From NCBI GenBank assembly GCA_021397835.1, contig JAJFZO010000566.1:2914001-2978000 (forward strand): a stretch of 64,000 nucleotides of DNA. Direction: 5' to 3'. Shown here one piece after another: positions 1-64,000 of this stretch (positions are counted from its first letter, which is position 1; each line of letters starts with the position of its first letter). The notes under the pieces were generated by a model. It was not told the DNA's origin. It ran no database searches and saw nothing but the letters and a program-made list of their open reading frames with translations. A program made the position numbers and the translations under genes. Source of the DNA: Moringa oleifera (Eukaryota; Streptophyta; Magnoliopsida; Brassicales; Moringaceae).

Positions 1-199
1 AGGAAGGGATCTCGGGCAGCAGTAATTCTATGCCCCGAGCATGTGAGAAGAGTGTGGAATGAGACCATGGGGAAGTTGAGCAGAAGGCCTGGAATGAGCC
101 GTTTGCCTTGGGAGGGAGAAAGCCAGGCGAGAGGTCTGAAGGTTCGAGTGAACTGATCTCATGCCCTGATTATGAGAGTATGGAGCAGTGAAGACGAGG

Positions 200-2050
200 A
201 TGACGATAATGAGCTCAAGTGCGCCTGCTTCTCTTTCTGGTTTCACTGGTAATCCTTATCTCTTTACTCTTTTTGGGTTTTCAAGAGCTACTTCTGTTTC
301 TTGTTATTCTTCTATTCCTGATAGTAGTTCTTTGAGAACCCGTGATGTTAATGTTGCGGAGAAGGGTTTGAGTGAAACCAGAAGTTTAGAGAAGTTGGTC
401 ATATCAAAGTGTAAGTCAGGGTCACTTAAGCTTGAAGAAGCAGAGGGTTTCTTCAATCACATGATCCAAATGCGACATGTGCCCTCAATTAGGGCTTTCA
501 ACAATTTGTTTGGGGCACTCTCCAACCTGAAGCACTATCCCGTTGTTGTTTCCATGTGCAAAAAACTGATGGGTTGTGCCAAAATTGTACCGGATATTTG
601 CACATTGACTACTTTGATCAATTGCCTTTGCCATTTGAATCGGGTCGACTTGGGTTTCTCTGTGTTAGCAGTTGCTACCAAAAGGGGGCTTCAGTCTGAT
701 GCTTATGTGTTTAGTACTTTGCTTCGTGGACTTTGTGCAGAAGATAAGATTAATGAAGCCATGAGTTTCTTTCGGGTAATTACAGAGAAAGGATATCCGT
801 GCGATGAATTTGCCTATAACATTATGATCAATGGCCTTTGCAAAAAGGGGAACACCTGCAATGCACTTTCTATATTCAATGGGATGAATATGAGAGGAAG
901 GTTTAAACCTGATGTTACAACTTACAATGTAATCATTGACGGTCTATGCAAAGAAGAGAAGATTCGGGAAGCACTTGCTCTATTTAGTTCAATGACTCGG
1001 GAAGGCATAAAGCCTAATGTTATCACTTACAATCCCATAGTGTTTGCTTTATGCAAGTCAGGTGAATGGAAAAAGGCAGCACAGTTTTTTCACAACATGA
1101 TTAATTGTGGAATGTCACCTGATGTAGTGATATTCAATGCAATGATTGATGCTTTATGCAAAGATGGAAGGACAGAAGATGCACTTTGTCTCATAGAAGT
1201 AATGATTGGTCGAGATATAAAACCTAACATCCAGACTTTCAACACTTTAATTTGTGGTTTTTCTCAGTCAGGCCAGCACAGAGAAGCCCTGAGGTTGTTC
1301 CATAAATTGATAGATGCAGGTCCCGAACCTAGTGTCATAACATACAACGTTTTAATTGATTCTCTTTGCAAGGAAAAGAGGACTGAAGAGGCCTTTACCT
1401 TGTTACAGCTAATGATTTATAGGGGTGTGAGACCTGATATCATAACTTACAACTCTTTAATTCATGGATTGTGTCTGTCAGGAGAATGTACAAAAGGCTT
1501 GAAGCTGTTCAATAAATTGATAGACGAAGGGCTGCGACCTGATGTTGTAACTTTCGGCACCTTAATTAATGGTTGCTGCAAAGAAGGGAGAAATAGAGAA
1601 GCCCAAACTATGTTTGAGCTAATGATTCAGGGGGGCCTAAAACCAGACCTCTTCACTTACAATTCTTTAATATATGGACTGTGTCATTCCAGCCAATGGA
1701 GTGAAGTGACAAGGCTGTTAAATGAAATGGTTGGTCAAAATATCTTGCCTAATATAATAACTTTTAACATGTTACTGAATGCACTTTGCAAAAATGGAAA
1801 AATGGAAGAAGCTAATGAAGTCCTTGAGATGATGATTCAGAAAGGTGTAAGGCCTGATGTCATTACATTCCAAGCTTTGTTGGAGGGATATTGTCAGCAA
1901 GGCAAGATGGATGAGGCAATGGGTGTTTTCAATTCCATGGAAGTTCATGATTGCCTTCCTAATACAATCTGTTACCGCAGTTTGATCAATGGCTATGCAA
2001 AATGTGGTAGAGAAGATCTGGCATTGAAGCTGGTCAATAAAATGATCTAG
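200..2050 (+). CDS. P-class pentatricopeptide repeat protein, Rf-like, C-terminally truncated
   Basis: Intronless gene for a 616-residue PPR protein. This type binds single-stranded RNA sequence-specifically in mitochondria or chloroplasts and acts in RNA processing, stability or translation; close relatives include restorer-of-fertility-like proteins. An N-terminal Ser/Arg-rich stretch without acidic residues (first ~45 residues) looks like an organelle transit peptide. About 15 tandem repeats of 35-36 residues follow, with the typical pattern 'ITYN.LI..LCK.G...EA..LF..MI..G..PD'. ATG 200 is chosen; ATG 209 is equally possible, and the frame opens upstream only with a GTG. There are no E, DYW or SMR domains. 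The reading frame stops at a TAG (2048-2050) inside repeat 15, while coding similarity continues to a TGA at 2129-2131. It could be a functional shortened protein or an early-stage pseudogene. Family assignment is certain; organelle and RNA target are inferred. Confidence 0.93.
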   Translation: MTIMSSSAPASLSGFTGNPYLFTLFGFSRATSVSCYSSIPDSSSLRTRDVNVAEKGLSETRSLEKLVISKCKSGSLKLEEAEGFFNHMIQMRHVPSIRAFNNLFGALSNLKHYPVVVSMCKKLMGCAKIVPDICTLTTLINCLCHLNRVDLGFSVLAVATKRGLQSDAYVFSTLLRGLCAEDKINEAMSFFRVITEKGYPCDEFAYNIMINGLCKKGNTCNALSIFNGMNMRGRFKPDVTTYNVIIDGLCKEEKIREALALFSSMTREGIKPNVITYNPIVFALCKSGEWKKAAQFFHNMINCGMSPDVVIFNAMIDALCKDGRTEDALCLIEVMIGRDIKPNIQTFNTLICGFSQSGQHREALRLFHKLIDAGPEPSVITYNVLIDSLCKEKRTEEAFTLLQLMIYRGVRPDIITYNSLIHGLCLSGECTKGLKLFNKLIDEGLRPDVVTFGTLINGCCKEGRNREAQTMFELMIQGGLKPDLFTYNSLIYGLCHSSQWSEVTRLLNEMVGQNILPNIITFNMLLNALCKNGKMEEANEVLEMMIQKGVRPDVITFQALLEGYCQQGKMDEAMGVFNSMEVHDCLPNTICYRSLINGYAKCGREDLALKLVNKMI

Positions 2051-2131
2051 CAGGGATTAGTACCTGTTGCCCTCTTTGAGAATGTTGTGAGATGCCTGGA
2101 AAGCATTGGGAATGTTGTCTCTTCGAAATGA
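2051..2131 (+). pseudogene. Former C-terminal tail of the PPR gene beyond the TAG stop
   Basis: Reading on in the same frame after the TAG gives 26 more residues ending at a TGA (2129-2131). The first six (QGLVPV) exactly complete the 35-residue length of PPR motif 15: 28 residues before the stop, one for the stop, six after it. This suggests the TAG arose by a point mutation (for instance from GAG or CAG) in an originally longer gene. Confidence 0.6.
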
Positions 2132-4158
2132 TTCTTCTGAAATGCATTATTGCTGTGCTGAATGTCTTCTGGACCTTTCTTATGAGGTAAGCTGGCCATA
2201 CTAAGTTAGATTCTTAACTAGGCTATGAAATTGTTTAAATGATGAAGATCAGTAAGTTTTATATACTATTTCCACTTTCACAATCTCAGAGACGATGCTA
2301 AATGCTGACAGGCTTAAAAATAGTACTGATTTTGGAGATGATCGCATTTGTCATCAATGTCAAGTTCTCACCAATCATTTAGCAGGATATTTATCTTTTT
2401 TTTCTCTAAAAAATTGTGAGCAGGCTATTTATCTTCTTTTTCTCTAAAAGATCAGCAAATTCAGCACGAGGTCAGATAGCTTCTCTCAGGTAATTTGTTT
2501 TGTTGTTAGATTATCTGGTTTGATGTACAAAACTCATTGAAAATAAAAGAAGAACAATAAAAAAAAGGGACAAAGCTTGACCTAGAAAGATGTAAGATTG
2601 AACCTCTTATGAATTTTATTTCAATATTTTGCTTTGATCTTCCTAATAAAGTTTGCATTTTACTAGTCATGTATGTCCTCCACTAATGGGAAACAAGCTT
2701 GAGAGTTCTGATAGTTTATTTACCTGTATGACATGCTGGAGATTGAGCTCAAATCGAATCACATATAAGAAATTCTTATTGCTGGCCATACTTCAAAGGG
2801 CTTACATATGGTTGGCAAGTGGAACAATCAATTTGCTCCAGTCGGCAGTTCTAGATGGTGTTTCTCTTGAATAGCCATCTTAATGTCACCTAAGGAGGAT
2901 TGACAATGTTCTTCCAGATTCTGTAGTCTTGGTTTGTTTACCATTTAGGAGGGGCTGCATTGGTTTAAACATTTATTTTCTTCCTGTAAGCAGCTGTTAC
3001 TTCCTGACTTTCATAGTCTGCGATCAGCTAATTTTTCTTGGACATCTATTGCTAACTAGTAAAATTAAAGAATGAAATTTTCCCTTCTCTGCTGCAAATT
3101 TCTGAATAAACATTATGGGTATACAATGGTCAGATTTGGAATTTTCCTGATCTTCTCATTTGTTTATTGTAGCAGTTCTTCTCGGACCCAGCTTCTTCCA
3201 GCAAATTCGAAATGGGTATTTCTGGATCAGGTAGTTTCCTGAATGGTGCCACGTCGAGGGGAGTCACCAATGATTGCCCAAGTATTATGATGGTGCCCCA
3301 CGACTTCATTTTCATGATAGAATTCATGGGCATCAGCTAGATTACCCAGTTCACTTGTGAATAAACATCAATTCAATGTCTGGTAGGATCGGCTGCTGGG
3401 AAGAGATTTTCACCTTCCCAAGCAACAGTCAAGTAGACACCATATCAGCACTCAAAATCTCTCTACTTCAATGGATTGTGTCTGTGAGGCAAATGTACAA
3501 AAGTCCCATTTACTCTTCTGGTTGTAAAATGGCCGAATTAGTCACACCCATAGAAAGGATCAATCCCACATTCGGCTCAAGAGAAGCAAAGGAAAGATAC
3601 AGCAGAACCTTGTTAAACCAACCGTACACAGACAATTGTCAGGACTTATGTTATATTGAACAGCCCTTGTTATCCAGTTTATGTTTGTCCTTCATATCAT
3701 TTCCCATTTAGCAAAAGAACAGTTTTCTTTTCGGGGATACGTTATTCCCTATCTGGGAGTTTGATCATGAATTTAGCTTTTCAGAAAATCACATTTTTTT
3801 GGTCCCAAGTGTTAAGGTGATTATTGATAAAATGGATTGATACTTTGTTAAGTAATAGAGAGAAATTTATTATGTGACAGAAATTGAGTTGGATTGAATA
3901 AGATGATAGTACAATTTTTAACATTATAGTAACGGCTTGATATTAATTTCAAACTTATATGCAAATGTAATCTACTAAATTTATTGTAATTCTTTGAAAA
4001 AATTTAATTTTAAGTGTTTAACATATTATATATGTCGATAAATATAAAAATATGAACTGGGCAGATAAGGAATGCAGATGGGTGAGGAGACTGGCAAACT
4101 TATCCATAAAGATTTGAAATGATGTAAGTCGGCCACAGTCGCCTAATACGCGGTTGAA
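2132..4158. other. Gene-free spacer after the PPR gene
   Basis: No coding region is supported. It contains a short imperfect tandem duplication (copies start at 2392 and 2420, each GCAGG/CTATTTATCTT followed by a T-rich stretch and CTCTAAAA). The 2.3-3.7 kb part is of ordinary base composition and could include spliced 3' untranslated sequence of the PPR gene, but I see no proof. The open frame at 3376-3711 resembles nothing I recognise. Confidence 0.5.
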
Positions 4159-4625
4159 GGTGAGCATTGAGTTGATTTGGTTTAAAAATTTTAAAAATTG
4201 AATTAATTAATTTTTTTAAAAAAATATTAAACCTTTTAAAAAATTTTAAAAACTGAATTAACTTAATTTTTTTTGAAAAATAATACTTAATATTAAAAAT
4301 AACCAATTAAATCGAACATAAATTATTGTATCGATTGTAACGAAGTAATTAAAAAATTTATTTAAATTTAAATTTTGTATTTTTAAAAATATATTATTAT
4401 TAATAATAAAATTATTAAAATTATTAAATTATTAAATTAAAATCAATTTTTGATCGATTTTGATTTTAAAAAAATTAATCAAAAACCGATAAAAAAATAA
4501 AAAATCTATTTATAAACTGATTTATAATTTAATTTAAAATCAAAAAATTAAAAAAATAGAACCGTATTAACTAAATCAACTCGGTTTATTGGTTTTTCCG
4601 ATTTTACTGAAATTATGCTCATTCC
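4159..4625. mobile_element. MITE-like non-autonomous DNA element (hAT-type suspected)
   Basis: An AT-rich segment of about 467 bp. Its ends are inverted relative to each other: GGTGAGCAT on the left and ATGCTCATTCC on the right. A second inverted pair lies inside: GAGTTGATTTGGTT at 4168-4181 and AACTAAATCAACTC at 4569-4582 (one mismatch). The flanks share GTTGA on both sides, which may be the remnant of an 8-bp target duplication. It has no coding capacity. Assignment to hAT rests on the resemblance of 'GTGAGCAT...' termini to common plant hAT MITEs and is tentative. Confidence 0.5.
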
Positions 4626-6397
4626 TAGTTGAGAATACACTAAACTACCATTCAGCTTTTTTGTTTTTTTTTTCTTTTTATTTTGATGATTTGTATTTTT
4701 TTATTGCAAAAGAATGGGGATATGTAAAAGAATATACTTAAAAGAATTCTCAATTAAAATCGTCTTTTTATTTTAAATATTAAAGTATTGATGAGATGAA
4801 ATGTATCTAATTTGATTTAATTTAAATTTTATTATTAATTTTTCATAATATTATTCAAATTAAAAATTTATTGAAGTAATTTCAAGATTTTAAAAATTAA
4901 ATAATATATTAAGTATCACAAATTTTGTATAACAAATTTTGGTCTGAAATTTTACAATACCTTCAGAAATATTCAACTGATTATCAAAAAAATTTCAAAA
5001 ATTTTTGAATATTAAAAATATATATTTTATGCTATTTAAAATTTAATAAAAGCACTATAACATTGATCAGCAATAAACTCATAATTTTTAAAGCATTTCA
5101 ATCACAAAAATAATTTTGTATTTTGAGACTCACAATAAAAAATGTTATTAAGATTAGAGATTAGAGAGTTAACAAAATTATCTTTCCTGTCACGGTTGTT
5201 GTTTACAGTAATTGAAGTCAATAATTTAGATTACATTAATAAATAATATATATCATTAATTCAATTAGTATATCAAAATTTAAATTGAAATAAGAGTTTA
5301 GTTTAATTTTTAATATTTATTTTAAAAAATTTATTTGACAAAATATATTTTTTTCTTAGGTAAAAGGTAATTAACCTTTGTTTGTTTTTTGACTTGGGTA
5401 AAAGTGCGCAGCAAAAGTGTCTTTTGGGCCTACACAACCCAATTAAGTGTCTTGCTATGCATTTTTCTCAGAAATTAAGATGCATTTATTGATCAATAAT
5501 ATCTTAAATTGATTCTTGAATTTGTTAATCCTGTGACATTTTAAAAAGATTAAATTTTTTTTATTAATTTTATTTATGTTAAATTTTTTTTATAATTTAA
5601 TATGTTAATGTTAAAAATAAAAATTTAATAAAAAATATTTAAACATCTGTTTCACTAAACTGTTGCATATCATTCACTCTAACCCATGTGCTGTCTGGCT
5701 GATTTTAACTTACATAAACATTCAAAGCTTCAGCGTTTCTCAAATTTATGTAACTTCACCAATCACACCAACTTTCCGGTTCAGATTCAAGCTAAGAGAC
5801 AATACCCACCAGAAACTCACATGTCTATTGATCTGGTTATGTCTCTTCATTATTTCTCATCACTTGTAATATATTTCCTTATTCGTATATCTTCCATTAA
5901 ACATTAACATGTGAACAAAAACCAAGCAAACACAACAGATTCATCCTTAACAACACGATTGTAATCTTTCAAACTTTTACCTGCATAGAAGGTGGATCAT
6001 TCACCACGTTCAAAGGATGCCAGCCACAGAACTACTGTGGAGGAGCTAGCCATAGATAGCAATGGCAGAGGCTTCTTGTCGAGATGTAATTCAATGGGAT
6101 AGAGAAGCAATGGTTCTTCTGCAAATGAGAACCACTAAAGAGCATAGTGATTAAGGCTTCCTATTACAGTACGTACATGTTTGTTTTAAACCTAGAAAAG
6201 GACCCTTTTCGGATCTTGTGCACTGTGTCTCTCCATTTTCACCACAAGCAGGGAAGGAGAAGATATGAAGAAAACCGTCAGATGATTTGGTATCAGACTA
6301 GTTCTTGGAATATGATAATTAGATAATACACTAAGAAGTTTAACTAAGAGATGTATTGTTAATGTGTGAGACAAAGTGACAACTAGACATTGCGGAA
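4626..6397. other. AT-rich spacer upstream of the first eight-cysteine gene
   Basis: Mostly A/T-rich DNA without a supported gene. The 5.66-6.37 kb part has more normal composition, and its short open frames look random. A TTTGGTATCAGACTA string at 6286-6300 resembles a retrotransposon primer-binding site but has no recognisable LTR beside it. Confidence 0.4.
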
Positions 6398-6462
6398 AAC
6401 TCCAAACTCAATTTTGTGAGGCTTATATCTTCCATGCATGTCGCGTTGTGCCAGGTTGTGTT
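6398..6462 (+). promoter_or_regulatory. Promoter block shared with the paralogue at 10263
   Basis: This stretch aligns with 10027-10090 upstream of the second gene. Shared pieces are AACTCCAAA/AATTCCAAA, ATTTTG(TG)AGGCTT, TCCATG and the identical 15-mer GTGCCAGGTTGTGTT (6448-6462 here, 10076-10090 there). The 15-mer lies 85 bp (here) and 96 bp (there) before the TATA box. It is either leftover duplication identity or a conserved cis-element. Confidence 0.55.
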
Positions 6463-6532
6463 GTTCGTTTTGCCTACCTTTGAGTCTTATTCAGAGAGAA
6501 CTAAAGATCTCTTGCTCTCCACCTATAAAACC

Positions 6533-6540
6533 CTACGCCA
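6533..6540 (+). promoter_or_regulatory. TATA box of the 6616 gene
   Basis: CTATAAAA, 83 bp before the ATG. This is a standard plant distance that predicts a 5' leader of roughly 50 nt. Confidence 0.7.
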
Positions 6541-6615
6541 ACTTCTCCTTTTTCATCCCACAATCCTCTCTAAAGCTATATCTCGCAGAGTACCTGAACT
6601 TTTTGTTTTTGAGAT

Positions 6616-7011
6616 ATGGCTTCAAAGGTTGTAGCTACAACTGCCCTTCTCCTCTCCCTTAACCTTCTCTTCTTCACAATGGTTAGCTCCAATTATGTGC
6701 CTTGCCCACCAACCCCTCCCAGCCAGAAGAGCCCACCTCCTTCTACTAAGGTCACATGCCCTAGGGATACCTTGAAATTGGGCGTGTGTGCTAACTTGTT
6801 GAATGATTTGGTGCACCTTGTTGTTGGCACTCCACCAAATACCCCTTGCTGCACCGTCATTGAGGGTCTCCTTGACCTTGAAGCTGCTGTCTGCCTTTGC
6901 ACCGCCATCAAGGCCAGCGTCTTGGGCATTAACCTAGACATTCCTCTTTCGCTGAGCTTGCTTCTCAATTACTGTGGCAAAGAGGTCCCCTCTGGCTTCC
7001 AATGCGCGTAG
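6616..7011 (+). CDS. DC2.15-type hybrid proline-rich protein, 131 aa (copy 1)
   Basis: Small secreted protein of the 14-kDa proline-rich / HyPRP group, part of the lipid-transfer-protein superfamily. The first ~25 residues (MASKVVATTALLLSLNLLFF..) are a signal peptide. A short Pro/Ser linker (31-46) follows, then an eight-cysteine domain with Cys48, 58, 78, 79, 93, 95, 120 and 130, spaced C-X9-C-X19-CC-X13-C-X1-C-X24-C-X9-C. This is the family's usual pattern and length. These proteins are exported to the cell wall or associated membranes; relatives are linked to cell elongation, cold response and systemic immunity (for example EARLI1/AZI1). It has no intron. It forms a close pair with the gene at 10263, and the first 20 residues differ at only one site. 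The exact role of this copy is unknown. Confidence 0.93.
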   Translation: MASKVVATTALLLSLNLLFFTMVSSNYVPCPPTPPSQKSPPPSTKVTCPRDTLKLGVCANLLNDLVHLVVGTPPNTPCCTVIEGLLDLEAAVCLCTAIKASVLGINLDIPLSLSLLLNYCGKEVPSGFQCA

Positions 7012-7148
7012 ATATTGATCCATTGATCCATTTATTCCTATCTCTTTATCTTTATTAATGTGTAAGGTGTGTGTAAATCGTGGGTTTGTTTAATCATTGA
7101 CATTTCATTCTATGGTCAGTGATTCTTCTGTGGTACTATTTGAGACAT

Positions 7149-7164
7149 GGAAGGCTCCTCACCT
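7149..7164 (+). other. 3' untranslated block shared with the paralogue
   Basis: GGAAGGCTCCTCACCT occurs 138 bp after the stop here and again at 10816-10831, 152 bp after the stop of the second copy. It marks the duplication unit as including the 3' flank. Confidence 0.6.
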
Positions 7165-10026
7165 TCCTTTCTAAATTGAATTATGAATGTTAAGAATATA
7201 AACCATTATTCTCCAATTTTTTTCCCTTTGGATGAATCTAAATACCATATCTTCTTGCTTTCATTCTCACAAAATACTTGTTAATTAAAACAAAACAATG
7301 CCTAACTAAATAATTTGAGGAAAAAACACCCTGCAAAACGAGTTTTTTTTGGTAGGAAAGGCAAGCCAAGTCTGTCTGAAACGAGCATGCTAGCTTAAAC
7401 TGCATAAATAATATAAGCTGTGCACAGCTCAAGCAAACCCAAGTCCAATGTTTCAGAATCATTAAACATGCAAGAGGCAGGCCAAAAAAGCCTGCCTGGC
7501 GAACTGCCATGGCTACAACTGCTTTGGATATACTAATATTCATGCTTCATAACTTGACATAAATTGAACTATTCAACTACGCTATCAATCAACATATACA
7601 CTCACAGTAATTTATCACGAGCAACTTGCAAGAGGAAACTTCCTTTTGATTCCAGGATATTATTGTAGAGAGAAAATAGACACAGTATATCTAGATAGAA
7701 TAATTGTTACCATCAATAATATGACGATCGGACGCATGGCCTGTCATATGTCCAGTAACATCATCAAGAATATAATTTATGTTCTTGACCAGGCTTTTTC
7801 CTTTGCTCCATATTCACCCAATTATTTTTCCAACTCGGGTAAAGACAGTGTTTCCACTTGTGCCATATAATTGGATCCTACAAATAGAAATCATATTCTT
7901 CACATTTCCTGACAATGACAAGGCAATTTCCCTTTATTTCAAAGTTGATTTCTCTTGGGCGATGATTGTTTTAATTAAGGAAGGAAGAACGAAAGCCTAA
8001 ATTATGTACCATAGCCTAGCTGCTGGAGTTCCAAATTAGCATCATAAAATCTTGAATTAACCCATTACAGGGAACTCCAAGGTTAATTGTCCCTGGCCAG
8101 TTGATGCAGTGACAAACTGACGCTCCAGTCCAGGCTTGGCCAGTAAGATTTATTGTGGTAGGATCTTCTCATACAAGATGAAGAACATTCTGTATTATGA
8201 ACATCAATGAACCTTGGTTTTGTATGTAGAGTTACAGTATAGTAAAAGTTGCTGAAACTGTTTACTGGACACAAGTTTCCACTAGCAAAAGTATTACTTT
8301 ATTGACAAATAGTAATGCCTATATGTGATACATCAGGATCATTTGTTAATTTGAGCTGGATTAAACTTTTAACGAGATTTTGACAAATGTTAATTTAACA
8401 AGATTAATATGATTTTATTAACTTTTTTTAATAACATTAACATAATTACTTATGAGAAAACTCTTATCCCTTCTAGTAAAAAAAGATAAAAACAAGTAGA
8501 AGATCCTCTTCCTTTCATTGTTTGATTTTGTATCAAAACTAGTTGTAGTTATTGTTCATTTTGAAATGATTATGGAATTTTTCATAACTTTAAAATACAT
8601 CTATGAAGTGATATCACTGTTAGAGATAAATCTTTCAATGTATAGTTCACACGAAAATTTTGAAAAAAATCATCTATGTGACAGATATTATATATGTTAA
8701 AAGTCTCTCAAGTTACTTCAATGGGTCAATCCTGAACCAACCGAATTATCGTTTTCAGAATGAAAGAAAAAAGGAAAATCATGAAAAGAGTTAAACAGAA
8801 ACTTGTTGGATATAATCCATTTGTAATTAAATTAACAAAACTATATATGTTTTGCATATATTATGATGCATTATATCTTATTGCAAATCTTAAAAGAACT
8901 ATGGGAACAGTTCATCTACCCATTGAATTAATTTCATGTCAAGATCAACTTCTACGTTATGATTACTTTGTTCACTTCTTAAAACAAATCGGCTGTTAGT
9001 GTCAAAAGATGCTTCACAACAAGTGGCGCCCAGTCAAAGTTCACGGGTGACCTTCCAACTCATGCAGGGAGCAAACTGTATCTTCTATAATGCAAAGACA
9101 CGGCTTGTTTTGTGCATAATATTCCTCTAATCATCTCTGCGAATAACAATAATTAATTACTTTTAATCAAGATGGTACTTTCTTTATGACTTATTTTATG
9201 TTCAATGACGTAAATAGATGTTTTTGAAGACAACTCTATCGACTCAGTACAAGGAAGCAATCTGTCACCTTTTGCGTACAGTTGTCCCTCTTTGTATATA
9301 TATGATACTAATGAACTTTTCCTCCATTCATCTTAATCATCACTCTGTGACAAACACTACCCAGTTGTAATTTTGTCCTGATTCTCTCCGTGTTGAATCC
9401 ATGAAAATGTAGATTGAGATGTTGATTTTGTTATGAAGGATTGCTCCATTTCTTCTAGAACTAAGTAATTGGTTTTACAGAATAAATTATTAGTAGGTTA
9501 TATAGGTCGGCCCATGTGATATTTTACTTCAAAGATTTTGGCACCAAGTTTTATCGAGACTAGTGAACTCGATTAGCCATTTAATACACTGGGAAACAAA
9601 CATCTGCATTGAGGCTTGGCTAAATGGGATGATTATATAATTTGTTCATGCAGCCCTACAGGGATAGCAGTTTGTCATGGTTTTCCTTCACTGTGTAATC
9701 AGAAACATGAAGAAGCTTGGTGAAGGCTTACTCTAATGATGAATAATGCTTACTCTAGGATTCGTTTTGGTGAAAAGGGTCACCATGGATCCAGGCGAAG
9801 AATCTTATTTTCTTTCAGTTTGTTTATTGTCTCATCTTCACAAAAGGAAAACAAACAAAAGTTCAGTGGCCAAACTCAATAGATGTAAAAGGAGATTAAG
9901 TTTATCTGGAAGGTTATATGCTGTTTGGAGACAATTTGATTGGAACCCTACTCGTGCACATGGGCCCTCGGCTATTGAGAAGCCTATAAATTTTTCATGA
10001 AAAAGAAATGACAACTAACATTACAC
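7165..10026. other. Intergenic DNA between the paired eight-cysteine genes
   Basis: No gene is supported. It contains a perfect 8-bp stem with a 7-nt A-rich loop at 7475-7497 (AGGCAGGC / GCCTGCCT). A promoter-like stretch at 9290-9310 (TTTGTATATATATGATAC) has no open frame behind it. The open frames at 7238-7543 (-) and 8760-8999 (+) show no family resemblance. Confidence 0.4.
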
Positions 10027-10090
10027 AAAATTCCAAATTACATGAATTTTGAGGCTTTTTTTGCTCCATGTTGCAGTGCCAGGTTGTGTT
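10027..10090 (+). promoter_or_regulatory. Promoter block shared with the paralogue at 6616
   Basis: Counterpart of 6398-6462, ending in the identical 15-mer GTGCCAGGTTGTGTT at 10076-10090, 187 bp before the ATG. Confidence 0.55.
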
Positions 10091-10171
10091 ACGTAGCTCA
10101 TGTTACCATCCAATGTGCGCTCAAGGTTCTCGTCCTGAGTTTTTCAGATCCAAATAGTTCCTCAATCTCTC

Positions 10172-10180
10172 CTATAAATA
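10172..10180 (+). promoter_or_regulatory. TATA box of the 10263 gene
   Basis: CTATAAATA, 91 bp before the ATG. Confidence 0.7.
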
Positions 10181-10262
10181 CCCAAGCCCTCATTAGCTTC
10201 TTCATCACTCACAATCCATATTTGGCAAACCATTCAAGAGTTAGGGTTTTTGTCTTTGAGAT

Positions 10263-10664
10263 ATGGCTTCAAAGGCTGTCGCTACAACTGCCCTTCTCCT
10301 CTCCCTCAACCTTCTCTTCTTCACTATGGTTAGTTCCACTTACGTGCCTTGCCCACCTTCCCCTAAGAACCCCAAGGATCACAACAAGAAGCCACCGGCT
10401 AAGGCCACTTGCCCTAGGGATACCCTAAAGTTGGGTGTGTGTGCCAACTTGTTGGACAATTTGCTGCACCTTGTAGTTGGTACCCCACCAAAGACCCCTT
10501 GCTGCAGCCTCATTGAGGGTCTCGTTGATCTTGAAGCCGCTGTTTGCCTCTGCACTGCCATAAAAGCCAATCTCTTGGGCATTAACCTAAACGTTCCCGT
10601 TTCACTGAGCTTGCTTCTCAACTATTGTGGAAAGAAGGTCCCCTACGGCTTCCAATGCGCTTAA
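10263..10664 (+). CDS. DC2.15-type hybrid proline-rich protein, 133 aa (copy 2)
   Basis: Paralogue of the gene at 6616 with the same architecture: signal peptide (1-25), a basic Pro/Lys linker (31-48, PKNPKDHNKKPPAK), and an eight-cysteine domain with Cys50, 60, 80, 81, 95, 97, 122 and 132. It has no intron. The linkers differ most between the two copies, whereas signal peptide and cysteine domain are nearly the same. Shared blocks upstream and in the 3' region show that the duplication carried its own promoter. A secreted cell-wall or membrane-surface role is inferred from the family; the ligand is unknown. Confidence 0.93.
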   Translation: MASKAVATTALLLSLNLLFFTMVSSTYVPCPPSPKNPKDHNKKPPAKATCPRDTLKLGVCANLLDNLLHLVVGTPPKTPCCSLIEGLVDLEAAVCLCTAIKANLLGINLNVPVSLSLLLNYCGKKVPYGFQCA

Positions 10665-10831
10665 ATTCTGTCATACCTATCTCTTTGTGCTTGATTTATG
10701 TTTGACAACTTCTTCTTTTTCATTTTGCTGTATTAGTACTTTGGGTTTGTTGATTGGCTTCGCAACAAACATTGGTCAATAATTCTTGTATGTCACTTCT
10801 AATTGTTTCGAAGGAGGAAGGCTCCTCACCT

Positions 10832-12472
10832 CACTCCTCTTCATGTAATGAGTTCTAGTTGAAACACCAATCTTTGTTTGTAATAAGTAAGATCGTGTAT
10901 TTCGTACAAGAATTGGACTTGTATTTTCATTTTTAATTTGTCGGAATGATTATTAATGTTATCGCATTCTTTTCGAATATTTGCTCACGATCAAAATTAT
11001 TAAGAACCATGATTAAATGTGTGCTAGCTTCATTGGTAGCTAGCATGCAAAACGTGCATAAACAAATAACATTTTTCGTCACTACATATCTTGCTTAAAT
11101 GGGAGAAAAAGGATATCATACTTCGATCCGTAATTAAGGTAGCTTAATGCACCTATTATAGACATGTAGTTTAAGGAGGATGGTTTTTCGTCATGCTGCC
11201 ATTAACGTACCCAAATTAATATGACTGGCATTTGCGTTGCAAGAATGTTTAGCTATTCTAATTTGGATTTAGCTTGAAGTTAATAAATTATGAGAGAATA
11301 ATTGATCAGCCAAGCAGGTGTGGGTGTGCTTCATAAGTTCACGGGAGCCCTTTCTGTAGAATAAACAATTATTAGGTAGTAATTGAAGATCTTTCTGTCA
11401 ATCTATATCTTAATCCGATGATTATTATATTCAATATAATATAAGCCAATAGATTCTTTTTGTTAACCACGAGCACTTAGCCAAGCCATCAGTTGTTTAC
11501 CATTTAAAGCATGGGTGCCATAGACCCCATAACCAATAATTGTCTGAAAAAGAATTGCTTGTATTCAATGAATCAGTGGGATAATGCATTGTCTTAATAA
11601 TCGATTACAGATCCTTGATTAATCGAACATGGCCATTTAATCGAAACTCCATATTTTACATAGTCACTTATCAAATAATTACCAACCCATTGTAGGATAC
11701 AGAAGGCATGATGGTGCTCTAACAATCAGCAAAAAGCAATGGATAACAATGTGAAAGCTGGACTTTGTTAGATAAAGCCAGTGGACACCAATGTGAAAGC
11801 TGGACTTCTTAGTTTCAATGAGGATAAAACTGCTAGAGAGATCCGCAATTTTGGACCGTTCTCCTATATTTTCTCAGCAGAGGAGGAAAAATTGCCATTT
11901 TCAGGACTTTCAAATTACAATTAGTTCTCAAATATCACTTCTAAATCATAGAGAAATTGACAAAGTTAGCTAAAAGTCATACTGGAACAGTGTAGGCACT
12001 GAAATCTTGACTGAACATATATTAATTATTAATCTTTCACCGAAAGATCAACACAGCAATAAGGGGAACGTGTTTTTGCTTCGAGTTTTGGTTTTGCTTT
12101 AGGTTTGGTTGAAGAGAATCAATAGCAATGAAATTTTGAGGAGTATAATGGAAGTTCGCTATGGGTGAGCTAACTATGAGTTTGATTTTTGAAATTAGGG
12201 ATTTGCAGTGAAAAAGAAAGCTTTGGACGCTGAAGTTAGTAATTATTTTAAGTGTAAAGAAAAATAAAAATAAATAAGAATGGTTTATAATCCTTGATCT
12301 GAGATTTTAATCCTTTGTTTTTTATTGGTGCAACAACTATTTGTGCAATTAATCATTGAAAATTTACATGCATCTTAACACAGATTTTCTGAATTTTTTT
12401 TTGACTTCTAATTAATCATAAAGATCCTCATATTAAATTTATGTAGAGATCAATTTACATAAAAAGATATTT
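10832..12472. other. Intergenic spacer before the copia insertion
   Basis: No gene is supported. It contains a duplicated 19-bp string CAATGTGAAAGCTGGACTT at 11747-11765 and 11789-11807. Otherwise it is unremarkable AT-rich DNA. Confidence 0.45.
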
Positions 12473-12743
12473 TAAAGTTTTCATACGTGTATTGTTAGCT
12501 CTAAATTTTATTATATAAAGAGAGTTAAGAAAAAATTAGTTGTTTATCTTGTAATCTATTGTCACAAAGTATTTTAAATTGTGGCTACAAGTGAATGTAG
12601 CTTTTAATTGAAAGAGAATCATTATAAATTATGTATTTTTTATTATTTAATTTTTTTTTGCATAAGTTATTATTACTTTCAGATTTTAGGAATTTGGTAC
12701 TTAATTTCATCAACTAAAGATTTGATGCTTAAAGTCCTAACAA
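12473..12743 (+). repeat. 5' LTR of copia copy 1
   Basis: Matches 16337-16517 over its start (YATRTGTATTGTTAG, then AAATTTTATTATATAAA), its middle (GTTGT.TCTTGTAA) and a later part (GAATGTA..TTTCAATTGA, ATTTGGTACYTAA). It is about 270 bp long and ends just before the primer-binding site. Confidence 0.7.
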
Positions 12744-12744
12744 C

Positions 12745-12757
12745 TGGTATCAAAACT
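12745..12757 (+). other. Primer-binding site of copia copy 1
   Basis: TGGTATCAAAAC, close to the standard TGGTATCAGAGC complementary to the 3' end of initiator tRNA-Met. It lies directly after the 5' LTR. Confidence 0.7.
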
Positions 12758-12799
12758 TTGAGTCTTGAAATTGAAAGTAATAGGCAGCTAAGAAACTTC

Positions 12800-15700
12800 A
12801 TCACGTGGGATTGCCAAGTTTGATAGTATAGATTATACTTTTTGGAGAATTCAAATTGAGAATTATCTATATGGAAAAAAGCGACATGAATCACTTTTGG
12901 GTTAACAGTTTGAAATAATTTCATAAAGAGATCGGAATTTCCTTGATAAATATGTGCTAGGGGAGTTATTTGGCTGAAACTATAAAAGAATATTGCAGGC
13001 AATGTGACAAAGGAGAAAATAACTGTGGATTTAATGAAGGTACTATTTGATGTGTATAAAAAATTTTCCAACGAATAACAATGGTTTTCTCACGAAGAAG
13101 TTAGTTACTTTTGTGGTAACTCATCTTAATGAGTTTAATATGATTATAAATCAGTTGTCTTCTATTGAGATTGACTTTGATGATTAGGTATGTCATTGGT
13201 ACTTTTGGCATAACTACAAACATTTAGGAGCCCATTAAGAGATTTTGTTAGGAGTGCAAAATCAAGTTTCAATGATGTTTGTGATTAAATTTTTATGGAG
13301 GAGATTCACAAAATTTACTCAAGAGAAATATTGCTTTCAAATTTTGCCCTACATATTGATAATAAAGGAAGAGAAATTAACAGAAAAATTTAATCACAAT
13401 AAAGGCAAATGTAAGTCAAGAAATGGAAGAAGTAAGTTCAGATTTGAAAGAAATCTAGAGTGCTAAAATTGTGAGAAATCGAGTTACACGCATGAAGAAG
13501 GATTGTTGGTCGTCACTAAAAAAAAGAGTTAACAACAAAGATGATACTGCAAATACTATCACAGATAAGGTAGATGAGGCGTTACTTTTGACTATTGATA
13601 ATCCTCTTAAGTCTTGGGTTTTAAATTCCATGACATCTTTTCATATCACTCCACATAGCAAAATAATGAAGAATTATATTACTAATAATTATAATGAAAA
13701 GGTTTATTTTACTAATGGAGAATATTTAGATATTGTTGGTATGGGTGATGTTAAATTAAAGACGTCAAATGAGAATATTTAAAAAGATTTGAAAAGTAAG
13801 ACATATGTCAAAGTTGATGAAAAATTTGATTTCTATTGGACAACTCGACAATGAAGGATACAAGGTGATTTTCAATGATAGCACTTGAAAAGTTACTAAG
13901 TGTGTCGTGGTTGTTACCTAATAGAGCAAAACTAAAACTCTTTAAATGACTTCAAGTTGGAAGGATACAATGGCTATTATTGACACTAGTATAAACTTTG
14001 GTTTACAGTATTGCAGATTTAAGCATATGAGTGAAAAGGGAATGAAGGTCATGGTGACAAATTGTAATTTTTAGATTTGAAATTCGTAGAGCATAAATAG
14101 TGTGAAAGTTGCATCTTTAACAAACAGAAAAATGTTAGTTTCTTCAAAGTAGGAAAGAAGTTGAAGTAAGAAAACTAGAGTTAGTTCATATAGATATATG
14201 AGAATTTTCAACTATGACTTCTCTTGAAGGATCTAGCTACTATGTGATGTTTATTAATGAATCAATAAAAAAGATATAGATTTATTTTCGGATATGTTTG
14301 ATGCTTCTAAGAAATAGAAAGTTAAGATTGAGAATAAAACTAATTTTAAGATTAAGTGTTTTAGATATGATAATAGTGGAGAATACATTGATGAAGATTT
14401 CAAACGGCTTTGTACTAGTAATGAGATCAAGATGGAGAAGACTATTCTTGAGATAATCTTAGCAGAATTATGTTGTAAAAAAGATGAATAGGATACTGAA
14501 TGAGTATACAAGGAGAATAAGAATTTATGTGGGGTTACCCAAGACAATTTTGGCAGATTCAGTTAACACTACAATCCATCTGATTAATAAAGGTTCTTCA
14601 ATTCCTTCAGATTGCAAAATACTTGAAGAGGTTTGAAATAGTGAAAAGGTAAAATTTTATTTTCTAAGAATATTTAGTTGCTTATCTTATGTTAATATTA
14701 ATGCTGTCATTAGAGATAAACTTGATCTTAAATTTAAAAATTATTTTTTTATTGGATATGGTGACAATGAGTTTTGTTACAATTTCTAGGATAGCTAACA
14801 CAGGAAGATAATTAAGAACATGGATGTAATTTTTAATGAACAAATTTTATACATAGATAGTTTGGGCAAGAATTCAAAAGTAGTAGATTCTAAAGTAAAG
14901 AGATCTGAAGTAATTTACTTGAGAGATATTGTAGTGAACCAGTTGCAACAAAATGCTCAAGAGATTGAAGACGACATTACTCAGGAACATTAAAAGAGTA
15001 TAGCTCCAAATGTAAATCCAACTATTTTTATGACAAAAGTGAGTATATCTTCAGGACTATGAGACCACTATAGAGATTTGTATTTTTTTTTAACTAAATC
15101 TTATTAACTAATAAGGAGAACCAGAGAGGTTTTATAAAGTTTTGCAGGCTGATGAATCAATCAAGTTGGAGTTGGTCATGAAAGATGAGATGGATTCTTT
15201 AATGAGAAATCAAACATAGAGTTGATAAAATTACCATAAGGAAGAAGATCTTGCAGAACAAATGAGTTTACTGGATAAAAGAAGAACATAATACTAGTAA
15301 GCAGTAAAAAACAATGTTAGTAGTTAATGACTTTCAACAAAAAGAAGACATTGACTATATAAAGATATTTTTTCCCACTGGTTAAGTTGACTACAATCAG
15401 AATATTGTTTGGGTTAATGATTAAGGAAGATTTGTATCTATAGCAAATGGATGTAAAAATAATTTTTCTTCATGGTGATTCGAGTAAGAAATTTATATGC
15501 ATCAACCACAGAGATTTGAAGTCAAAGATGAGGAGAAAATAGTGTGTAGACTTGTGAAAAATTTATATAACAATACAAGAAGTCTGACAACTTCATGAAT
15601 AACAATGGTTTCTTAAGGGGTCTAGTGGACCACTATTGTTATGTCAAGAGATATGATAACTCTTATATTATACTATCATCGTATATTAATGATATGGTGA

Positions 15701-16270
15701 TTATTAGAGTTAATTGGTATGGGATAAAGAAATTAAAGAGCAAGCTTTTAAAGAAGTTTACTATAGAGAATCTGAGTCTTGCTAAACAAATCCTTGGATT
15801 TAAAATTACTAGAAAACAAGGGATTCTTAAGCTATCTTAAGAAAAATATATCAAGAAGATAGTCAAACCAATGAGCACACTTTCGGCTAGTTACTTCAGA
15901 TTATCCAAAAATTAATCTTTTTCAACTAATGATGAGATTACATATATGGACAATGTGTCTTATGCTTCCGCTATTGAGAGTGTAATATATGTCACAGTGT
16001 GTATAAGACCGGATACAACACATATGTAGTGAGAGTTATAGCAAGTACATGAGTAATATATGGAAACAATACTGGGAAGCAGTTAAATAGATTTTTAAGT
16101 ATTTGAAAGATACTATAGATTTATCTTTGTATTTCGAGGAAAGGTATTTGAAAAATATATCTTATCATTCCAAAAGGTTTAAGCAAGTCAAAATTCAGCT
16201 GATATGTTAACTAAAACTGATAATCGAGAAACTGAAGTTGTGTATAATTTTAGTGGGACTTCTTAATTAT
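12800..16270 (+). pseudogene. Broken gag-pol of copia copy 1
   Basis: Recognisable pieces in order: gag (about 12816-12890, reading ..FDSIDYTFWRIQIENYLYG); a protease-side region at 13600-13780 (SWVLNSMTSFHITPHS, where active copies have 'W.LDSG.S.H'); integrase debris at about 13980-14650; reverse transcriptase at 15175-15840 (MKDEMDSLMRNQT, later QMDVKIIFLHGDS); RNase H-side sequence at 15950-16130 (YASAIESVIYVTVCIRPD); and a terminal ADMLTK motif near 16200. The catalytic Asp-Ser-Gly of the protease is lost and frames shift repeatedly, so it is dead. Confidence 0.8.
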
Positions 16271-16336
16271 TGATGGTCATTGCACATAAAGAAAATAATT
16301 AAGGTAAAAATTAGTCTTCAACATAGGAGGGTATTT

Positions 16337-16517
16337 TGAAATTTTCACATATGTATTGTTAGTCTTAAAATTTATTATATAAAAAAAAAGTTAAAAAAAA
16401 AAAGTTGTATCTCTTGTAAGTGAATTTTTTTTTTTTGTGTGACTCCAAAATGAATGTAATTTTCAATTGAGAGTAGGTGTGATATTCATCAAAGATTTGG
16501 TACCTAAATTCTGAACA
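16337..16517 (+). repeat. 3' LTR of copia copy 1
   Basis: Shorter (about 180 bp) than the 5' LTR because of internal deletions and simple A/T tract changes. It follows the purine-rich tract AGGAGGGT. The visible divergence from the 5' LTR implies an old insertion. Confidence 0.65.
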
Positions 16518-17600
16518 CCTAATTGATAAGCGCATTCTTAAGCTTTATGATTGAGTTGAACTATCGATTGGATTGTACTATGGCGCGGTCAAACTTTCAT
16601 GCTCACACCATGCGTTTCTAATTCTTGGTTGAATGTGCCTTACATCAACGTCAAAATATTTAAGTATTCTAGCTCTCCATAGGAGTTAGCTCTCCAAGTT
16701 TCAATTCTTCTAGTAGAAGATTTCTATTTTGGCATAGCATATAGATCATGGATAAGGGTTCTATCCTCCTAGCCAGCTAGCTAATTAACTACTAAGATTA
16801 CCCTATTTTCCTGAAAAGGGGTATTGTTAAATTGGATTTAATTGTTTAATGCCTATGACTTTTGGTTATAACCACTACTTCATCAAAGCTGTTAATGAGT
16901 GTTAATTTGGATTTCATGAAATATTATGATATAAGTTTCATTTATATATGTGTTTTCTACAAATTAACAATTTACTATAAATTGAATTTAAAGCCAATTT
17001 TGCCATTAAACATCCATCATTGTATGAATCGTAAGTTGGAGCAGGTGAAGTCGATAGCTAGGAAAAACAGACGTAAGAACAAAATATTGAACAGAGAGGT
17101 CACATGGTCACTTCGTGAAATGAACTGTGTGCATGCCTGCACTACAAACCCTAAGCCAAGAGAGATGTTATCAGAGGATCGACAAGAAATATGCCATCAT
17201 GCCTCGCTGTACGTAACTTCTAGCATGTACATCAAACAAAGCAAGCAACATCAATTTCAAAGGAAGAACCAGAAAACCAATGTGAAGGCATTGCAATTTA
17301 GAGAGAGAATAAAAGAAGAAAGAAGAATTAATAAACTTGGGAAGCAAACAAAGATGGCACTGCCATGGAAACCTGTGAAGCCGAGCTGGATTTGAAATCC
17401 AACAGGTTCACGGATTCAAATGACTGAGCAACATTCACGGACAGGACTTCGAAGTCTGCAAATGACCAACAAGAATCCAAACTCTTCAATTTAATTTCGC
17501 TATGATTTTCTCGGGATTCTCCATGTTTATCACATTTCATGTTTGTTTGCAATTGACTGTTTACAGAGAACACATAGTCACGGGGTCGGTTATGGTTTTC
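16518..17600. other. Spacer upstream of the Gly/Pro-rich gene
   Basis: No gene is supported. An open frame at 16862-17395 (177 codons) has low-complexity, Lys/Arg-rich content without a recognisable domain or promoter-like context, and is treated as chance. Confidence 0.4.
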
Positions 17601-17603
17601 AGC

Positions 17604-17610
17604 TATATAT
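17604..17610 (+). promoter_or_regulatory. TATA box of the 17691 gene
   Basis: TATATAT, 87 bp before the ATG. Confidence 0.5.
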
Positions 17611-17690
17611 GATCAAACCCTAAGTCATCTTCGAGCAAAATCCAAGAAGAATCACTACCTACTTGGTGACCTTCAACCACACCCTAGGTC

Positions 17691-18386
17691 ATGGCTGCTA
17701 AGGTTACTGCCATCTTCTTCATTTTCATGATTTTGTTGTTGATATCATTGCCGCCAATACATGCTTGTGTTCCTTGTCAGCAGCCACATCCACATCCACA
17801 TCCGCCATCGCATGGCAGCCCAACACACCCAAAACACCCACATCCACCACCTCAAAAAGGTCACCCAAAACCACCATCAAAAAGGCCACCAATAGTTTTG
17901 CCACCAATTGTTAATCCACCTCCGGTTGTAAGACCTCCACCAGTTATATCCCCTCCTATAAAAAACCCTCCAGTCACCATCCCACCACCTTCAACTTACC
18001 CACCTTACCCTGGTCCACCTTCTGGGGGAGGCGGTGGCGGCGGCGGTGGTGGGGGAGGTGGTGGAGGAGGAGGAGGAGGAGGAGGAGGAGGAGGAAGTGC
18101 TCCAGCTCCACCTACTACACAACCAACTTGTCCGATAGATGCACTTAAGCTGGGGCTTTGTGTGGATGTGCTTGGGGGATTGGTGCATATAGGGATAGGG
18201 AACCCGGTGGAGAATGTTTGCTGCCCAGTGCTACAAGGGTTGCTGGAGCTTGAAGCGGCTATCTGTCTCTGCACCACAATAAGGCTTAAGCTTCTTAACC
18301 TTAACATATTCATTCCTCTTGCTCTTCAAGTCCTAATAACTTGTGGAATCACTCCTCCTCCTGGTTTTGTATGCCCTCCTCTTTGA
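17691..18386 (+). CDS. Long hybrid proline-rich protein with a 24-Gly tract, 231 aa
   Basis: Cell-wall HyPRP. The signal peptide (1-25) ends before CVPCQQ. A His/Pro-rich segment (29-60, PHPHPHPP..) and Pro-rich repeats (65-108, PPIV.PP, PPPV..PP) follow. Then comes an uninterrupted run of 24 glycines (112-135), encoded by mixed GGN codons ending in GGA x11. The eight-cysteine domain follows, with Cys147, 157, 177, 178, 192, 194, 218 and 228. It belongs with the PRP/CWLP-type members of the DC2.15 superfamily, which have long linkers anchored in the wall. There is no intron. The Gly run between a Pro-rich arm and the cysteine domain is unusual in my knowledge of the family and could be slippage-prone. 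It shares the genomic neighbourhood but not the short linker type of copies 1, 2 and 5. Confidence 0.9.
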   Translation: MAAKVTAIFFIFMILLLISLPPIHACVPCQQPHPHPHPPSHGSPTHPKHPHPPPQKGHPKPPSKRPPIVLPPIVNPPPVVRPPPVISPPIKNPPVTIPPPSTYPPYPGPPSGGGGGGGGGGGGGGGGGGGGGGGGSAPAPPTTQPTCPIDALKLGLCVDVLGGLVHIGIGNPVENVCCPVLQGLLELEAAICLCTTIRLKLLNLNIFIPLALQVLITCGITPPPGFVCPPL

Positions 18387-18634
18387 GTCATGTAGTTCAT
18401 CAGATTAATAAGGTCAGTTCTGAATAATTGTTACTTCAAATTGGCTTTATTTAATGGCTTGCTAGGGTTTTAGCTTTGGGTTTGATGCAATTTGCATTAG
18501 GGTTTGCTTCTTACTTTTTGTTACGTCCACCCCTTTGGACTCTCGTGGTGCTAGCTAGTGTACATTGATTGGAAGGATACTGGCTGCAACTTCTTGTTGT
18601 TAATTTATGTAATAATTTCAACTATTAAAGCTTC

Positions 18635-18665
18635 CTCTCTCTCTCTCTCACTCTCTCTCTCTCTC
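18635..18665. repeat. (CT)n microsatellite
   Basis: CT dinucleotide run with one interrupting A at 18650, located about 250 bp after the stop of the Gly/Pro-rich gene. Confidence 0.9.
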
Positions 18666-20968
18666 AATCAATCTTCCTTCAAGCAAGCAAGTGGACAGGT
18701 ATATGTATGATATAAACAATTTCTTGGGTTAGCGTTTATATGATATTCTTAGAGATCCCATATGAAGGATGGTTTGTGAATTATTACTATATGAGATAAT
18801 TTATGCTTGTAAACCCTATATCAACCAGCCAAACATTATGCTCTGCTAGCAAATTTGTTAAAGAAAAGAAAAGGAAAATTTCGAGGAAAAAGGTAATAGA
18901 GCCATTTATAATTTAATGTGAATTACATCCATGAGTTGTGAACAATAATATATGCTCATCCAGGAACTATTGTTGGCATTGTGAAGTAAAGCCAAGAACT
19001 CCCTTTGTTTATGCTTATCTTTCTTGCATTCAAAAGCCGTGAAGGATTTGTTATTTAGTCCTTTCTCGCAGATCTAATTAAGACAACTTAGCTCAATTAA
19101 GGTCCCTCAATAATCTTTAAAACTTTTAGCCAGAGGTTTAATTAGGAACTATATGGAGTGTCAGATTGGTGCTACGACCTTATAATATTCCATGTGATCC
19201 CCATAATATCACATGATCACCTGAGGACAAACCAATAATCCCTAGTCATGATCTCTTAGTTAACTCATATACATACAAATTAATAATAACTTAGTCTATC
19301 TTCACTCTAAGTCTGACTTTTTTAAAGTCATTTATATATTGCCTAATAAGCTTTAATATGACAAACTAGTTCACGGGAGTTCACTGGTTAACCGGCTGGG
19401 ACCATCCAAGTTACACCCGGTTTTCATTTCTTTATTTTTTTCCTATGCTTTTGCTTTCTTTTCAATGCACAAGGTGATCAGCAACAAGAGATCTTATGTC
19501 ACGCATATATGCATCTGATTACCCAACTATACCATGTAGATTATAGTTCTTGAAGGAATGATTCAATGACGAGTACTGTTGCATAAAATGTCAAATCAGA
19601 TGGTTCAACTTGCGAGTTAACAAAGATTACTGTTATACATGCTTTCAATTATAGAACAATTAGCACAGAATTATCAAAAGAGAAAAGAAGAAGACCGAGC
19701 AAATCAATACCCAAAAACCAGTTGGAGGATGAGATCATATGTAGTGAATCAAGCCGATGAAAAAGGAGGGTCCTCGAGCATGTTTTTTTTCTTCAGACAA
19801 AATTTTGGCCAAATTTGCAGGGTATGACCACATAGTTTAAGCTAATCACTAGTCTTTCTACCAAACAGCTTTAGTAGTTTGTGCATAAAATGGTAATGGG
19901 CAATGTGACGTTCTTGGTTATTTCAGCCGAAAGGTTGTGCATAAAAAGAAACAATTGTGCACAACACGTGATGATTGGTTTCTTGAAATCGAAAGATATT
20001 GATCATTAGTGGATATCAAGCAAAGCAAGGAATCTTTTCTTTGCCTTTTCGTATGTCCATGGCAAATGAATTAAGCTTCCTTTTCCTTTCTTCCCATGTC
20101 AGGATGTGTCCCCTTACCAAATTTCAGTCACGGGCTGCAAACTGTGCTGATGGTTTTTGTGTCCTATTGACACTATGTGATCAATCGGGGCCATGGGGAA
20201 CCAAATACATCTCTGTGGCGTCCAAATTTTGATGCCCACCACTTAGTACTCTGAAGAATAAACGACATGGATATGACAGAGATGTCTTGCGAAATCATCC
20301 CACCATACAAATCTCTACTTGGCAGGCCTTATGCCTAAATTTTATGTATTGCTGGTCACTTAAATTACTTACCAACTTTCGTTTTGTTTCACGTTTTTAT
20401 CGAACATGAATAGTCACTTGAATTAAATATTTTGAATCTTGAAACTAGTTTCTGCTATGTTTCCAATTATAAAAGAAAAGTGTTATTCAATAAAGGCTAG
20501 AAGGCTAGAAAGCTTACCAAATCTTGTAGAAATTAACCTGATCAGCTCTTGACAAATAATTATCTTTTGGGCAGAAATCAAAGTTCTGTATGAGTAGTTT
20601 GGCTGCCCTGCATGCATGCAATGAACGCTTCACTCAATCTATACGTTTCTTTTTTCTTTTTGAATGATTCTGGGAAAGAAAACTTTGGAGACAGGGAAGT
20701 TGCTAACCTATTTTCCGAAATAATCATTAAATCATATTTCATTTCAGATAAAATACACAAGGAAACATGAGTACACCATAACAAGTACTACATTCATGGA
20801 TATCACTATAGCTAGCACGCACAATCTGGCATAAACAAAGGGGGGAAAAAAAAAAAATACAAGCATTCAACGCATGTATGTCACAGACTTGCAGTACACT
20901 CCGTTCATAGTATGAAGAACATTCAAAGCTGACATTGATACGGAAAGAAATTACAGATGTATAAATGT
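18666..20968. other. Gene-free spacer between convergent eight-cysteine genes
   Basis: No gene is supported. The sequence is of moderate AT content with a few short random frames. The flanking genes (17691 on +, 21421 on -) converge on it, so it should hold both 3' regions. AGTTCACGGG at 19368-19377 recurs at 9038-9047 and 11336-11345. Confidence 0.4.
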
Positions 20969-21421
20969 TTAGGGACACTGGAACTGAGGAGGAACATTCC
21001 TAGAACAGACATTGAGGAGCAAGCTTAGTGCAATTGGGAGGTTAATCCTGAGGCCCAGAATGTTGGCTCTAAGGACAGTGCAGAGGCAAATGGCTGCTTC
21101 AAGGTCAACAAGGCCTTCGATGAGAGAGCAACACGGTACCACAGGGGGAGAGCCAAGAGTGACGTTGATCAAATTGAGCACTTCAATGCAAATGCCAAAT
21201 TTAAGGGCATCCCAGGGGCACCGGCCAATGGAAGATGAGGGTGGAGTATTAACATTAGGAGGCGGTGGTGGTGTGTTACGAAACGGAGGTGGTAGCCTTC
21301 GTGGTGGTGGCCTAGGCCTTTTCTTAGGAGGGCAACCTCCACCACATGACGTGGTTAGGGCAAAGAAGAGAAGGTTAAGTATGAGAAAAAGAGCAAATGA
21401 GGCTGAGCTTTTTGGACCCAT
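20969..21421 (-). CDS. Hybrid proline-rich protein, 150 aa (inverted copy)
   Basis: Reads from the ATG at 21421 down to 20969. Signal peptide 1-25, then a Gly/Cys start (SCGGGCPP), then a strongly basic Pro/Arg linker (31-64, [18 protein letters not shown]), then the eight-cysteine domain with Cys68, 78, 97, 98, 112, 114, 139 and 149. The second spacing is X18 rather than X19. It is the only member of the local array on the minus strand and lies convergent to the 17691 gene. It has no intron. The basic arm suits electrostatic binding to pectin, which is inference. Family assignment is secure. Confidence 0.92.
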
Positions 21422-21532
21422 GGCTCTGAAACCCTAGTGGTTACTTGGCTATGGAGATGAGAGTGGTGACACACAAGGTTACAGGGAAGAGGATTGTGAG
21501 AGATAGAGGGATTTGAAGTGAAAGGGGTCGGT

Positions 21533-21540
21533 TTTATAGG
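21533..21540 (-). promoter_or_regulatory. TATA box of the inverted eight-cysteine gene
   Basis: On the minus strand CCTATAAA, about 110 bp before the ATG at 21421. Confidence 0.65.
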
Positions 21541-24500
21541 GTTCAAGGAGCTGTCTCACAATTGGTCCCCATATGCTCTTGCGATTTAGCTGGCAGGAAC
21601 TCGAAGATTTTATGGCAAAGTTTGGATTTTTGTGAGATTGCTTTGGCAAATTACAGTGATCCTTATTAATTATCCTGTCATCAATTTACAGGTCTATACA
21701 AGCAACAAATTCTGGGTATGTAACAACTTGTACTCTAGTGAGATTTTATTAATTTAGTAGATTTACACAATCAATATTGACATAAGAGTGAACTCATTCG
21801 GCAAAAGCAAAATGTGAAGTGAAGTAAACCAGTTAAATCAGATCGATGAAACATTAATGATTTGGTCAAGTCGAACTAACCTCCTTCAAGAATCATCCTC
21901 TCATAATTTCGCACTCCGCGCAACTAAAAGTCAAAGAAAATTTTAAATTAACATCTGAGAATCGAAGATAGGGCTCCATGAAGCTAATTCACATCAAAGA
22001 GACAGATATTTTTCATTTTCTCTTTTTAATGAAAGGAAACAATTGATTTAAGTGTCCGAAACTTTGGCTCCTAACCTCCAATACTTTAAACTCTGTTAAT
22101 TTAAGTTAAAACTGGCTTTTGTTATATTGTAGATGCACTGTTACATGAATCCTTTAATTTTTGCTTCTGCCACGGAAGTTTTTCTTCCATTTGATTTAGA
22201 GGACATCTTCTTAGAACTTTCATTCCAGTGGATTATGCTTAGCCATGGGGACAAAAAGGATATATGCATACAGAAGGTCATCATCTTGAATATCACATGC
22301 AGTGTCAAAAATAAGGTTTCCAACTCTTTGTTTTAGTCTTTTATTGACTAAATTCCCATCTTCACTATAGTACTGTTTCTCTAATATCGAAAGTCAGTCC
22401 ATCACTTGCAGGCAAATGTTCTCGGTCCTTCCCCAAATTCAAACATCAAAACAACTTAAAAAAAAAAACCTAAAAACCCTGAATAACTAAACCAATATAA
22501 AGACCCCAAACCATTTTTCCCCTTAAGTTCCTTTTGGTATTTGATCTTACAGCAAATTACTCCCTCAGTTTCAAAATTATTATATATATACTACAGGGAT
22601 TTAGAGTGTAACCATGAACTTTTAATTCTTTCATTTTATGATATCAATCCAGAATGACCAATCGTACAGTACTATTGCAATGCAACACAAAACTCAATAT
22701 TGTTTAGAAAAATGCATAACTTTTTTTTTGGTGATATATTTGGAAGCAACAAGTAGAAGTGTCAATTTTTCTCGTCAAGTAAGGAGATGGGGGACTATAG
22801 ATGGGGATGGGCTTGGGTTCAGGGATTCCTCGAGTTTTTTTAACGAGAACGAGATGACACCAGAGATTATGTTCCTTACTTAGTTTTTATATCTGAACTT
22901 GCATTCTGTTTAATTATATGTATATATAAGTCAAACTCCAAAATTAAATTGAAATCCTTAAATTTAATTTAAACTCAATCCAGATTTGAATTTATTTGAT
23001 ATCAAATTTAAATAAAAATAAAAATAAAAATAAAAATACATTTATGTTTATTTAATTAATTTTAATACATTTTTTTACAAAATTAATTTAATATTTTTAA
23101 AAATATATAAAAATAAAATAAGATAGAGGATATGCATTTTTGCTAAACCCATTCCTGAAGGGGGATTCCTTATCTCTGTCCTGTTTTTGTTGAACAAGGA
23201 ATAGGGCGAAGATGAAAAATACATTTACAAATGGAAACTGGGATCGAATATGCATCCACTCTACAATTACTTTCTTAATCTTGATTTCACTAAGAACAAT
23301 CTGTTGCAAGGATTTTAAAGAAAACTAAGAACAACCAAAAATATTTTGTAATGAATTCATAAACACTTAATTTCATCCAAATTGATTTAAAGTATATTTT
23401 ACAACTATTATTAGGTTTAACAAAAAATAAAAAATATATAAATACATAAATATATATTTCCTTTTTAAAAAAACCAAAATCATGAAAAAAAATCAAAAAC
23501 CAAGAAAAAAAAAACTGAAGTCTTCATTAACCAAGCTGTAAGGCTTCAATTGGTTCATGAAACAAGAATGATCTTCAAAATAGCACTACAAAAAGGCAAC
23601 TTCTGCTCTGAATCCAACTCCTTTGGTGGGTCATTTGTCAACAATCTCCACCTTAACCCAACAAAGTTAACATAATGCGAGCTTAATTAGCTAGCTGCAT
23701 CAAAGAGCAAGCACATAAAGATCTCATTTTATCCATATCTCCAGTGAAGTCAAAATCAACATATTCTATGATACTTTGCTACATTTCTTTTAATTTCTCA
23801 TAAACCAAGCCACAATTCTTTGTCTAGATAGTTGTTGCGCATATGAGAAGCCGCTTCCTCGAATATTGCCAATGTTCTCTTCATGAATTAGCTAATGTCT
23901 TATGTTCTTTTACTACCCTCTCAGATGTTAAATAAGAGATCTATGCTTACCTCAAATTTAAGTATTTTTCAATGTGTTATAAGGTTTGAGATTCACACTA
24001 CCTTGAAGTTCTACATCTCTTGTTAATGTCTGTCAACTCTCACTAATTAATCCAGTTATCTTGTGTTATCTCACTAATTGCCGAGATGGGTATCACTAAC
24101 AAGAAAGACTATGTTGTGCAGCTTTTATGGTCTATCCTTTCTAGGGTAAACTGGGCAACCCAGGGCACACAACTCAGTTTCGGATTTTCAAATTCAAGTT
24201 ATGCAAATGAATTACTGCTCTTTCCATTGTTCATCCAAAGAGAAAATATCAAACTCCAAATATACAGATGATCACAATGTGTGCTGTTGGGTCAACAAAA
24301 CATGATTTTGTTAATTTCTTGTGTTCACACCCTATAGAGCTATATATGTTTCTTGTCAAAATACTTCAAGTTTTTGTCAATCTTGTCGAATTGGAAATTG
24401 AATAAGTTGTTCATCGCTTCTGATGTTGATAGAGAGTACATGTGTTAACTAGTAATCAATGTCATCTTTTTGGTTTCTTAATAGGGAAATGAGAGTTAAC

Positions 24501-26052
24501 TCTAATGTTACTATTAATTTGTTAAATTAACTATTGATTGAATGTCTTTCTATTTATGTCTAAAGAGTATGAAATTAATTGAGTTATGATAGTTAATTAA
24601 GACGAATCAATCAATCATACTCAGATATGATGTTTTCTTTTGATGTGAATCACTTTGATATATTTCTTAACGAGAATGATAACAATTCAATTTCTTTCCC
24701 TTCACGAAAGTAGCACAAGATGAAAAGACTTAGCAACCACATCAACTTGCTTCCTCCTCACAAAAGTAGATGCAGCATGGCATGGAAAAGGCCACAAACT
24801 ATACGACAAAAGCAAATCGAAAGTGACTTAATTTCAAGTAGATTCATGGCTAGCTGTCATGAAAACTACTCCGCCCACTGGTTTTGTCAATTTTTCCACC
24901 ATCAAAATCTGTTAAATTCTCTTGTTGAAGAAAAGGGTAATCGATATCAGGCTCTTGCATTCACTTCCTCAACAACATTCTCTGCTCATTCATGCCTTCT
25001 TGCACAAAAAAAAGAATAGGATCTTAATAATATTGAATGCATTAGTAGGCAAACCGAATTGCAACTATTAATCTGAGCTTATGTTAATATTTTTCAAAAG
25101 AAAATGAAAGATTTTTTTTTTTGTAATTTACCATGTTAATTCGATAAAGGAAAAATAAGTATATTAAATTTTAATGATTGACTCAGATCAGTAGAAAATC
25201 TCGCTTTCTTACTAATACTCTTAAGCACGTTTCGTTATCGAGTTCAAAAGGGATATGATAAATATTGAAGAACTGTGTGGAGTAGGCAGGGGTGGGATCC
25301 GTGAACCTAATTCGCAGAAGTAATTGATCAGCGAGTCATTAGAGAAGGTCCGTGAATCATTTTTATATAGATATATCATAAAGAATTCGAGAGGAGAGAC
25401 CCACATGGGTTCAGAGGTTAAGAAGTCTATTTGTGCCATAAGAAAATAATCCTCATTGCTGCTAGCTGCAGTTTTGACTAGAAGAAATACCAACTACGTC
25501 GACATGATTAATCTGCATGATTTTAGTAGGAATTTCTGCAAGAAAATGCGAAGCCGCTCAGGCTAGCTAGTTTGAATAAAAGAACAAGTAAACGAGCTAT
25601 GCTTATCAATAACTAGTACTTACAAAATTTTAGCGCCCAGCTATGGTAGGGAATCAATTGGTTTAGCTCGTATAACTCCAAATCCTTAGTTGAACTATAG
25701 AGTATACATATGAAGAGCAATTAATTATATAATTCTTGATTAGACTCAGGTAGGGAGGGCTGACTTTGAAATTATGACTGCACGATTTAATAGTTTATGC
25801 CCAGCAAATGTTGAGGCTAAGGCCAATTATTTCCAACCTAATCCAATATAAATGAAGATCGTAGTTACCTGCAAATGAAGTCATATATTTTTCTATGAAG
25901 AGAAAAACATTACAATTCGGTACTTGCCTGAACCAAGGCTTGTAATATTTGCCAGAGTTTGGAGATATAAACCTTATCATCTCTAGTTACTGTTAAGAGT
26001 AGAGATGATGTATGAACTCAGCTTTTACATCTTACAAAACCTAAAAACTTCA
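21541..26052. other. Gene-free spacer with repeat-like segments
   Basis: No gene is supported. 22757-23190 has a G-rich part (GGGGATGGGC.. near 22800) and an opposed C/G-poor counterpart near 23150, reminiscent of a decayed MITE. 23000-23037 is an (AAAAT)n-type simple repeat. 23620-24270 has balanced composition and looks like remains of an interspersed repeat that I cannot classify. The small frames at 24720-25019 and 25221-25493 have no recognisable family. Confidence 0.35.
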
Positions 26053-26304
26053 TGACTAAGCAATATATAACTTTATTTGTTATATGTTTTTAAATAAAAT
26101 AAAATAAAATATTTTTTTGTTAATTTAAATAAATTTGAATAAAGATAGAAACAATTTTTTAATTTGAATACTAGATTTCGATTTTTAAGATATCTAAATA
26201 AGTACTATTTTATTTTTCTTATAAATTAGATCTTTATTAACGAAATAAGCGAGCAATTCTAAACCCCAAAATTTTTTTTATGTTTTTTCTATAAAAAACC
26301 AACA
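26053..26304 (+). repeat. 5' LTR of copia copy 2
   Basis: Begins TGACTAAGCAATAT and ends near CCAACA. It aligns with 28318-28560 over AAATAAATTTGRATAARRATA.AAACAATYTTTTAR and AARCGAGCAATT/AAACAATT..AARCCC. Confidence 0.65.
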
Positions 26305-28317
26305 AAATGATATCAAAGCTATTATTTTGAATGATTTATAAGATTGAAAAAAGTTCAAACATAATCCTTAAAAGCCTCACACCGATTTCTTAAAAAAAAA
26401 TAAAAACCTATATACAATGAATTTAAAAAATTCATTCAAGGGAATTGCACTTTCAATGTTTAATGAAACAAATTATCATATGTGAGTTCTTAGAATGAAA
26501 GTCTACTTTATATAAATTAACAATCTGCGGGAAGCTGTCGAACAAGTATATGAAATATGTTCTATCTTTATTTAACAATTCAACTCTTGTACAAATTAAA
26601 AATCAAAAAGAAAGAAAATAAAAAAAATTAAAAGTAATAAGAGCAACATAGTTTGTGACAGTTTTATCTACCATTATTAGGATAACGATACTCAAAGCAA
26701 CTAAGAAAATTTGAGATTTTTTGAAGAGTACAAAGAGAATAAAAGAGTTAAAAGAATACAAGTACTGAATTTGATCAGAAAATTTGAGATGCAAAAGATG
26801 AAAAAATAAAAAAAAAAATCAAGCAATATTCTGACAAGTTTTTCGGTATTATTCATGAAGTAAGACAAGTAAGACTCCTTGATACTATTTTTTTTAAAAA
26901 AAATTAAAGTTGATACAAGACTCTAATCATAATTCCTAAAAAGATTGAGATTACAATTTAATATTTGAAAACCTCTAAAGATCTTTAAAGTGGTAAAACT
27001 GTTGAATATATTAGAGGCACAAGAACAAAGGATATGTTTATAAGGAAAGAAGAACTAGTGAAAGGTGCTTTTTCAAGCCAAATTATAAAATAATAAAAAA
27101 TAGTATAACAAAAATAAGTTTCAAAGCTCTACAAGCAACAATGAAAAATGGATAAAGTACTTGGTAACAAAAGTCTTTTTACGATCAAGTTTTTCAACCT
27201 TACTTTTATTGCAAAAAAACCAATCATACATAGAATACTTGGTGAAGATTAGATGCAAGATGCCAGACGTATGGTTAGTTAGGGTACATTAAAAAGATAT
27301 GCAAATTCCAACAACAACAAGTAAAAACTAAGAATGTTATTGAATAATCTCAAAAGGAGGAACGGTTTGTAACATCATGCTTTGCTACTAATAGCTTTCG
27401 AGAAAGCTAGTTTATAGATAACAGTTATACAAACCACTTGACTTTTGATCCAAAACTCTTCAAAAAGCTTAACAAAATTGTCATTTCGAAAGTTAAAAAT
27501 AAAAATATATATCCTATAGTAAAAAGACAAAAGAACAATAGCAATCGAAGGTCGTGTAGGTTTAAAATTAATTTCTAATGTCTTATATGTTTTTAAATTA
27601 ATCAAAATCTTTTTAGTGTTACTCAACTTCTGAAAAAAAGATATATAGTGCTATTTGAAGACAATCATTACTTGATTATTGACGTACGAGATAAAAAAAT
27701 GTTAAAGTCTAAATAAAAGTCAAAAAGTTTACTTTGAATATAATAAAAAAGAAGCATATTGCAATACACAAAGAAGACGATAATGTAAGCATAGAAGATT
27801 GGGGTACTTTCTTCATATGGTCTTACCTTTTTTGAAGAAAAATAATCTTAGGAAAGTCTTGCCTAAAGTAAAGGAATAGCTCTTAAATATGCTAGGTATC
27901 AATATGGAAGCAAATTATATATTAGGTTTACTTTTCAATAAAATAAGAATTGAAAGACTACATACACAGAAATTGTAACTAGTTCACACAAACATAAGAG
28001 AATCAATGACAACATCATTATCCCTCACCATAATGGGTTGGTTGAGACGAAAAGCTTACCAACAAAGGCTTTACAACAAAGAACTTTATTATTTGAAGCA
28101 TGATATAACTATAAACTAAGGTTGCAAAGTTTTAAAACACTTCAAGTTAAAACTCTAACTCTTAAAAGTACAAAAAGAAAAAAAAAATGTAATCAAATCT
28201 ACTGCAAAAAAAAAAAAAAGCAACATCCTCACAAAAGTATTTCTAAAGATTAGATGTAAATGTCTAAGGGAACAAGTTGGTATATGCAGCAAAACAACAA
28301 AGATGAATGTTAGCAAT

Positions 28318-28560
28318 ATGCTTTGTTTATTGCATGTTTTTGGATAATAGAAAATATGACTTAATATTTTATTATTTTAAATAAATTTGGATAAGAATAT
28401 AAACAATCTTTTAGTTTAAATTTTGAATTTAAAATTTTAAAATATATAAATAAATATAATTTAAGGTTTAATTATTTTTTTAAATTAAATTTTCATCAAT
28501 AAAATAAATAAACAATTTTAAGCCCAATTTTTTTTTAAGTTCTTCCTCTAAAATATAAAT
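28318..28560 (+). repeat. 3' LTR of copia copy 2
   Basis: Begins TGTTAGCAATATG after the A-rich tract AAAACAACAAAGA. Many point differences separate it from the 5' LTR, so the insertion is old. Confidence 0.65.
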
Positions 28561-28795
28561 AATTATCCATATTTAATAATACGAGTTTTGGAACCATGAA
28601 GGACAAATCTTAAAATATAAAAGCTCATAGAATAAATTTTTTTAAAATGAATATATTTATAATATAATCTAAATCAAAACGATATAATATCTTTATCCAC
28701 AAAATCAAATTAAACATCAACAGACTATTGTCATTTGAAGTTGAGCATGTCTAATTATCCAATAGCTAGCCATTTGCATATCTAACGCAAATGTC

Positions 28796-28830
28796 ACACA
28801 TATATATCTTACATATATATATATATATTA
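28796..28830. repeat. (AT)n microsatellite
   Basis: Alternating A/T with a short interruption (ATCTTAC). No further significance is seen. Confidence 0.7.
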
Positions 28831-29367
28831 TATCATTTGATATATTCATGGATTCTAGGTGTGAAAAGTTGAAACACAAATTAATCAGTTAAGTTTTCTC
28901 ATGATAACCATTGGTTATATAACAAACAAAAATTGCCTATCTTGTTTCCACTTTGAGGGCAAAGTCATTGTAAACGACAATAATAATAGATGCTTCACAT
29001 TCACAAAATTAAAGCTATGATATTAGCTTAAGCTTTTCCTTTTGCCACACTTTTATTGGTTGCAAACACAACTTGCTGATGCACAGCAAAATTAATTAAT
29101 TATAAAATCAACGAAACCGTTAGTGTTTGATGAATCACGGGGCTGCCTCAGTGATATGGCAAGTGGTCAGTCTTGTGATTGAAAGCACAAAAAACAGAAG
29201 CAATAAAATCAGAATTACACATATTCTTGTCCACGCTTCCTATTATTGAATCTGAATCTCTTACATTGACAGCTAATTACTGGCGTTCACATGGCTCCTC
29301 TCTTACTGTCAATGTTTTTGTCCCCTAGTTTGTCTTATTATTTAAGCAACAAGCTCTCTTTGCATTC

Positions 29368-29375
29368 TATAAATA
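29368..29375 (+). promoter_or_regulatory. TATA box of the 29473 gene
   Basis: TATAAATA, 105 bp before the chosen ATG. Confidence 0.7.
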
Positions 29376-29472
29376 CCCATATTCCTATCTATATCGACGC
29401 AACAAGGACACTCTCTTTAGGGTAATAAGCCTGAGTTTGTGTTTACTGTTTAGAAAAGTTTTAGGGTTTGAG

Positions 29473-29883
29473 ATGGATTCAAAGAGTTCTTTATCAACCG
29501 TTCTCTTCCTCTCCATCAACCTTCTCTTTTTTGCCTTTGTAAGTGGCTGCAACACTTGCGTTCAGCCCAAGCCAACCCCAACCCCAAACCCGAACCCTAT
29601 ACCTAACCCCTCCCCTTCAAGGACTAGCTGCCCAAGAGATGCCCTGAAGTTGGGGGTCTGTGCCCACTTGCTCAATGGCGCAGTGGGTGCAGTTGTTGGG
29701 AACCCACCAGACCACCCTTGCTGCTCAGTGCTACAAGGGCTTCTTGATCTTGAAGCCGCTGTGTGCCTCTGCACAGCCATTAAAGCCAACATTCTTGGCA
29801 TTAACATCAACATCCCTATTTCACTGAGCTTGCTTATCAACACCTGTGGCAAGAATCTTCCTTCTGACTTCATTTGTGCCTAA
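29473..29883 (+). CDS. DC2.15-type hybrid proline-rich protein, 136 aa
   Basis: The start at 29473 ([20 protein letters not shown]) is preferred over the in-frame ATG 36 bp upstream, because it puts the hydrophobic signal core at the same place as in its paralogues. Signal peptide 1-25; CNTC near the cleavage site; a Pro/Asn/Thr linker (31-50, [17 protein letters not shown]); eight-cysteine domain with Cys53, 63, 83, 84, 98, 100, 125 and 135. There is no intron. Its domain ([20 protein letters not shown]) is closest to those at 6616 and 10263, although two genes of other types and two retrotransposons lie between. It is likely a wall or membrane-surface protein; ligand unknown. Confidence 0.92.
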
Positions 29884-30198
29884 GCATCTTCCTTATGTAC
29901 CCATGTACGGGTAGTAGTACTGATGCTGCGTTGGTGTTTGTTTCTTATTATTCATCTACAAGCTTCCTATTTCCATATGCCAGCAGTTGTGTGATTACAA
30001 GTCTCATTCTTCTCACTCAGAGACTACAGTTAGTTTCTCCTTGTACTTGAAAAGTGGCACTTTCTTGTGAACTTACATGTATTTGCTTAATCATGTTGAT
30101 GAAGATGTTCTTTCTGTGTGTTTTAATCGAGAATTAGAAAAGAAAAAAAAATTATGTACAACTTTTCTTGGACAATCAATTAATTTGATTGTCATCTT

Positions 30199-30220
30199 TC
30201 TCTCTCTCTCTCTCTCTCTC
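30199..30220. repeat. (TC)11 microsatellite
   Basis: Uninterrupted TC run about 315 bp after the stop of the preceding gene. Confidence 0.9.
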
Positions 30221-31049
30221 TATAACGCTGTATCAAATGGGCTCGTGACACTAGCTCTTGATCAAAGCTTAATATTTAATGTCTTTGTTACATTTAACAA
30301 GATGTAGCAATTCACTTAGATAAAGGCTGAGATCTCATGCTAATACTAAGGAAAGATTAAGCCACTAATATTATCAAAGCCTAAACTTAAGAGATAAGTA
30401 CTCAACTATTAGCTTATGCTTACATTATACTCTTAATTATATTTCATGTCAAGAGAATAGTTGAAAAAACAATTAACCGTGAAACTTTTCATCATGAGAA
30501 GATCAAGGAGGTTTTGTTATTATTTTTTTAAGCTCTAATAGAACTTACAAATTAATATTTGTTTAAGTTCAATAGAACAAGGAGCTTGGATGCTTCATTT
30601 CTTGGCAATTTTCCCTATAAAATTGCTGTATTATATCTGCCTGGCTAGATGGTATGAATTCAAACTAACTATTGCAGCTCTGCAACTGATGAAGCCAACC
30701 GGAATAATTTTATTTATTTTTAATTAGTATGGAAGAGCATTATAGCTTAGTCTATAGCCTTTGTGCATGTATATAATATATATTTCAGATCAAATTAGTG
30801 TACGATTTCCTCTATTTTGTTTAGAACCCGTGAAACTTTAATGCAAGTTGCTAATTAAGAATAGTTTTTTTACTGAAATCGAGAAGAGAATTCTGTGCAA
30901 CATGCAATACTAATATAGATATATATTGAAATTTGATTAAAAAAAGCCAGTATTACTTCTGATGCCTGTTGGCTCATTTGGTACAAGGTTTAACAGAGAG
31001 ACATAGCGAGATATTTGAAATAATAAAGGAAAATAAAAAATATAAAAAT
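30221..31049. other. Gene-free AT-rich spacer
   Basis: No gene or recognisable repeat was seen. Confidence 0.4.
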
Positions 31050-31572
31050 TACATAAAATTTTAATATTTATCTAGATTATTGATTAAACTCTCATATTTA
31101 AATGTGATAAATCCAATTTTAATATATCAATTTAGTTTAAATTAAATCTTAATTAACTTAAATGATATAAAAAAATTAGAATATTTTTGTTATTAAAATA
31201 ACTCAAAAATAATTCAAATAAATTTTTCGCTCCATTTTGGGTTCATCTTCAAACATATCTGAATAATTTTTTTATAAAATATTTATTTTTTGTAATTTTT
31301 TTAAAGATTAATAATGTAAATTTTTTTAAATCTATTTTCAGTACTCATAAAATTATAAACTTTTTGTCACGGTAGGTTGAATATTTTTTTATACATGTGA
31401 AAATTTTTAAATTAAAGTCCATTGTATAAGATTTTTAATTTGAATATCTTTAATTTTTACATTTTTTGATAAAATTTAATTTAGTCTAAATTGATAAATT
31501 AAGTTAGATTTGTCACTTTTCAAATATAAAAATTTGATTAGCAACATAGAGTAAATATAAAAGTTTTATAAG
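31050..31572 (-). mobile_element. AT-rich foldback/MITE-like element, copy 1
   Basis: Two arms of roughly 100 bp (31050-31148 and 31473-31572) are imperfect reverse complements of each other. For example, CTAAATTGATAAATTAA in the right arm matches the complement of the left arm's TTAATATATCAATTTAG with one mismatch. The centre carries GAGTACTGAAAATA on the minus strand, which recurs in the element at 62901-63398. It has no coding capacity. The minus strand is given relative to that second copy. Exact termini and target duplications are not resolved. Confidence 0.6.
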
Positions 31573-32433
31573 ACCTCAACCTTAAAAAAGTCATGTAATA
31601 AATTTGTTTTTAAATGTAATCTTTATATATTAATTAATTAATTTAACTTTCACATTTAAACTTTAAATTTAAAAATAAAAAATCAAAATTTTTTTTAAAA
31701 AAATTAAATAAAAAACCACCATTTTTGAAGGAAAAATAAAAGTTAAAAACAATGCACATAAATTATAAAAAGCTAAAAGAAATTCTCTGTTTTCCTTTCT
31801 TCTTAATCTCTTTCTCTCTCATTTGCATTTTGTCATTCTCTTTTTCTCTTTTTTTTCATTTTTAAATTAGTATCAAAATTTTTAAAAATTTTAAAATTGG
31901 TTTCAATCGAAAATTAAATAAATTAATAAAACATTATTTATATTAAAAACAAACTTATTATAAATTATTTTTATATTTATATTTATTTTATTTTTTCCTT
32001 TTGGACTTTAGATGGAGATGATGGATCGCAGTAGATGGGCTGCCATACGCTATACTTTCTCAATTTTCATGGACTTCTAATGGGCTTCTGATCCTATGGG
32101 CCTGCCTCGTATAACAATAGAAGTACCTATGAAGATAAGTTGAACATTAATTAATTACCAACACAATTATCCAAAATAGCTCAAAGATATTGGGAACTAA
32201 ATCTTGAATTTATTATTAATTTCAACATTCTAAATTATATAATTTTCTAAATTTAATGGGTATATTTTTATCTACATCGTGTGCATATACAAGTATTAAT
32301 CCAATAAATTACTTTTAACAAATTAATTTTTTTTCTTGAAAAAAAAAAATTGGAGACCCTTCTTACTCGTCAAGAGGTAAGCACACCCGAAACGGAAAGA
32401 ACAAAAAACATAAATCAAATGTTGACAGACACC
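31573..32433. other. Gene-free spacer before the interspersed repeat set
   Basis: AT-rich until about 31980, then of more normal composition. No gene was seen. Confidence 0.4.
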
Positions 32434-32796
32434 GTGAAGCGAAAACTCGCAATTGTTTGCAAAGATAACTTATCTTCTGTAAAAAACAATTGCATGTGAA
32501 GTGAAAACTCGACCGATATTTTCTCATTATACAAACACTTAATTATGTTCCTCAAGCGTCAATCTTTTACTCAACATGGCATGTGAAGTGAAAACTCGAT
32601 TTCTCATCACTTCTTTCCTTTTCTTCTTCTCTTTTTATTTGTTTTCCTTTTATATGACCACAATCAATATATTTTTCTCTTGTTTATAGAACAAATGTGA
32701 AGTGAAAACTCGAGTACTAAGCACTAATTATACTATCATTTATCTTCTTAATTAAAGCTTCTATTTTTTATTATTGCATGTGAAGTGAAAACTCGA
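32434..32796 (+). repeat. Five interspersed short direct repeats with unique spacers
   Basis: Core GTGAAGTGAAAACTCGA occurs perfectly at 32496-32512, 32583-32599, 32697-32713 and 32780-32796, with a two-mismatch copy (GTGAAGCGAAAACTCGC) at 32434-32450. Three perfect copies also share the preceding GCAT, giving a 21-nt unit; the 32697 copy has AAAT there. Start-to-start distances are 62, 87, 114 and 83 bp; spacers are unrelated and pyrimidine- or AT-rich. There are no nearby cas-like genes and the spacing is irregular, so this is not a CRISPR array. Possible meanings are a homotypic factor-binding cluster, a small-RNA target array, a minisatellite remnant or an assembly artefact. No other copy with the full core was seen in the window. 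Confidence 0.85.
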
Positions 32797-35700
32797 GTGT
32801 TTAATCTTTCCCGTGATTAAGATTTATAAACCATATCATTTTCTTACCTTAGTTTTATATTTTAGATATATATACACGCTATGCTTATCACATTCTCTAT
32901 AGTGTGATTAAATTTTCTCAAGGAAAGCCAATCTCCTTTTTCCGAGTTCATGCATTCCACTTTCGAGTCGGTTCTATGCCACTTTGCCACGTACCCATAT
33001 GATTAGCATTAAACCTATATGATTATTGCAACTAAAAGTCCACATTTTTCATCTTCTTAATTAAAACACGCTTTTGAAAAGAATCAAAGTGGTTGACTAT
33101 TAGATCCCTCTCCGATAGCTTTGATTATGCATACAGATCATGTGGTGGCCTTTTGATTCTTGTTAACCACTTCCCCAGTTAATAACTTCCCTTAGTTATA
33201 CCATCCTTCTCCATTATATATCATTGACCTCTAATTCAATACTACTTTCTTTTGAAAAAAAATTGCATCCTGATTTACTTGATTCCTCAATCCAAACTTC
33301 GGAGAATGATTTCTACTGATCTAATTTGTATTGATCTTTTTATAAACGTTAATATTTAAAAAAAATTATTAAAAAAACTTTTTTACAAAAATTCATGTAA
33401 ATCAACTTCCTTTTCTTTTCCAATTTTGATTATTTGTAACGGAAGATTCACGGAATCACAGCCTGATTGATTTAGTTTCTAAACCACTAAAATAGTCCAA
33501 AATGGTTGCTTATTTTCTCATTCCATACTTATATTTGATTATGCATAGTCAAGATCTCTTTTGCCCATATTTATTTTGTCGTTTATACTTTAGGAATAAA
33601 GCCGATGTATATTCTTCCAGTTACCCTCTTGTCCCTAACTGTTGCTCGATAATTCTCCTTTAGAAAATGTACTTTTGTCAAATCTTCGTTCCAATTTGAT
33701 TTCTCCGTCTCAAAAATAGTATGCTAACTCGTAAACAAAAAATTCTTAAAAATGGTAATTTGAGATTAATATTAACTTAATTCTGTTCTTGCAGTTTCTT
33801 CACGACTAAGATCTAAAAGCTTTTGCAAAAATATAATAATTAGTAAATAAATTGAATCACTAGTTCTTTATATGTAGCATTAAATACTTTTTTTTTTTGA
33901 AGAATTAATTTAGGGTAATGTCTATAGAAATCAACGGTTCCTACCCTAAGGAGGATATATAAGCAAGTGATGAAGATCATCCATTTTAACATGTTAAGAA
34001 CATCAATCTGCTATAGCTAGAATCTCCACATCAGGAATGACAACGCAAAATTGAGGTCTAATTTTATGCGTGGCATATGATGCAATGTTGGATTAAGCCG
34101 ACTGACCCTTTTGAGCTTTTTTAATTTTATTAAATATAGCATATTTTATATATATTCTTTAGGGAATTGAATTATCTAATTACTCGATCAATCTCTTCTT
34201 AAGCTCATTTTATTTCTATTAATTTTGATGATCTCATTCTTTGACTTAGAAGAGAGTTCACGCCGTCCATACATTAGCTTCCATGTACACCACACAGGTT
34301 GTCAAATCAAACACCATACACAAATCAATACAGATAAAACCTATACTATAGAGAAGAACCCTAATTTTCTTTTTTTAGTATCTTAATTAATAATACAATA
34401 TAAGGTTAAAAAACCCACTAATAGTATCTCAATTACACTTGGATTACTCTCTCTCCTCTATTATTAGCAATCTTTTAATGAGAAAGTCAGCATAAATGAT
34501 TAAATTATCTCATTTTAGCTCAATTAAACCACTATGATTGAGCCATTTGTCATGTACTCACCTTGGTCAACTGGCTTTTGAGGTATCTGAAGGAATACTC
34601 ACAAGAATTTAATATGATCGATACCATCTTCTCTCATGATTCAATTAGAATATCCGTTGTCGACCCTAAGAGAATAAATAACACGGTTATAAGTGACCTT
34701 TTAGAGCTCTATGTATCCAAAAATAAATCGACGAAAGGTCGGATTTGCGATGCAATCGTCATCGCTTAATCCAATACTCATGTCTTTATTATCTTTCATC
34801 GGAGAATTTACATCAAGCTTGATATCAATATCATCATTTAAAAAGAGAAGAGATGTCATTTAGCTACAAGAGATTATCGAAAAAAATGAATAAATTATTT
34901 CTCTTTAGAGTTCCTCGGATGTAAAAGAAGAACCGAAGTACTAAAAATAAATATTCATACACCGACATACATTGCTTGGCTCTTGCGGTGATTATATGGC
35001 TATGTAATTGCTTATGAGAAGGCAATTCATTTATCAAATGATTAGCGTATACAATTATAATTAATTTTGTGAACTCTTATAGTTGAAAAAGGAAAATAAA
35101 ATATTTTTTCATTATTTGAACTCCAATTGGACCGACGAATGAGGAAAGATTCAAGCTATACTTTTTAAAAAATTTCATGTTATTTTAATTCTCTTAAATT
35201 TGATAGTCAACACCTAAAGAGTAATCGGTGATCTATTTGTTCTTTTGGAAAGGCAAAAATGGATGGTTTGAATTAAGTCCAATAAGCCATTATATAGAAT
35301 CTTCGGGTACCAATGGGGTCACTTCCTCTCAAGAGTCATTTCTAACATCGATTCTGATCCAACCATTCAATCAAGAAACCAATAAAAATAATGTACATAT
35401 ATGATATATGACTTCTTTTGATTTCAAGCTTAGTAATTCTTTCGTTTTCGATTCTTAGCCGACCATTTTTTTTTTAATTCTTCAAAAAAGAAAAACAAGT
35501 GTTGTACCTAATTAAATATGTTATTTGATAGAAAAGACTTCAATCTTTTTCATATTTACTCGTAATAAGATAATTAAGATTCATATTGATAAAATTAGTA
35601 ATTCTAAGAATAGCAAAAATTAATGGTTTTGAACATTTTTTGTAAACCCTAATTCATACGGGTCAAAAAAAATTGCCCCATAAATCGTGAAATTCACAGA

Positions 35701-36845
35701 CAAAAACGTAAAAGAAAAGAAAAGATTCAAAAGATGGGTTTCATGCATATTTGATGTTAATTTCCAATTATCCACAAAAAGAAGAAGGAAAGATTTCTCG
35801 GACAACCTTTCAGGGCACTAAGTGGATTCTCCTTTACAAAGTGGAATCTTGAATATTTGTCAACTGATGATATTTACTCATATAGAAAGGGATCGAGATC
35901 ACAAGCATGGCAGCCGTTCATAGTTGCGTTGAAGTTTCTTCTTCTTTGAGTGTTACATATGATGGATCCATGTAATTTGGTCGATTTGCATTAAATAATA
36001 AATAACTTAGACATATAGCCCACAGGACAAATTATTCCAATGGGATCTCTATATTAGTCATCACGTGAGTTTGGACCACAAAACCGTCGTTAACGTAAAA
36101 ATTAGAATGAGGATGAGATATCCACCCGTTACGATCTGATCAAAGTGACAATCTGATTATCTTGATCAAACTCTGAATCTCGATTTCAATGGTATCCCAA
36201 AGAAAAGAGAAATTAGAATTCAAAATTTAATTACACACCAGACATGGCCTGACAACTTTGAATCATTGATACCAAATTATTTCCAATCTGGAAAGAATTT
36301 TTGGACATTTCTTGCATTTGTATCAATAGATGGTTCGTTTTTCCAATTGCTCTTAATTAAAATCTTACCAAGTTTGAAAAAAATGTCCCCATTAATTGGA
36401 TATCATACAGCATGCCAAGTGGTTTGTGTTGCGCATTATGAAGTGAAAACAGATAATCCATTTTTTTTTTCATGTTTAAATCATGTGTTTAGTAGATTAA
36501 TTATTGGAGTTGTTAATTAATCTGATTAATTAAAATTTAAGCTTGCAATTACGACGTTGAGATTCAATTATAATGACACGTATCGGCTAATCAATCAATG
36601 AGCTCAAAAAGGGAAAAGAAAGGCATAAATTAAGAGAGGTAGTAGTGAAAACGTGTTGTTTAACCTAAGATTTTTGTCGTAAACCAAACCTGAGAACTCA
36701 ACCATGGTTCCAACCGAAGAGGAAGTGAGCAATTATTTTGTCTTTATTTTATATTTCTTCCCCAATCAAACAAAGCTAACAGGTGGCACTTCGTTTTCCA
36801 TCACCTTTATCTCTCCTCAACATGAGGTTCTCTTTTGGTTTCCAA
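32797..36845. other. Gene-free interval upstream of the NPF gene
   Basis: No gene is supported. 32900-33300 and 33920-34000 have promoter-like composition (for example GGATATATAAGC near 33952) but no open frame follows. The short frame at 34563-34769 begins at TTG and matches no family I know. TGAAGTGAAAAC at 36439-36450 matches 12 nt of the repeat set above. Confidence 0.4.
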
Positions 36846-36853
36846 TATAAATA
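36846..36853 (+). promoter_or_regulatory. TATA box of the NPF transporter gene
   Basis: TATAAATA, 213 bp before the ATG. The predicted leader of about 180 nt includes a pyrimidine tract (CTTCTTCTTCTTCTCC, then CT repeats) at 36902-36930, typical of plant 5' leaders. Confidence 0.65.
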
Positions 36854-37058
36854 CTCCACTAGCCCCGCCATTCATTTGTGCCACTTGCTTGTCTTCCGTC
36901 TCTTCTTCTTCTTCTCCTCTCTCTCTCTGTTCCTCTCTGTGTGTGTTTGTTTGTTCGGAAAGACAAATTAAACCGGAGGAAGAAAGCTTTTTTCCCGATA
37001 AAACCCACGAAGGAAAGTATATACCGGGCTAGTTGGCTCTGTGTTTGATCTGGAGAAA

Positions 37059-40000
37059 ATGGCACTCCCTATAACACAAGGAAAGACTATCCCTGATGCC
37101 TGGGACTACAAGGGCCGCCCTGCCGAGCTGGGAAAGACTGGTGGCTGGACCAGCTCCGCCATGATTCTAGGTCCTTTTTTCCGGCCACTACAACTTTCAA
37201 GCTCTGCTCATGTTTTAGCTTCATCTACTTCTCTCTCACATGGGTTTTTCTACTTTCTTCTGTACGTGTCTCAGGTGTTGAAGCTATAGAGAGGTTGACA
37301 ACGTTAGGCATTGTCGTCAATCTGGTGACGTACTTGACTGGTACCATGCATTTGGGCAATGCTGCTTCTGCAACTATCGTCACCAACTTCCTCGGCAGCA
37401 CTTTCATGCTTTGCTTGCTCGGTGGCTTCCTCGCAGACACTTTCCTCGGCCGGTGAGCACTTCTTAATCTTGCCGGAATATGCATATCTTAGTCTCTATT
37501 GTTGGTCTCTTAAGTTTCATTTCCTTGACTGTGCTTTTGTTCCTTCCTCGATCTTTTCACAGGTACCTCACCATCGGCATCTTTGCCACCATTGAAGCTC
37601 TGGTAAACCTCTGATGCAGTCATTTTCTTCTTAACCCAAAAGAAAAAGGAAGCATAGAAAATGAAATAAAATGAATTGGATCACTTTGGTATGACATGTG
37701 CCACTCCTTACGGCACGCACCAATCATTAATTTCTTTCATTAATCCTGTTTATTATGATTAAATATTCTGATGTTTTTCGTTTCTTAGTGATGCATGAAG
37801 GTGACCCAAAATTGAAATTAATCTGTCTTCTCCCTGTTTGTTGGTGATTAGGGTATCACAATCTTGACTATCTCAACAATAATCCCAAGCCTAAGGCCTC
37901 CCAAATGTAACATGGAAGAAGAGTCCTCTTGCATCCCCGCAAGTGGCATGCAACTCACAGTACTCTACATGGCATTGTACATAACAGCCCTCGGAACCGG
38001 CGGCCTGAAATCCAGCGTCTCCGGCTTCGCCTCCGACCAGTTCGACGAGTCAGACCAGGAGGAAAGATCCCTGATGAGCAACTTCTTCAACTGGTTCTTC
38101 TTCTTAATCAACATAGGCTCACTGGGTGCCGTGACAATCCTTGTATACATCCAAGACAACCTCGGACGTGAGTGGGGGTACGGCATCTGCGCCTGTGCTA
38201 TCGTGCTGGGCATCGCCGTTTTCCTCTCTGGCACCAGACGGTACCGGTTCAAGAAACTGGTCGGCAGCCCTTTGACGCAGATCGCCGCCGTGTTCGTCGC
38301 TGCTTGGAGGAAGAGGCATCTTCGTTTACCATCTGACCCTTCTTTACTCTTTAACATCGACGACATCGTTGAAGCCGAAGGAGGGAAGAAGAAGAAGCAA
38401 AAATTGCCCCACTCAAAGCAGTTCCGGTTAGTCTCTTCCCTAACCATATACCGTCATTTTATTTCCAAACAAGTTCCCCACTTATCTGTAATTACTATTA
38501 AAAATAAGTGCTTTTCAAAGAATTCGAATATCCTACTCCTCTTTTTTCTGTAGATGGTCAAACAGTGGGTAAAGAAAAGTAAACATTTTCACTTGGAAAA
38601 GGACCATATAATTAAAAAATTAATTATAATAAATAGTCACAGTGATTATATATACTACAGGAAATAAATCATGCACAAATTAGTTTAATTAAAGATGACC
38701 ATATAATTCCCTTTTTGATTAACTATATTAATCAAAGTAAGAAATTATATTTCTTGATCGTGTTCATCCTCTTGTACAATTCATGAATCTAATTTTTGTG
38801 ACAAATATTAGGGTAGGTTGGCAGTCTGTGGGCTTATCTTCTAGTGGACCGACCCTAATATACACACACATAATATATATATATATATATATACATATAT
38901 ATAATTGATAATTATTGGCCATATATAGAAAGAGACAAACCTTTAATTGTCGACAATTAGGACAACCAAATTCTTTTGGCCAAGTTGGTGCTTCCTTGCA
39001 ACTTAAAATTTTAATTTAATTATTATTAGAGACCGTCCATGTGCTTGCTTGGGCGATTTATTAGAATATATAAATTTGAACAAATATATCTTTAGTACCA
39101 CATAAGAGCAAGCTGTTTGATCTTATGGTATCATGATACGCATGTTTTTAATACAAAAATGATCATGCATGTATCTTTAACATTCTCTCAATCAAGATCG
39201 TGATCATGTGGACATAACCTAATTAAATCTTATATGATCTTTGCATCACAAATAAAATTAAAAATAAAAATCTTTGAGTTATGATCTCAGAAAACTGGAA
39301 TCTGGGTTGGGATTCCGGTAATAGATACTCTATATTCTCTTACAGTTTTTGTCACATTTTTATCTTAATATATGATACCGAGATTTATCTGTCTGCTTAG
39401 TTGTTTGATTAGTTAATTAAGAAGAGAGAACATGATAATTAAGTTAACGTTAGATTGAATTAACCAAAGTTAATCACCAATTATCGAAAGAATCAACGGA
39501 GATTAATGAAGGGATCACGAGCAATTAGGACAGGTTGTCGTTGTCCTAATTGGTGGAACCTCACACTTCTTGTCTTAACCATCCACTTGTGGACACCTAC
39601 CTTCCTTAGCTAATTCACTCGGAGACATAGTCTACTTCACTTGGAAAACTACGTCTTAAAGTCTTTTCATCGGGATTGATACCCATAGCTATCGATTTCA
39701 AAATCACGAGAAACAAACAGAAAATATGGTATGATGAACCAATAATGTTGTCTGAATTCTTCCTTTGGTGGGTCTAGAGGTGCATGCATATGTGAGCTAT
39801 AGTCTGATACCAATCTCAGATGCATGAAACTTATAGAACCGCGCAACAATGACGTTTCTTCCGACACTTTCTAAACAAATTAAGACTAATTATTTGGGTT
39901 TTCTGATGTTGATCCATGTTGTTGATTATTTTTTCTTGCAGTTTCTTGGACAAGGCGGCCATTAAGGAACAAGATCAAGTGGGTGTTGCATGTTCTGGTT

Positions 40001-40821
40001 TGGTGATTAACAAGTGGACACTATCAACCCTAACGGATGTTGAAGAAGTGAAATTGGTGATTAGAATGTTACCAATTTGGGCGACTACTATAATGTTTTG
40101 GACTATCTATGCCCAAATGACAACTTTCTCTGTGTCACAAGCCACCACCATGGACCGTCACATAGGCAAATCGTTTGAAATTCCTCCGGCATCTTTAACA
40201 GTCTTCTTTGTCGGAAGCATCCTCTTGACTGTCCCGGTGTACGACCGGATAATTGCTCCGGTGGCAAGAAAAGTGCTCAAGAACCCACAAGCACTCACCC
40301 CATTGCAGCGCATGGGGGTTGGTCTTGTCCTTTCGATTATAGCAATGGTAGCCGCAGCTCTCACTGAAGTGAAGCGACTGAAGGTGGCAAGGTCACACGG
40401 GCTGTCGGCAGATCCCGCCGCTGAGATCCCATTGAGTGTTTTCTGGCTGATCCCACAGTTCCTCTTCGTCGGATCCGGTGAGGCCTTTACCTACATAGGA
40501 CAGCTTGATTTCTTCCTCAAGGAGTGCCCTAAAGGGATGAAAACGATGAGCACAGGGCTGTTTTTGAGCACTCTCTCGCTAGGGTTTTTCTTCAGCTCTC
40601 TGTTGGTCACTATAGTTCACAAGGTGACCGGCCATACTCATCCATGGCTGGCAGACAATCTCAACCAAGGCAAGCTTTACGACTTCTACTGGCTGCTGGC
40701 GATCCTCAGCGCCCTGAACTTAGCCATGTTCTTGGTCTGTGCTAAGTGGTACGTGTACAAGGAGAAGAGGCTCGCCGACCAAGGAATTGAGCTGGAGGAA
40801 CAAGACATTGCTTGCCATTGA
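37059..40821 (+). CDS. NPF6: NPF6-type (NRT1.1/NPF6.3-like) anion transporter, 594 aa
   Basis: Proton-coupled nitrate/chloride transporter of the NRT1/PTR family, expected in the plasma membrane with 12 membrane helices. Five exons join in phase: 37059-37170, 37275-37452, 37563-37602, 37852-38426 and 39942-40821, all with GT..AG introns, giving 594 residues (Arabidopsis NRT1.1 has 590). The N-terminal DAWDYKGRPA and C-terminal KWYVYKEKRLA..GIEL closely match NRT1.1. Visible motifs: proton-coupling EAIER (40-44), Thr100 in GRYLTIG (equivalent to the CIPK23-phosphorylated Thr101), Lys163 in GTGGLKSS, and Glu in GSGEAFTYIGQLDFF. The substrate-site residue equivalent to His356 is Tyr358 (TAT at 40108-40110). 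Maize work on NPF6.4/6.6 links Tyr here to chloride preference. Intron 4 is long (1515 bp) and contains retroelement-like debris. Confidence 0.93.
38427..39941 (+). other. Intron 4 of the NPF gene, enlarged by repeats
   Basis: A 1515-bp intron, far longer than the other three (104, 110 and 249 bp). It holds a TA microsatellite (38871-38903) and a stretch at about 39540-39870. On the minus strand that stretch contains TGGTATCAGAC (39812 downward), similar to a copia/TRIM primer-binding site. No LTR pair was resolved. Confidence 0.55.
38871..38903. repeat. (TA)n microsatellite in NPF intron 4
   Basis: TA repeat with one C interruption. Confidence 0.85.
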
Positions 40822-43275
40822 TGACAAACCAAACTGAGGATTTTCGATTATTGTACTATTAAATGTCTGGTTTGAGCTTCTGGGTTTGTAATAATCTTGC
40901 AAATTTAGCTTTTAATTGTAAAAAAAAGGATGACAAAAGCACCAGGAATTCAGACAAGAAGCAGATGGGTTTCTAGTTCTTGATCGAATACTAGAGAATT
41001 TAGGTGCGATAATCTTGTACAATTAACATAACTGGCCAAGATGTAGATCTGTCATTGCTCATGTTGTATTGATCAATTTGGCCGTCTCATTGTAATCAGC
41101 TTTTTGGTTTGCTGGTGATATATTAATCTCTCTTTTTCAACTTCGATATTTCTTTATTATAGTTTAATGCTAATAATTATGACCACAAATTAATCAAAAA
41201 GAAAGCTTGATCGGCTAATTCAGACTAATTAACCCGACAAAATGAATTTCTTGAATACAGTAAACGGAGTACTCGATGAAAAGCAAATTAAAGTAAATGC
41301 AGGAAGAAAAACGAACAAAAATTAATGCATCTAACACGGAAAAATCAAGAATTGCCCATGAAAGGGAAAGCACAAAGTCCACTTAATTCAAAAAAGATGA
41401 ATTTTTCATGTGCTTCCAATTGATTTCTCTATCAATTTCAACCCTTTGAAAAGAATGTCACTAATATAATTTAGGCAATTGCAATTATTTTGGGCAATCA
41501 GATACATTCTTTTCTCAATAACATAGATAATTGCAGTGATTAATAACATAATAAGAATCATAGATATTGAACTTATGATTTAGGCAATCAGATACATATT
41601 TAATGAATTGAATCTTCTGTTAATCTGATTTATATAAAAAAATTAATAAAAAATAAAATATTTTTATAATTATTATAATAATATAAATAAACAAATAAAT
41701 TTGAACTTTCATTTTATTAATAGTTACATGTCATTATTTACAAATAATAATATACAACTCACATTAATAGAAGAATGATCGTAATTTAAGAGATTAATGC
41801 TTCAAAAATTATATTTTCCTGACCCTGGATTTGCATGAGGAATCTCAGGATTTGACCTTCAAGCTCATGCGAGAGCCAATGCTTCTCTGTCATGGAATCT
41901 TCAATCTAACATGTAATAAAACAACAAATTAAAAGGTTCAACCTAACATGCTTATAAAATTATGTATACTCAGCCAGTGTTCAAGTGGATAAACCTGTCT
42001 GTTCTCAGGTTGCATCTTCTCCTTGATTAACTATTTGAATCTTTCTGCTCAGACCAGGAGCTCTGCCCCAGAAAGCAAGTAATTATCGAAACCATTGTCG
42101 CTAAATCATCAGTCAGAAAACAATTTTTAAAACAGGAGAAAGTCGGTTCCTAAAATTCTTTCAAACAGTTATTGCAAGTTGAATTATGTAAAACATGGAA
42201 TCAATTTGATTGATTAACAACCAACACTGTTTAATCACTACAACCTTAATGTTTGATTAACAATGTATTAACTCCATATATACTTATGATGATCCTTGTC
42301 TACCCATGTCGATGTCCACAACTCAGACATGAGCTGTCTCTTAAAACACTGCATGTCGAAGTGGGCAACACGAGATCTATGGCACCAACCATGCCATCAC
42401 GTGAAAACTCTAATCAACATGTATATATAACATCATAAGGTATAAATATCTTTCAAACAAAAGGCCAAAATCCTGTCTGTGTAAATAGTTTCAGACCCAC
42501 AATAATTTTAGGACATTGTTGAGGTAATCAATGTCAATCATTGCAAGCAAAGGCATGCTTTGAATTTGACCCGAAACCAGTGCTTGTCGATGGACTTCTT
42601 GAAGGAAAATTCTGCCTCAAAGTAGAAGATAACTAAGGCTACAAGATATAAGTAAGAGGCTTAATAATGTCTAGGTAAGATGTCCATTTCAACCACCAAA
42701 TCAAGAATAAATGAGCTAAAATGTCTAACACTTACTTCTTTTTTCTGGTTTTTTCTAGATGATAATCCATGAACAAATTAAGCTCTTAGATTTCACTATC
42801 TTCCGGAAATCATACAATTTAAATATATGAGATTATAACAGATAATTGCTTATAAATATGTTTTGAATCTGTGAGAAGATGATACTGAAAGATGAACGCG
42901 AATGTCTATCACATGATATAGATCAAAATAACATATGTCTGTCAAGACAAAATCATATGTGATATTAGATTTTTTTTTAAAATTTTGGTTACTGTTATAC
43001 CCTTTTCTTTATTTTCTAAAAGCACTAGGTTATCGATGTGGTGAGGACCTTGAGGTGTAGCAGAGCCCCTAAACTCCAGACGAATACACGAGTTTCCTCA
43101 ATTAAGAATGCAATTATTTTACTTGTTTGAGAAAATATAGTGTTACGAAAACGGTGATAGATTTGTTTGAACATGGCAATTTGACCATTATTATATGATT
43201 ATTTGCCAATTTGACATATTTCTAATATGAACATTATTATAAAGGAAGAATCCACCGATCATGGCGTGACTGATC

Positions 43276-43314
<39 letters not shown>

Positions 43315-44905
43315 TGGATAAAATGTATTAGTAGCTGGAACATTAAATGTAATAATGCATGCATTCCAGGAACAGAGATCTAATCCAAGATGAGGAATCA
43401 ATAATTATTTCCCATAGGAATCCTAAGCTGCTAAAAGAATCCAAAGAGCAAATAAGAAAATGAATAATTATTTTCTTGCTCATGATATATACATATGAAA
43501 GGGAAAAAAAAAAAAGAGCTCATCAAGATGGGGTTGTTTTGTTTTCTTGTTCCCTAATGTCATAAGCTTAAAGAGTAGTCCTAGATGTTGTAAGGATCCC
43601 ATCCTCTCTGCATGCATTGCATGCATTCCAGTGGAGTCATCACGTGATGCACCCATAGAAATAAAGGGTTATAAAAGCCTGTAAATCTTTTATCTTATAA
43701 GGCAACTTGACTCCAGGAAATATACAGCAGGTCACTGTGCCACAGCAGAGGCCAATGCCATTGGCTCCCATAGGAACCTGTTGAGCATGTGAGAGCAACG
43801 GATATTGCCATTTCAATAGCTTCTCACTGTCCTATGTGTCACATGATTTCAGCCAGGTGAAAGATGACAACTATCTTGACCTTATGTTAGGAAACCAGAA
43901 ATGGGCACAAAAACAATCAAATGGACCTAAGAGCAGCTAGTGGTCCATAGACCTGACTTAACCTGACATATTATCCAAAAATGACCTACCTATGGCTATG
44001 CTGGTTGGGAGTGAAACTTCGTTGTCTGTGGAAGGCATTGGTGGTGACCATGAACTAAGGCATTAAGCTATCCTTTCAGAACAGAATTGAGAACTGTAGA
44101 ATCATTCAAAAAGTTAGCCCAAGAAATCAGTGGCTGCTCAATTACTTGCTACATGACATGTAATTCAGGTCAAGAGCAAGAAAAAGATAGCAATAAATAA
44201 CATTTTTTTTCTTTTATTACTAAGAAAGAAGTACAAATAAATATCAGAATGAAATCTCAGCAAATGGCCAGTCCCATCCATGGAAGTTGCTATAACAGAT
44301 GAACTGTAAGGGAGGGAAAGAGAGACTAAATTACAGAACCCCCCACAGGAAAATACAATGTTACCGGGATATATTTTTGGCAAACCCCTCTAGCAGAAAA
44401 TGGGCAAATGTTATAGAGAATTATTAAGCTCTGACCTATTCATCAACTGAAAGATTAATGATCCCCTCAAATCGTCCATTCAGGACAACTTTGCCAACCC
44501 TGGACTATACCCTTGATAGAATGCAAGAGACCAGAACAAGCAGGCTATTCATGTGCACGGTCTGCTCTGTTATCGTCCATTACTACTGAAAACTTGTTTA
44601 TCCTGCACTATCCCCAATGTTTAACACGTCAGATCTAATAAGACTAAAGTTAGCTCATCAATACTAATGAAAATGGGTGGTGATTTTGACCAGCATAACA
44701 GCAAAGGAGTTCACATAAATGCAGAAGAGATAAATGCTTAACATATGAGAAGACAGACCATTTCTAAATGTTAATCGGTCAGAAAACTAAGCAATATTCC
44801 ATTTTCTAGTTTGACCTTTCACCATAAACAATGCTCTAGACATTTATCAGATTTTTGTTTGCTTCTTAAATGTAGAGGTCTCAATCTCATTAAAACTCAC
44901 CTGTT
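40822..44905. other. Spacer between the convergent NPF and ORP genes
   Basis: No gene is supported. It includes a (GA)17 microsatellite at 43279-43312. A small cluster of seed-type cis motifs lies at 43609-43648: two tandem copies of TGCATGCAT, then ATCACGTGAT. Both flanking genes end here, so it contains their 3' regions. Confidence 0.45.
43279..43312. repeat. (GA)17 microsatellite
   Basis: Seventeen uninterrupted GA units. Confidence 0.95.
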
Positions 44906-47900
44906 CTAGAGCCGAGACCCTTCAGAAGAATCAGTAAGCTGTTCATTGAATTCACCAAATATGTCCAAACATCCATCCCATTTCCCCTGCTGTCTTGCTT
45001 CCCAGTAGCCACCCACATACCGGAATGATCCATTTGGACCTTCTCTTTGGAACCACCGAGGTTTCCACCCATTTTCTTGTAGTTTCCTTGACTGTACAGA
45101 ATAGGAGGAAGTATGATGATGAGCAGCAGAAGGATAATAAATGTGCAACAAATGGATACATAAAAAAATCTAAAATATATCCCAGTTGAAGGCAGAAGAT
45201 TCTCCCTGATTAACTCAAGCTTCTAGAATCTACAGACAGTCCCCATCCACAGCTATATGTATCATCTTGCATTCCCCAGTTTCTTTTGCACACTGTGGTT
45301 TCAACCATTAACTAGCAGTTGATGTAAATTCATCAGTAGGCCTTTGATTAGTGTTCCTAAACTTAGACTTGAGAAATCTTATTCAAGCACTTATGGCTTA
45401 AACTTCTATGTAAAATGCCATAACCTAGCACGTCGCCCGTGTCTCATCCACTTAGCATTATGATCACAAAGTAAAAAGAATAACATGGCATGGCAACATG
45501 ACAATCACATAATTCATACTTGAACATTTGATGGAAGAAGGACCTTAAGCAATTAGTATAAGCATGTGGGTTGATCATCTTGGGTTCAGAAGAGTAAAAC
45601 TACATACGAAAGAAGAAACTTAGTAAATGATGATGTATAACCATCATTGCAGTTACTTCTATCAAATGTCAAGGTGACAAGCATACCATTCTTTGCCTCC
45701 TCTCCAACCGTTGTTTCTCTGCATTTGCCTTCTCATATTCTCCATTCTCCAAGTGCCGCTGGTCTGGTCTAAGCCTAGAATCCGTGGGTGGAAGCTTCTC
45801 CTTAATCCGTGATCAAATACCCGGGATCAGACAGAGCTATAAAGAACAATTAGATATGCATAAGAGGAAAATGGACATGCATAGGATAATTTGATTTGCT
45901 ACACCATCTCTACCTGCAGTCCAGGTGTCAGCTCATTTAGTGAGATCGCAAATGATGTTAAGTTGTATCGGGTGAGATTAAAGGGAGGCTTAGTCCTTTT
46001 CCACAACAAGGAGGCATTTGATGAGGGGTTGCAATCCTTTGGCTTGCCAGTCCCGTCACCAGTTACATAATATATGCTGTCATCCCATTTACCAAATACT
46101 GTAGCAACCTTTTTACCAGCAACATCTTCAACAAACCCATGAACCTATTATGAACATAAGACTTAAGAGGATTAAAAACATATATCAGCGTCCAAGTGCA
46201 TTACATAGCTCACAGTATGATCACATTCTCAACATTTCTTAGATGGCTTGAACACATCTGTCAGGACACAAGCAACTAAATTGGATTTGCTACAAATAGG
46301 ATCATATTACTAACCTGGCGAGGATTTCTATCAAGAATAGACTGCTCTTTGAACTTTAATTTGCATGAATGTTGGCGATTACCTTGAATGTGCATCAACC
46401 CATGGTGATCACAGTACACTTTACCAATGATAAGGTTGTAAATGGTGGTTGTAACCTACGCACATAATCAACATGTAAATTGCGTTGGATCTTACAAAAA
46501 GATGGGGTGCCATTGATTGGAACGATCCAGAAAGACTAGTAGTAGTACACACCTTGCTCCACTGGAATATTTCCCCATCATCAAACTCTAGGGTCAAAAC
46601 TCCAATGGGGTCAAGTTGGATTGATCGTCCCCAAAACTTTGTACGTAGATTGCTATCACCCCAAAATTTCCACCCTTTACCTTCACAATGACAGGCAATG
46701 AGAGTTGGGTGGTGGCTCACCTGTTTCACACAAAATATAATTGATGTATGTATATATGTTGACATTAAAGAGAACGTTTCAATAACTCAAAGTACATGAT
46801 AAGAAATTTCTCATGCCTTAGCAGTACACTTCCAAAATTTCTCAAAGACCACTTTCAACTATTATTTATATTTTTTCTGTCACCATTACCAACAACTTTG
46901 AAATCCATTAATTGTTAAGGATAGAAATATCCTTCTCCAGACAACACTCCTGGGAAATTCCCCCGTCTGAGTTCGGCGTATATAGTTGACCACATGCATC
47001 TAATTTCCTGGAATGGATTTAATTGCATGATTTGATGCATAATTTAATCCTCACATAGAAAATGATGATGACTTTTTCTTTTTTCTTTCATTCCAAATCA
47101 TCTAGAGTTGTAAAGCCCTAATATCTGCATTTGCATGTTGTCATATTTCAGTTATCAAAGTTTCTACCATATGCAATACCAATTGTGTTTTCTCTTAATT
47201 TTTGAAGAGTGAAAATGCTTCATATTTAGACCATTAAGCAATTTTTGTTCACTTGCACAGCAACATAATTCTATTCACCATACTGTAATATATTGACAGA
47301 TCTAAGACACAGACCTTCTCAGAGAAGAAACGAACTCCTTTGTCAGGATAGTCGGCTTCATAAGTTTCTCCTAATAAAGGATTGAAGGGTTTACAGTGCC
47401 GACCTTCAGAGGAAGCATATCCAGAAACGGCAAAAGCAGCAACATTTACAGCTCTTAGGAGGCTGTTCCCCTGAAAACATGACACAAAGCCACAGAAGCA
47501 AGTTGTTAGATTTAAGCTTAATTAAAAAGCATTGTTGGATGCTCATTAAGTACTATCAAGCAAAACCATCATGGTGGGAACAAAGAGAAAAATAATTGAT
47601 GCACAGAATGAATCAGTACACAGGGACAGCATCATAAAATTGAGGCAAACATGCCAGGTCAAAAATCATCTTCAAAGAGAAACATAGAGAGCACAATGGA
47701 AACAATACAAAAAGAATGGCAGTGGCAATTCTTTAACCTCATGGACACTCATAAACAAATATGTCCAACTCATAAGAACATTGAAATTTTATGTAAAAAC
47801 ATGATTTACTTTCATACCAAGAAACAGTGTGTCCAAACTTACTGCTTTTCCATATTCATAAGCTCGATCCAATAGATAAGAGTATTCGAGGTCCTCAAAA

Positions 47901-50900
47901 CATTTTTGAAGGGATGATATTGGTTCATTAAAGTAAACAGGAAGACAAACACGGGTGAGATCCTTTCCAACATTGTCTTTGATCATAGACCAAAGACTCA
48001 CTCCTTTCTCTTTTTCAACTGGATCAGGAAGCCTTGTTCGTCTTTCAATGTGTGGATATCCAGAATTAAAAACTTGCTTCTCAGCATGCATCTTTTCCGT
48101 AGTATAAAATTGATTTTTACATCCCTTGTGCTTCTCTGCATGATCTGCTGCTCCCACTACAGACGAACAACTAACAGTTGGTTCAGTAAAGTACTCTTTT
48201 GTGTCATAAAAAGAAGTTTCTTCCACATCTGACACATCCTCCAGCTCTTGTTTCTCAATATCATCAGATGATTCAGTTGTGCTGCATTCTAAGAAACGGA
48301 TGAAATGTCAAGAAGATGACAGAGCAAGAAGCCATTGAAAGGGATTTTAAAAGAAAACAGCATTCACACACTAGCATTGACACTGATGCTTATGAATAAA
48401 GCAAGCAATGTGGTAACTCATCCACTGGAAAGTAAGAATAGAATTTGTGTTACAATCATGATGACAGAAAACTGCCATTTGGAACTTAAAGAAGCTATTA
48501 CAGATATTTTAAATTAGGTGACTGAATCAAAATCAGTAGTAAATACAATTGTTCCACTTCTACTTTAATTTAGTTCTAAGAAGTCATTAACCATAACAAG
48601 CACATGGTTCTACAAAGAACAGTCGGCAGTTCACAAGCTTACTCTCCTTTCCCAAAACACAACCTCAAGAACATGAAAACCCCAAAAGAGCCAAAGAGAT
48701 GGCAAAAAAAAAAAGATTATATGAGGAAGAAATAAAAACCAGCCTTAATTTTTCTAAGTTTCTAGGAGAACTCAAGAAGCTAACATATTAAAGCAATAGT
48801 CTCTGAGATAGACCCAGTCTCCTGAATGAATTTTTTTTTTTTTTTGGTTGTCAATGAATGGATTATAGCTCAAAAGCATTAGAGAAGACACACAGGAAGC
48901 AAACGCAACATGTCTTTCATAGACTATTGAATTTCAAATTGAAAAACCTCATCCCTGAACATTTGAGAAGACACACTCACACAGATAAAATGACAGATAT
49001 CATATGTACCACTATATTTTCCACGTCCTAGACTGGAAAATTCATGCTTTGTCAATTGGTATTCACCATCATGAATCCCTGATGCTTCAGCTTCAATGTT
49101 AGCTGCCTGTATGCACATAAGAGAAATTCTTCAATATAGTAAAAACAAGCAAACTTATCAGAGACGGATGTGTACTCACTAAACAACAGTATTGCATCTG
49201 GCATGTTCTTAAAAGTAAACCTCACTTCTAAAATGAAGATAGACTAAAAAGAAAAAAGGAATTTTAACAACCAGAAAGCACTACCTTTAAAACATTTTCG
49301 TTAACGCACAAAAACCAGTTATGCCAATAAGCTCATTGATAACAAGTTGACCCAATAGATAGCAAAATAACTATGTTGCACATGGCTCATCTTGAGGCAA
49401 TATATAACCTTTTGAGCCAATGGCATGGCTGTGACAAAAATTACTAAGTTCTCTTCCATCGACTTAACGCTAGCAGTCATCATATGTTCATCACTACTCC
49501 CATTTTAAAACAAGAGAATCAATTAGAGATCTTTTGTAGAAGGATAATATCAGTAATGATAACATAGTCGGAACATGTTACAGTGGCCATTTGAACAGTC
49601 CTTTTACGGATGTAGCAAAAAGGAATATGAAATCACTACAATGTAAAAGCATTTGGCTTCACAAAGTTCTACTAGCTCCTTACATGTATGCCTTGCGCAA
49701 TGTAGTTTACAGATATCTTTAAAAATTAAAAAAATTAAAAAAAAAAATCAGACTGGTGGTATGAGTCGTCAAGGAGAAAAGTTATCTGAACATTTTGGGA
49801 CTGCACATGAGGATCAGGAAAGAAGAAATCCAAGGTTCAGAAGACGTAATTAAAGCCAAAGCATTCAGCAGCATTGTCTTTGTTGGTGGTGGCTAAAAGA
49901 GCAAGAATGGAAAGCAAAAATCTATTTGAAGAGCATGTAGGCTAGATATCATAACTGTTACTATACTATAGAAAAGATACAAAGAAATTAGCCTGAGAAA
50001 TCAGATGCAGTTCCCAATGCAGTTTGCTCTGTCAATACTGAGAGCAAGTTTGCATTATTGAGAGTGGGTTGGCTATCATAAACAGCATTGATCGAATTGT
50101 GGCTTATTAAACAATCTATCCAACTGTCATGACAAATTCGGTTTTGAGCATATTTTTATGAAACATAATTTTATTTAACTTGAGCCCACCCCACTAATTA
50201 TTGATTTAGGAAAGATATCCCCAAGCAAAGAAGTTGGTCATGGGGGCTTGGCAAAGAATCAAGTCAATATACTGCATAATTGGCCCACTAAACTTCTGTT
50301 TAGGTAATAAACCCAAATAATTTGTAGGACCAGCAATTGTATAATAGAAAAACATGAAATGGAACCTCAAAAAACAGAAATCATTTGGAAAGACAAAAAA
50401 GGCATTGATATAATCAGACTCAGAGATGTCATGGCAAATAAGAGATTGTCTAAATATATCCAGAACTACCACATAACCCAGTAAATCAAAATAAATCTTC
50501 CTGTCAACTACTATAAATGGCTAAAACTTATATGCATCAATAACAACTGCAGTATATTTTAATTAGTTTCTATCACATTTAGACAAACACGATCGATAAT
50601 CCGCATAAGCCAAAAATATTGCGTATGATGCATCAAGATAACAAAAAGAATCTGAGGTGCCATCATGTGTGCAACAACAATCAGAAAAGGTTATAATGAG
50701 ATCTAGAACCTAATGTCATAAGATATGATTTCTGGATGAAGAAATACAAGATATTCCATTATTTAAAACAAATAGCCGGTAGCAATATCTCGCCCATATG
50801 TGTTGGTTCGAGTTCTGGGAATTGCAGTGTCTTGAAATAGTTCTAGATAATTAAGCAAACTTGAATTACAAACCACTTCGTTTCTGGTCTTGAGTAATAG

Positions 50901-53773
50901 TGAGCATTTCTGAGGTTGTGCATCCTCTTGTTTCCATTTATGCTAAACAAATACGATTCAAGTAAATTTATCACACTATAATATTACTTACAATATAAGG
51001 AATAACTATTTGACTCTCCCTTAATGTTAAAGTTCAAAATAACAACTTATATTATAATTGCAGGTGGGAACATAGGTTCACTCATCCAACTTCCCTAAGC
51101 ACATGAGTTTATCATACTACATAGTAAATAACAACTATAGCATCCAGCAAATCAATCCCAGTCATCATTAGAAGCAGTCCAGTCAGAGAAGCATGCTAAT
51201 AGGAAGTGCAACAATACCTCCAACTGCCTCAATGTGTCAAGCAAATTTGATCTTTCTTCACACAGAAATTTAAGTTGTCCTTGTATTTCTGAGAATTCTG
51301 AAAGCATGATCTGTTCACAATCCTTCACAAGAGACTCACAGATTCCCTCTTCAAGTAATCGTTTTTTGAGCCTCTCAGTTGATATAGATAAATCAAATGG
51401 TACAAGGGAGAGATTATCATTCAGTGACCTCAGAGGAAAGAGGCTTCGAGTTGAGACTAAAGCTTGTATCCAGGCGGCTCTATCTCTTCTAGAGTCAGTT
51501 CTTAAATGAAGGGTCTTGGTGGCAGTAAATATATAAAACTTTCTGTCATCAGACTTGCTTTCCCGAAATGATGAGATCTGCCGAGTAAAGAGAGTTAAAC
51601 AAGTAAATTACAGGCAACTGTGCTATATTTTTGGTATTATTACCATATTCTCATCACACAAACAGAAACATAAATTCAGAGAATAAATACACCAGCACGA
51701 CATTTCAGTCATTTTCCGTAACAAGAATGAATACATGCAAGTAACTGGAACAATGTCAAATGGAAAGCAGCACCAATATCTGGTGCTGCTAATGTCAAAT
51801 TAAAAGCGTCAATGAACATAAGGAGCATGCTATGTACTTCAAAGGCATACCAAGAAAACAAAACCACTGACTCGACCTCGGCCCTCCTTTCAGATGAAAG
51901 AGCATAATGATTACCCAATGTTACCGAAAAAAAAAATTATGCTACTAATGACATGAAGGATTTTTGGCTCAAGAAGACAATAATTCAGTAGTGCAAAACC
52001 ACATCAACACCGGAATATCAGTAATTCCGAGATCACATAGGCTGAAAAGAACAGGAAAGTGGACCCAGCAGTTAGATCTAGGAGTGAACGAAGAATATGC
52101 TTCAAGAACTCAGAAGATTTCCACTATGTTCCCTTCTTAAAAACCCGATCCTTTTACTTCTGATAAGCAAGGCCCCACCTGGTCTCAAGTCCCCACATAC
52201 TCCAATTTTCGTTTTGTTGGCTTCACTAAAAAATCAAGCCCATGCCTTAAAAAGAAGCCCGATAGTTTAAAATAAACCAAGGTACTCCTACCCCACTGAA
52301 ACCACGCAAGTCAAAAAATTACGAATGCCTAAACGACGGCAACAAACAAAAGTCCCGCTACAACATCTCAGAAAAAACACCATCTTCACCGTTCGATGAC
52401 TGCACTGTTCACATAATTTCTTTTCTTTAAATTGAAAGGAAAAATTCACGTACTGATAACCCCCGTTATTTTATGCCAGGAAAAATACATGTTCCAAGAA
52501 AATAGAAAATATGGAATGATTAGTTGTTAAAGAGCGGGAAAAAAAAAGAGAAGAAAAACCAATACCATAACCTAAACCTTGCAAGTTAAGAAACAATGCA
52601 AGTTGAAAAATATAGGTTGAAGGAATTCGATGGAGCATCAGAACGGAGAAAAACGGAAAGGCCAAAATTCAAAAAAATAAAAATAAAAATGAAAGACCAT
52701 TTGATTGCTGAAAGTCCGTTGATCCATCCATCCAATAGCGATCAACCCATGACGTGACCACAGCTTAAATACCTAGACCTACAACATAGGCTATCATAGC
52801 CGGAAGACCCACCTGCTGATGTGACCCACTCTGCTTCAACAGCCAGTTAAAACTGTAAAAACCAGAGTTTAAAGGTGAAAGATGAAACGGAAATCACAAC
52901 ACACAGAAGTTGAAAAGATAAAAAGCCCCACACAGAAAATGATTTTGGGTCCTTCACATTTTTGCACAGTTAACAACATAAGGAATAATGCGATAGTCCT
53001 ATGGTTCTTGCTCTTCTTTTGCTGGGTTCGGATTTCAAAGCATTTCATATTTCCACTGAAATCAGAAGACCAATTATATAATACTTACAGTAAATTCAAA
53101 GACTGAAACTAACGAATGACAGAATTGGCAAAAATCAATTCAGTTTTTTAAATCAAAGAATTGTCAATGTTGGAAACCTCCGTAGCGCCAAAACAGGCTC
53201 GAGAAACGCAACTGGAAAGTGTCACAGATAGTAGTTTGCAGCTGAAAGCAACAAGACTCACAGTATCAGAGCATAAATTTCTCTGATTTTTTATTGGTCT
53301 AATTATCATTAATTTGAAGAAAACTCTCTTTAATATATGTAACAATATACCTTCAGATGCACAATGCCGACGGTTTTCTGGTGCTTTCGTCTACCGCTGC
53401 AACTGTCCATTCGGGAGAGCCGATCAGCAGAGACATCTCCAATCAACCTGACGTCATCCGAGGGCGAGAGGAGATTCAGATTCTCCGGCCGGCGAATCTT
53501 GGAGTAAGAGAGGATCCCGTTCCTGAGAAGGAACCACCTGGATCTCCACCCTTTTCCGTAATTGGTCCACTTGTAGAGCACTCCGGCGACAGTAGTCTCA
53601 GATCCCGTCTGCTGCCGTACGCCATTTCCGCCATCAGATCCACCAAATGCCGTCGCCGGCAAACTCCTCGTTCTCGTCAACAGCCACGGCGCCACCTCCG
53701 GCGACTGGTCCCCTATGCCGTTGGGACTCTCTAGCGAGATACAGCACAGCGGATGCAATTCTTTCACCCGCAT
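44906..53773 (-). CDS. Oxysterol-binding protein-related protein (ORP1/ORP2 type), 773 aa
   Basis: Lipid-transfer protein of membrane contact sites. Ten exons on the minus strand, in gene order: 53351-53773, 51218-51577, 49010-49106, 47843-48288, 47315-47470, 46553-46720, 46315-46455, 45914-46144, 45687-45800 and 44906-45091. Phases all fit and give 773 residues. Domains: PH (about 62-185, [18 protein letters not shown].. to AAWIQAL), coiled coil (about 205-270), an FFAT-like motif with acidic flank (SFYDTKE, 319-325), and the sterol/phosphoinositide-binding ORD (about 389-740) with [11 protein letters not shown] and the fingerprint EKVSHHPT (493-500; the animal/yeast consensus is EQVSHHPP, and the K/T form is what I recall for plants). 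The C-terminal [16 protein letters not shown] is standard. An intron probably splits the 5' leader (53838-53980). Introns 1 and 2 are large (1.8 and 2.1 kb). Confidence 0.92.
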
Positions 53774-53837
53774 TTTGCGCTATCCCTCGATCTTAATCAC
53801 AAACGAACCAAACAAAACACATTTAGCATTCAGTCTC

Positions 53838-53980
53838 CTGCAACAACAGACAAACAAAACAAAGCAAAAGCCCGCTCAAGCATACGGCAAACACAACAAC
53901 GAAAACGCAGCTAGGGTTAAATGCACGAACGATGAACTGAGGGGAAGGAGACGAAGGCTTCCTCGAGGTAGGAGACGAAC
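53838..53980 (-). other. Probable intron in the 5' leader of the ORP gene
   Basis: On the minus strand the donor is CTCAG/GTTCGTC at 53980 and the acceptor is TGTTGCAG/GAGACTG at 53838. The leader upstream is CT-rich (54000-54030). Inferred from splice-site likeness only. Confidence 0.4.
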
Positions 53981-55280
53981 CTGAGCTCTGAAACTGAGAG
54001 ATTCAGGAAGAGAGAGAGAAATTTACTAAAATAAGAACTCCTTTTTTAGCTTGAATTGATGGCAAAGTATAAAATATTACTGTATACTTCTATAAAAAGC
54101 TCCAATCTATCTATCTCTATATATGCGTTCCTTTCTTTCGCTCTTACACATCTTTATATTTATATATCACATATGCGCCTTTGGAGGAGAGAAGTTCAGC
54201 TTGCAGAAGGTAATTAAGGCGGTAGCAGAACCGTAATTATATTGACGTCGAAGGCTAACCCACGCGTTTTTCCTATGCATTTTATCGCGGTACATCGTTA
54301 AAATATCGTGAGACTGAGTCGGAAATGAGCCAGTTTCTTAGTGGCTTTTTCTGCCCATTTATAATTAAAAAAAATACTTTTTTTATTTTTGAATCTGAAA
54401 ACCAAACTAAAATGAAAAAGAAAAACAGTTGCAGCGTTTACTCTCTGTTTTCGTTAACTGAGACTTTTGTTTCAAAAGCAGAAGGCTTTAAGCAATAATA
54501 ACGGAAGTGATAGTACTAGTGATCGCTTTACTGCTTTTAGTCTCTAATTTCTATTATCCTCTTCACTAAATTTCAATTATTCAATCATTAGGTCAAAAAA
54601 AATAAAATAAAAAGCAACTTTATCCAATTTAATCTTTTTAATTTTCCTTTCACTGTATTGGATGGAATTAAGATTTGACTTTTAAATTTCTTTTTTATGC
54701 AAAAGGTAATGTGTTAATTAGCTACTTTAGCATAACTCCAAAGCTTCTTCTTCTAATCCTAATCCACTCATGCTGAAAATAGGAAGACGAGGCGTCCATA
54801 ATTATTTGCTACCTTTTTAAATATATAAATCAAACTTTAATACATAATTTATTATAAAATTATCTTATTAGATAATAAGAAATAAGTGACCCATTAAACT
54901 GTTTCAAATGATTCGTCCCATGTGGTGTCATAGTGAGATTTTTTTACGTTATGAAAAATCTAAGTAAGAACCGCAACCCGCCAATCACTCCGATAATTCT
55001 TTAGTTCAATCTATCTTTTTTATTTTATTTTTTTAAAATATTATATATTTAATAAATTTAATGATTAAAATATTTATTTTTATGTTATCATTATAAATAT
55101 AGAAATATTATTTATATTTCATATATAAAAAGCATACAATATTAAAAAATATTATATCTGATAATTTAGCAAGGCAAAAGACTGATTTTTATATTTATAT
55201 ATTAATATAATAAAATAAAAATATTTTATTTTTTAGAAAAAGGAACAAAAATTATATATCAATATGATATTTGTTTCACT
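53981..55280. other. Promoter region of the ORP gene and AT-rich flank
   Basis: Up to about 54200 this is likely leader and core promoter of the ORP gene (TATA-like TATATAGAGATAG on the minus strand near 54110-54125). Beyond that it is AT-rich with no gene. Confidence 0.4.
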
Positions 55281-56480
55281 ATAAAGTTAGAGATGAATGG
55301 ATAAATGGGACATTCAAATTAAAAATACCCAAAAAACAAAAGCAGAAATTTTTCATTGTTTCCGTCCACCAAGCAACAAATACACACGACCACAACCCAA
55401 AAGCAAACCTATGCCTGTAAATGTATATACCACCTTAACACAAACACACCAACCCCATCTCATATCGCATCTCATTTAGGCCCTAAAAGAGACTCCCCAC
55501 ATGGACCAGAACCAGAAGCTTCACTGCAATATCCATGCAGCTCTCTTTCTCTCTCCACAAGTTCGGTCAGGGATTTCAACAAACAGTTTACGTGCATGTG
55601 AAGGCAAACCTCCCGAAAGGAAACAAGCAGCAGAAAGAGAAAAGAGAGAGAGAGAGAGAGAGGGGGGGGGAGGGCGGGGACCTCTAGGGATTGGCGGTGG
55701 TCACGCACTCGCTGAGATCGAATAACACCACCCAACTGTCGTAGTACTACTTCCTTCTCTTTCGCAATGAAGACGATGGGGCTTCTTCAACTTTCAAGCT
55801 TTAGTTTTATTATTATTATTATTATACAACGTCCTTTTTCTTTTCTCTTTGACTTTTCAAAGAAAGCTTCCAGGTGGGCCCGGAAGTTGAGGCAGTGGAA
55901 TTATCTCATAGGAGATGCTATTTCGAGAAATTAAAAAACAAAATACAGAATTTCATTTACTAAATGTTTGTTTGGTGAAAGTGACAATTCAGCGAGAACA
56001 ATAGCAAATTATGGTGTAAAATCGGACGGCATATATTTTAACATAATAAATATATGTGTTAATGACGTCATAATGTTTAAAGATTCCTATTATTGATGAA
56101 ATAATAATAATAAAATATTTATTTTTTAAAACGAAAAAGTATGAGAGAGAAAGAGATAAAAGTAGGAGGAGGAGGAGGAGGAGGGAGCGCATGGAAAACT
56201 GCGGGGCGGACCATGGGGAAGAGTGGACTGGCGAGCCGGGGAAGGACCGCAGTTGGCGATCAACCCCATGTTCTGACACCTGTCAGCAATCATCCAATTC
56301 TTTTTTTTTTTAAATAAAGAATGAAGGATTAGTACTATAGTGACGTGCTCTGCAGCCTGTTTATGTGTTTCTGTGTGGCCCGCTCGTCTACTCCCCACGC
56401 TCCCTCTTTTCTTTTCTCCTCTTTCCTCTGGATCACCTCACTCCTACTCTCGTCTCGGCGCGTGCAATTCACTACCAGTT
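55281..56480. other. Gene-free island of normal GC content
   Basis: The sequence is visibly less AT-rich than its surroundings but has no supportable gene. It includes the AG/G tract, an (AGG)n run at 56164-56185 and a GC-rich patch at 56190-56290 with nested inverted repeats. Open frames on both strands are low-complexity shadows. Confidence 0.4.
55643..55679. repeat. (AG)n tract followed by a G-rich run
   Basis: AG repeats at 55643-55661 run straight into nine G, then A-GGG-C-GGGG to 55679. The G runs have the makings of a four-stranded (G-quadruplex) structure. Confidence 0.85.
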
Positions 56481-59400
56481 TCAAGTATTAATCATTTAAA
56501 ATTTGATAGCATATATATATAGCTCGTATATGATGACATAATTTGGCAAAAACAGTTGTTTTTTATTATTATACATTACATCATATGGTATATTATTTAT
56601 TTTATAAATAAATTGAAGATAATTTTTTAATAAAATAAAGTTAACACATTATATTATAAAAGTATAAAACATTAAAATTATGTAGTTTAATTATTAAATT
56701 TTATATTCATTAAAATTATTTTATTCATCAATAAATAAATAAAAAACTTGCTTCTTGATGTGTTTTATTAAATATTGAAAAATAAAAACATTAAAATATC
56801 TAATATGCTCATAAACAACTATCGACCTATAAATTTTCTAATCAAAAATTTTCACTCAGATATCTTAATTATTATAAAATAAAAATAGATAATACTTATT
56901 ATATGGTAAATATTAAAACAATATCATATTCATTAAACTAAATCTATAATATTAATGTATTAATATCATATTTCCTTGTCATACTCTATAAGAATTTTAA
57001 TATCTTGATATTTTTCAAAGAAACATGCTTCTAAATATATATATATATAGAGTTAAATATATTACTAGATTAAAAGAAATGCTTGTATAATATAAATACC
57101 CAATCTCTATAATAAAGTAACATATATAATCATATAATTATATATTCATGTAAAAAGAGCTAAAAAAAGGTGAAAACTATTTAAGATGTTTTAAAGGGAT
57201 ATAACAAGCAATAAATAAATATATTTTATTGTTATTAAATATAGTAAATGTACATATATTTAAAAAAACAATATAAAATTTTTGATTTTTTTATTATAAT
57301 AAAAAATATAAATGGGCGATGTTGGTGCAGCCACGTGAATATTTCTGTGGAGTCCAGAAGCTACAGTTAATGTGGCTTTTTGGGGTTTTTGTTTATGTTT
57401 GTGTTGTTGACTTATGAACAGTTTAGCAAGGAGTGCTCCTCAATGCTTGCTGCTGTGAGGTCGCTCATCACCACATCAAAAGGTTTTTTTTTTTTTTTTC
57501 AATTACTTCCTTGCAAGCAAGTGGACCTACAAGCAATTGTGTAAAATTAATTTGTTGATTAATTAAATTTTTAATATAATAAATTTTAAAAAAATTAATA
57601 AATTTAAAATCAACAAACTTATCAAATATAGTTAATCAAGATATTTTATTTTTTTAGCTTATTTATGATAAATTTATACTTAAATTATCTATAATTACAT
57701 AAAACAATATCGAGTCAGTGGTTGTTATTATTAGAAATAAAATTAAGGATATATATACATATAAAAAAAATTATTCCTTGAGCAATTTAATATGATTCAA
57801 ACTTTTTGTTGATTTAAATTATATTACTTTTTTTAAATAAAATAAAAAATATTTTATTATTTATCATATTAAAAATAAATCACATTTTACTTATGATAAT
57901 TTTAAAAAATCAATAAAAAATATTGATCTAATTCAATGTTGTACCCATCACCCCTAAGAGAAATTGGATCAATCTTGAGGTTCCGAATTATCAATCAACG
58001 TCTATGAACATGTGGGCATGAACAAATCAATTGACAATAATGATAATAACAATAATGTAATTTTTTAATTAAAAAAAGAAAAGGGAAATAGGAAGAGGTT
58101 GAGAATTAGTACTGAAATGGTGGTATTGATTGGGGTATGAACTGGATTGAACTAAAACATGAAAATGACATTTAAGAAAGTGACCATCTCAGACATTGAA
58201 GCGCAAGTCATTATGTTGACATTGATACACTTTGAAAGATATAACATATGAACCATGATCACATGCATTAACCGGCTCTCACTCTCTTTTCAATCTTTTC
58301 ATATACAGTAATTTTTTAAAAAAAGAATTAATAAAAATATGAATTTTATAAAATTTATTTATTTAATAAAAAAAATGATGTTGCCAAACTTTATAAAGTT
58401 TGTGTATCTTTTGATAAAAATTAATGTTTTAGATTCTGGGGATTAATGTGGTTTGAGAAAAAGAAATTAAAAATTTATGTTGTTTAAGGCGATGGAATTA
58501 ATAGTATTTTTTGTATTAATTTTTTGTGAAATAAAAGAAGATATTTATGAAATTAAGAGAAGAAAAAATTTGAAAAATGATAGTATATTTAATTAATGAA
58601 GAGAGACTACAAAAAGGTATATTAATAAGAATGGTAATCGAGAATGAATAAATATACTTAAAAAATTGTTTATTTTTTATTAATATCATAAATATTTAAA
58701 AAGTAACATAAAATATATCAATCGAAAGAGGATTGCTCTTTGTCGGATATATATATCTTCATTAAGATTCCAATTGAGTGACAAATCATAGTTTTGATAT
58801 TTTGCTTTTGGAACAAAATTTAAAAGGGTGTGGCCCCTTATTGACAAGAAATACAATAAAAGATTAGAGAGTCTGGGGATATGCCGACAAGTTTTTATTT
58901 TTTAACAAAATAATTATTAATACAAATAAATAAATAAATAAATATTATAATAGATCGAAAAAACTCAAATTTTATTTTGAGAAATTAATTTGTAATTTAA
59001 TAAAATTAAGATGGAATTAATGAATATTCATGATTTAACAAAAGAAAAAGAAATAAAAGGAAAGTGGGAAAGAATGAATTACAAAAATGTTGAAATGAAA
59101 ATCCAAGAACATGAAGCAAAGGATAGCATTCAACATTTGAAATTATATATATATATATTGAAAAGAGAAGACGGAACAAATGGGATCTCACACACACTCA
59201 CCCCCAAAAATAATGGTGCCATCCCTTTGTGAGACCAAGACTATCTTTATTATCTCCAACCCATGTGTCTCTATTAAGATGTGTTAATACCCTATTTTCT
59301 AAGACCCCACCCCCCCCTCCCAAATCACCCATTTAGAGAGAGAAAAAGAGAGAGATAAAGAGTTGATTAGGGTTTGCCCCAATCACAAGTCTCATCTAGG

Positions 59401-62400
59401 GAACATCTTTAAAAGGCAAATATAAGTCCTAAGTGTGACAGAAGGAGCCCTAAAATCTCACTTGGCAACCACATGCCACGTAGGGTTGATAATATGAAGT
59501 ACCGGATGATTCTCTTTTGTTAATTTTATGTATATAGATGTTGATTGCTAAATAGGTCTTTGTTTCTTTGGTTTCTTTTTGACGGCAAAGCTTGCAGTGA
59601 TTGACGTGGGGATAATGTTTGTTTTATACAATCTATAATATATGGTTGTGTAGTACATAGAGATTAATATAATAAGTGAGCTTGGTGGGGGCTTTCCTTT
59701 TGAGGTTCATCCTTGTGGGGATCCACATGGGCATGTGTCATGGTAGAAGAGAGTGCCTTAACCCTAGCCCGGGTTAATTCCCTCTCTCTCTCTCTAGATT
59801 TTTTTCCTATTTACATATAATTAAGCATCAACTTTATTAGTTGGATATAAAATCATTCTTAGTTTGAATTTTTTATTAATCCAAAAAATAGTCTCTTTAA
59901 TCACTAGATTACCCATAAAACAAAATATGCTATATGAGTTTAGAATTAATTAATTGGATCGAAATCTTTTATTGATTCAAATCGTATTGAGTTTTTGAAA
60001 AAATGATGAGAAACAATTATTTAAAAGTGAATTAATTATAATTTATTTATTTTTATAAATATATTAAATTATAAAAATATTTTCATATGCTTTTCATTAA
60101 AAGAAAAACTTGGCACAAACAAAATTATTAAATAATTTCAATTCTAATTAATTGAATAAACGGCCCATTCAATTGGGTATTATTGTTTGTAATTTTGTGG
60201 GTGTGTTCACTTAATTTTGGAGACTACCCACAAAAGCATATGGGGTTTAGGGTATGATTAGTTGAATAATTAAACCATCCATCAATTAACTTGTGGAGTG
60301 CGTTATTTTATTTTTTGGTAATTAGTGACCCGTGAAAGGTTGGGAATGTGAAAAGGAGGAATAGCATGATCGGTTTTAGGGATAATTAATAGAATAAATC
60401 ACCCTTATAGCTTGCATTGTTGTACCCATCAAAGGGTAAGAAGAAAAAGATTAGTATTCCATATTGGGTTAATTGGTTATAAATTAATTAATTAGCTTTC
60501 TAATAATTAAAGTGATTTAGGAGAGAGTGTTGTTTACTTAATTGTAAGTTAAAAGAAGTGTTGTTTGTATATTTGGAGGCAAATGGTGGGGAGCATCATT
60601 TCCAAGTTGTATGGGATAGTGCACTTTTACTAATATATGTACAACCTTAATGCATGATATGTTGGGTGTCTAATTATGCCACCAAGTGACACTACTCAAA
60701 GAAACTAGTACACAAGGAGGGGAGAAATTAAGCATAAAAAAACCGAGGTCATTAGAATTAAATAGTAACAATCATGTGATTTTTGTTGACATTGAATACC
60801 CTTTTTTTTTGTCTGTAACCCTTTAACAATATTTTAATTAATTAATAATACGTAAGTTAATTAAGTTATTAAATTATATCATTATTATTTAAAAATTATA
60901 AAACTAAACAAGGTATAAGATCTTAACTTTTTATATTATATATATATATGTGAAGTTAGAAAAAACTACTTAAAAGATAAAATTCGTAACAACTAAAATT
61001 TCAGAACAGATAACATTTTTTTTTTTATTCTCTTACCCAAAAAGAAAATTTTTCAATTAAGTGAAAACTATGCTTAAATTTTGTCCAAAATATTTATATT
61101 TACAAGCAGTTAGTGTATCCTCTCTAAGTTGATCGATGATTGAATTCGCTTGGAGGGTAAGCCATGATGAAGAAATATTTGAATGTTCAAAATGGAAATG
61201 GAGATAGGTATGAAACAATGAATAATAATGAAAGATGGGTTGCCATGAAATGAGGGGAAGAGAAATGGGTGGATGGAGAAAAGGAGCAAGCTTGGCAATC
61301 AAATCCATGTTTCTCAAGTACTAAACAAGCAACACATATTTCTTCAATGGAGATCACAAAAAGGCCTTCTAGTTGGGAAACAACTCATTCAAGCACTACC
61401 AACTGGCCCCTCTCCCCCACCTCTCTTTCTCCTCCTTATGTCCTTTGTGTATTTATGCACCATTACTCTTTCTCTCTCTATGTATATTCATATATATGTC
61501 ATATGAAAGACAATATATGTTTGTCATCGGCATGGCATGTGCATGCCCATGCCATCACACGTTTGAAGGAAAAATCCTGTTGTGGGCATTTGTGTCCCTT
61601 GGCCATAACAATGAACCCAGAGTTTCATATGGTTTATGACATTTTTTAGGGTTTCATCTTCTTAGATTATTAGATTATAGACTTCACGTCATGAGTGGTC
61701 CGATGTTAATTTTCTTGGTTGATTTTCTTTGAACCTATATTTCCTTGCTTCGGGTGAAAAGAAAATTAAATGACCCTACACATAAATATCAAAAGAAGGG
61801 AAAATTTTGGATCATTGATATGCTTGTTGAAAAGGGCAATGAGGAAAGAAAATTAAAGGAATTTTCTATGTAATTTGGTTCTTCTCCTTTTTCTATCTTG
61901 TCAACATGAGAAGTGTAATACGAAAAAGGATGAAAGAAACAATGAATTAAGCAATATTGAAAAACTATTTTTTATTTTTATTTTTCTTGCGTATTGAAAA
62001 TATCCTTTAATTTAAAAAATAAAATCATTTGTTGATATGAGTTTATGTTGATTTTTTTTTTTGTTTTGCTATTAAGAAATTAATTACAAAGTTATTTTTT
62101 TAATTTTAAAAATTAATATAAAATACAAAGTAATTAGCATCATAATCTTGTTTAAAAGTTTAATACAATCTAAATCAGTAAAAAAATATTAATTAATTTT
62201 TAAATAAATGTAAAATTTTCTCTATCAAATTAAATAAAAAATTCATAAAATTAATTTTTTAAAATGTTAAATAAAATAAAACATATTAAAGATATAATAT
62301 AGACATCAAGAGTGTGCTACATTTGACCAAAACAAATAACATAATGTGTGGGATGAATTTAAAGTGAGTCGGCAAACAATAATAAGACAAGCTTACGACA

Positions 62401-62900
62401 AATTTAAGTTCCTTTTTGTACTCACGAGCATGTTCATGTGAGCTTCCCAAATAATTAAAGAAATTGAAATGGAAAAGGCTAATCAGATTGACTAAACAAT
62501 GTAGGAGAGCCCACCCAGAGGAGAAATTATTTGTCCTTTTTTTTGGATAATAGGGAGGAGAGTGCTGAATGGGGAGCATGGCAGAAGGCAACTATATAGG
62601 ACTATGTATTACATGTAATGTGCCCTTAGAAAATTTTTTTAAAAAATAATTAATTAACTTTTGGTACCAAAGGAGGATGCCATGCAAAGGAACATTATTG
62701 TGGCCATGTTGGTTTCTCAATTATGCCCTTCCCCCTTTCCCTTTTGTACTCTCCCCTGCAATATTGGTAGGGAAGGTTGCTGCACCACGTTCACATCCTG
62801 TTTCCTACCTTCCTTCCTTCCTTCTCTGATTTTTTATTTTTGATAATTTTAAATTTTTATTTATATATACTATTATCAAATAATCATATATATATATGAT
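56481..62900. other. AT-rich gene desert with islands of normal complexity
   Basis: No coding gene is supported. Islands at about 57310-57540, 57950-58280, 59150-59790, 60160-60780, 61050-61700 and 62290-62830 have more balanced composition and stand between A/T-rich stretches. The frames near 61057-61649 (both strands) are short, overlapping and without family resemblance. Ordinary for plant intergenic DNA, or the regulatory flank of a gene beyond the window. Confidence 0.4.
60193..60235. other. Perfect 10-bp hairpin
   Basis: TTTTGTGGGT (60193-60202) and ACCCACAAAA (60226-60235) are exact reverse complements around a 23-nt loop. Confidence 0.7.
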
Positions 62901-63398
62901 AAAAACTGTATAAAATTTTGATATTTATTTAATATTATCAAACATATTTTGATACGTAAAAAATAATAAATCGAATTTCAAATCAGTATTAAATTGAACT
63001 TTATTAAAAATATTTAAAAAATAAAAATATTCAAATCAAAAATCTTGCAAATTACATAAATTTTGATTTAAAATTTTTTATAAATGTAAAAAATATTTAA
63101 ACTATTATTCCAAAAAAAAAATAAAATTTTTGGAGTACTGAAAATATTTTTTAAAATATTTACACTGTTAAAAACTTAAAAATTGCGAAAAAAAAAATTG
63201 TGAGTTAAAAATGGTTCAAAATTGAAGCATGTACTTCAAATGTAACATAAAATTTATTTAAATATTTTAATTACATTTTATTTGAATCAATATTCAGTTT
63301 AAATTAAATTGATAAATTAAAATTTAATTTATCATTTTTTGAACATTGAGTTTTGTTTGATAGTACGGGATAAACATCAAATTTTTATATAATTTTTA
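62901..63398 (+). mobile_element. AT-rich foldback/MITE-like element, copy 2
   Basis: Imperfect inverted arms at 62901-62999 and 63297-63398. The interior contains ATATTCAAATCAAAAATCTT and GAGTACTGAAAATA, which match the complement of the element at 31050-31572 in the same order. About 498 bp, no coding capacity. Ends are approximate. Confidence 0.6.
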
Positions 63399-63439
63399 TT
63401 CTAATATATATTTTTATAAATAACATAAAAATTATTTTT

Positions 63440-63910
63440 ATTTTTATTTTAAGTTAGATTTTTCAATTGATTTAATTTTTATTAAGTTTTGATTTGATTT
63501 AATTTATATCTAAATATTTAAATTAAAAATCTTATATAATAAATTTTAACTTAAATTTTTTATAAATATAAAAAAATTGTTCAAGTTATCATCACAAAAT
63601 ATAAAACAAAATATTTTGAGTATTAAAAATTTATATTTAAAAATTTATATAATGAAAAATTTTTAAAAATTAAAATAAAAATAATTTATAAATAAAAAAT
63701 TTTTAAATGTTTGAACTTGAAATAGAATGTAAATTTTATATAAATTATTTTTAATATATTTTAATAATAAAAATATTATTAATTTTATATAACCATTTGA
63801 ATTAATATTTGAATTAAATTAAATTAAAATTTTAAATATAAAATCAAATCAATTAAAACTTTGATATTTAAATTAAAATAAAATAAAATAAAATTTTTTA
63901 ATTTTTATAT
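63440..63910 (+). mobile_element. Degenerate neighbouring copy of the foldback family
   Basis: It repeats the order of blocks of the preceding element in weaker form: AAAAATCTTATATAATAAA, then AAATTTTTTATAAATATAAA, then GAGTATTAAAAAT. Very AT-rich, so part of the resemblance could be compositional. Confidence 0.35.
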
Positions 63911-64000
63911 ATATTAAAAAAATATGATAATTCAGCATACCAACACTTACACTGTAATGAATTTACAATAAACTCTATATCATATTAGTTGAGCTCTTAC

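What the first reader, a model, noticed from the sequence alone, without database searches (positions are those of the whole stretch)
32434..32796. Five interspersed 17-21 nt direct repeats separated by unique spacers in a gene-free interval
Four exact and one near-exact copies of GTGAAGTGAAAACTCGA occur within 363 bp, all in the same orientation. Spacers of 45-97 nt are unrelated to each other. Sequence identity stops sharply at about 21 nt in three copies. That is too long and too exact for chance in AT-rich DNA, too irregular for a tandem satellite, and not CRISPR. The 21-nt unit length equals a plant small-RNA target site, so one hypothesis is a non-coding transcript with multiple small-RNA sites (TAS-like or target mimic). 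Others are a homotypic transcription-factor cluster, a decayed minisatellite, or oligonucleotide or assembly contamination.
Basis: partly seen in the sequence, partly recalled or inferred. Interest (0 to 1): 0.75.

Follow-up and report, generated by a model that had tools for sequence, protein, structure and literature searches.

The report
One-off repeat array near nitrate-transporter gene
A plant chromosome carries five nearly identical copies of a 16-19-letter DNA word, a cluster not found elsewhere in its genome, in the gene-free stretch before a nitrate-transporter gene; it is a real oddity, probably a landing pad for a regulatory protein, but its job is unproven.

Summary
Four exact and one near-exact (2 mismatches) copies of GTGAAGTGAAAACTCGA lie in one orientation within 363 bp. 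The spacers are 45, 70, 97 and 66 nt. In the 279.5 Mb assembly the 16-mer was found only at the four exact copies, and no second cluster appeared at up to 2 mismatches. So it is not a known transposon family, a satellite or a widespread motif. The array lies between a hybrid proline-rich protein gene and an NRT1.1/NPF6.3-like nitrate-transporter gene without a close paralogue.

The small-RNA reading is weakened. The shared block is 19 nt in four copies and 16 nt in all five, there is no 21-nt register, and none of 46 partial matches elsewhere sits in a convincing miRNA-type hairpin. A decayed minisatellite is weakened too: spacers show at most a faint residual similarity, while the cores are exact.

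I favour a homotypic cis-regulatory array: the word is read as DNA by a long-site binding protein, most plausibly acting on the transporter gene about 4.3 kb downstream (confidence 0.4). That rests on anatomy and elimination. No expression, binding or cross-species data were available. The nearest functional analogue that I found in print, the bean G564 suspensor module, is not matched.

The parts
32434..32450 (+). Array copy 1, GTGAAGCGAAAACTCGC (2 mismatches to the core)
32492..32512 (+). Array copy 2, GCATGTGAAGTGAAAACTCGA (exact; shares 24 nt, ATTGCAT+17-mer, with copy 5)
32579..32599 (+). Array copy 3, GCATGTGAAGTGAAAACTCGA (exact)
32695..32713 (+). Array copy 4, ATGTGAAGTGAAAACTCGA (exact over 19 nt; preceded by AA, not GC)
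32776..32796 (+). Array copy 5, GCATGTGAAGTGAAAACTCGA (exact)
32449..32493 (.). Imperfect palindrome filling spacer 1 (GCAATTGTTT...AAACAATTGC); forms a stem in both the minimum-energy and the centroid fold of the + strand
32020..33350 (.). Single-copy interval that contains the array; the only other genome match is a 52-nt stretch at 85% identity (window 32297-32349)
31022..31587 (.). Neighbouring high-copy repeat with inverted ends (MITE-like); ends about 850 bp before the array and does not contain it
29473..29883 (+). Upstream neighbour: hybrid proline-rich protein / 14 kDa DC2.15-like gene, last of five in the window; array starts 2.55 kb after its stop
37059..40821 (+). Downstream neighbour: NRT1.1/NPF6.3-like nitrate transporter gene; array ends about 4.26 kb before its ATG

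Best explanation
The array is a homotypic cis-regulatory cluster: five copies of one long (16-19 nt) protein-binding site, all in one orientation, in the single-copy interval upstream of the NRT1.1/NPF6.3-like gene. Proposed working: a sequence-specific DNA-binding protein with an unusually long site (for example several zinc fingers, or a composite of two factors) occupies the copies side by side. Multiple occupancy gives a graded or cooperative enhancer or silencer effect on a neighbouring gene, most plausibly the nitrate transporter that it lies upstream of. Shown: copy number, exactness, orientation, restriction to one locus, absence of sizeable ORFs and of known RNA families. Inferred: that a protein binds, that the effect is on transcription, and which gene is the target.
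For: Five copies against 0.14 expected. The core is exact in four copies while the spacers show at most faint similarity, which suggests constraint on the core or independent gain. Single-locus DNA, not a repeat family. No Rfam family and no sizeable ORF. The interval from 33.2 to 36.9 kb up to the transporter gene is single copy too, and that gene is the best NRT1.1-type match found. Copy starts fall close to one face of the helix at a period of 10.5 bp (R=0.82, p=0.028). Homotypic clustering of short sites is an experimentally shown feature of a plant enhancer (PMC4441743; abstract, section 13 and found passages read).
Against: Helical phasing is not significant at 10.4 bp (p=0.21) or 10.6 bp (p=0.15), nor if the period is scanned from 10.2 to 10.8 bp (p=0.17). 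The core is longer and more exact than an ordinary plant transcription-factor site needs (general knowledge). The motif is not enriched genome-wide: 42 places outside the array at up to 2 mismatches against 71 for the reversed control. Shorter matches around the flanking genes are at background level for 9- and 10-mers. All copies face one way, which a DNA-level array does not require. No binding, chromatin or expression data were available.
Confidence: 0.4

Rival explanations
1. RNA-level array: an unannotated + strand transcript (or its antisense) carries five sites for one small RNA or RNA-binding protein, acting as a sponge, target mimic or siRNA source.
For: All five copies lie in one orientation. 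Length and exactness suit base-pairing. Three copies share 21 nt. The + strand folds slightly better than shuffles (z -1.86, 3 of 100 shuffles as good). The copies are close to a 22-nt register (R=0.79), which was not tested for significance.
Against: The shared block is 19 nt in four copies and 16 nt in five, with pairwise extents of 21 and 24 nt. There is no 21-nt register (R=0.17). None of 46 genome places with partial matches lies in a convincing hairpin precursor: 18 had an arm-like stem, one of those (L077) reached z -2.25, the other 17 were at -1.31 or above. Longer folds that pair the site were tested afterwards: L048 antisense (16 of 17 bases paired) z -0.62; L049 sense z -2.27, a branched 260-nt fold and not a miRNA-type hairpin. 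No Rfam match. No strong miRNA-like hairpin among the 25 lowest-energy qualifying windows printed for 29.9-37.05 kb. The motif is not printed in the papers held.
Confidence: 0.2
2. Neutral relic: remains of an old tandem or filler-DNA event in which the copies happen to be preserved, with no function.
For: AT-rich gene-free DNA with a MITE-like element about 850 bp away. The genome contains a degenerate short-period minisatellite elsewhere (L064). Flanks and spacers show a faint excess of similarity: 4 of 26 overlapping comparisons at p 0.05 or less (upstream 2/5 and 3/5, downstream 3/4, spacers 2/4), 1.3 expected; ungapped identity reaches 0.47-0.53 in three flank pairs.
Against: Spacers are unequal in length and at most faintly alike while four cores are exact. 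Tandem Repeats Finder does not report the array even at score 30; it lists only a 26-nt repeat of period 13 inside spacer 3 and one repeat outside the array. The spacers found no second copy elsewhere in the genome as part of the 1331-base query, though short templates could be missed. No equivalent non-coding array of exact long words in the other DNA sampled.
Confidence: 0.25
3. Transposon part: subterminal transposase-binding repeats of a mobile element.
For: Clusters of short repeats occur near the ends of CACTA/hAT-type elements (recalled).
Against: The interval is single copy and the 16-mer was found only here. The nearby MITE-like family ends before the array.
Confidence: 0.05
4. Assembly or cloning artefact.
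For: Reads were not available.
Against: The array lies deep inside a 9.57 Mb contig with ordinary plant genes on both sides. The exact 17-mer occurs in only 1 viral-contig stretch and 9 prokaryote-genome stretches, one site each. No comparison with an oligonucleotide or vector library was possible.
Confidence: 0.04

Closest known systems
G564 suspensor cis-regulatory module of Phaseolus (PMC4441743)
   Same: Non-coding plant DNA upstream of a gene, with several copies of one short element; five promoter repeats; the 10-bp element GAAAAGCGAA shares AAGCGAA with array copy 1.
   Different: There the repeat unit is about 150 bp, tandem and alignable throughout. Here only 16-21 nt are shared by most copies. 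The Region 2 motif is absent here (0.25 expected by density, so a weak test) and the 10-bp consensus rule (mismatches not adjacent) is not met by the repeat.
Homotypic clusters of transcription-factor sites (general)
   Same: Several near-identical sites within a few hundred bp of non-coding DNA.
   Different: Sites here are long and exact, all face one way, and were found as a cluster only once in the genome; I know of no cognate factor and no motif library was available to search.
Plant TAS loci and endogenous target mimics such as IPS1 (recalled)
   Same: Short conserved complementary site(s) inside otherwise unconserved non-coding DNA.
   Different: Those have one or two sites for a known small RNA (recalled). 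Here there are five, with no convincing small-RNA source found and no 21-nt register.

Membership tests
Homotypic cis-regulatory cluster | Several copies of one motif within a few hundred bp of non-coding DNA, beyond chance | tested here: met
   5 against 0.14 expected; no sizeable ORF or Rfam match
Homotypic cis-regulatory cluster | Motif used at other loci of the same genome | tested here: not met
   42 places outside the array at up to 2 mismatches against 71 control, none forming a second cluster
Homotypic cis-regulatory cluster | A protein binds the motif and a gene depends on it | not testable with these tools
   no binding, chromatin or expression data held
G564-type suspensor module | 10-bp motif GAAAAGCGAA with at most three non-adjacent mismatches, carried by the repeat | tested here: not met
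   best windows: GTGAAGTGAA (3 mismatches, two adjacent) and, in copy 1, GTGAAGCGAA (2, adjacent); 4 sites in the 431 bp against 2.39 expected, three of them in spacer 3 and one only partly overlapping copy 4
G564-type suspensor module | Region 2 motif | tested here: not met
   0 in 32400-32830, with 0.25 expected by the window's density
G564-type suspensor module | Fifth motif | tested here: inconclusive
   1 found against 0.62 expected
TAS locus / target mimic | Complementary small RNA encoded in the genome | tested here: not met
   46 places examined, none in a convincing hairpin precursor; small RNAs with more mismatches or non-hairpin sources are not excluded
TAS locus / target mimic | Sites in 21-nt register (phased loci) | tested here: not met
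   R=0.17 at period 21
TAS locus / target mimic | Transcript over the sites | not testable with these tools
   no RNA data held
Tandem repeat / minisatellite | Head-to-tail copies with related units | tested here: not met
   array not reported by Tandem Repeats Finder; spacers at most faintly alike, 4 of 26 comparisons at p 0.05 or less
Transposon family | Multiple genomic copies | tested here: not met
CRISPR array | Repeats with spacers of near-constant length | tested here: not met
   spacers of 45, 70, 97 and 66 nt in a plant genome (neighbouring genes)

The most novel reading that the evidence does not exclude
A natural decoy: a + strand transcript with five near-perfect sites that soak up a small RNA not encoded in the plant's own assembly, for example one delivered by a virus, parasite or symbiont. 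That would explain the exactness, the single orientation and the lack of a convincing source locus.
Probability: 0.05. Interest if true: 0.8.

Novelty: new member of a known kind. Interest (0 to 1): 0.35.

Why it matters
If it is a binding array, it offers a compact, single-locus handle on a plant DNA-binding protein with an unusually long recognition site, possibly one that controls a major nitrate sensor-transporter. If it is a small-RNA sponge, it would be a rare natural multi-site case. If neither, it is a caution that striking repeat arrays can persist without known function. The array is small enough to delete in one edit, so the question is testable.

Tried and rejected
Peptide-repeat idea: spacings of 62 and 83 are not multiples of three, and the two frames I read by eye reach stops in the spacers (read). 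Known RNA: none at gathering or relaxed threshold. Whole-array RNA fold: weak on + (z -1.86), none on - (z 0.34). miRNA-like hairpins in 29.9-37.05 kb: the 25 lowest-energy qualifying windows printed had a folding index of 0.77 or less. Partial matches near the flanking genes (12-mers at 21812 and 36439) looked enriched against permuted motifs, but 9- and 10-mers are as common in 80 kb of background; 11- and 12-mers were 3 and 2 in the window against 1 and 0 in that 80 kb, too few to use. The C627 set of seven near-matches is one tandemly duplicated unit with one site every 8.2-11.6 kb, not an array. Comparison with named plant miRNAs was from recall only, found no candidate, and is not a test. 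Helical phasing is kept only as weak support. The bacterial promoter/terminator scan is not informative for a plant. A paralogous interval was not compared: the next best matches to the transporter's last large exon are at most 63% identical. Literature listings gave only PMC4441743 as useful (abstract, section 13 and found passages read; the rest of that paper not read); the others were seen as listings only. A filler-DNA origin was considered (listing only; the idea is recalled) and disfavoured because no spacer template was found. The viral and prokaryote scans for the exact 17-mer gave 1 and 9 single sites, treated as chance; I did not inspect them further.

Dropped or partial inputs: the cluster scan covered 133,019 bases (the window plus 22 loci then held), left out 24 loci (14 overlapping the window and the ten viral/prokaryote ones) and ignored low-complexity words; the bases scanned include seven near-identical C627 loci. 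The permutation test used 80 permuted motifs, with the array replaced by N. One search listed 120 of 1639 proteins. One search scored 40 of 4816 candidates.

Full report
What is there. Five copies of GTGAAGTGAAAACTCGA, four exact and one with two mismatches, lie on the + strand at 32434, 32496, 32583, 32697 and 32780. At up to 3 mismatches there are no others in the 64 kb window; shuffles expect 0.14 and none of 100 reached five. The gaps between 17-mers are 45, 70, 97 and 66 nt. Read base by base, the shared stretch is 16 nt (one mismatch) in all five, 19 nt in the four exact copies, 21 nt in copies 2, 3 and 5, and 24 nt in copies 2 and 5. A fixed 21-nt unit is therefore not what the sequence shows. 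Tandem Repeats Finder does not report the array; at score 30 it lists only a 26-nt repeat of period 13 inside spacer 3 and one repeat outside the array.

Spacers. Local alignments of flanks (20 pairs) and spacers (6 pairs), which overlap one another, were compared with shuffles. Three flank pairs reach p 0.025-0.05 (copies 2/5 and 3/5 upstream, 3/4 downstream) and one spacer pair p 0.025 (2/4): 4 of 26 at p 0.05 or less, with 1.3 expected, uncorrected. A faint residual relationship is therefore not excluded, but it is far from the exactness of the cores. Spacer 1 is an imperfect palindrome that forms a stem in the + strand fold. Spacer 3 is 77% pyrimidine.

Genome-wide. The window lies in G000, contig C25, 2914001-2978000, in a 279.5 Mb assembly of 669 contigs. 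The exact 16-mer was found only at the four exact array copies, with 1 match for the reversed control. The 21-mer at up to 3 mismatches gives 17 places: four in the array, seven in one tandemly duplicated unit on C627, and six singles, against 2 for the reversed control. The 17-mer at up to 2 mismatches gives 47 places: five in the array and 42 outside (seven of these the C627 unit), against 71 control, and no second cluster. The interval 32020-33350 matches nothing else except one 52-nt stretch. The 33200-36900 stretch is unique. A high-copy MITE-like element occupies about 31022-31587 (4816 first-look candidates, 40 scored) and ends about 850 bp before the array.

Neighbours. Before the array lies the last of five hybrid proline-rich (DC2.15-like, Pfam Hydrophob_seed) genes of the window. 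After it lies an NRT1.1/NPF6.3-like gene, whose last large exon hits the solved NRT1.1/NPF6.3 structures at E 4e-115; in this genome the next matches to that exon, of 58 listed, are at most 63% identical. The closest relatives of the proline-rich protein 29473-29883 among the 120 of 1639 listed are from several eudicot orders, at 83% identity or below over the full length (Jatropha curcas 83%, Melia and Carica 81%) and up to 86% over part of it. The species is thus a eudicot that I could not name.

Background. In the window plus 22 loci held at the time (133,019 bases, low-complexity words ignored) the only other group of four 9-mers within 500 bp was in L035, a locus brought in by the proline-rich protein search. 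In 80 kb of further sampled DNA, 2 of 8 stretches held comparable groups of shorter words: a 75-nt repeat in L061 that looks coding and a degenerate minisatellite in L064. None held three or more 16-mers of this kind. Interspersed exact arrays of this length are thus uncommon here, although about 0.2 Mb is a small sample.

RNA reading. No Rfam match. If the array were a target of a miRNA encoded in this genome, a near-complement in a hairpin should exist. I examined 46 places: 19 (all 13 non-array places, and six) and 27; together these include all 42 non-array places. Arm-like stems appeared in 7 of 19 and 11 of 27. Only one of these 18 folded better than shuffles by more than two standard deviations (L077, z -2.25, a short-looped stem). 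Longer folds printed that pair most of the site were tested: L048 antisense, 16 of 17 bases paired, z -0.62; L049 antisense z -0.76; L051 sense z 1.63; L049 sense z -2.27, but this is a branched 260-nt fold. I judge none of them a miRNA-type precursor. The copies show no 21-nt register (R=0.17); a value of 0.79 at 22 nt was also seen and not tested. Small RNAs with more mismatches, sources outside the assembly, and RNA-binding proteins remain possible.

DNA reading. Copy starts lie close to one helical face at 10.5 bp (R=0.82, p=0.028), but p is 0.21 at 10.4, 0.15 at 10.6 and 0.17 when periods of 10.2-10.8 are scanned. Partial matches elsewhere in the window are at background level for 9- and 10-mers. 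The nearest functional analogue that I found in print is the G564 suspensor module of bean (PMC4441743; abstract, section 13 and found passages read). The repeat does not meet its rule for the 10-bp motif, the Region 2 motif is absent (0.25 expected, so a weak test), and the Fifth motif is inconclusive. The array may work like a homotypic cluster; it is not shown to be that module.

Judgement. Exact cores among spacers that are at most faintly alike argue for constraint or independent gain rather than passive decay; this is inference. I put 0.40 on a cis-regulatory binding array, 0.25 on a neutral relic, 0.20 on an RNA-level array, 0.05 on a transposon part and 0.04 on an artefact. The corrections made on checking did not change these odds. 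The motif is not in the full text of the 5.39 million papers searched (six spellings of 15 or 16 letters).

Noticed in passing
window 31022-31587: High-copy MITE-like element with inverted ends; the first look listed 4816 candidates genome-wide, and the main matches of the 40 scored align at about 74-78% identity.
   Followed up: partly
window 6613-29883: Cluster of five hybrid proline-rich / DC2.15-like genes, one on the minus strand.
   Followed up: partly
G000 C19:914175 and C583:8135; C2:6663729 and C27:3027: Pairs of matches with identical scores on different contigs (the first pair also with the same second match 1.2 kb on) suggest retained haplotigs or recent duplication in the assembly.
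   Followed up: no
G000 C627:1595645-1652236 (L015-L021): Seven tandemly duplicated units spaced 8.2-11.6 kb apart, each with one 3-mismatch copy of the 21-mer.
   Followed up: partly
L064 7200-8300 and 9200-10000: Long degenerate minisatellite with a unit of about 17 nt.
   Followed up: no
window 33120-33133 and 33534-33547: Exact 14-nt direct repeat TTTGATTATGCATA shortly after the array.
   Followed up: no
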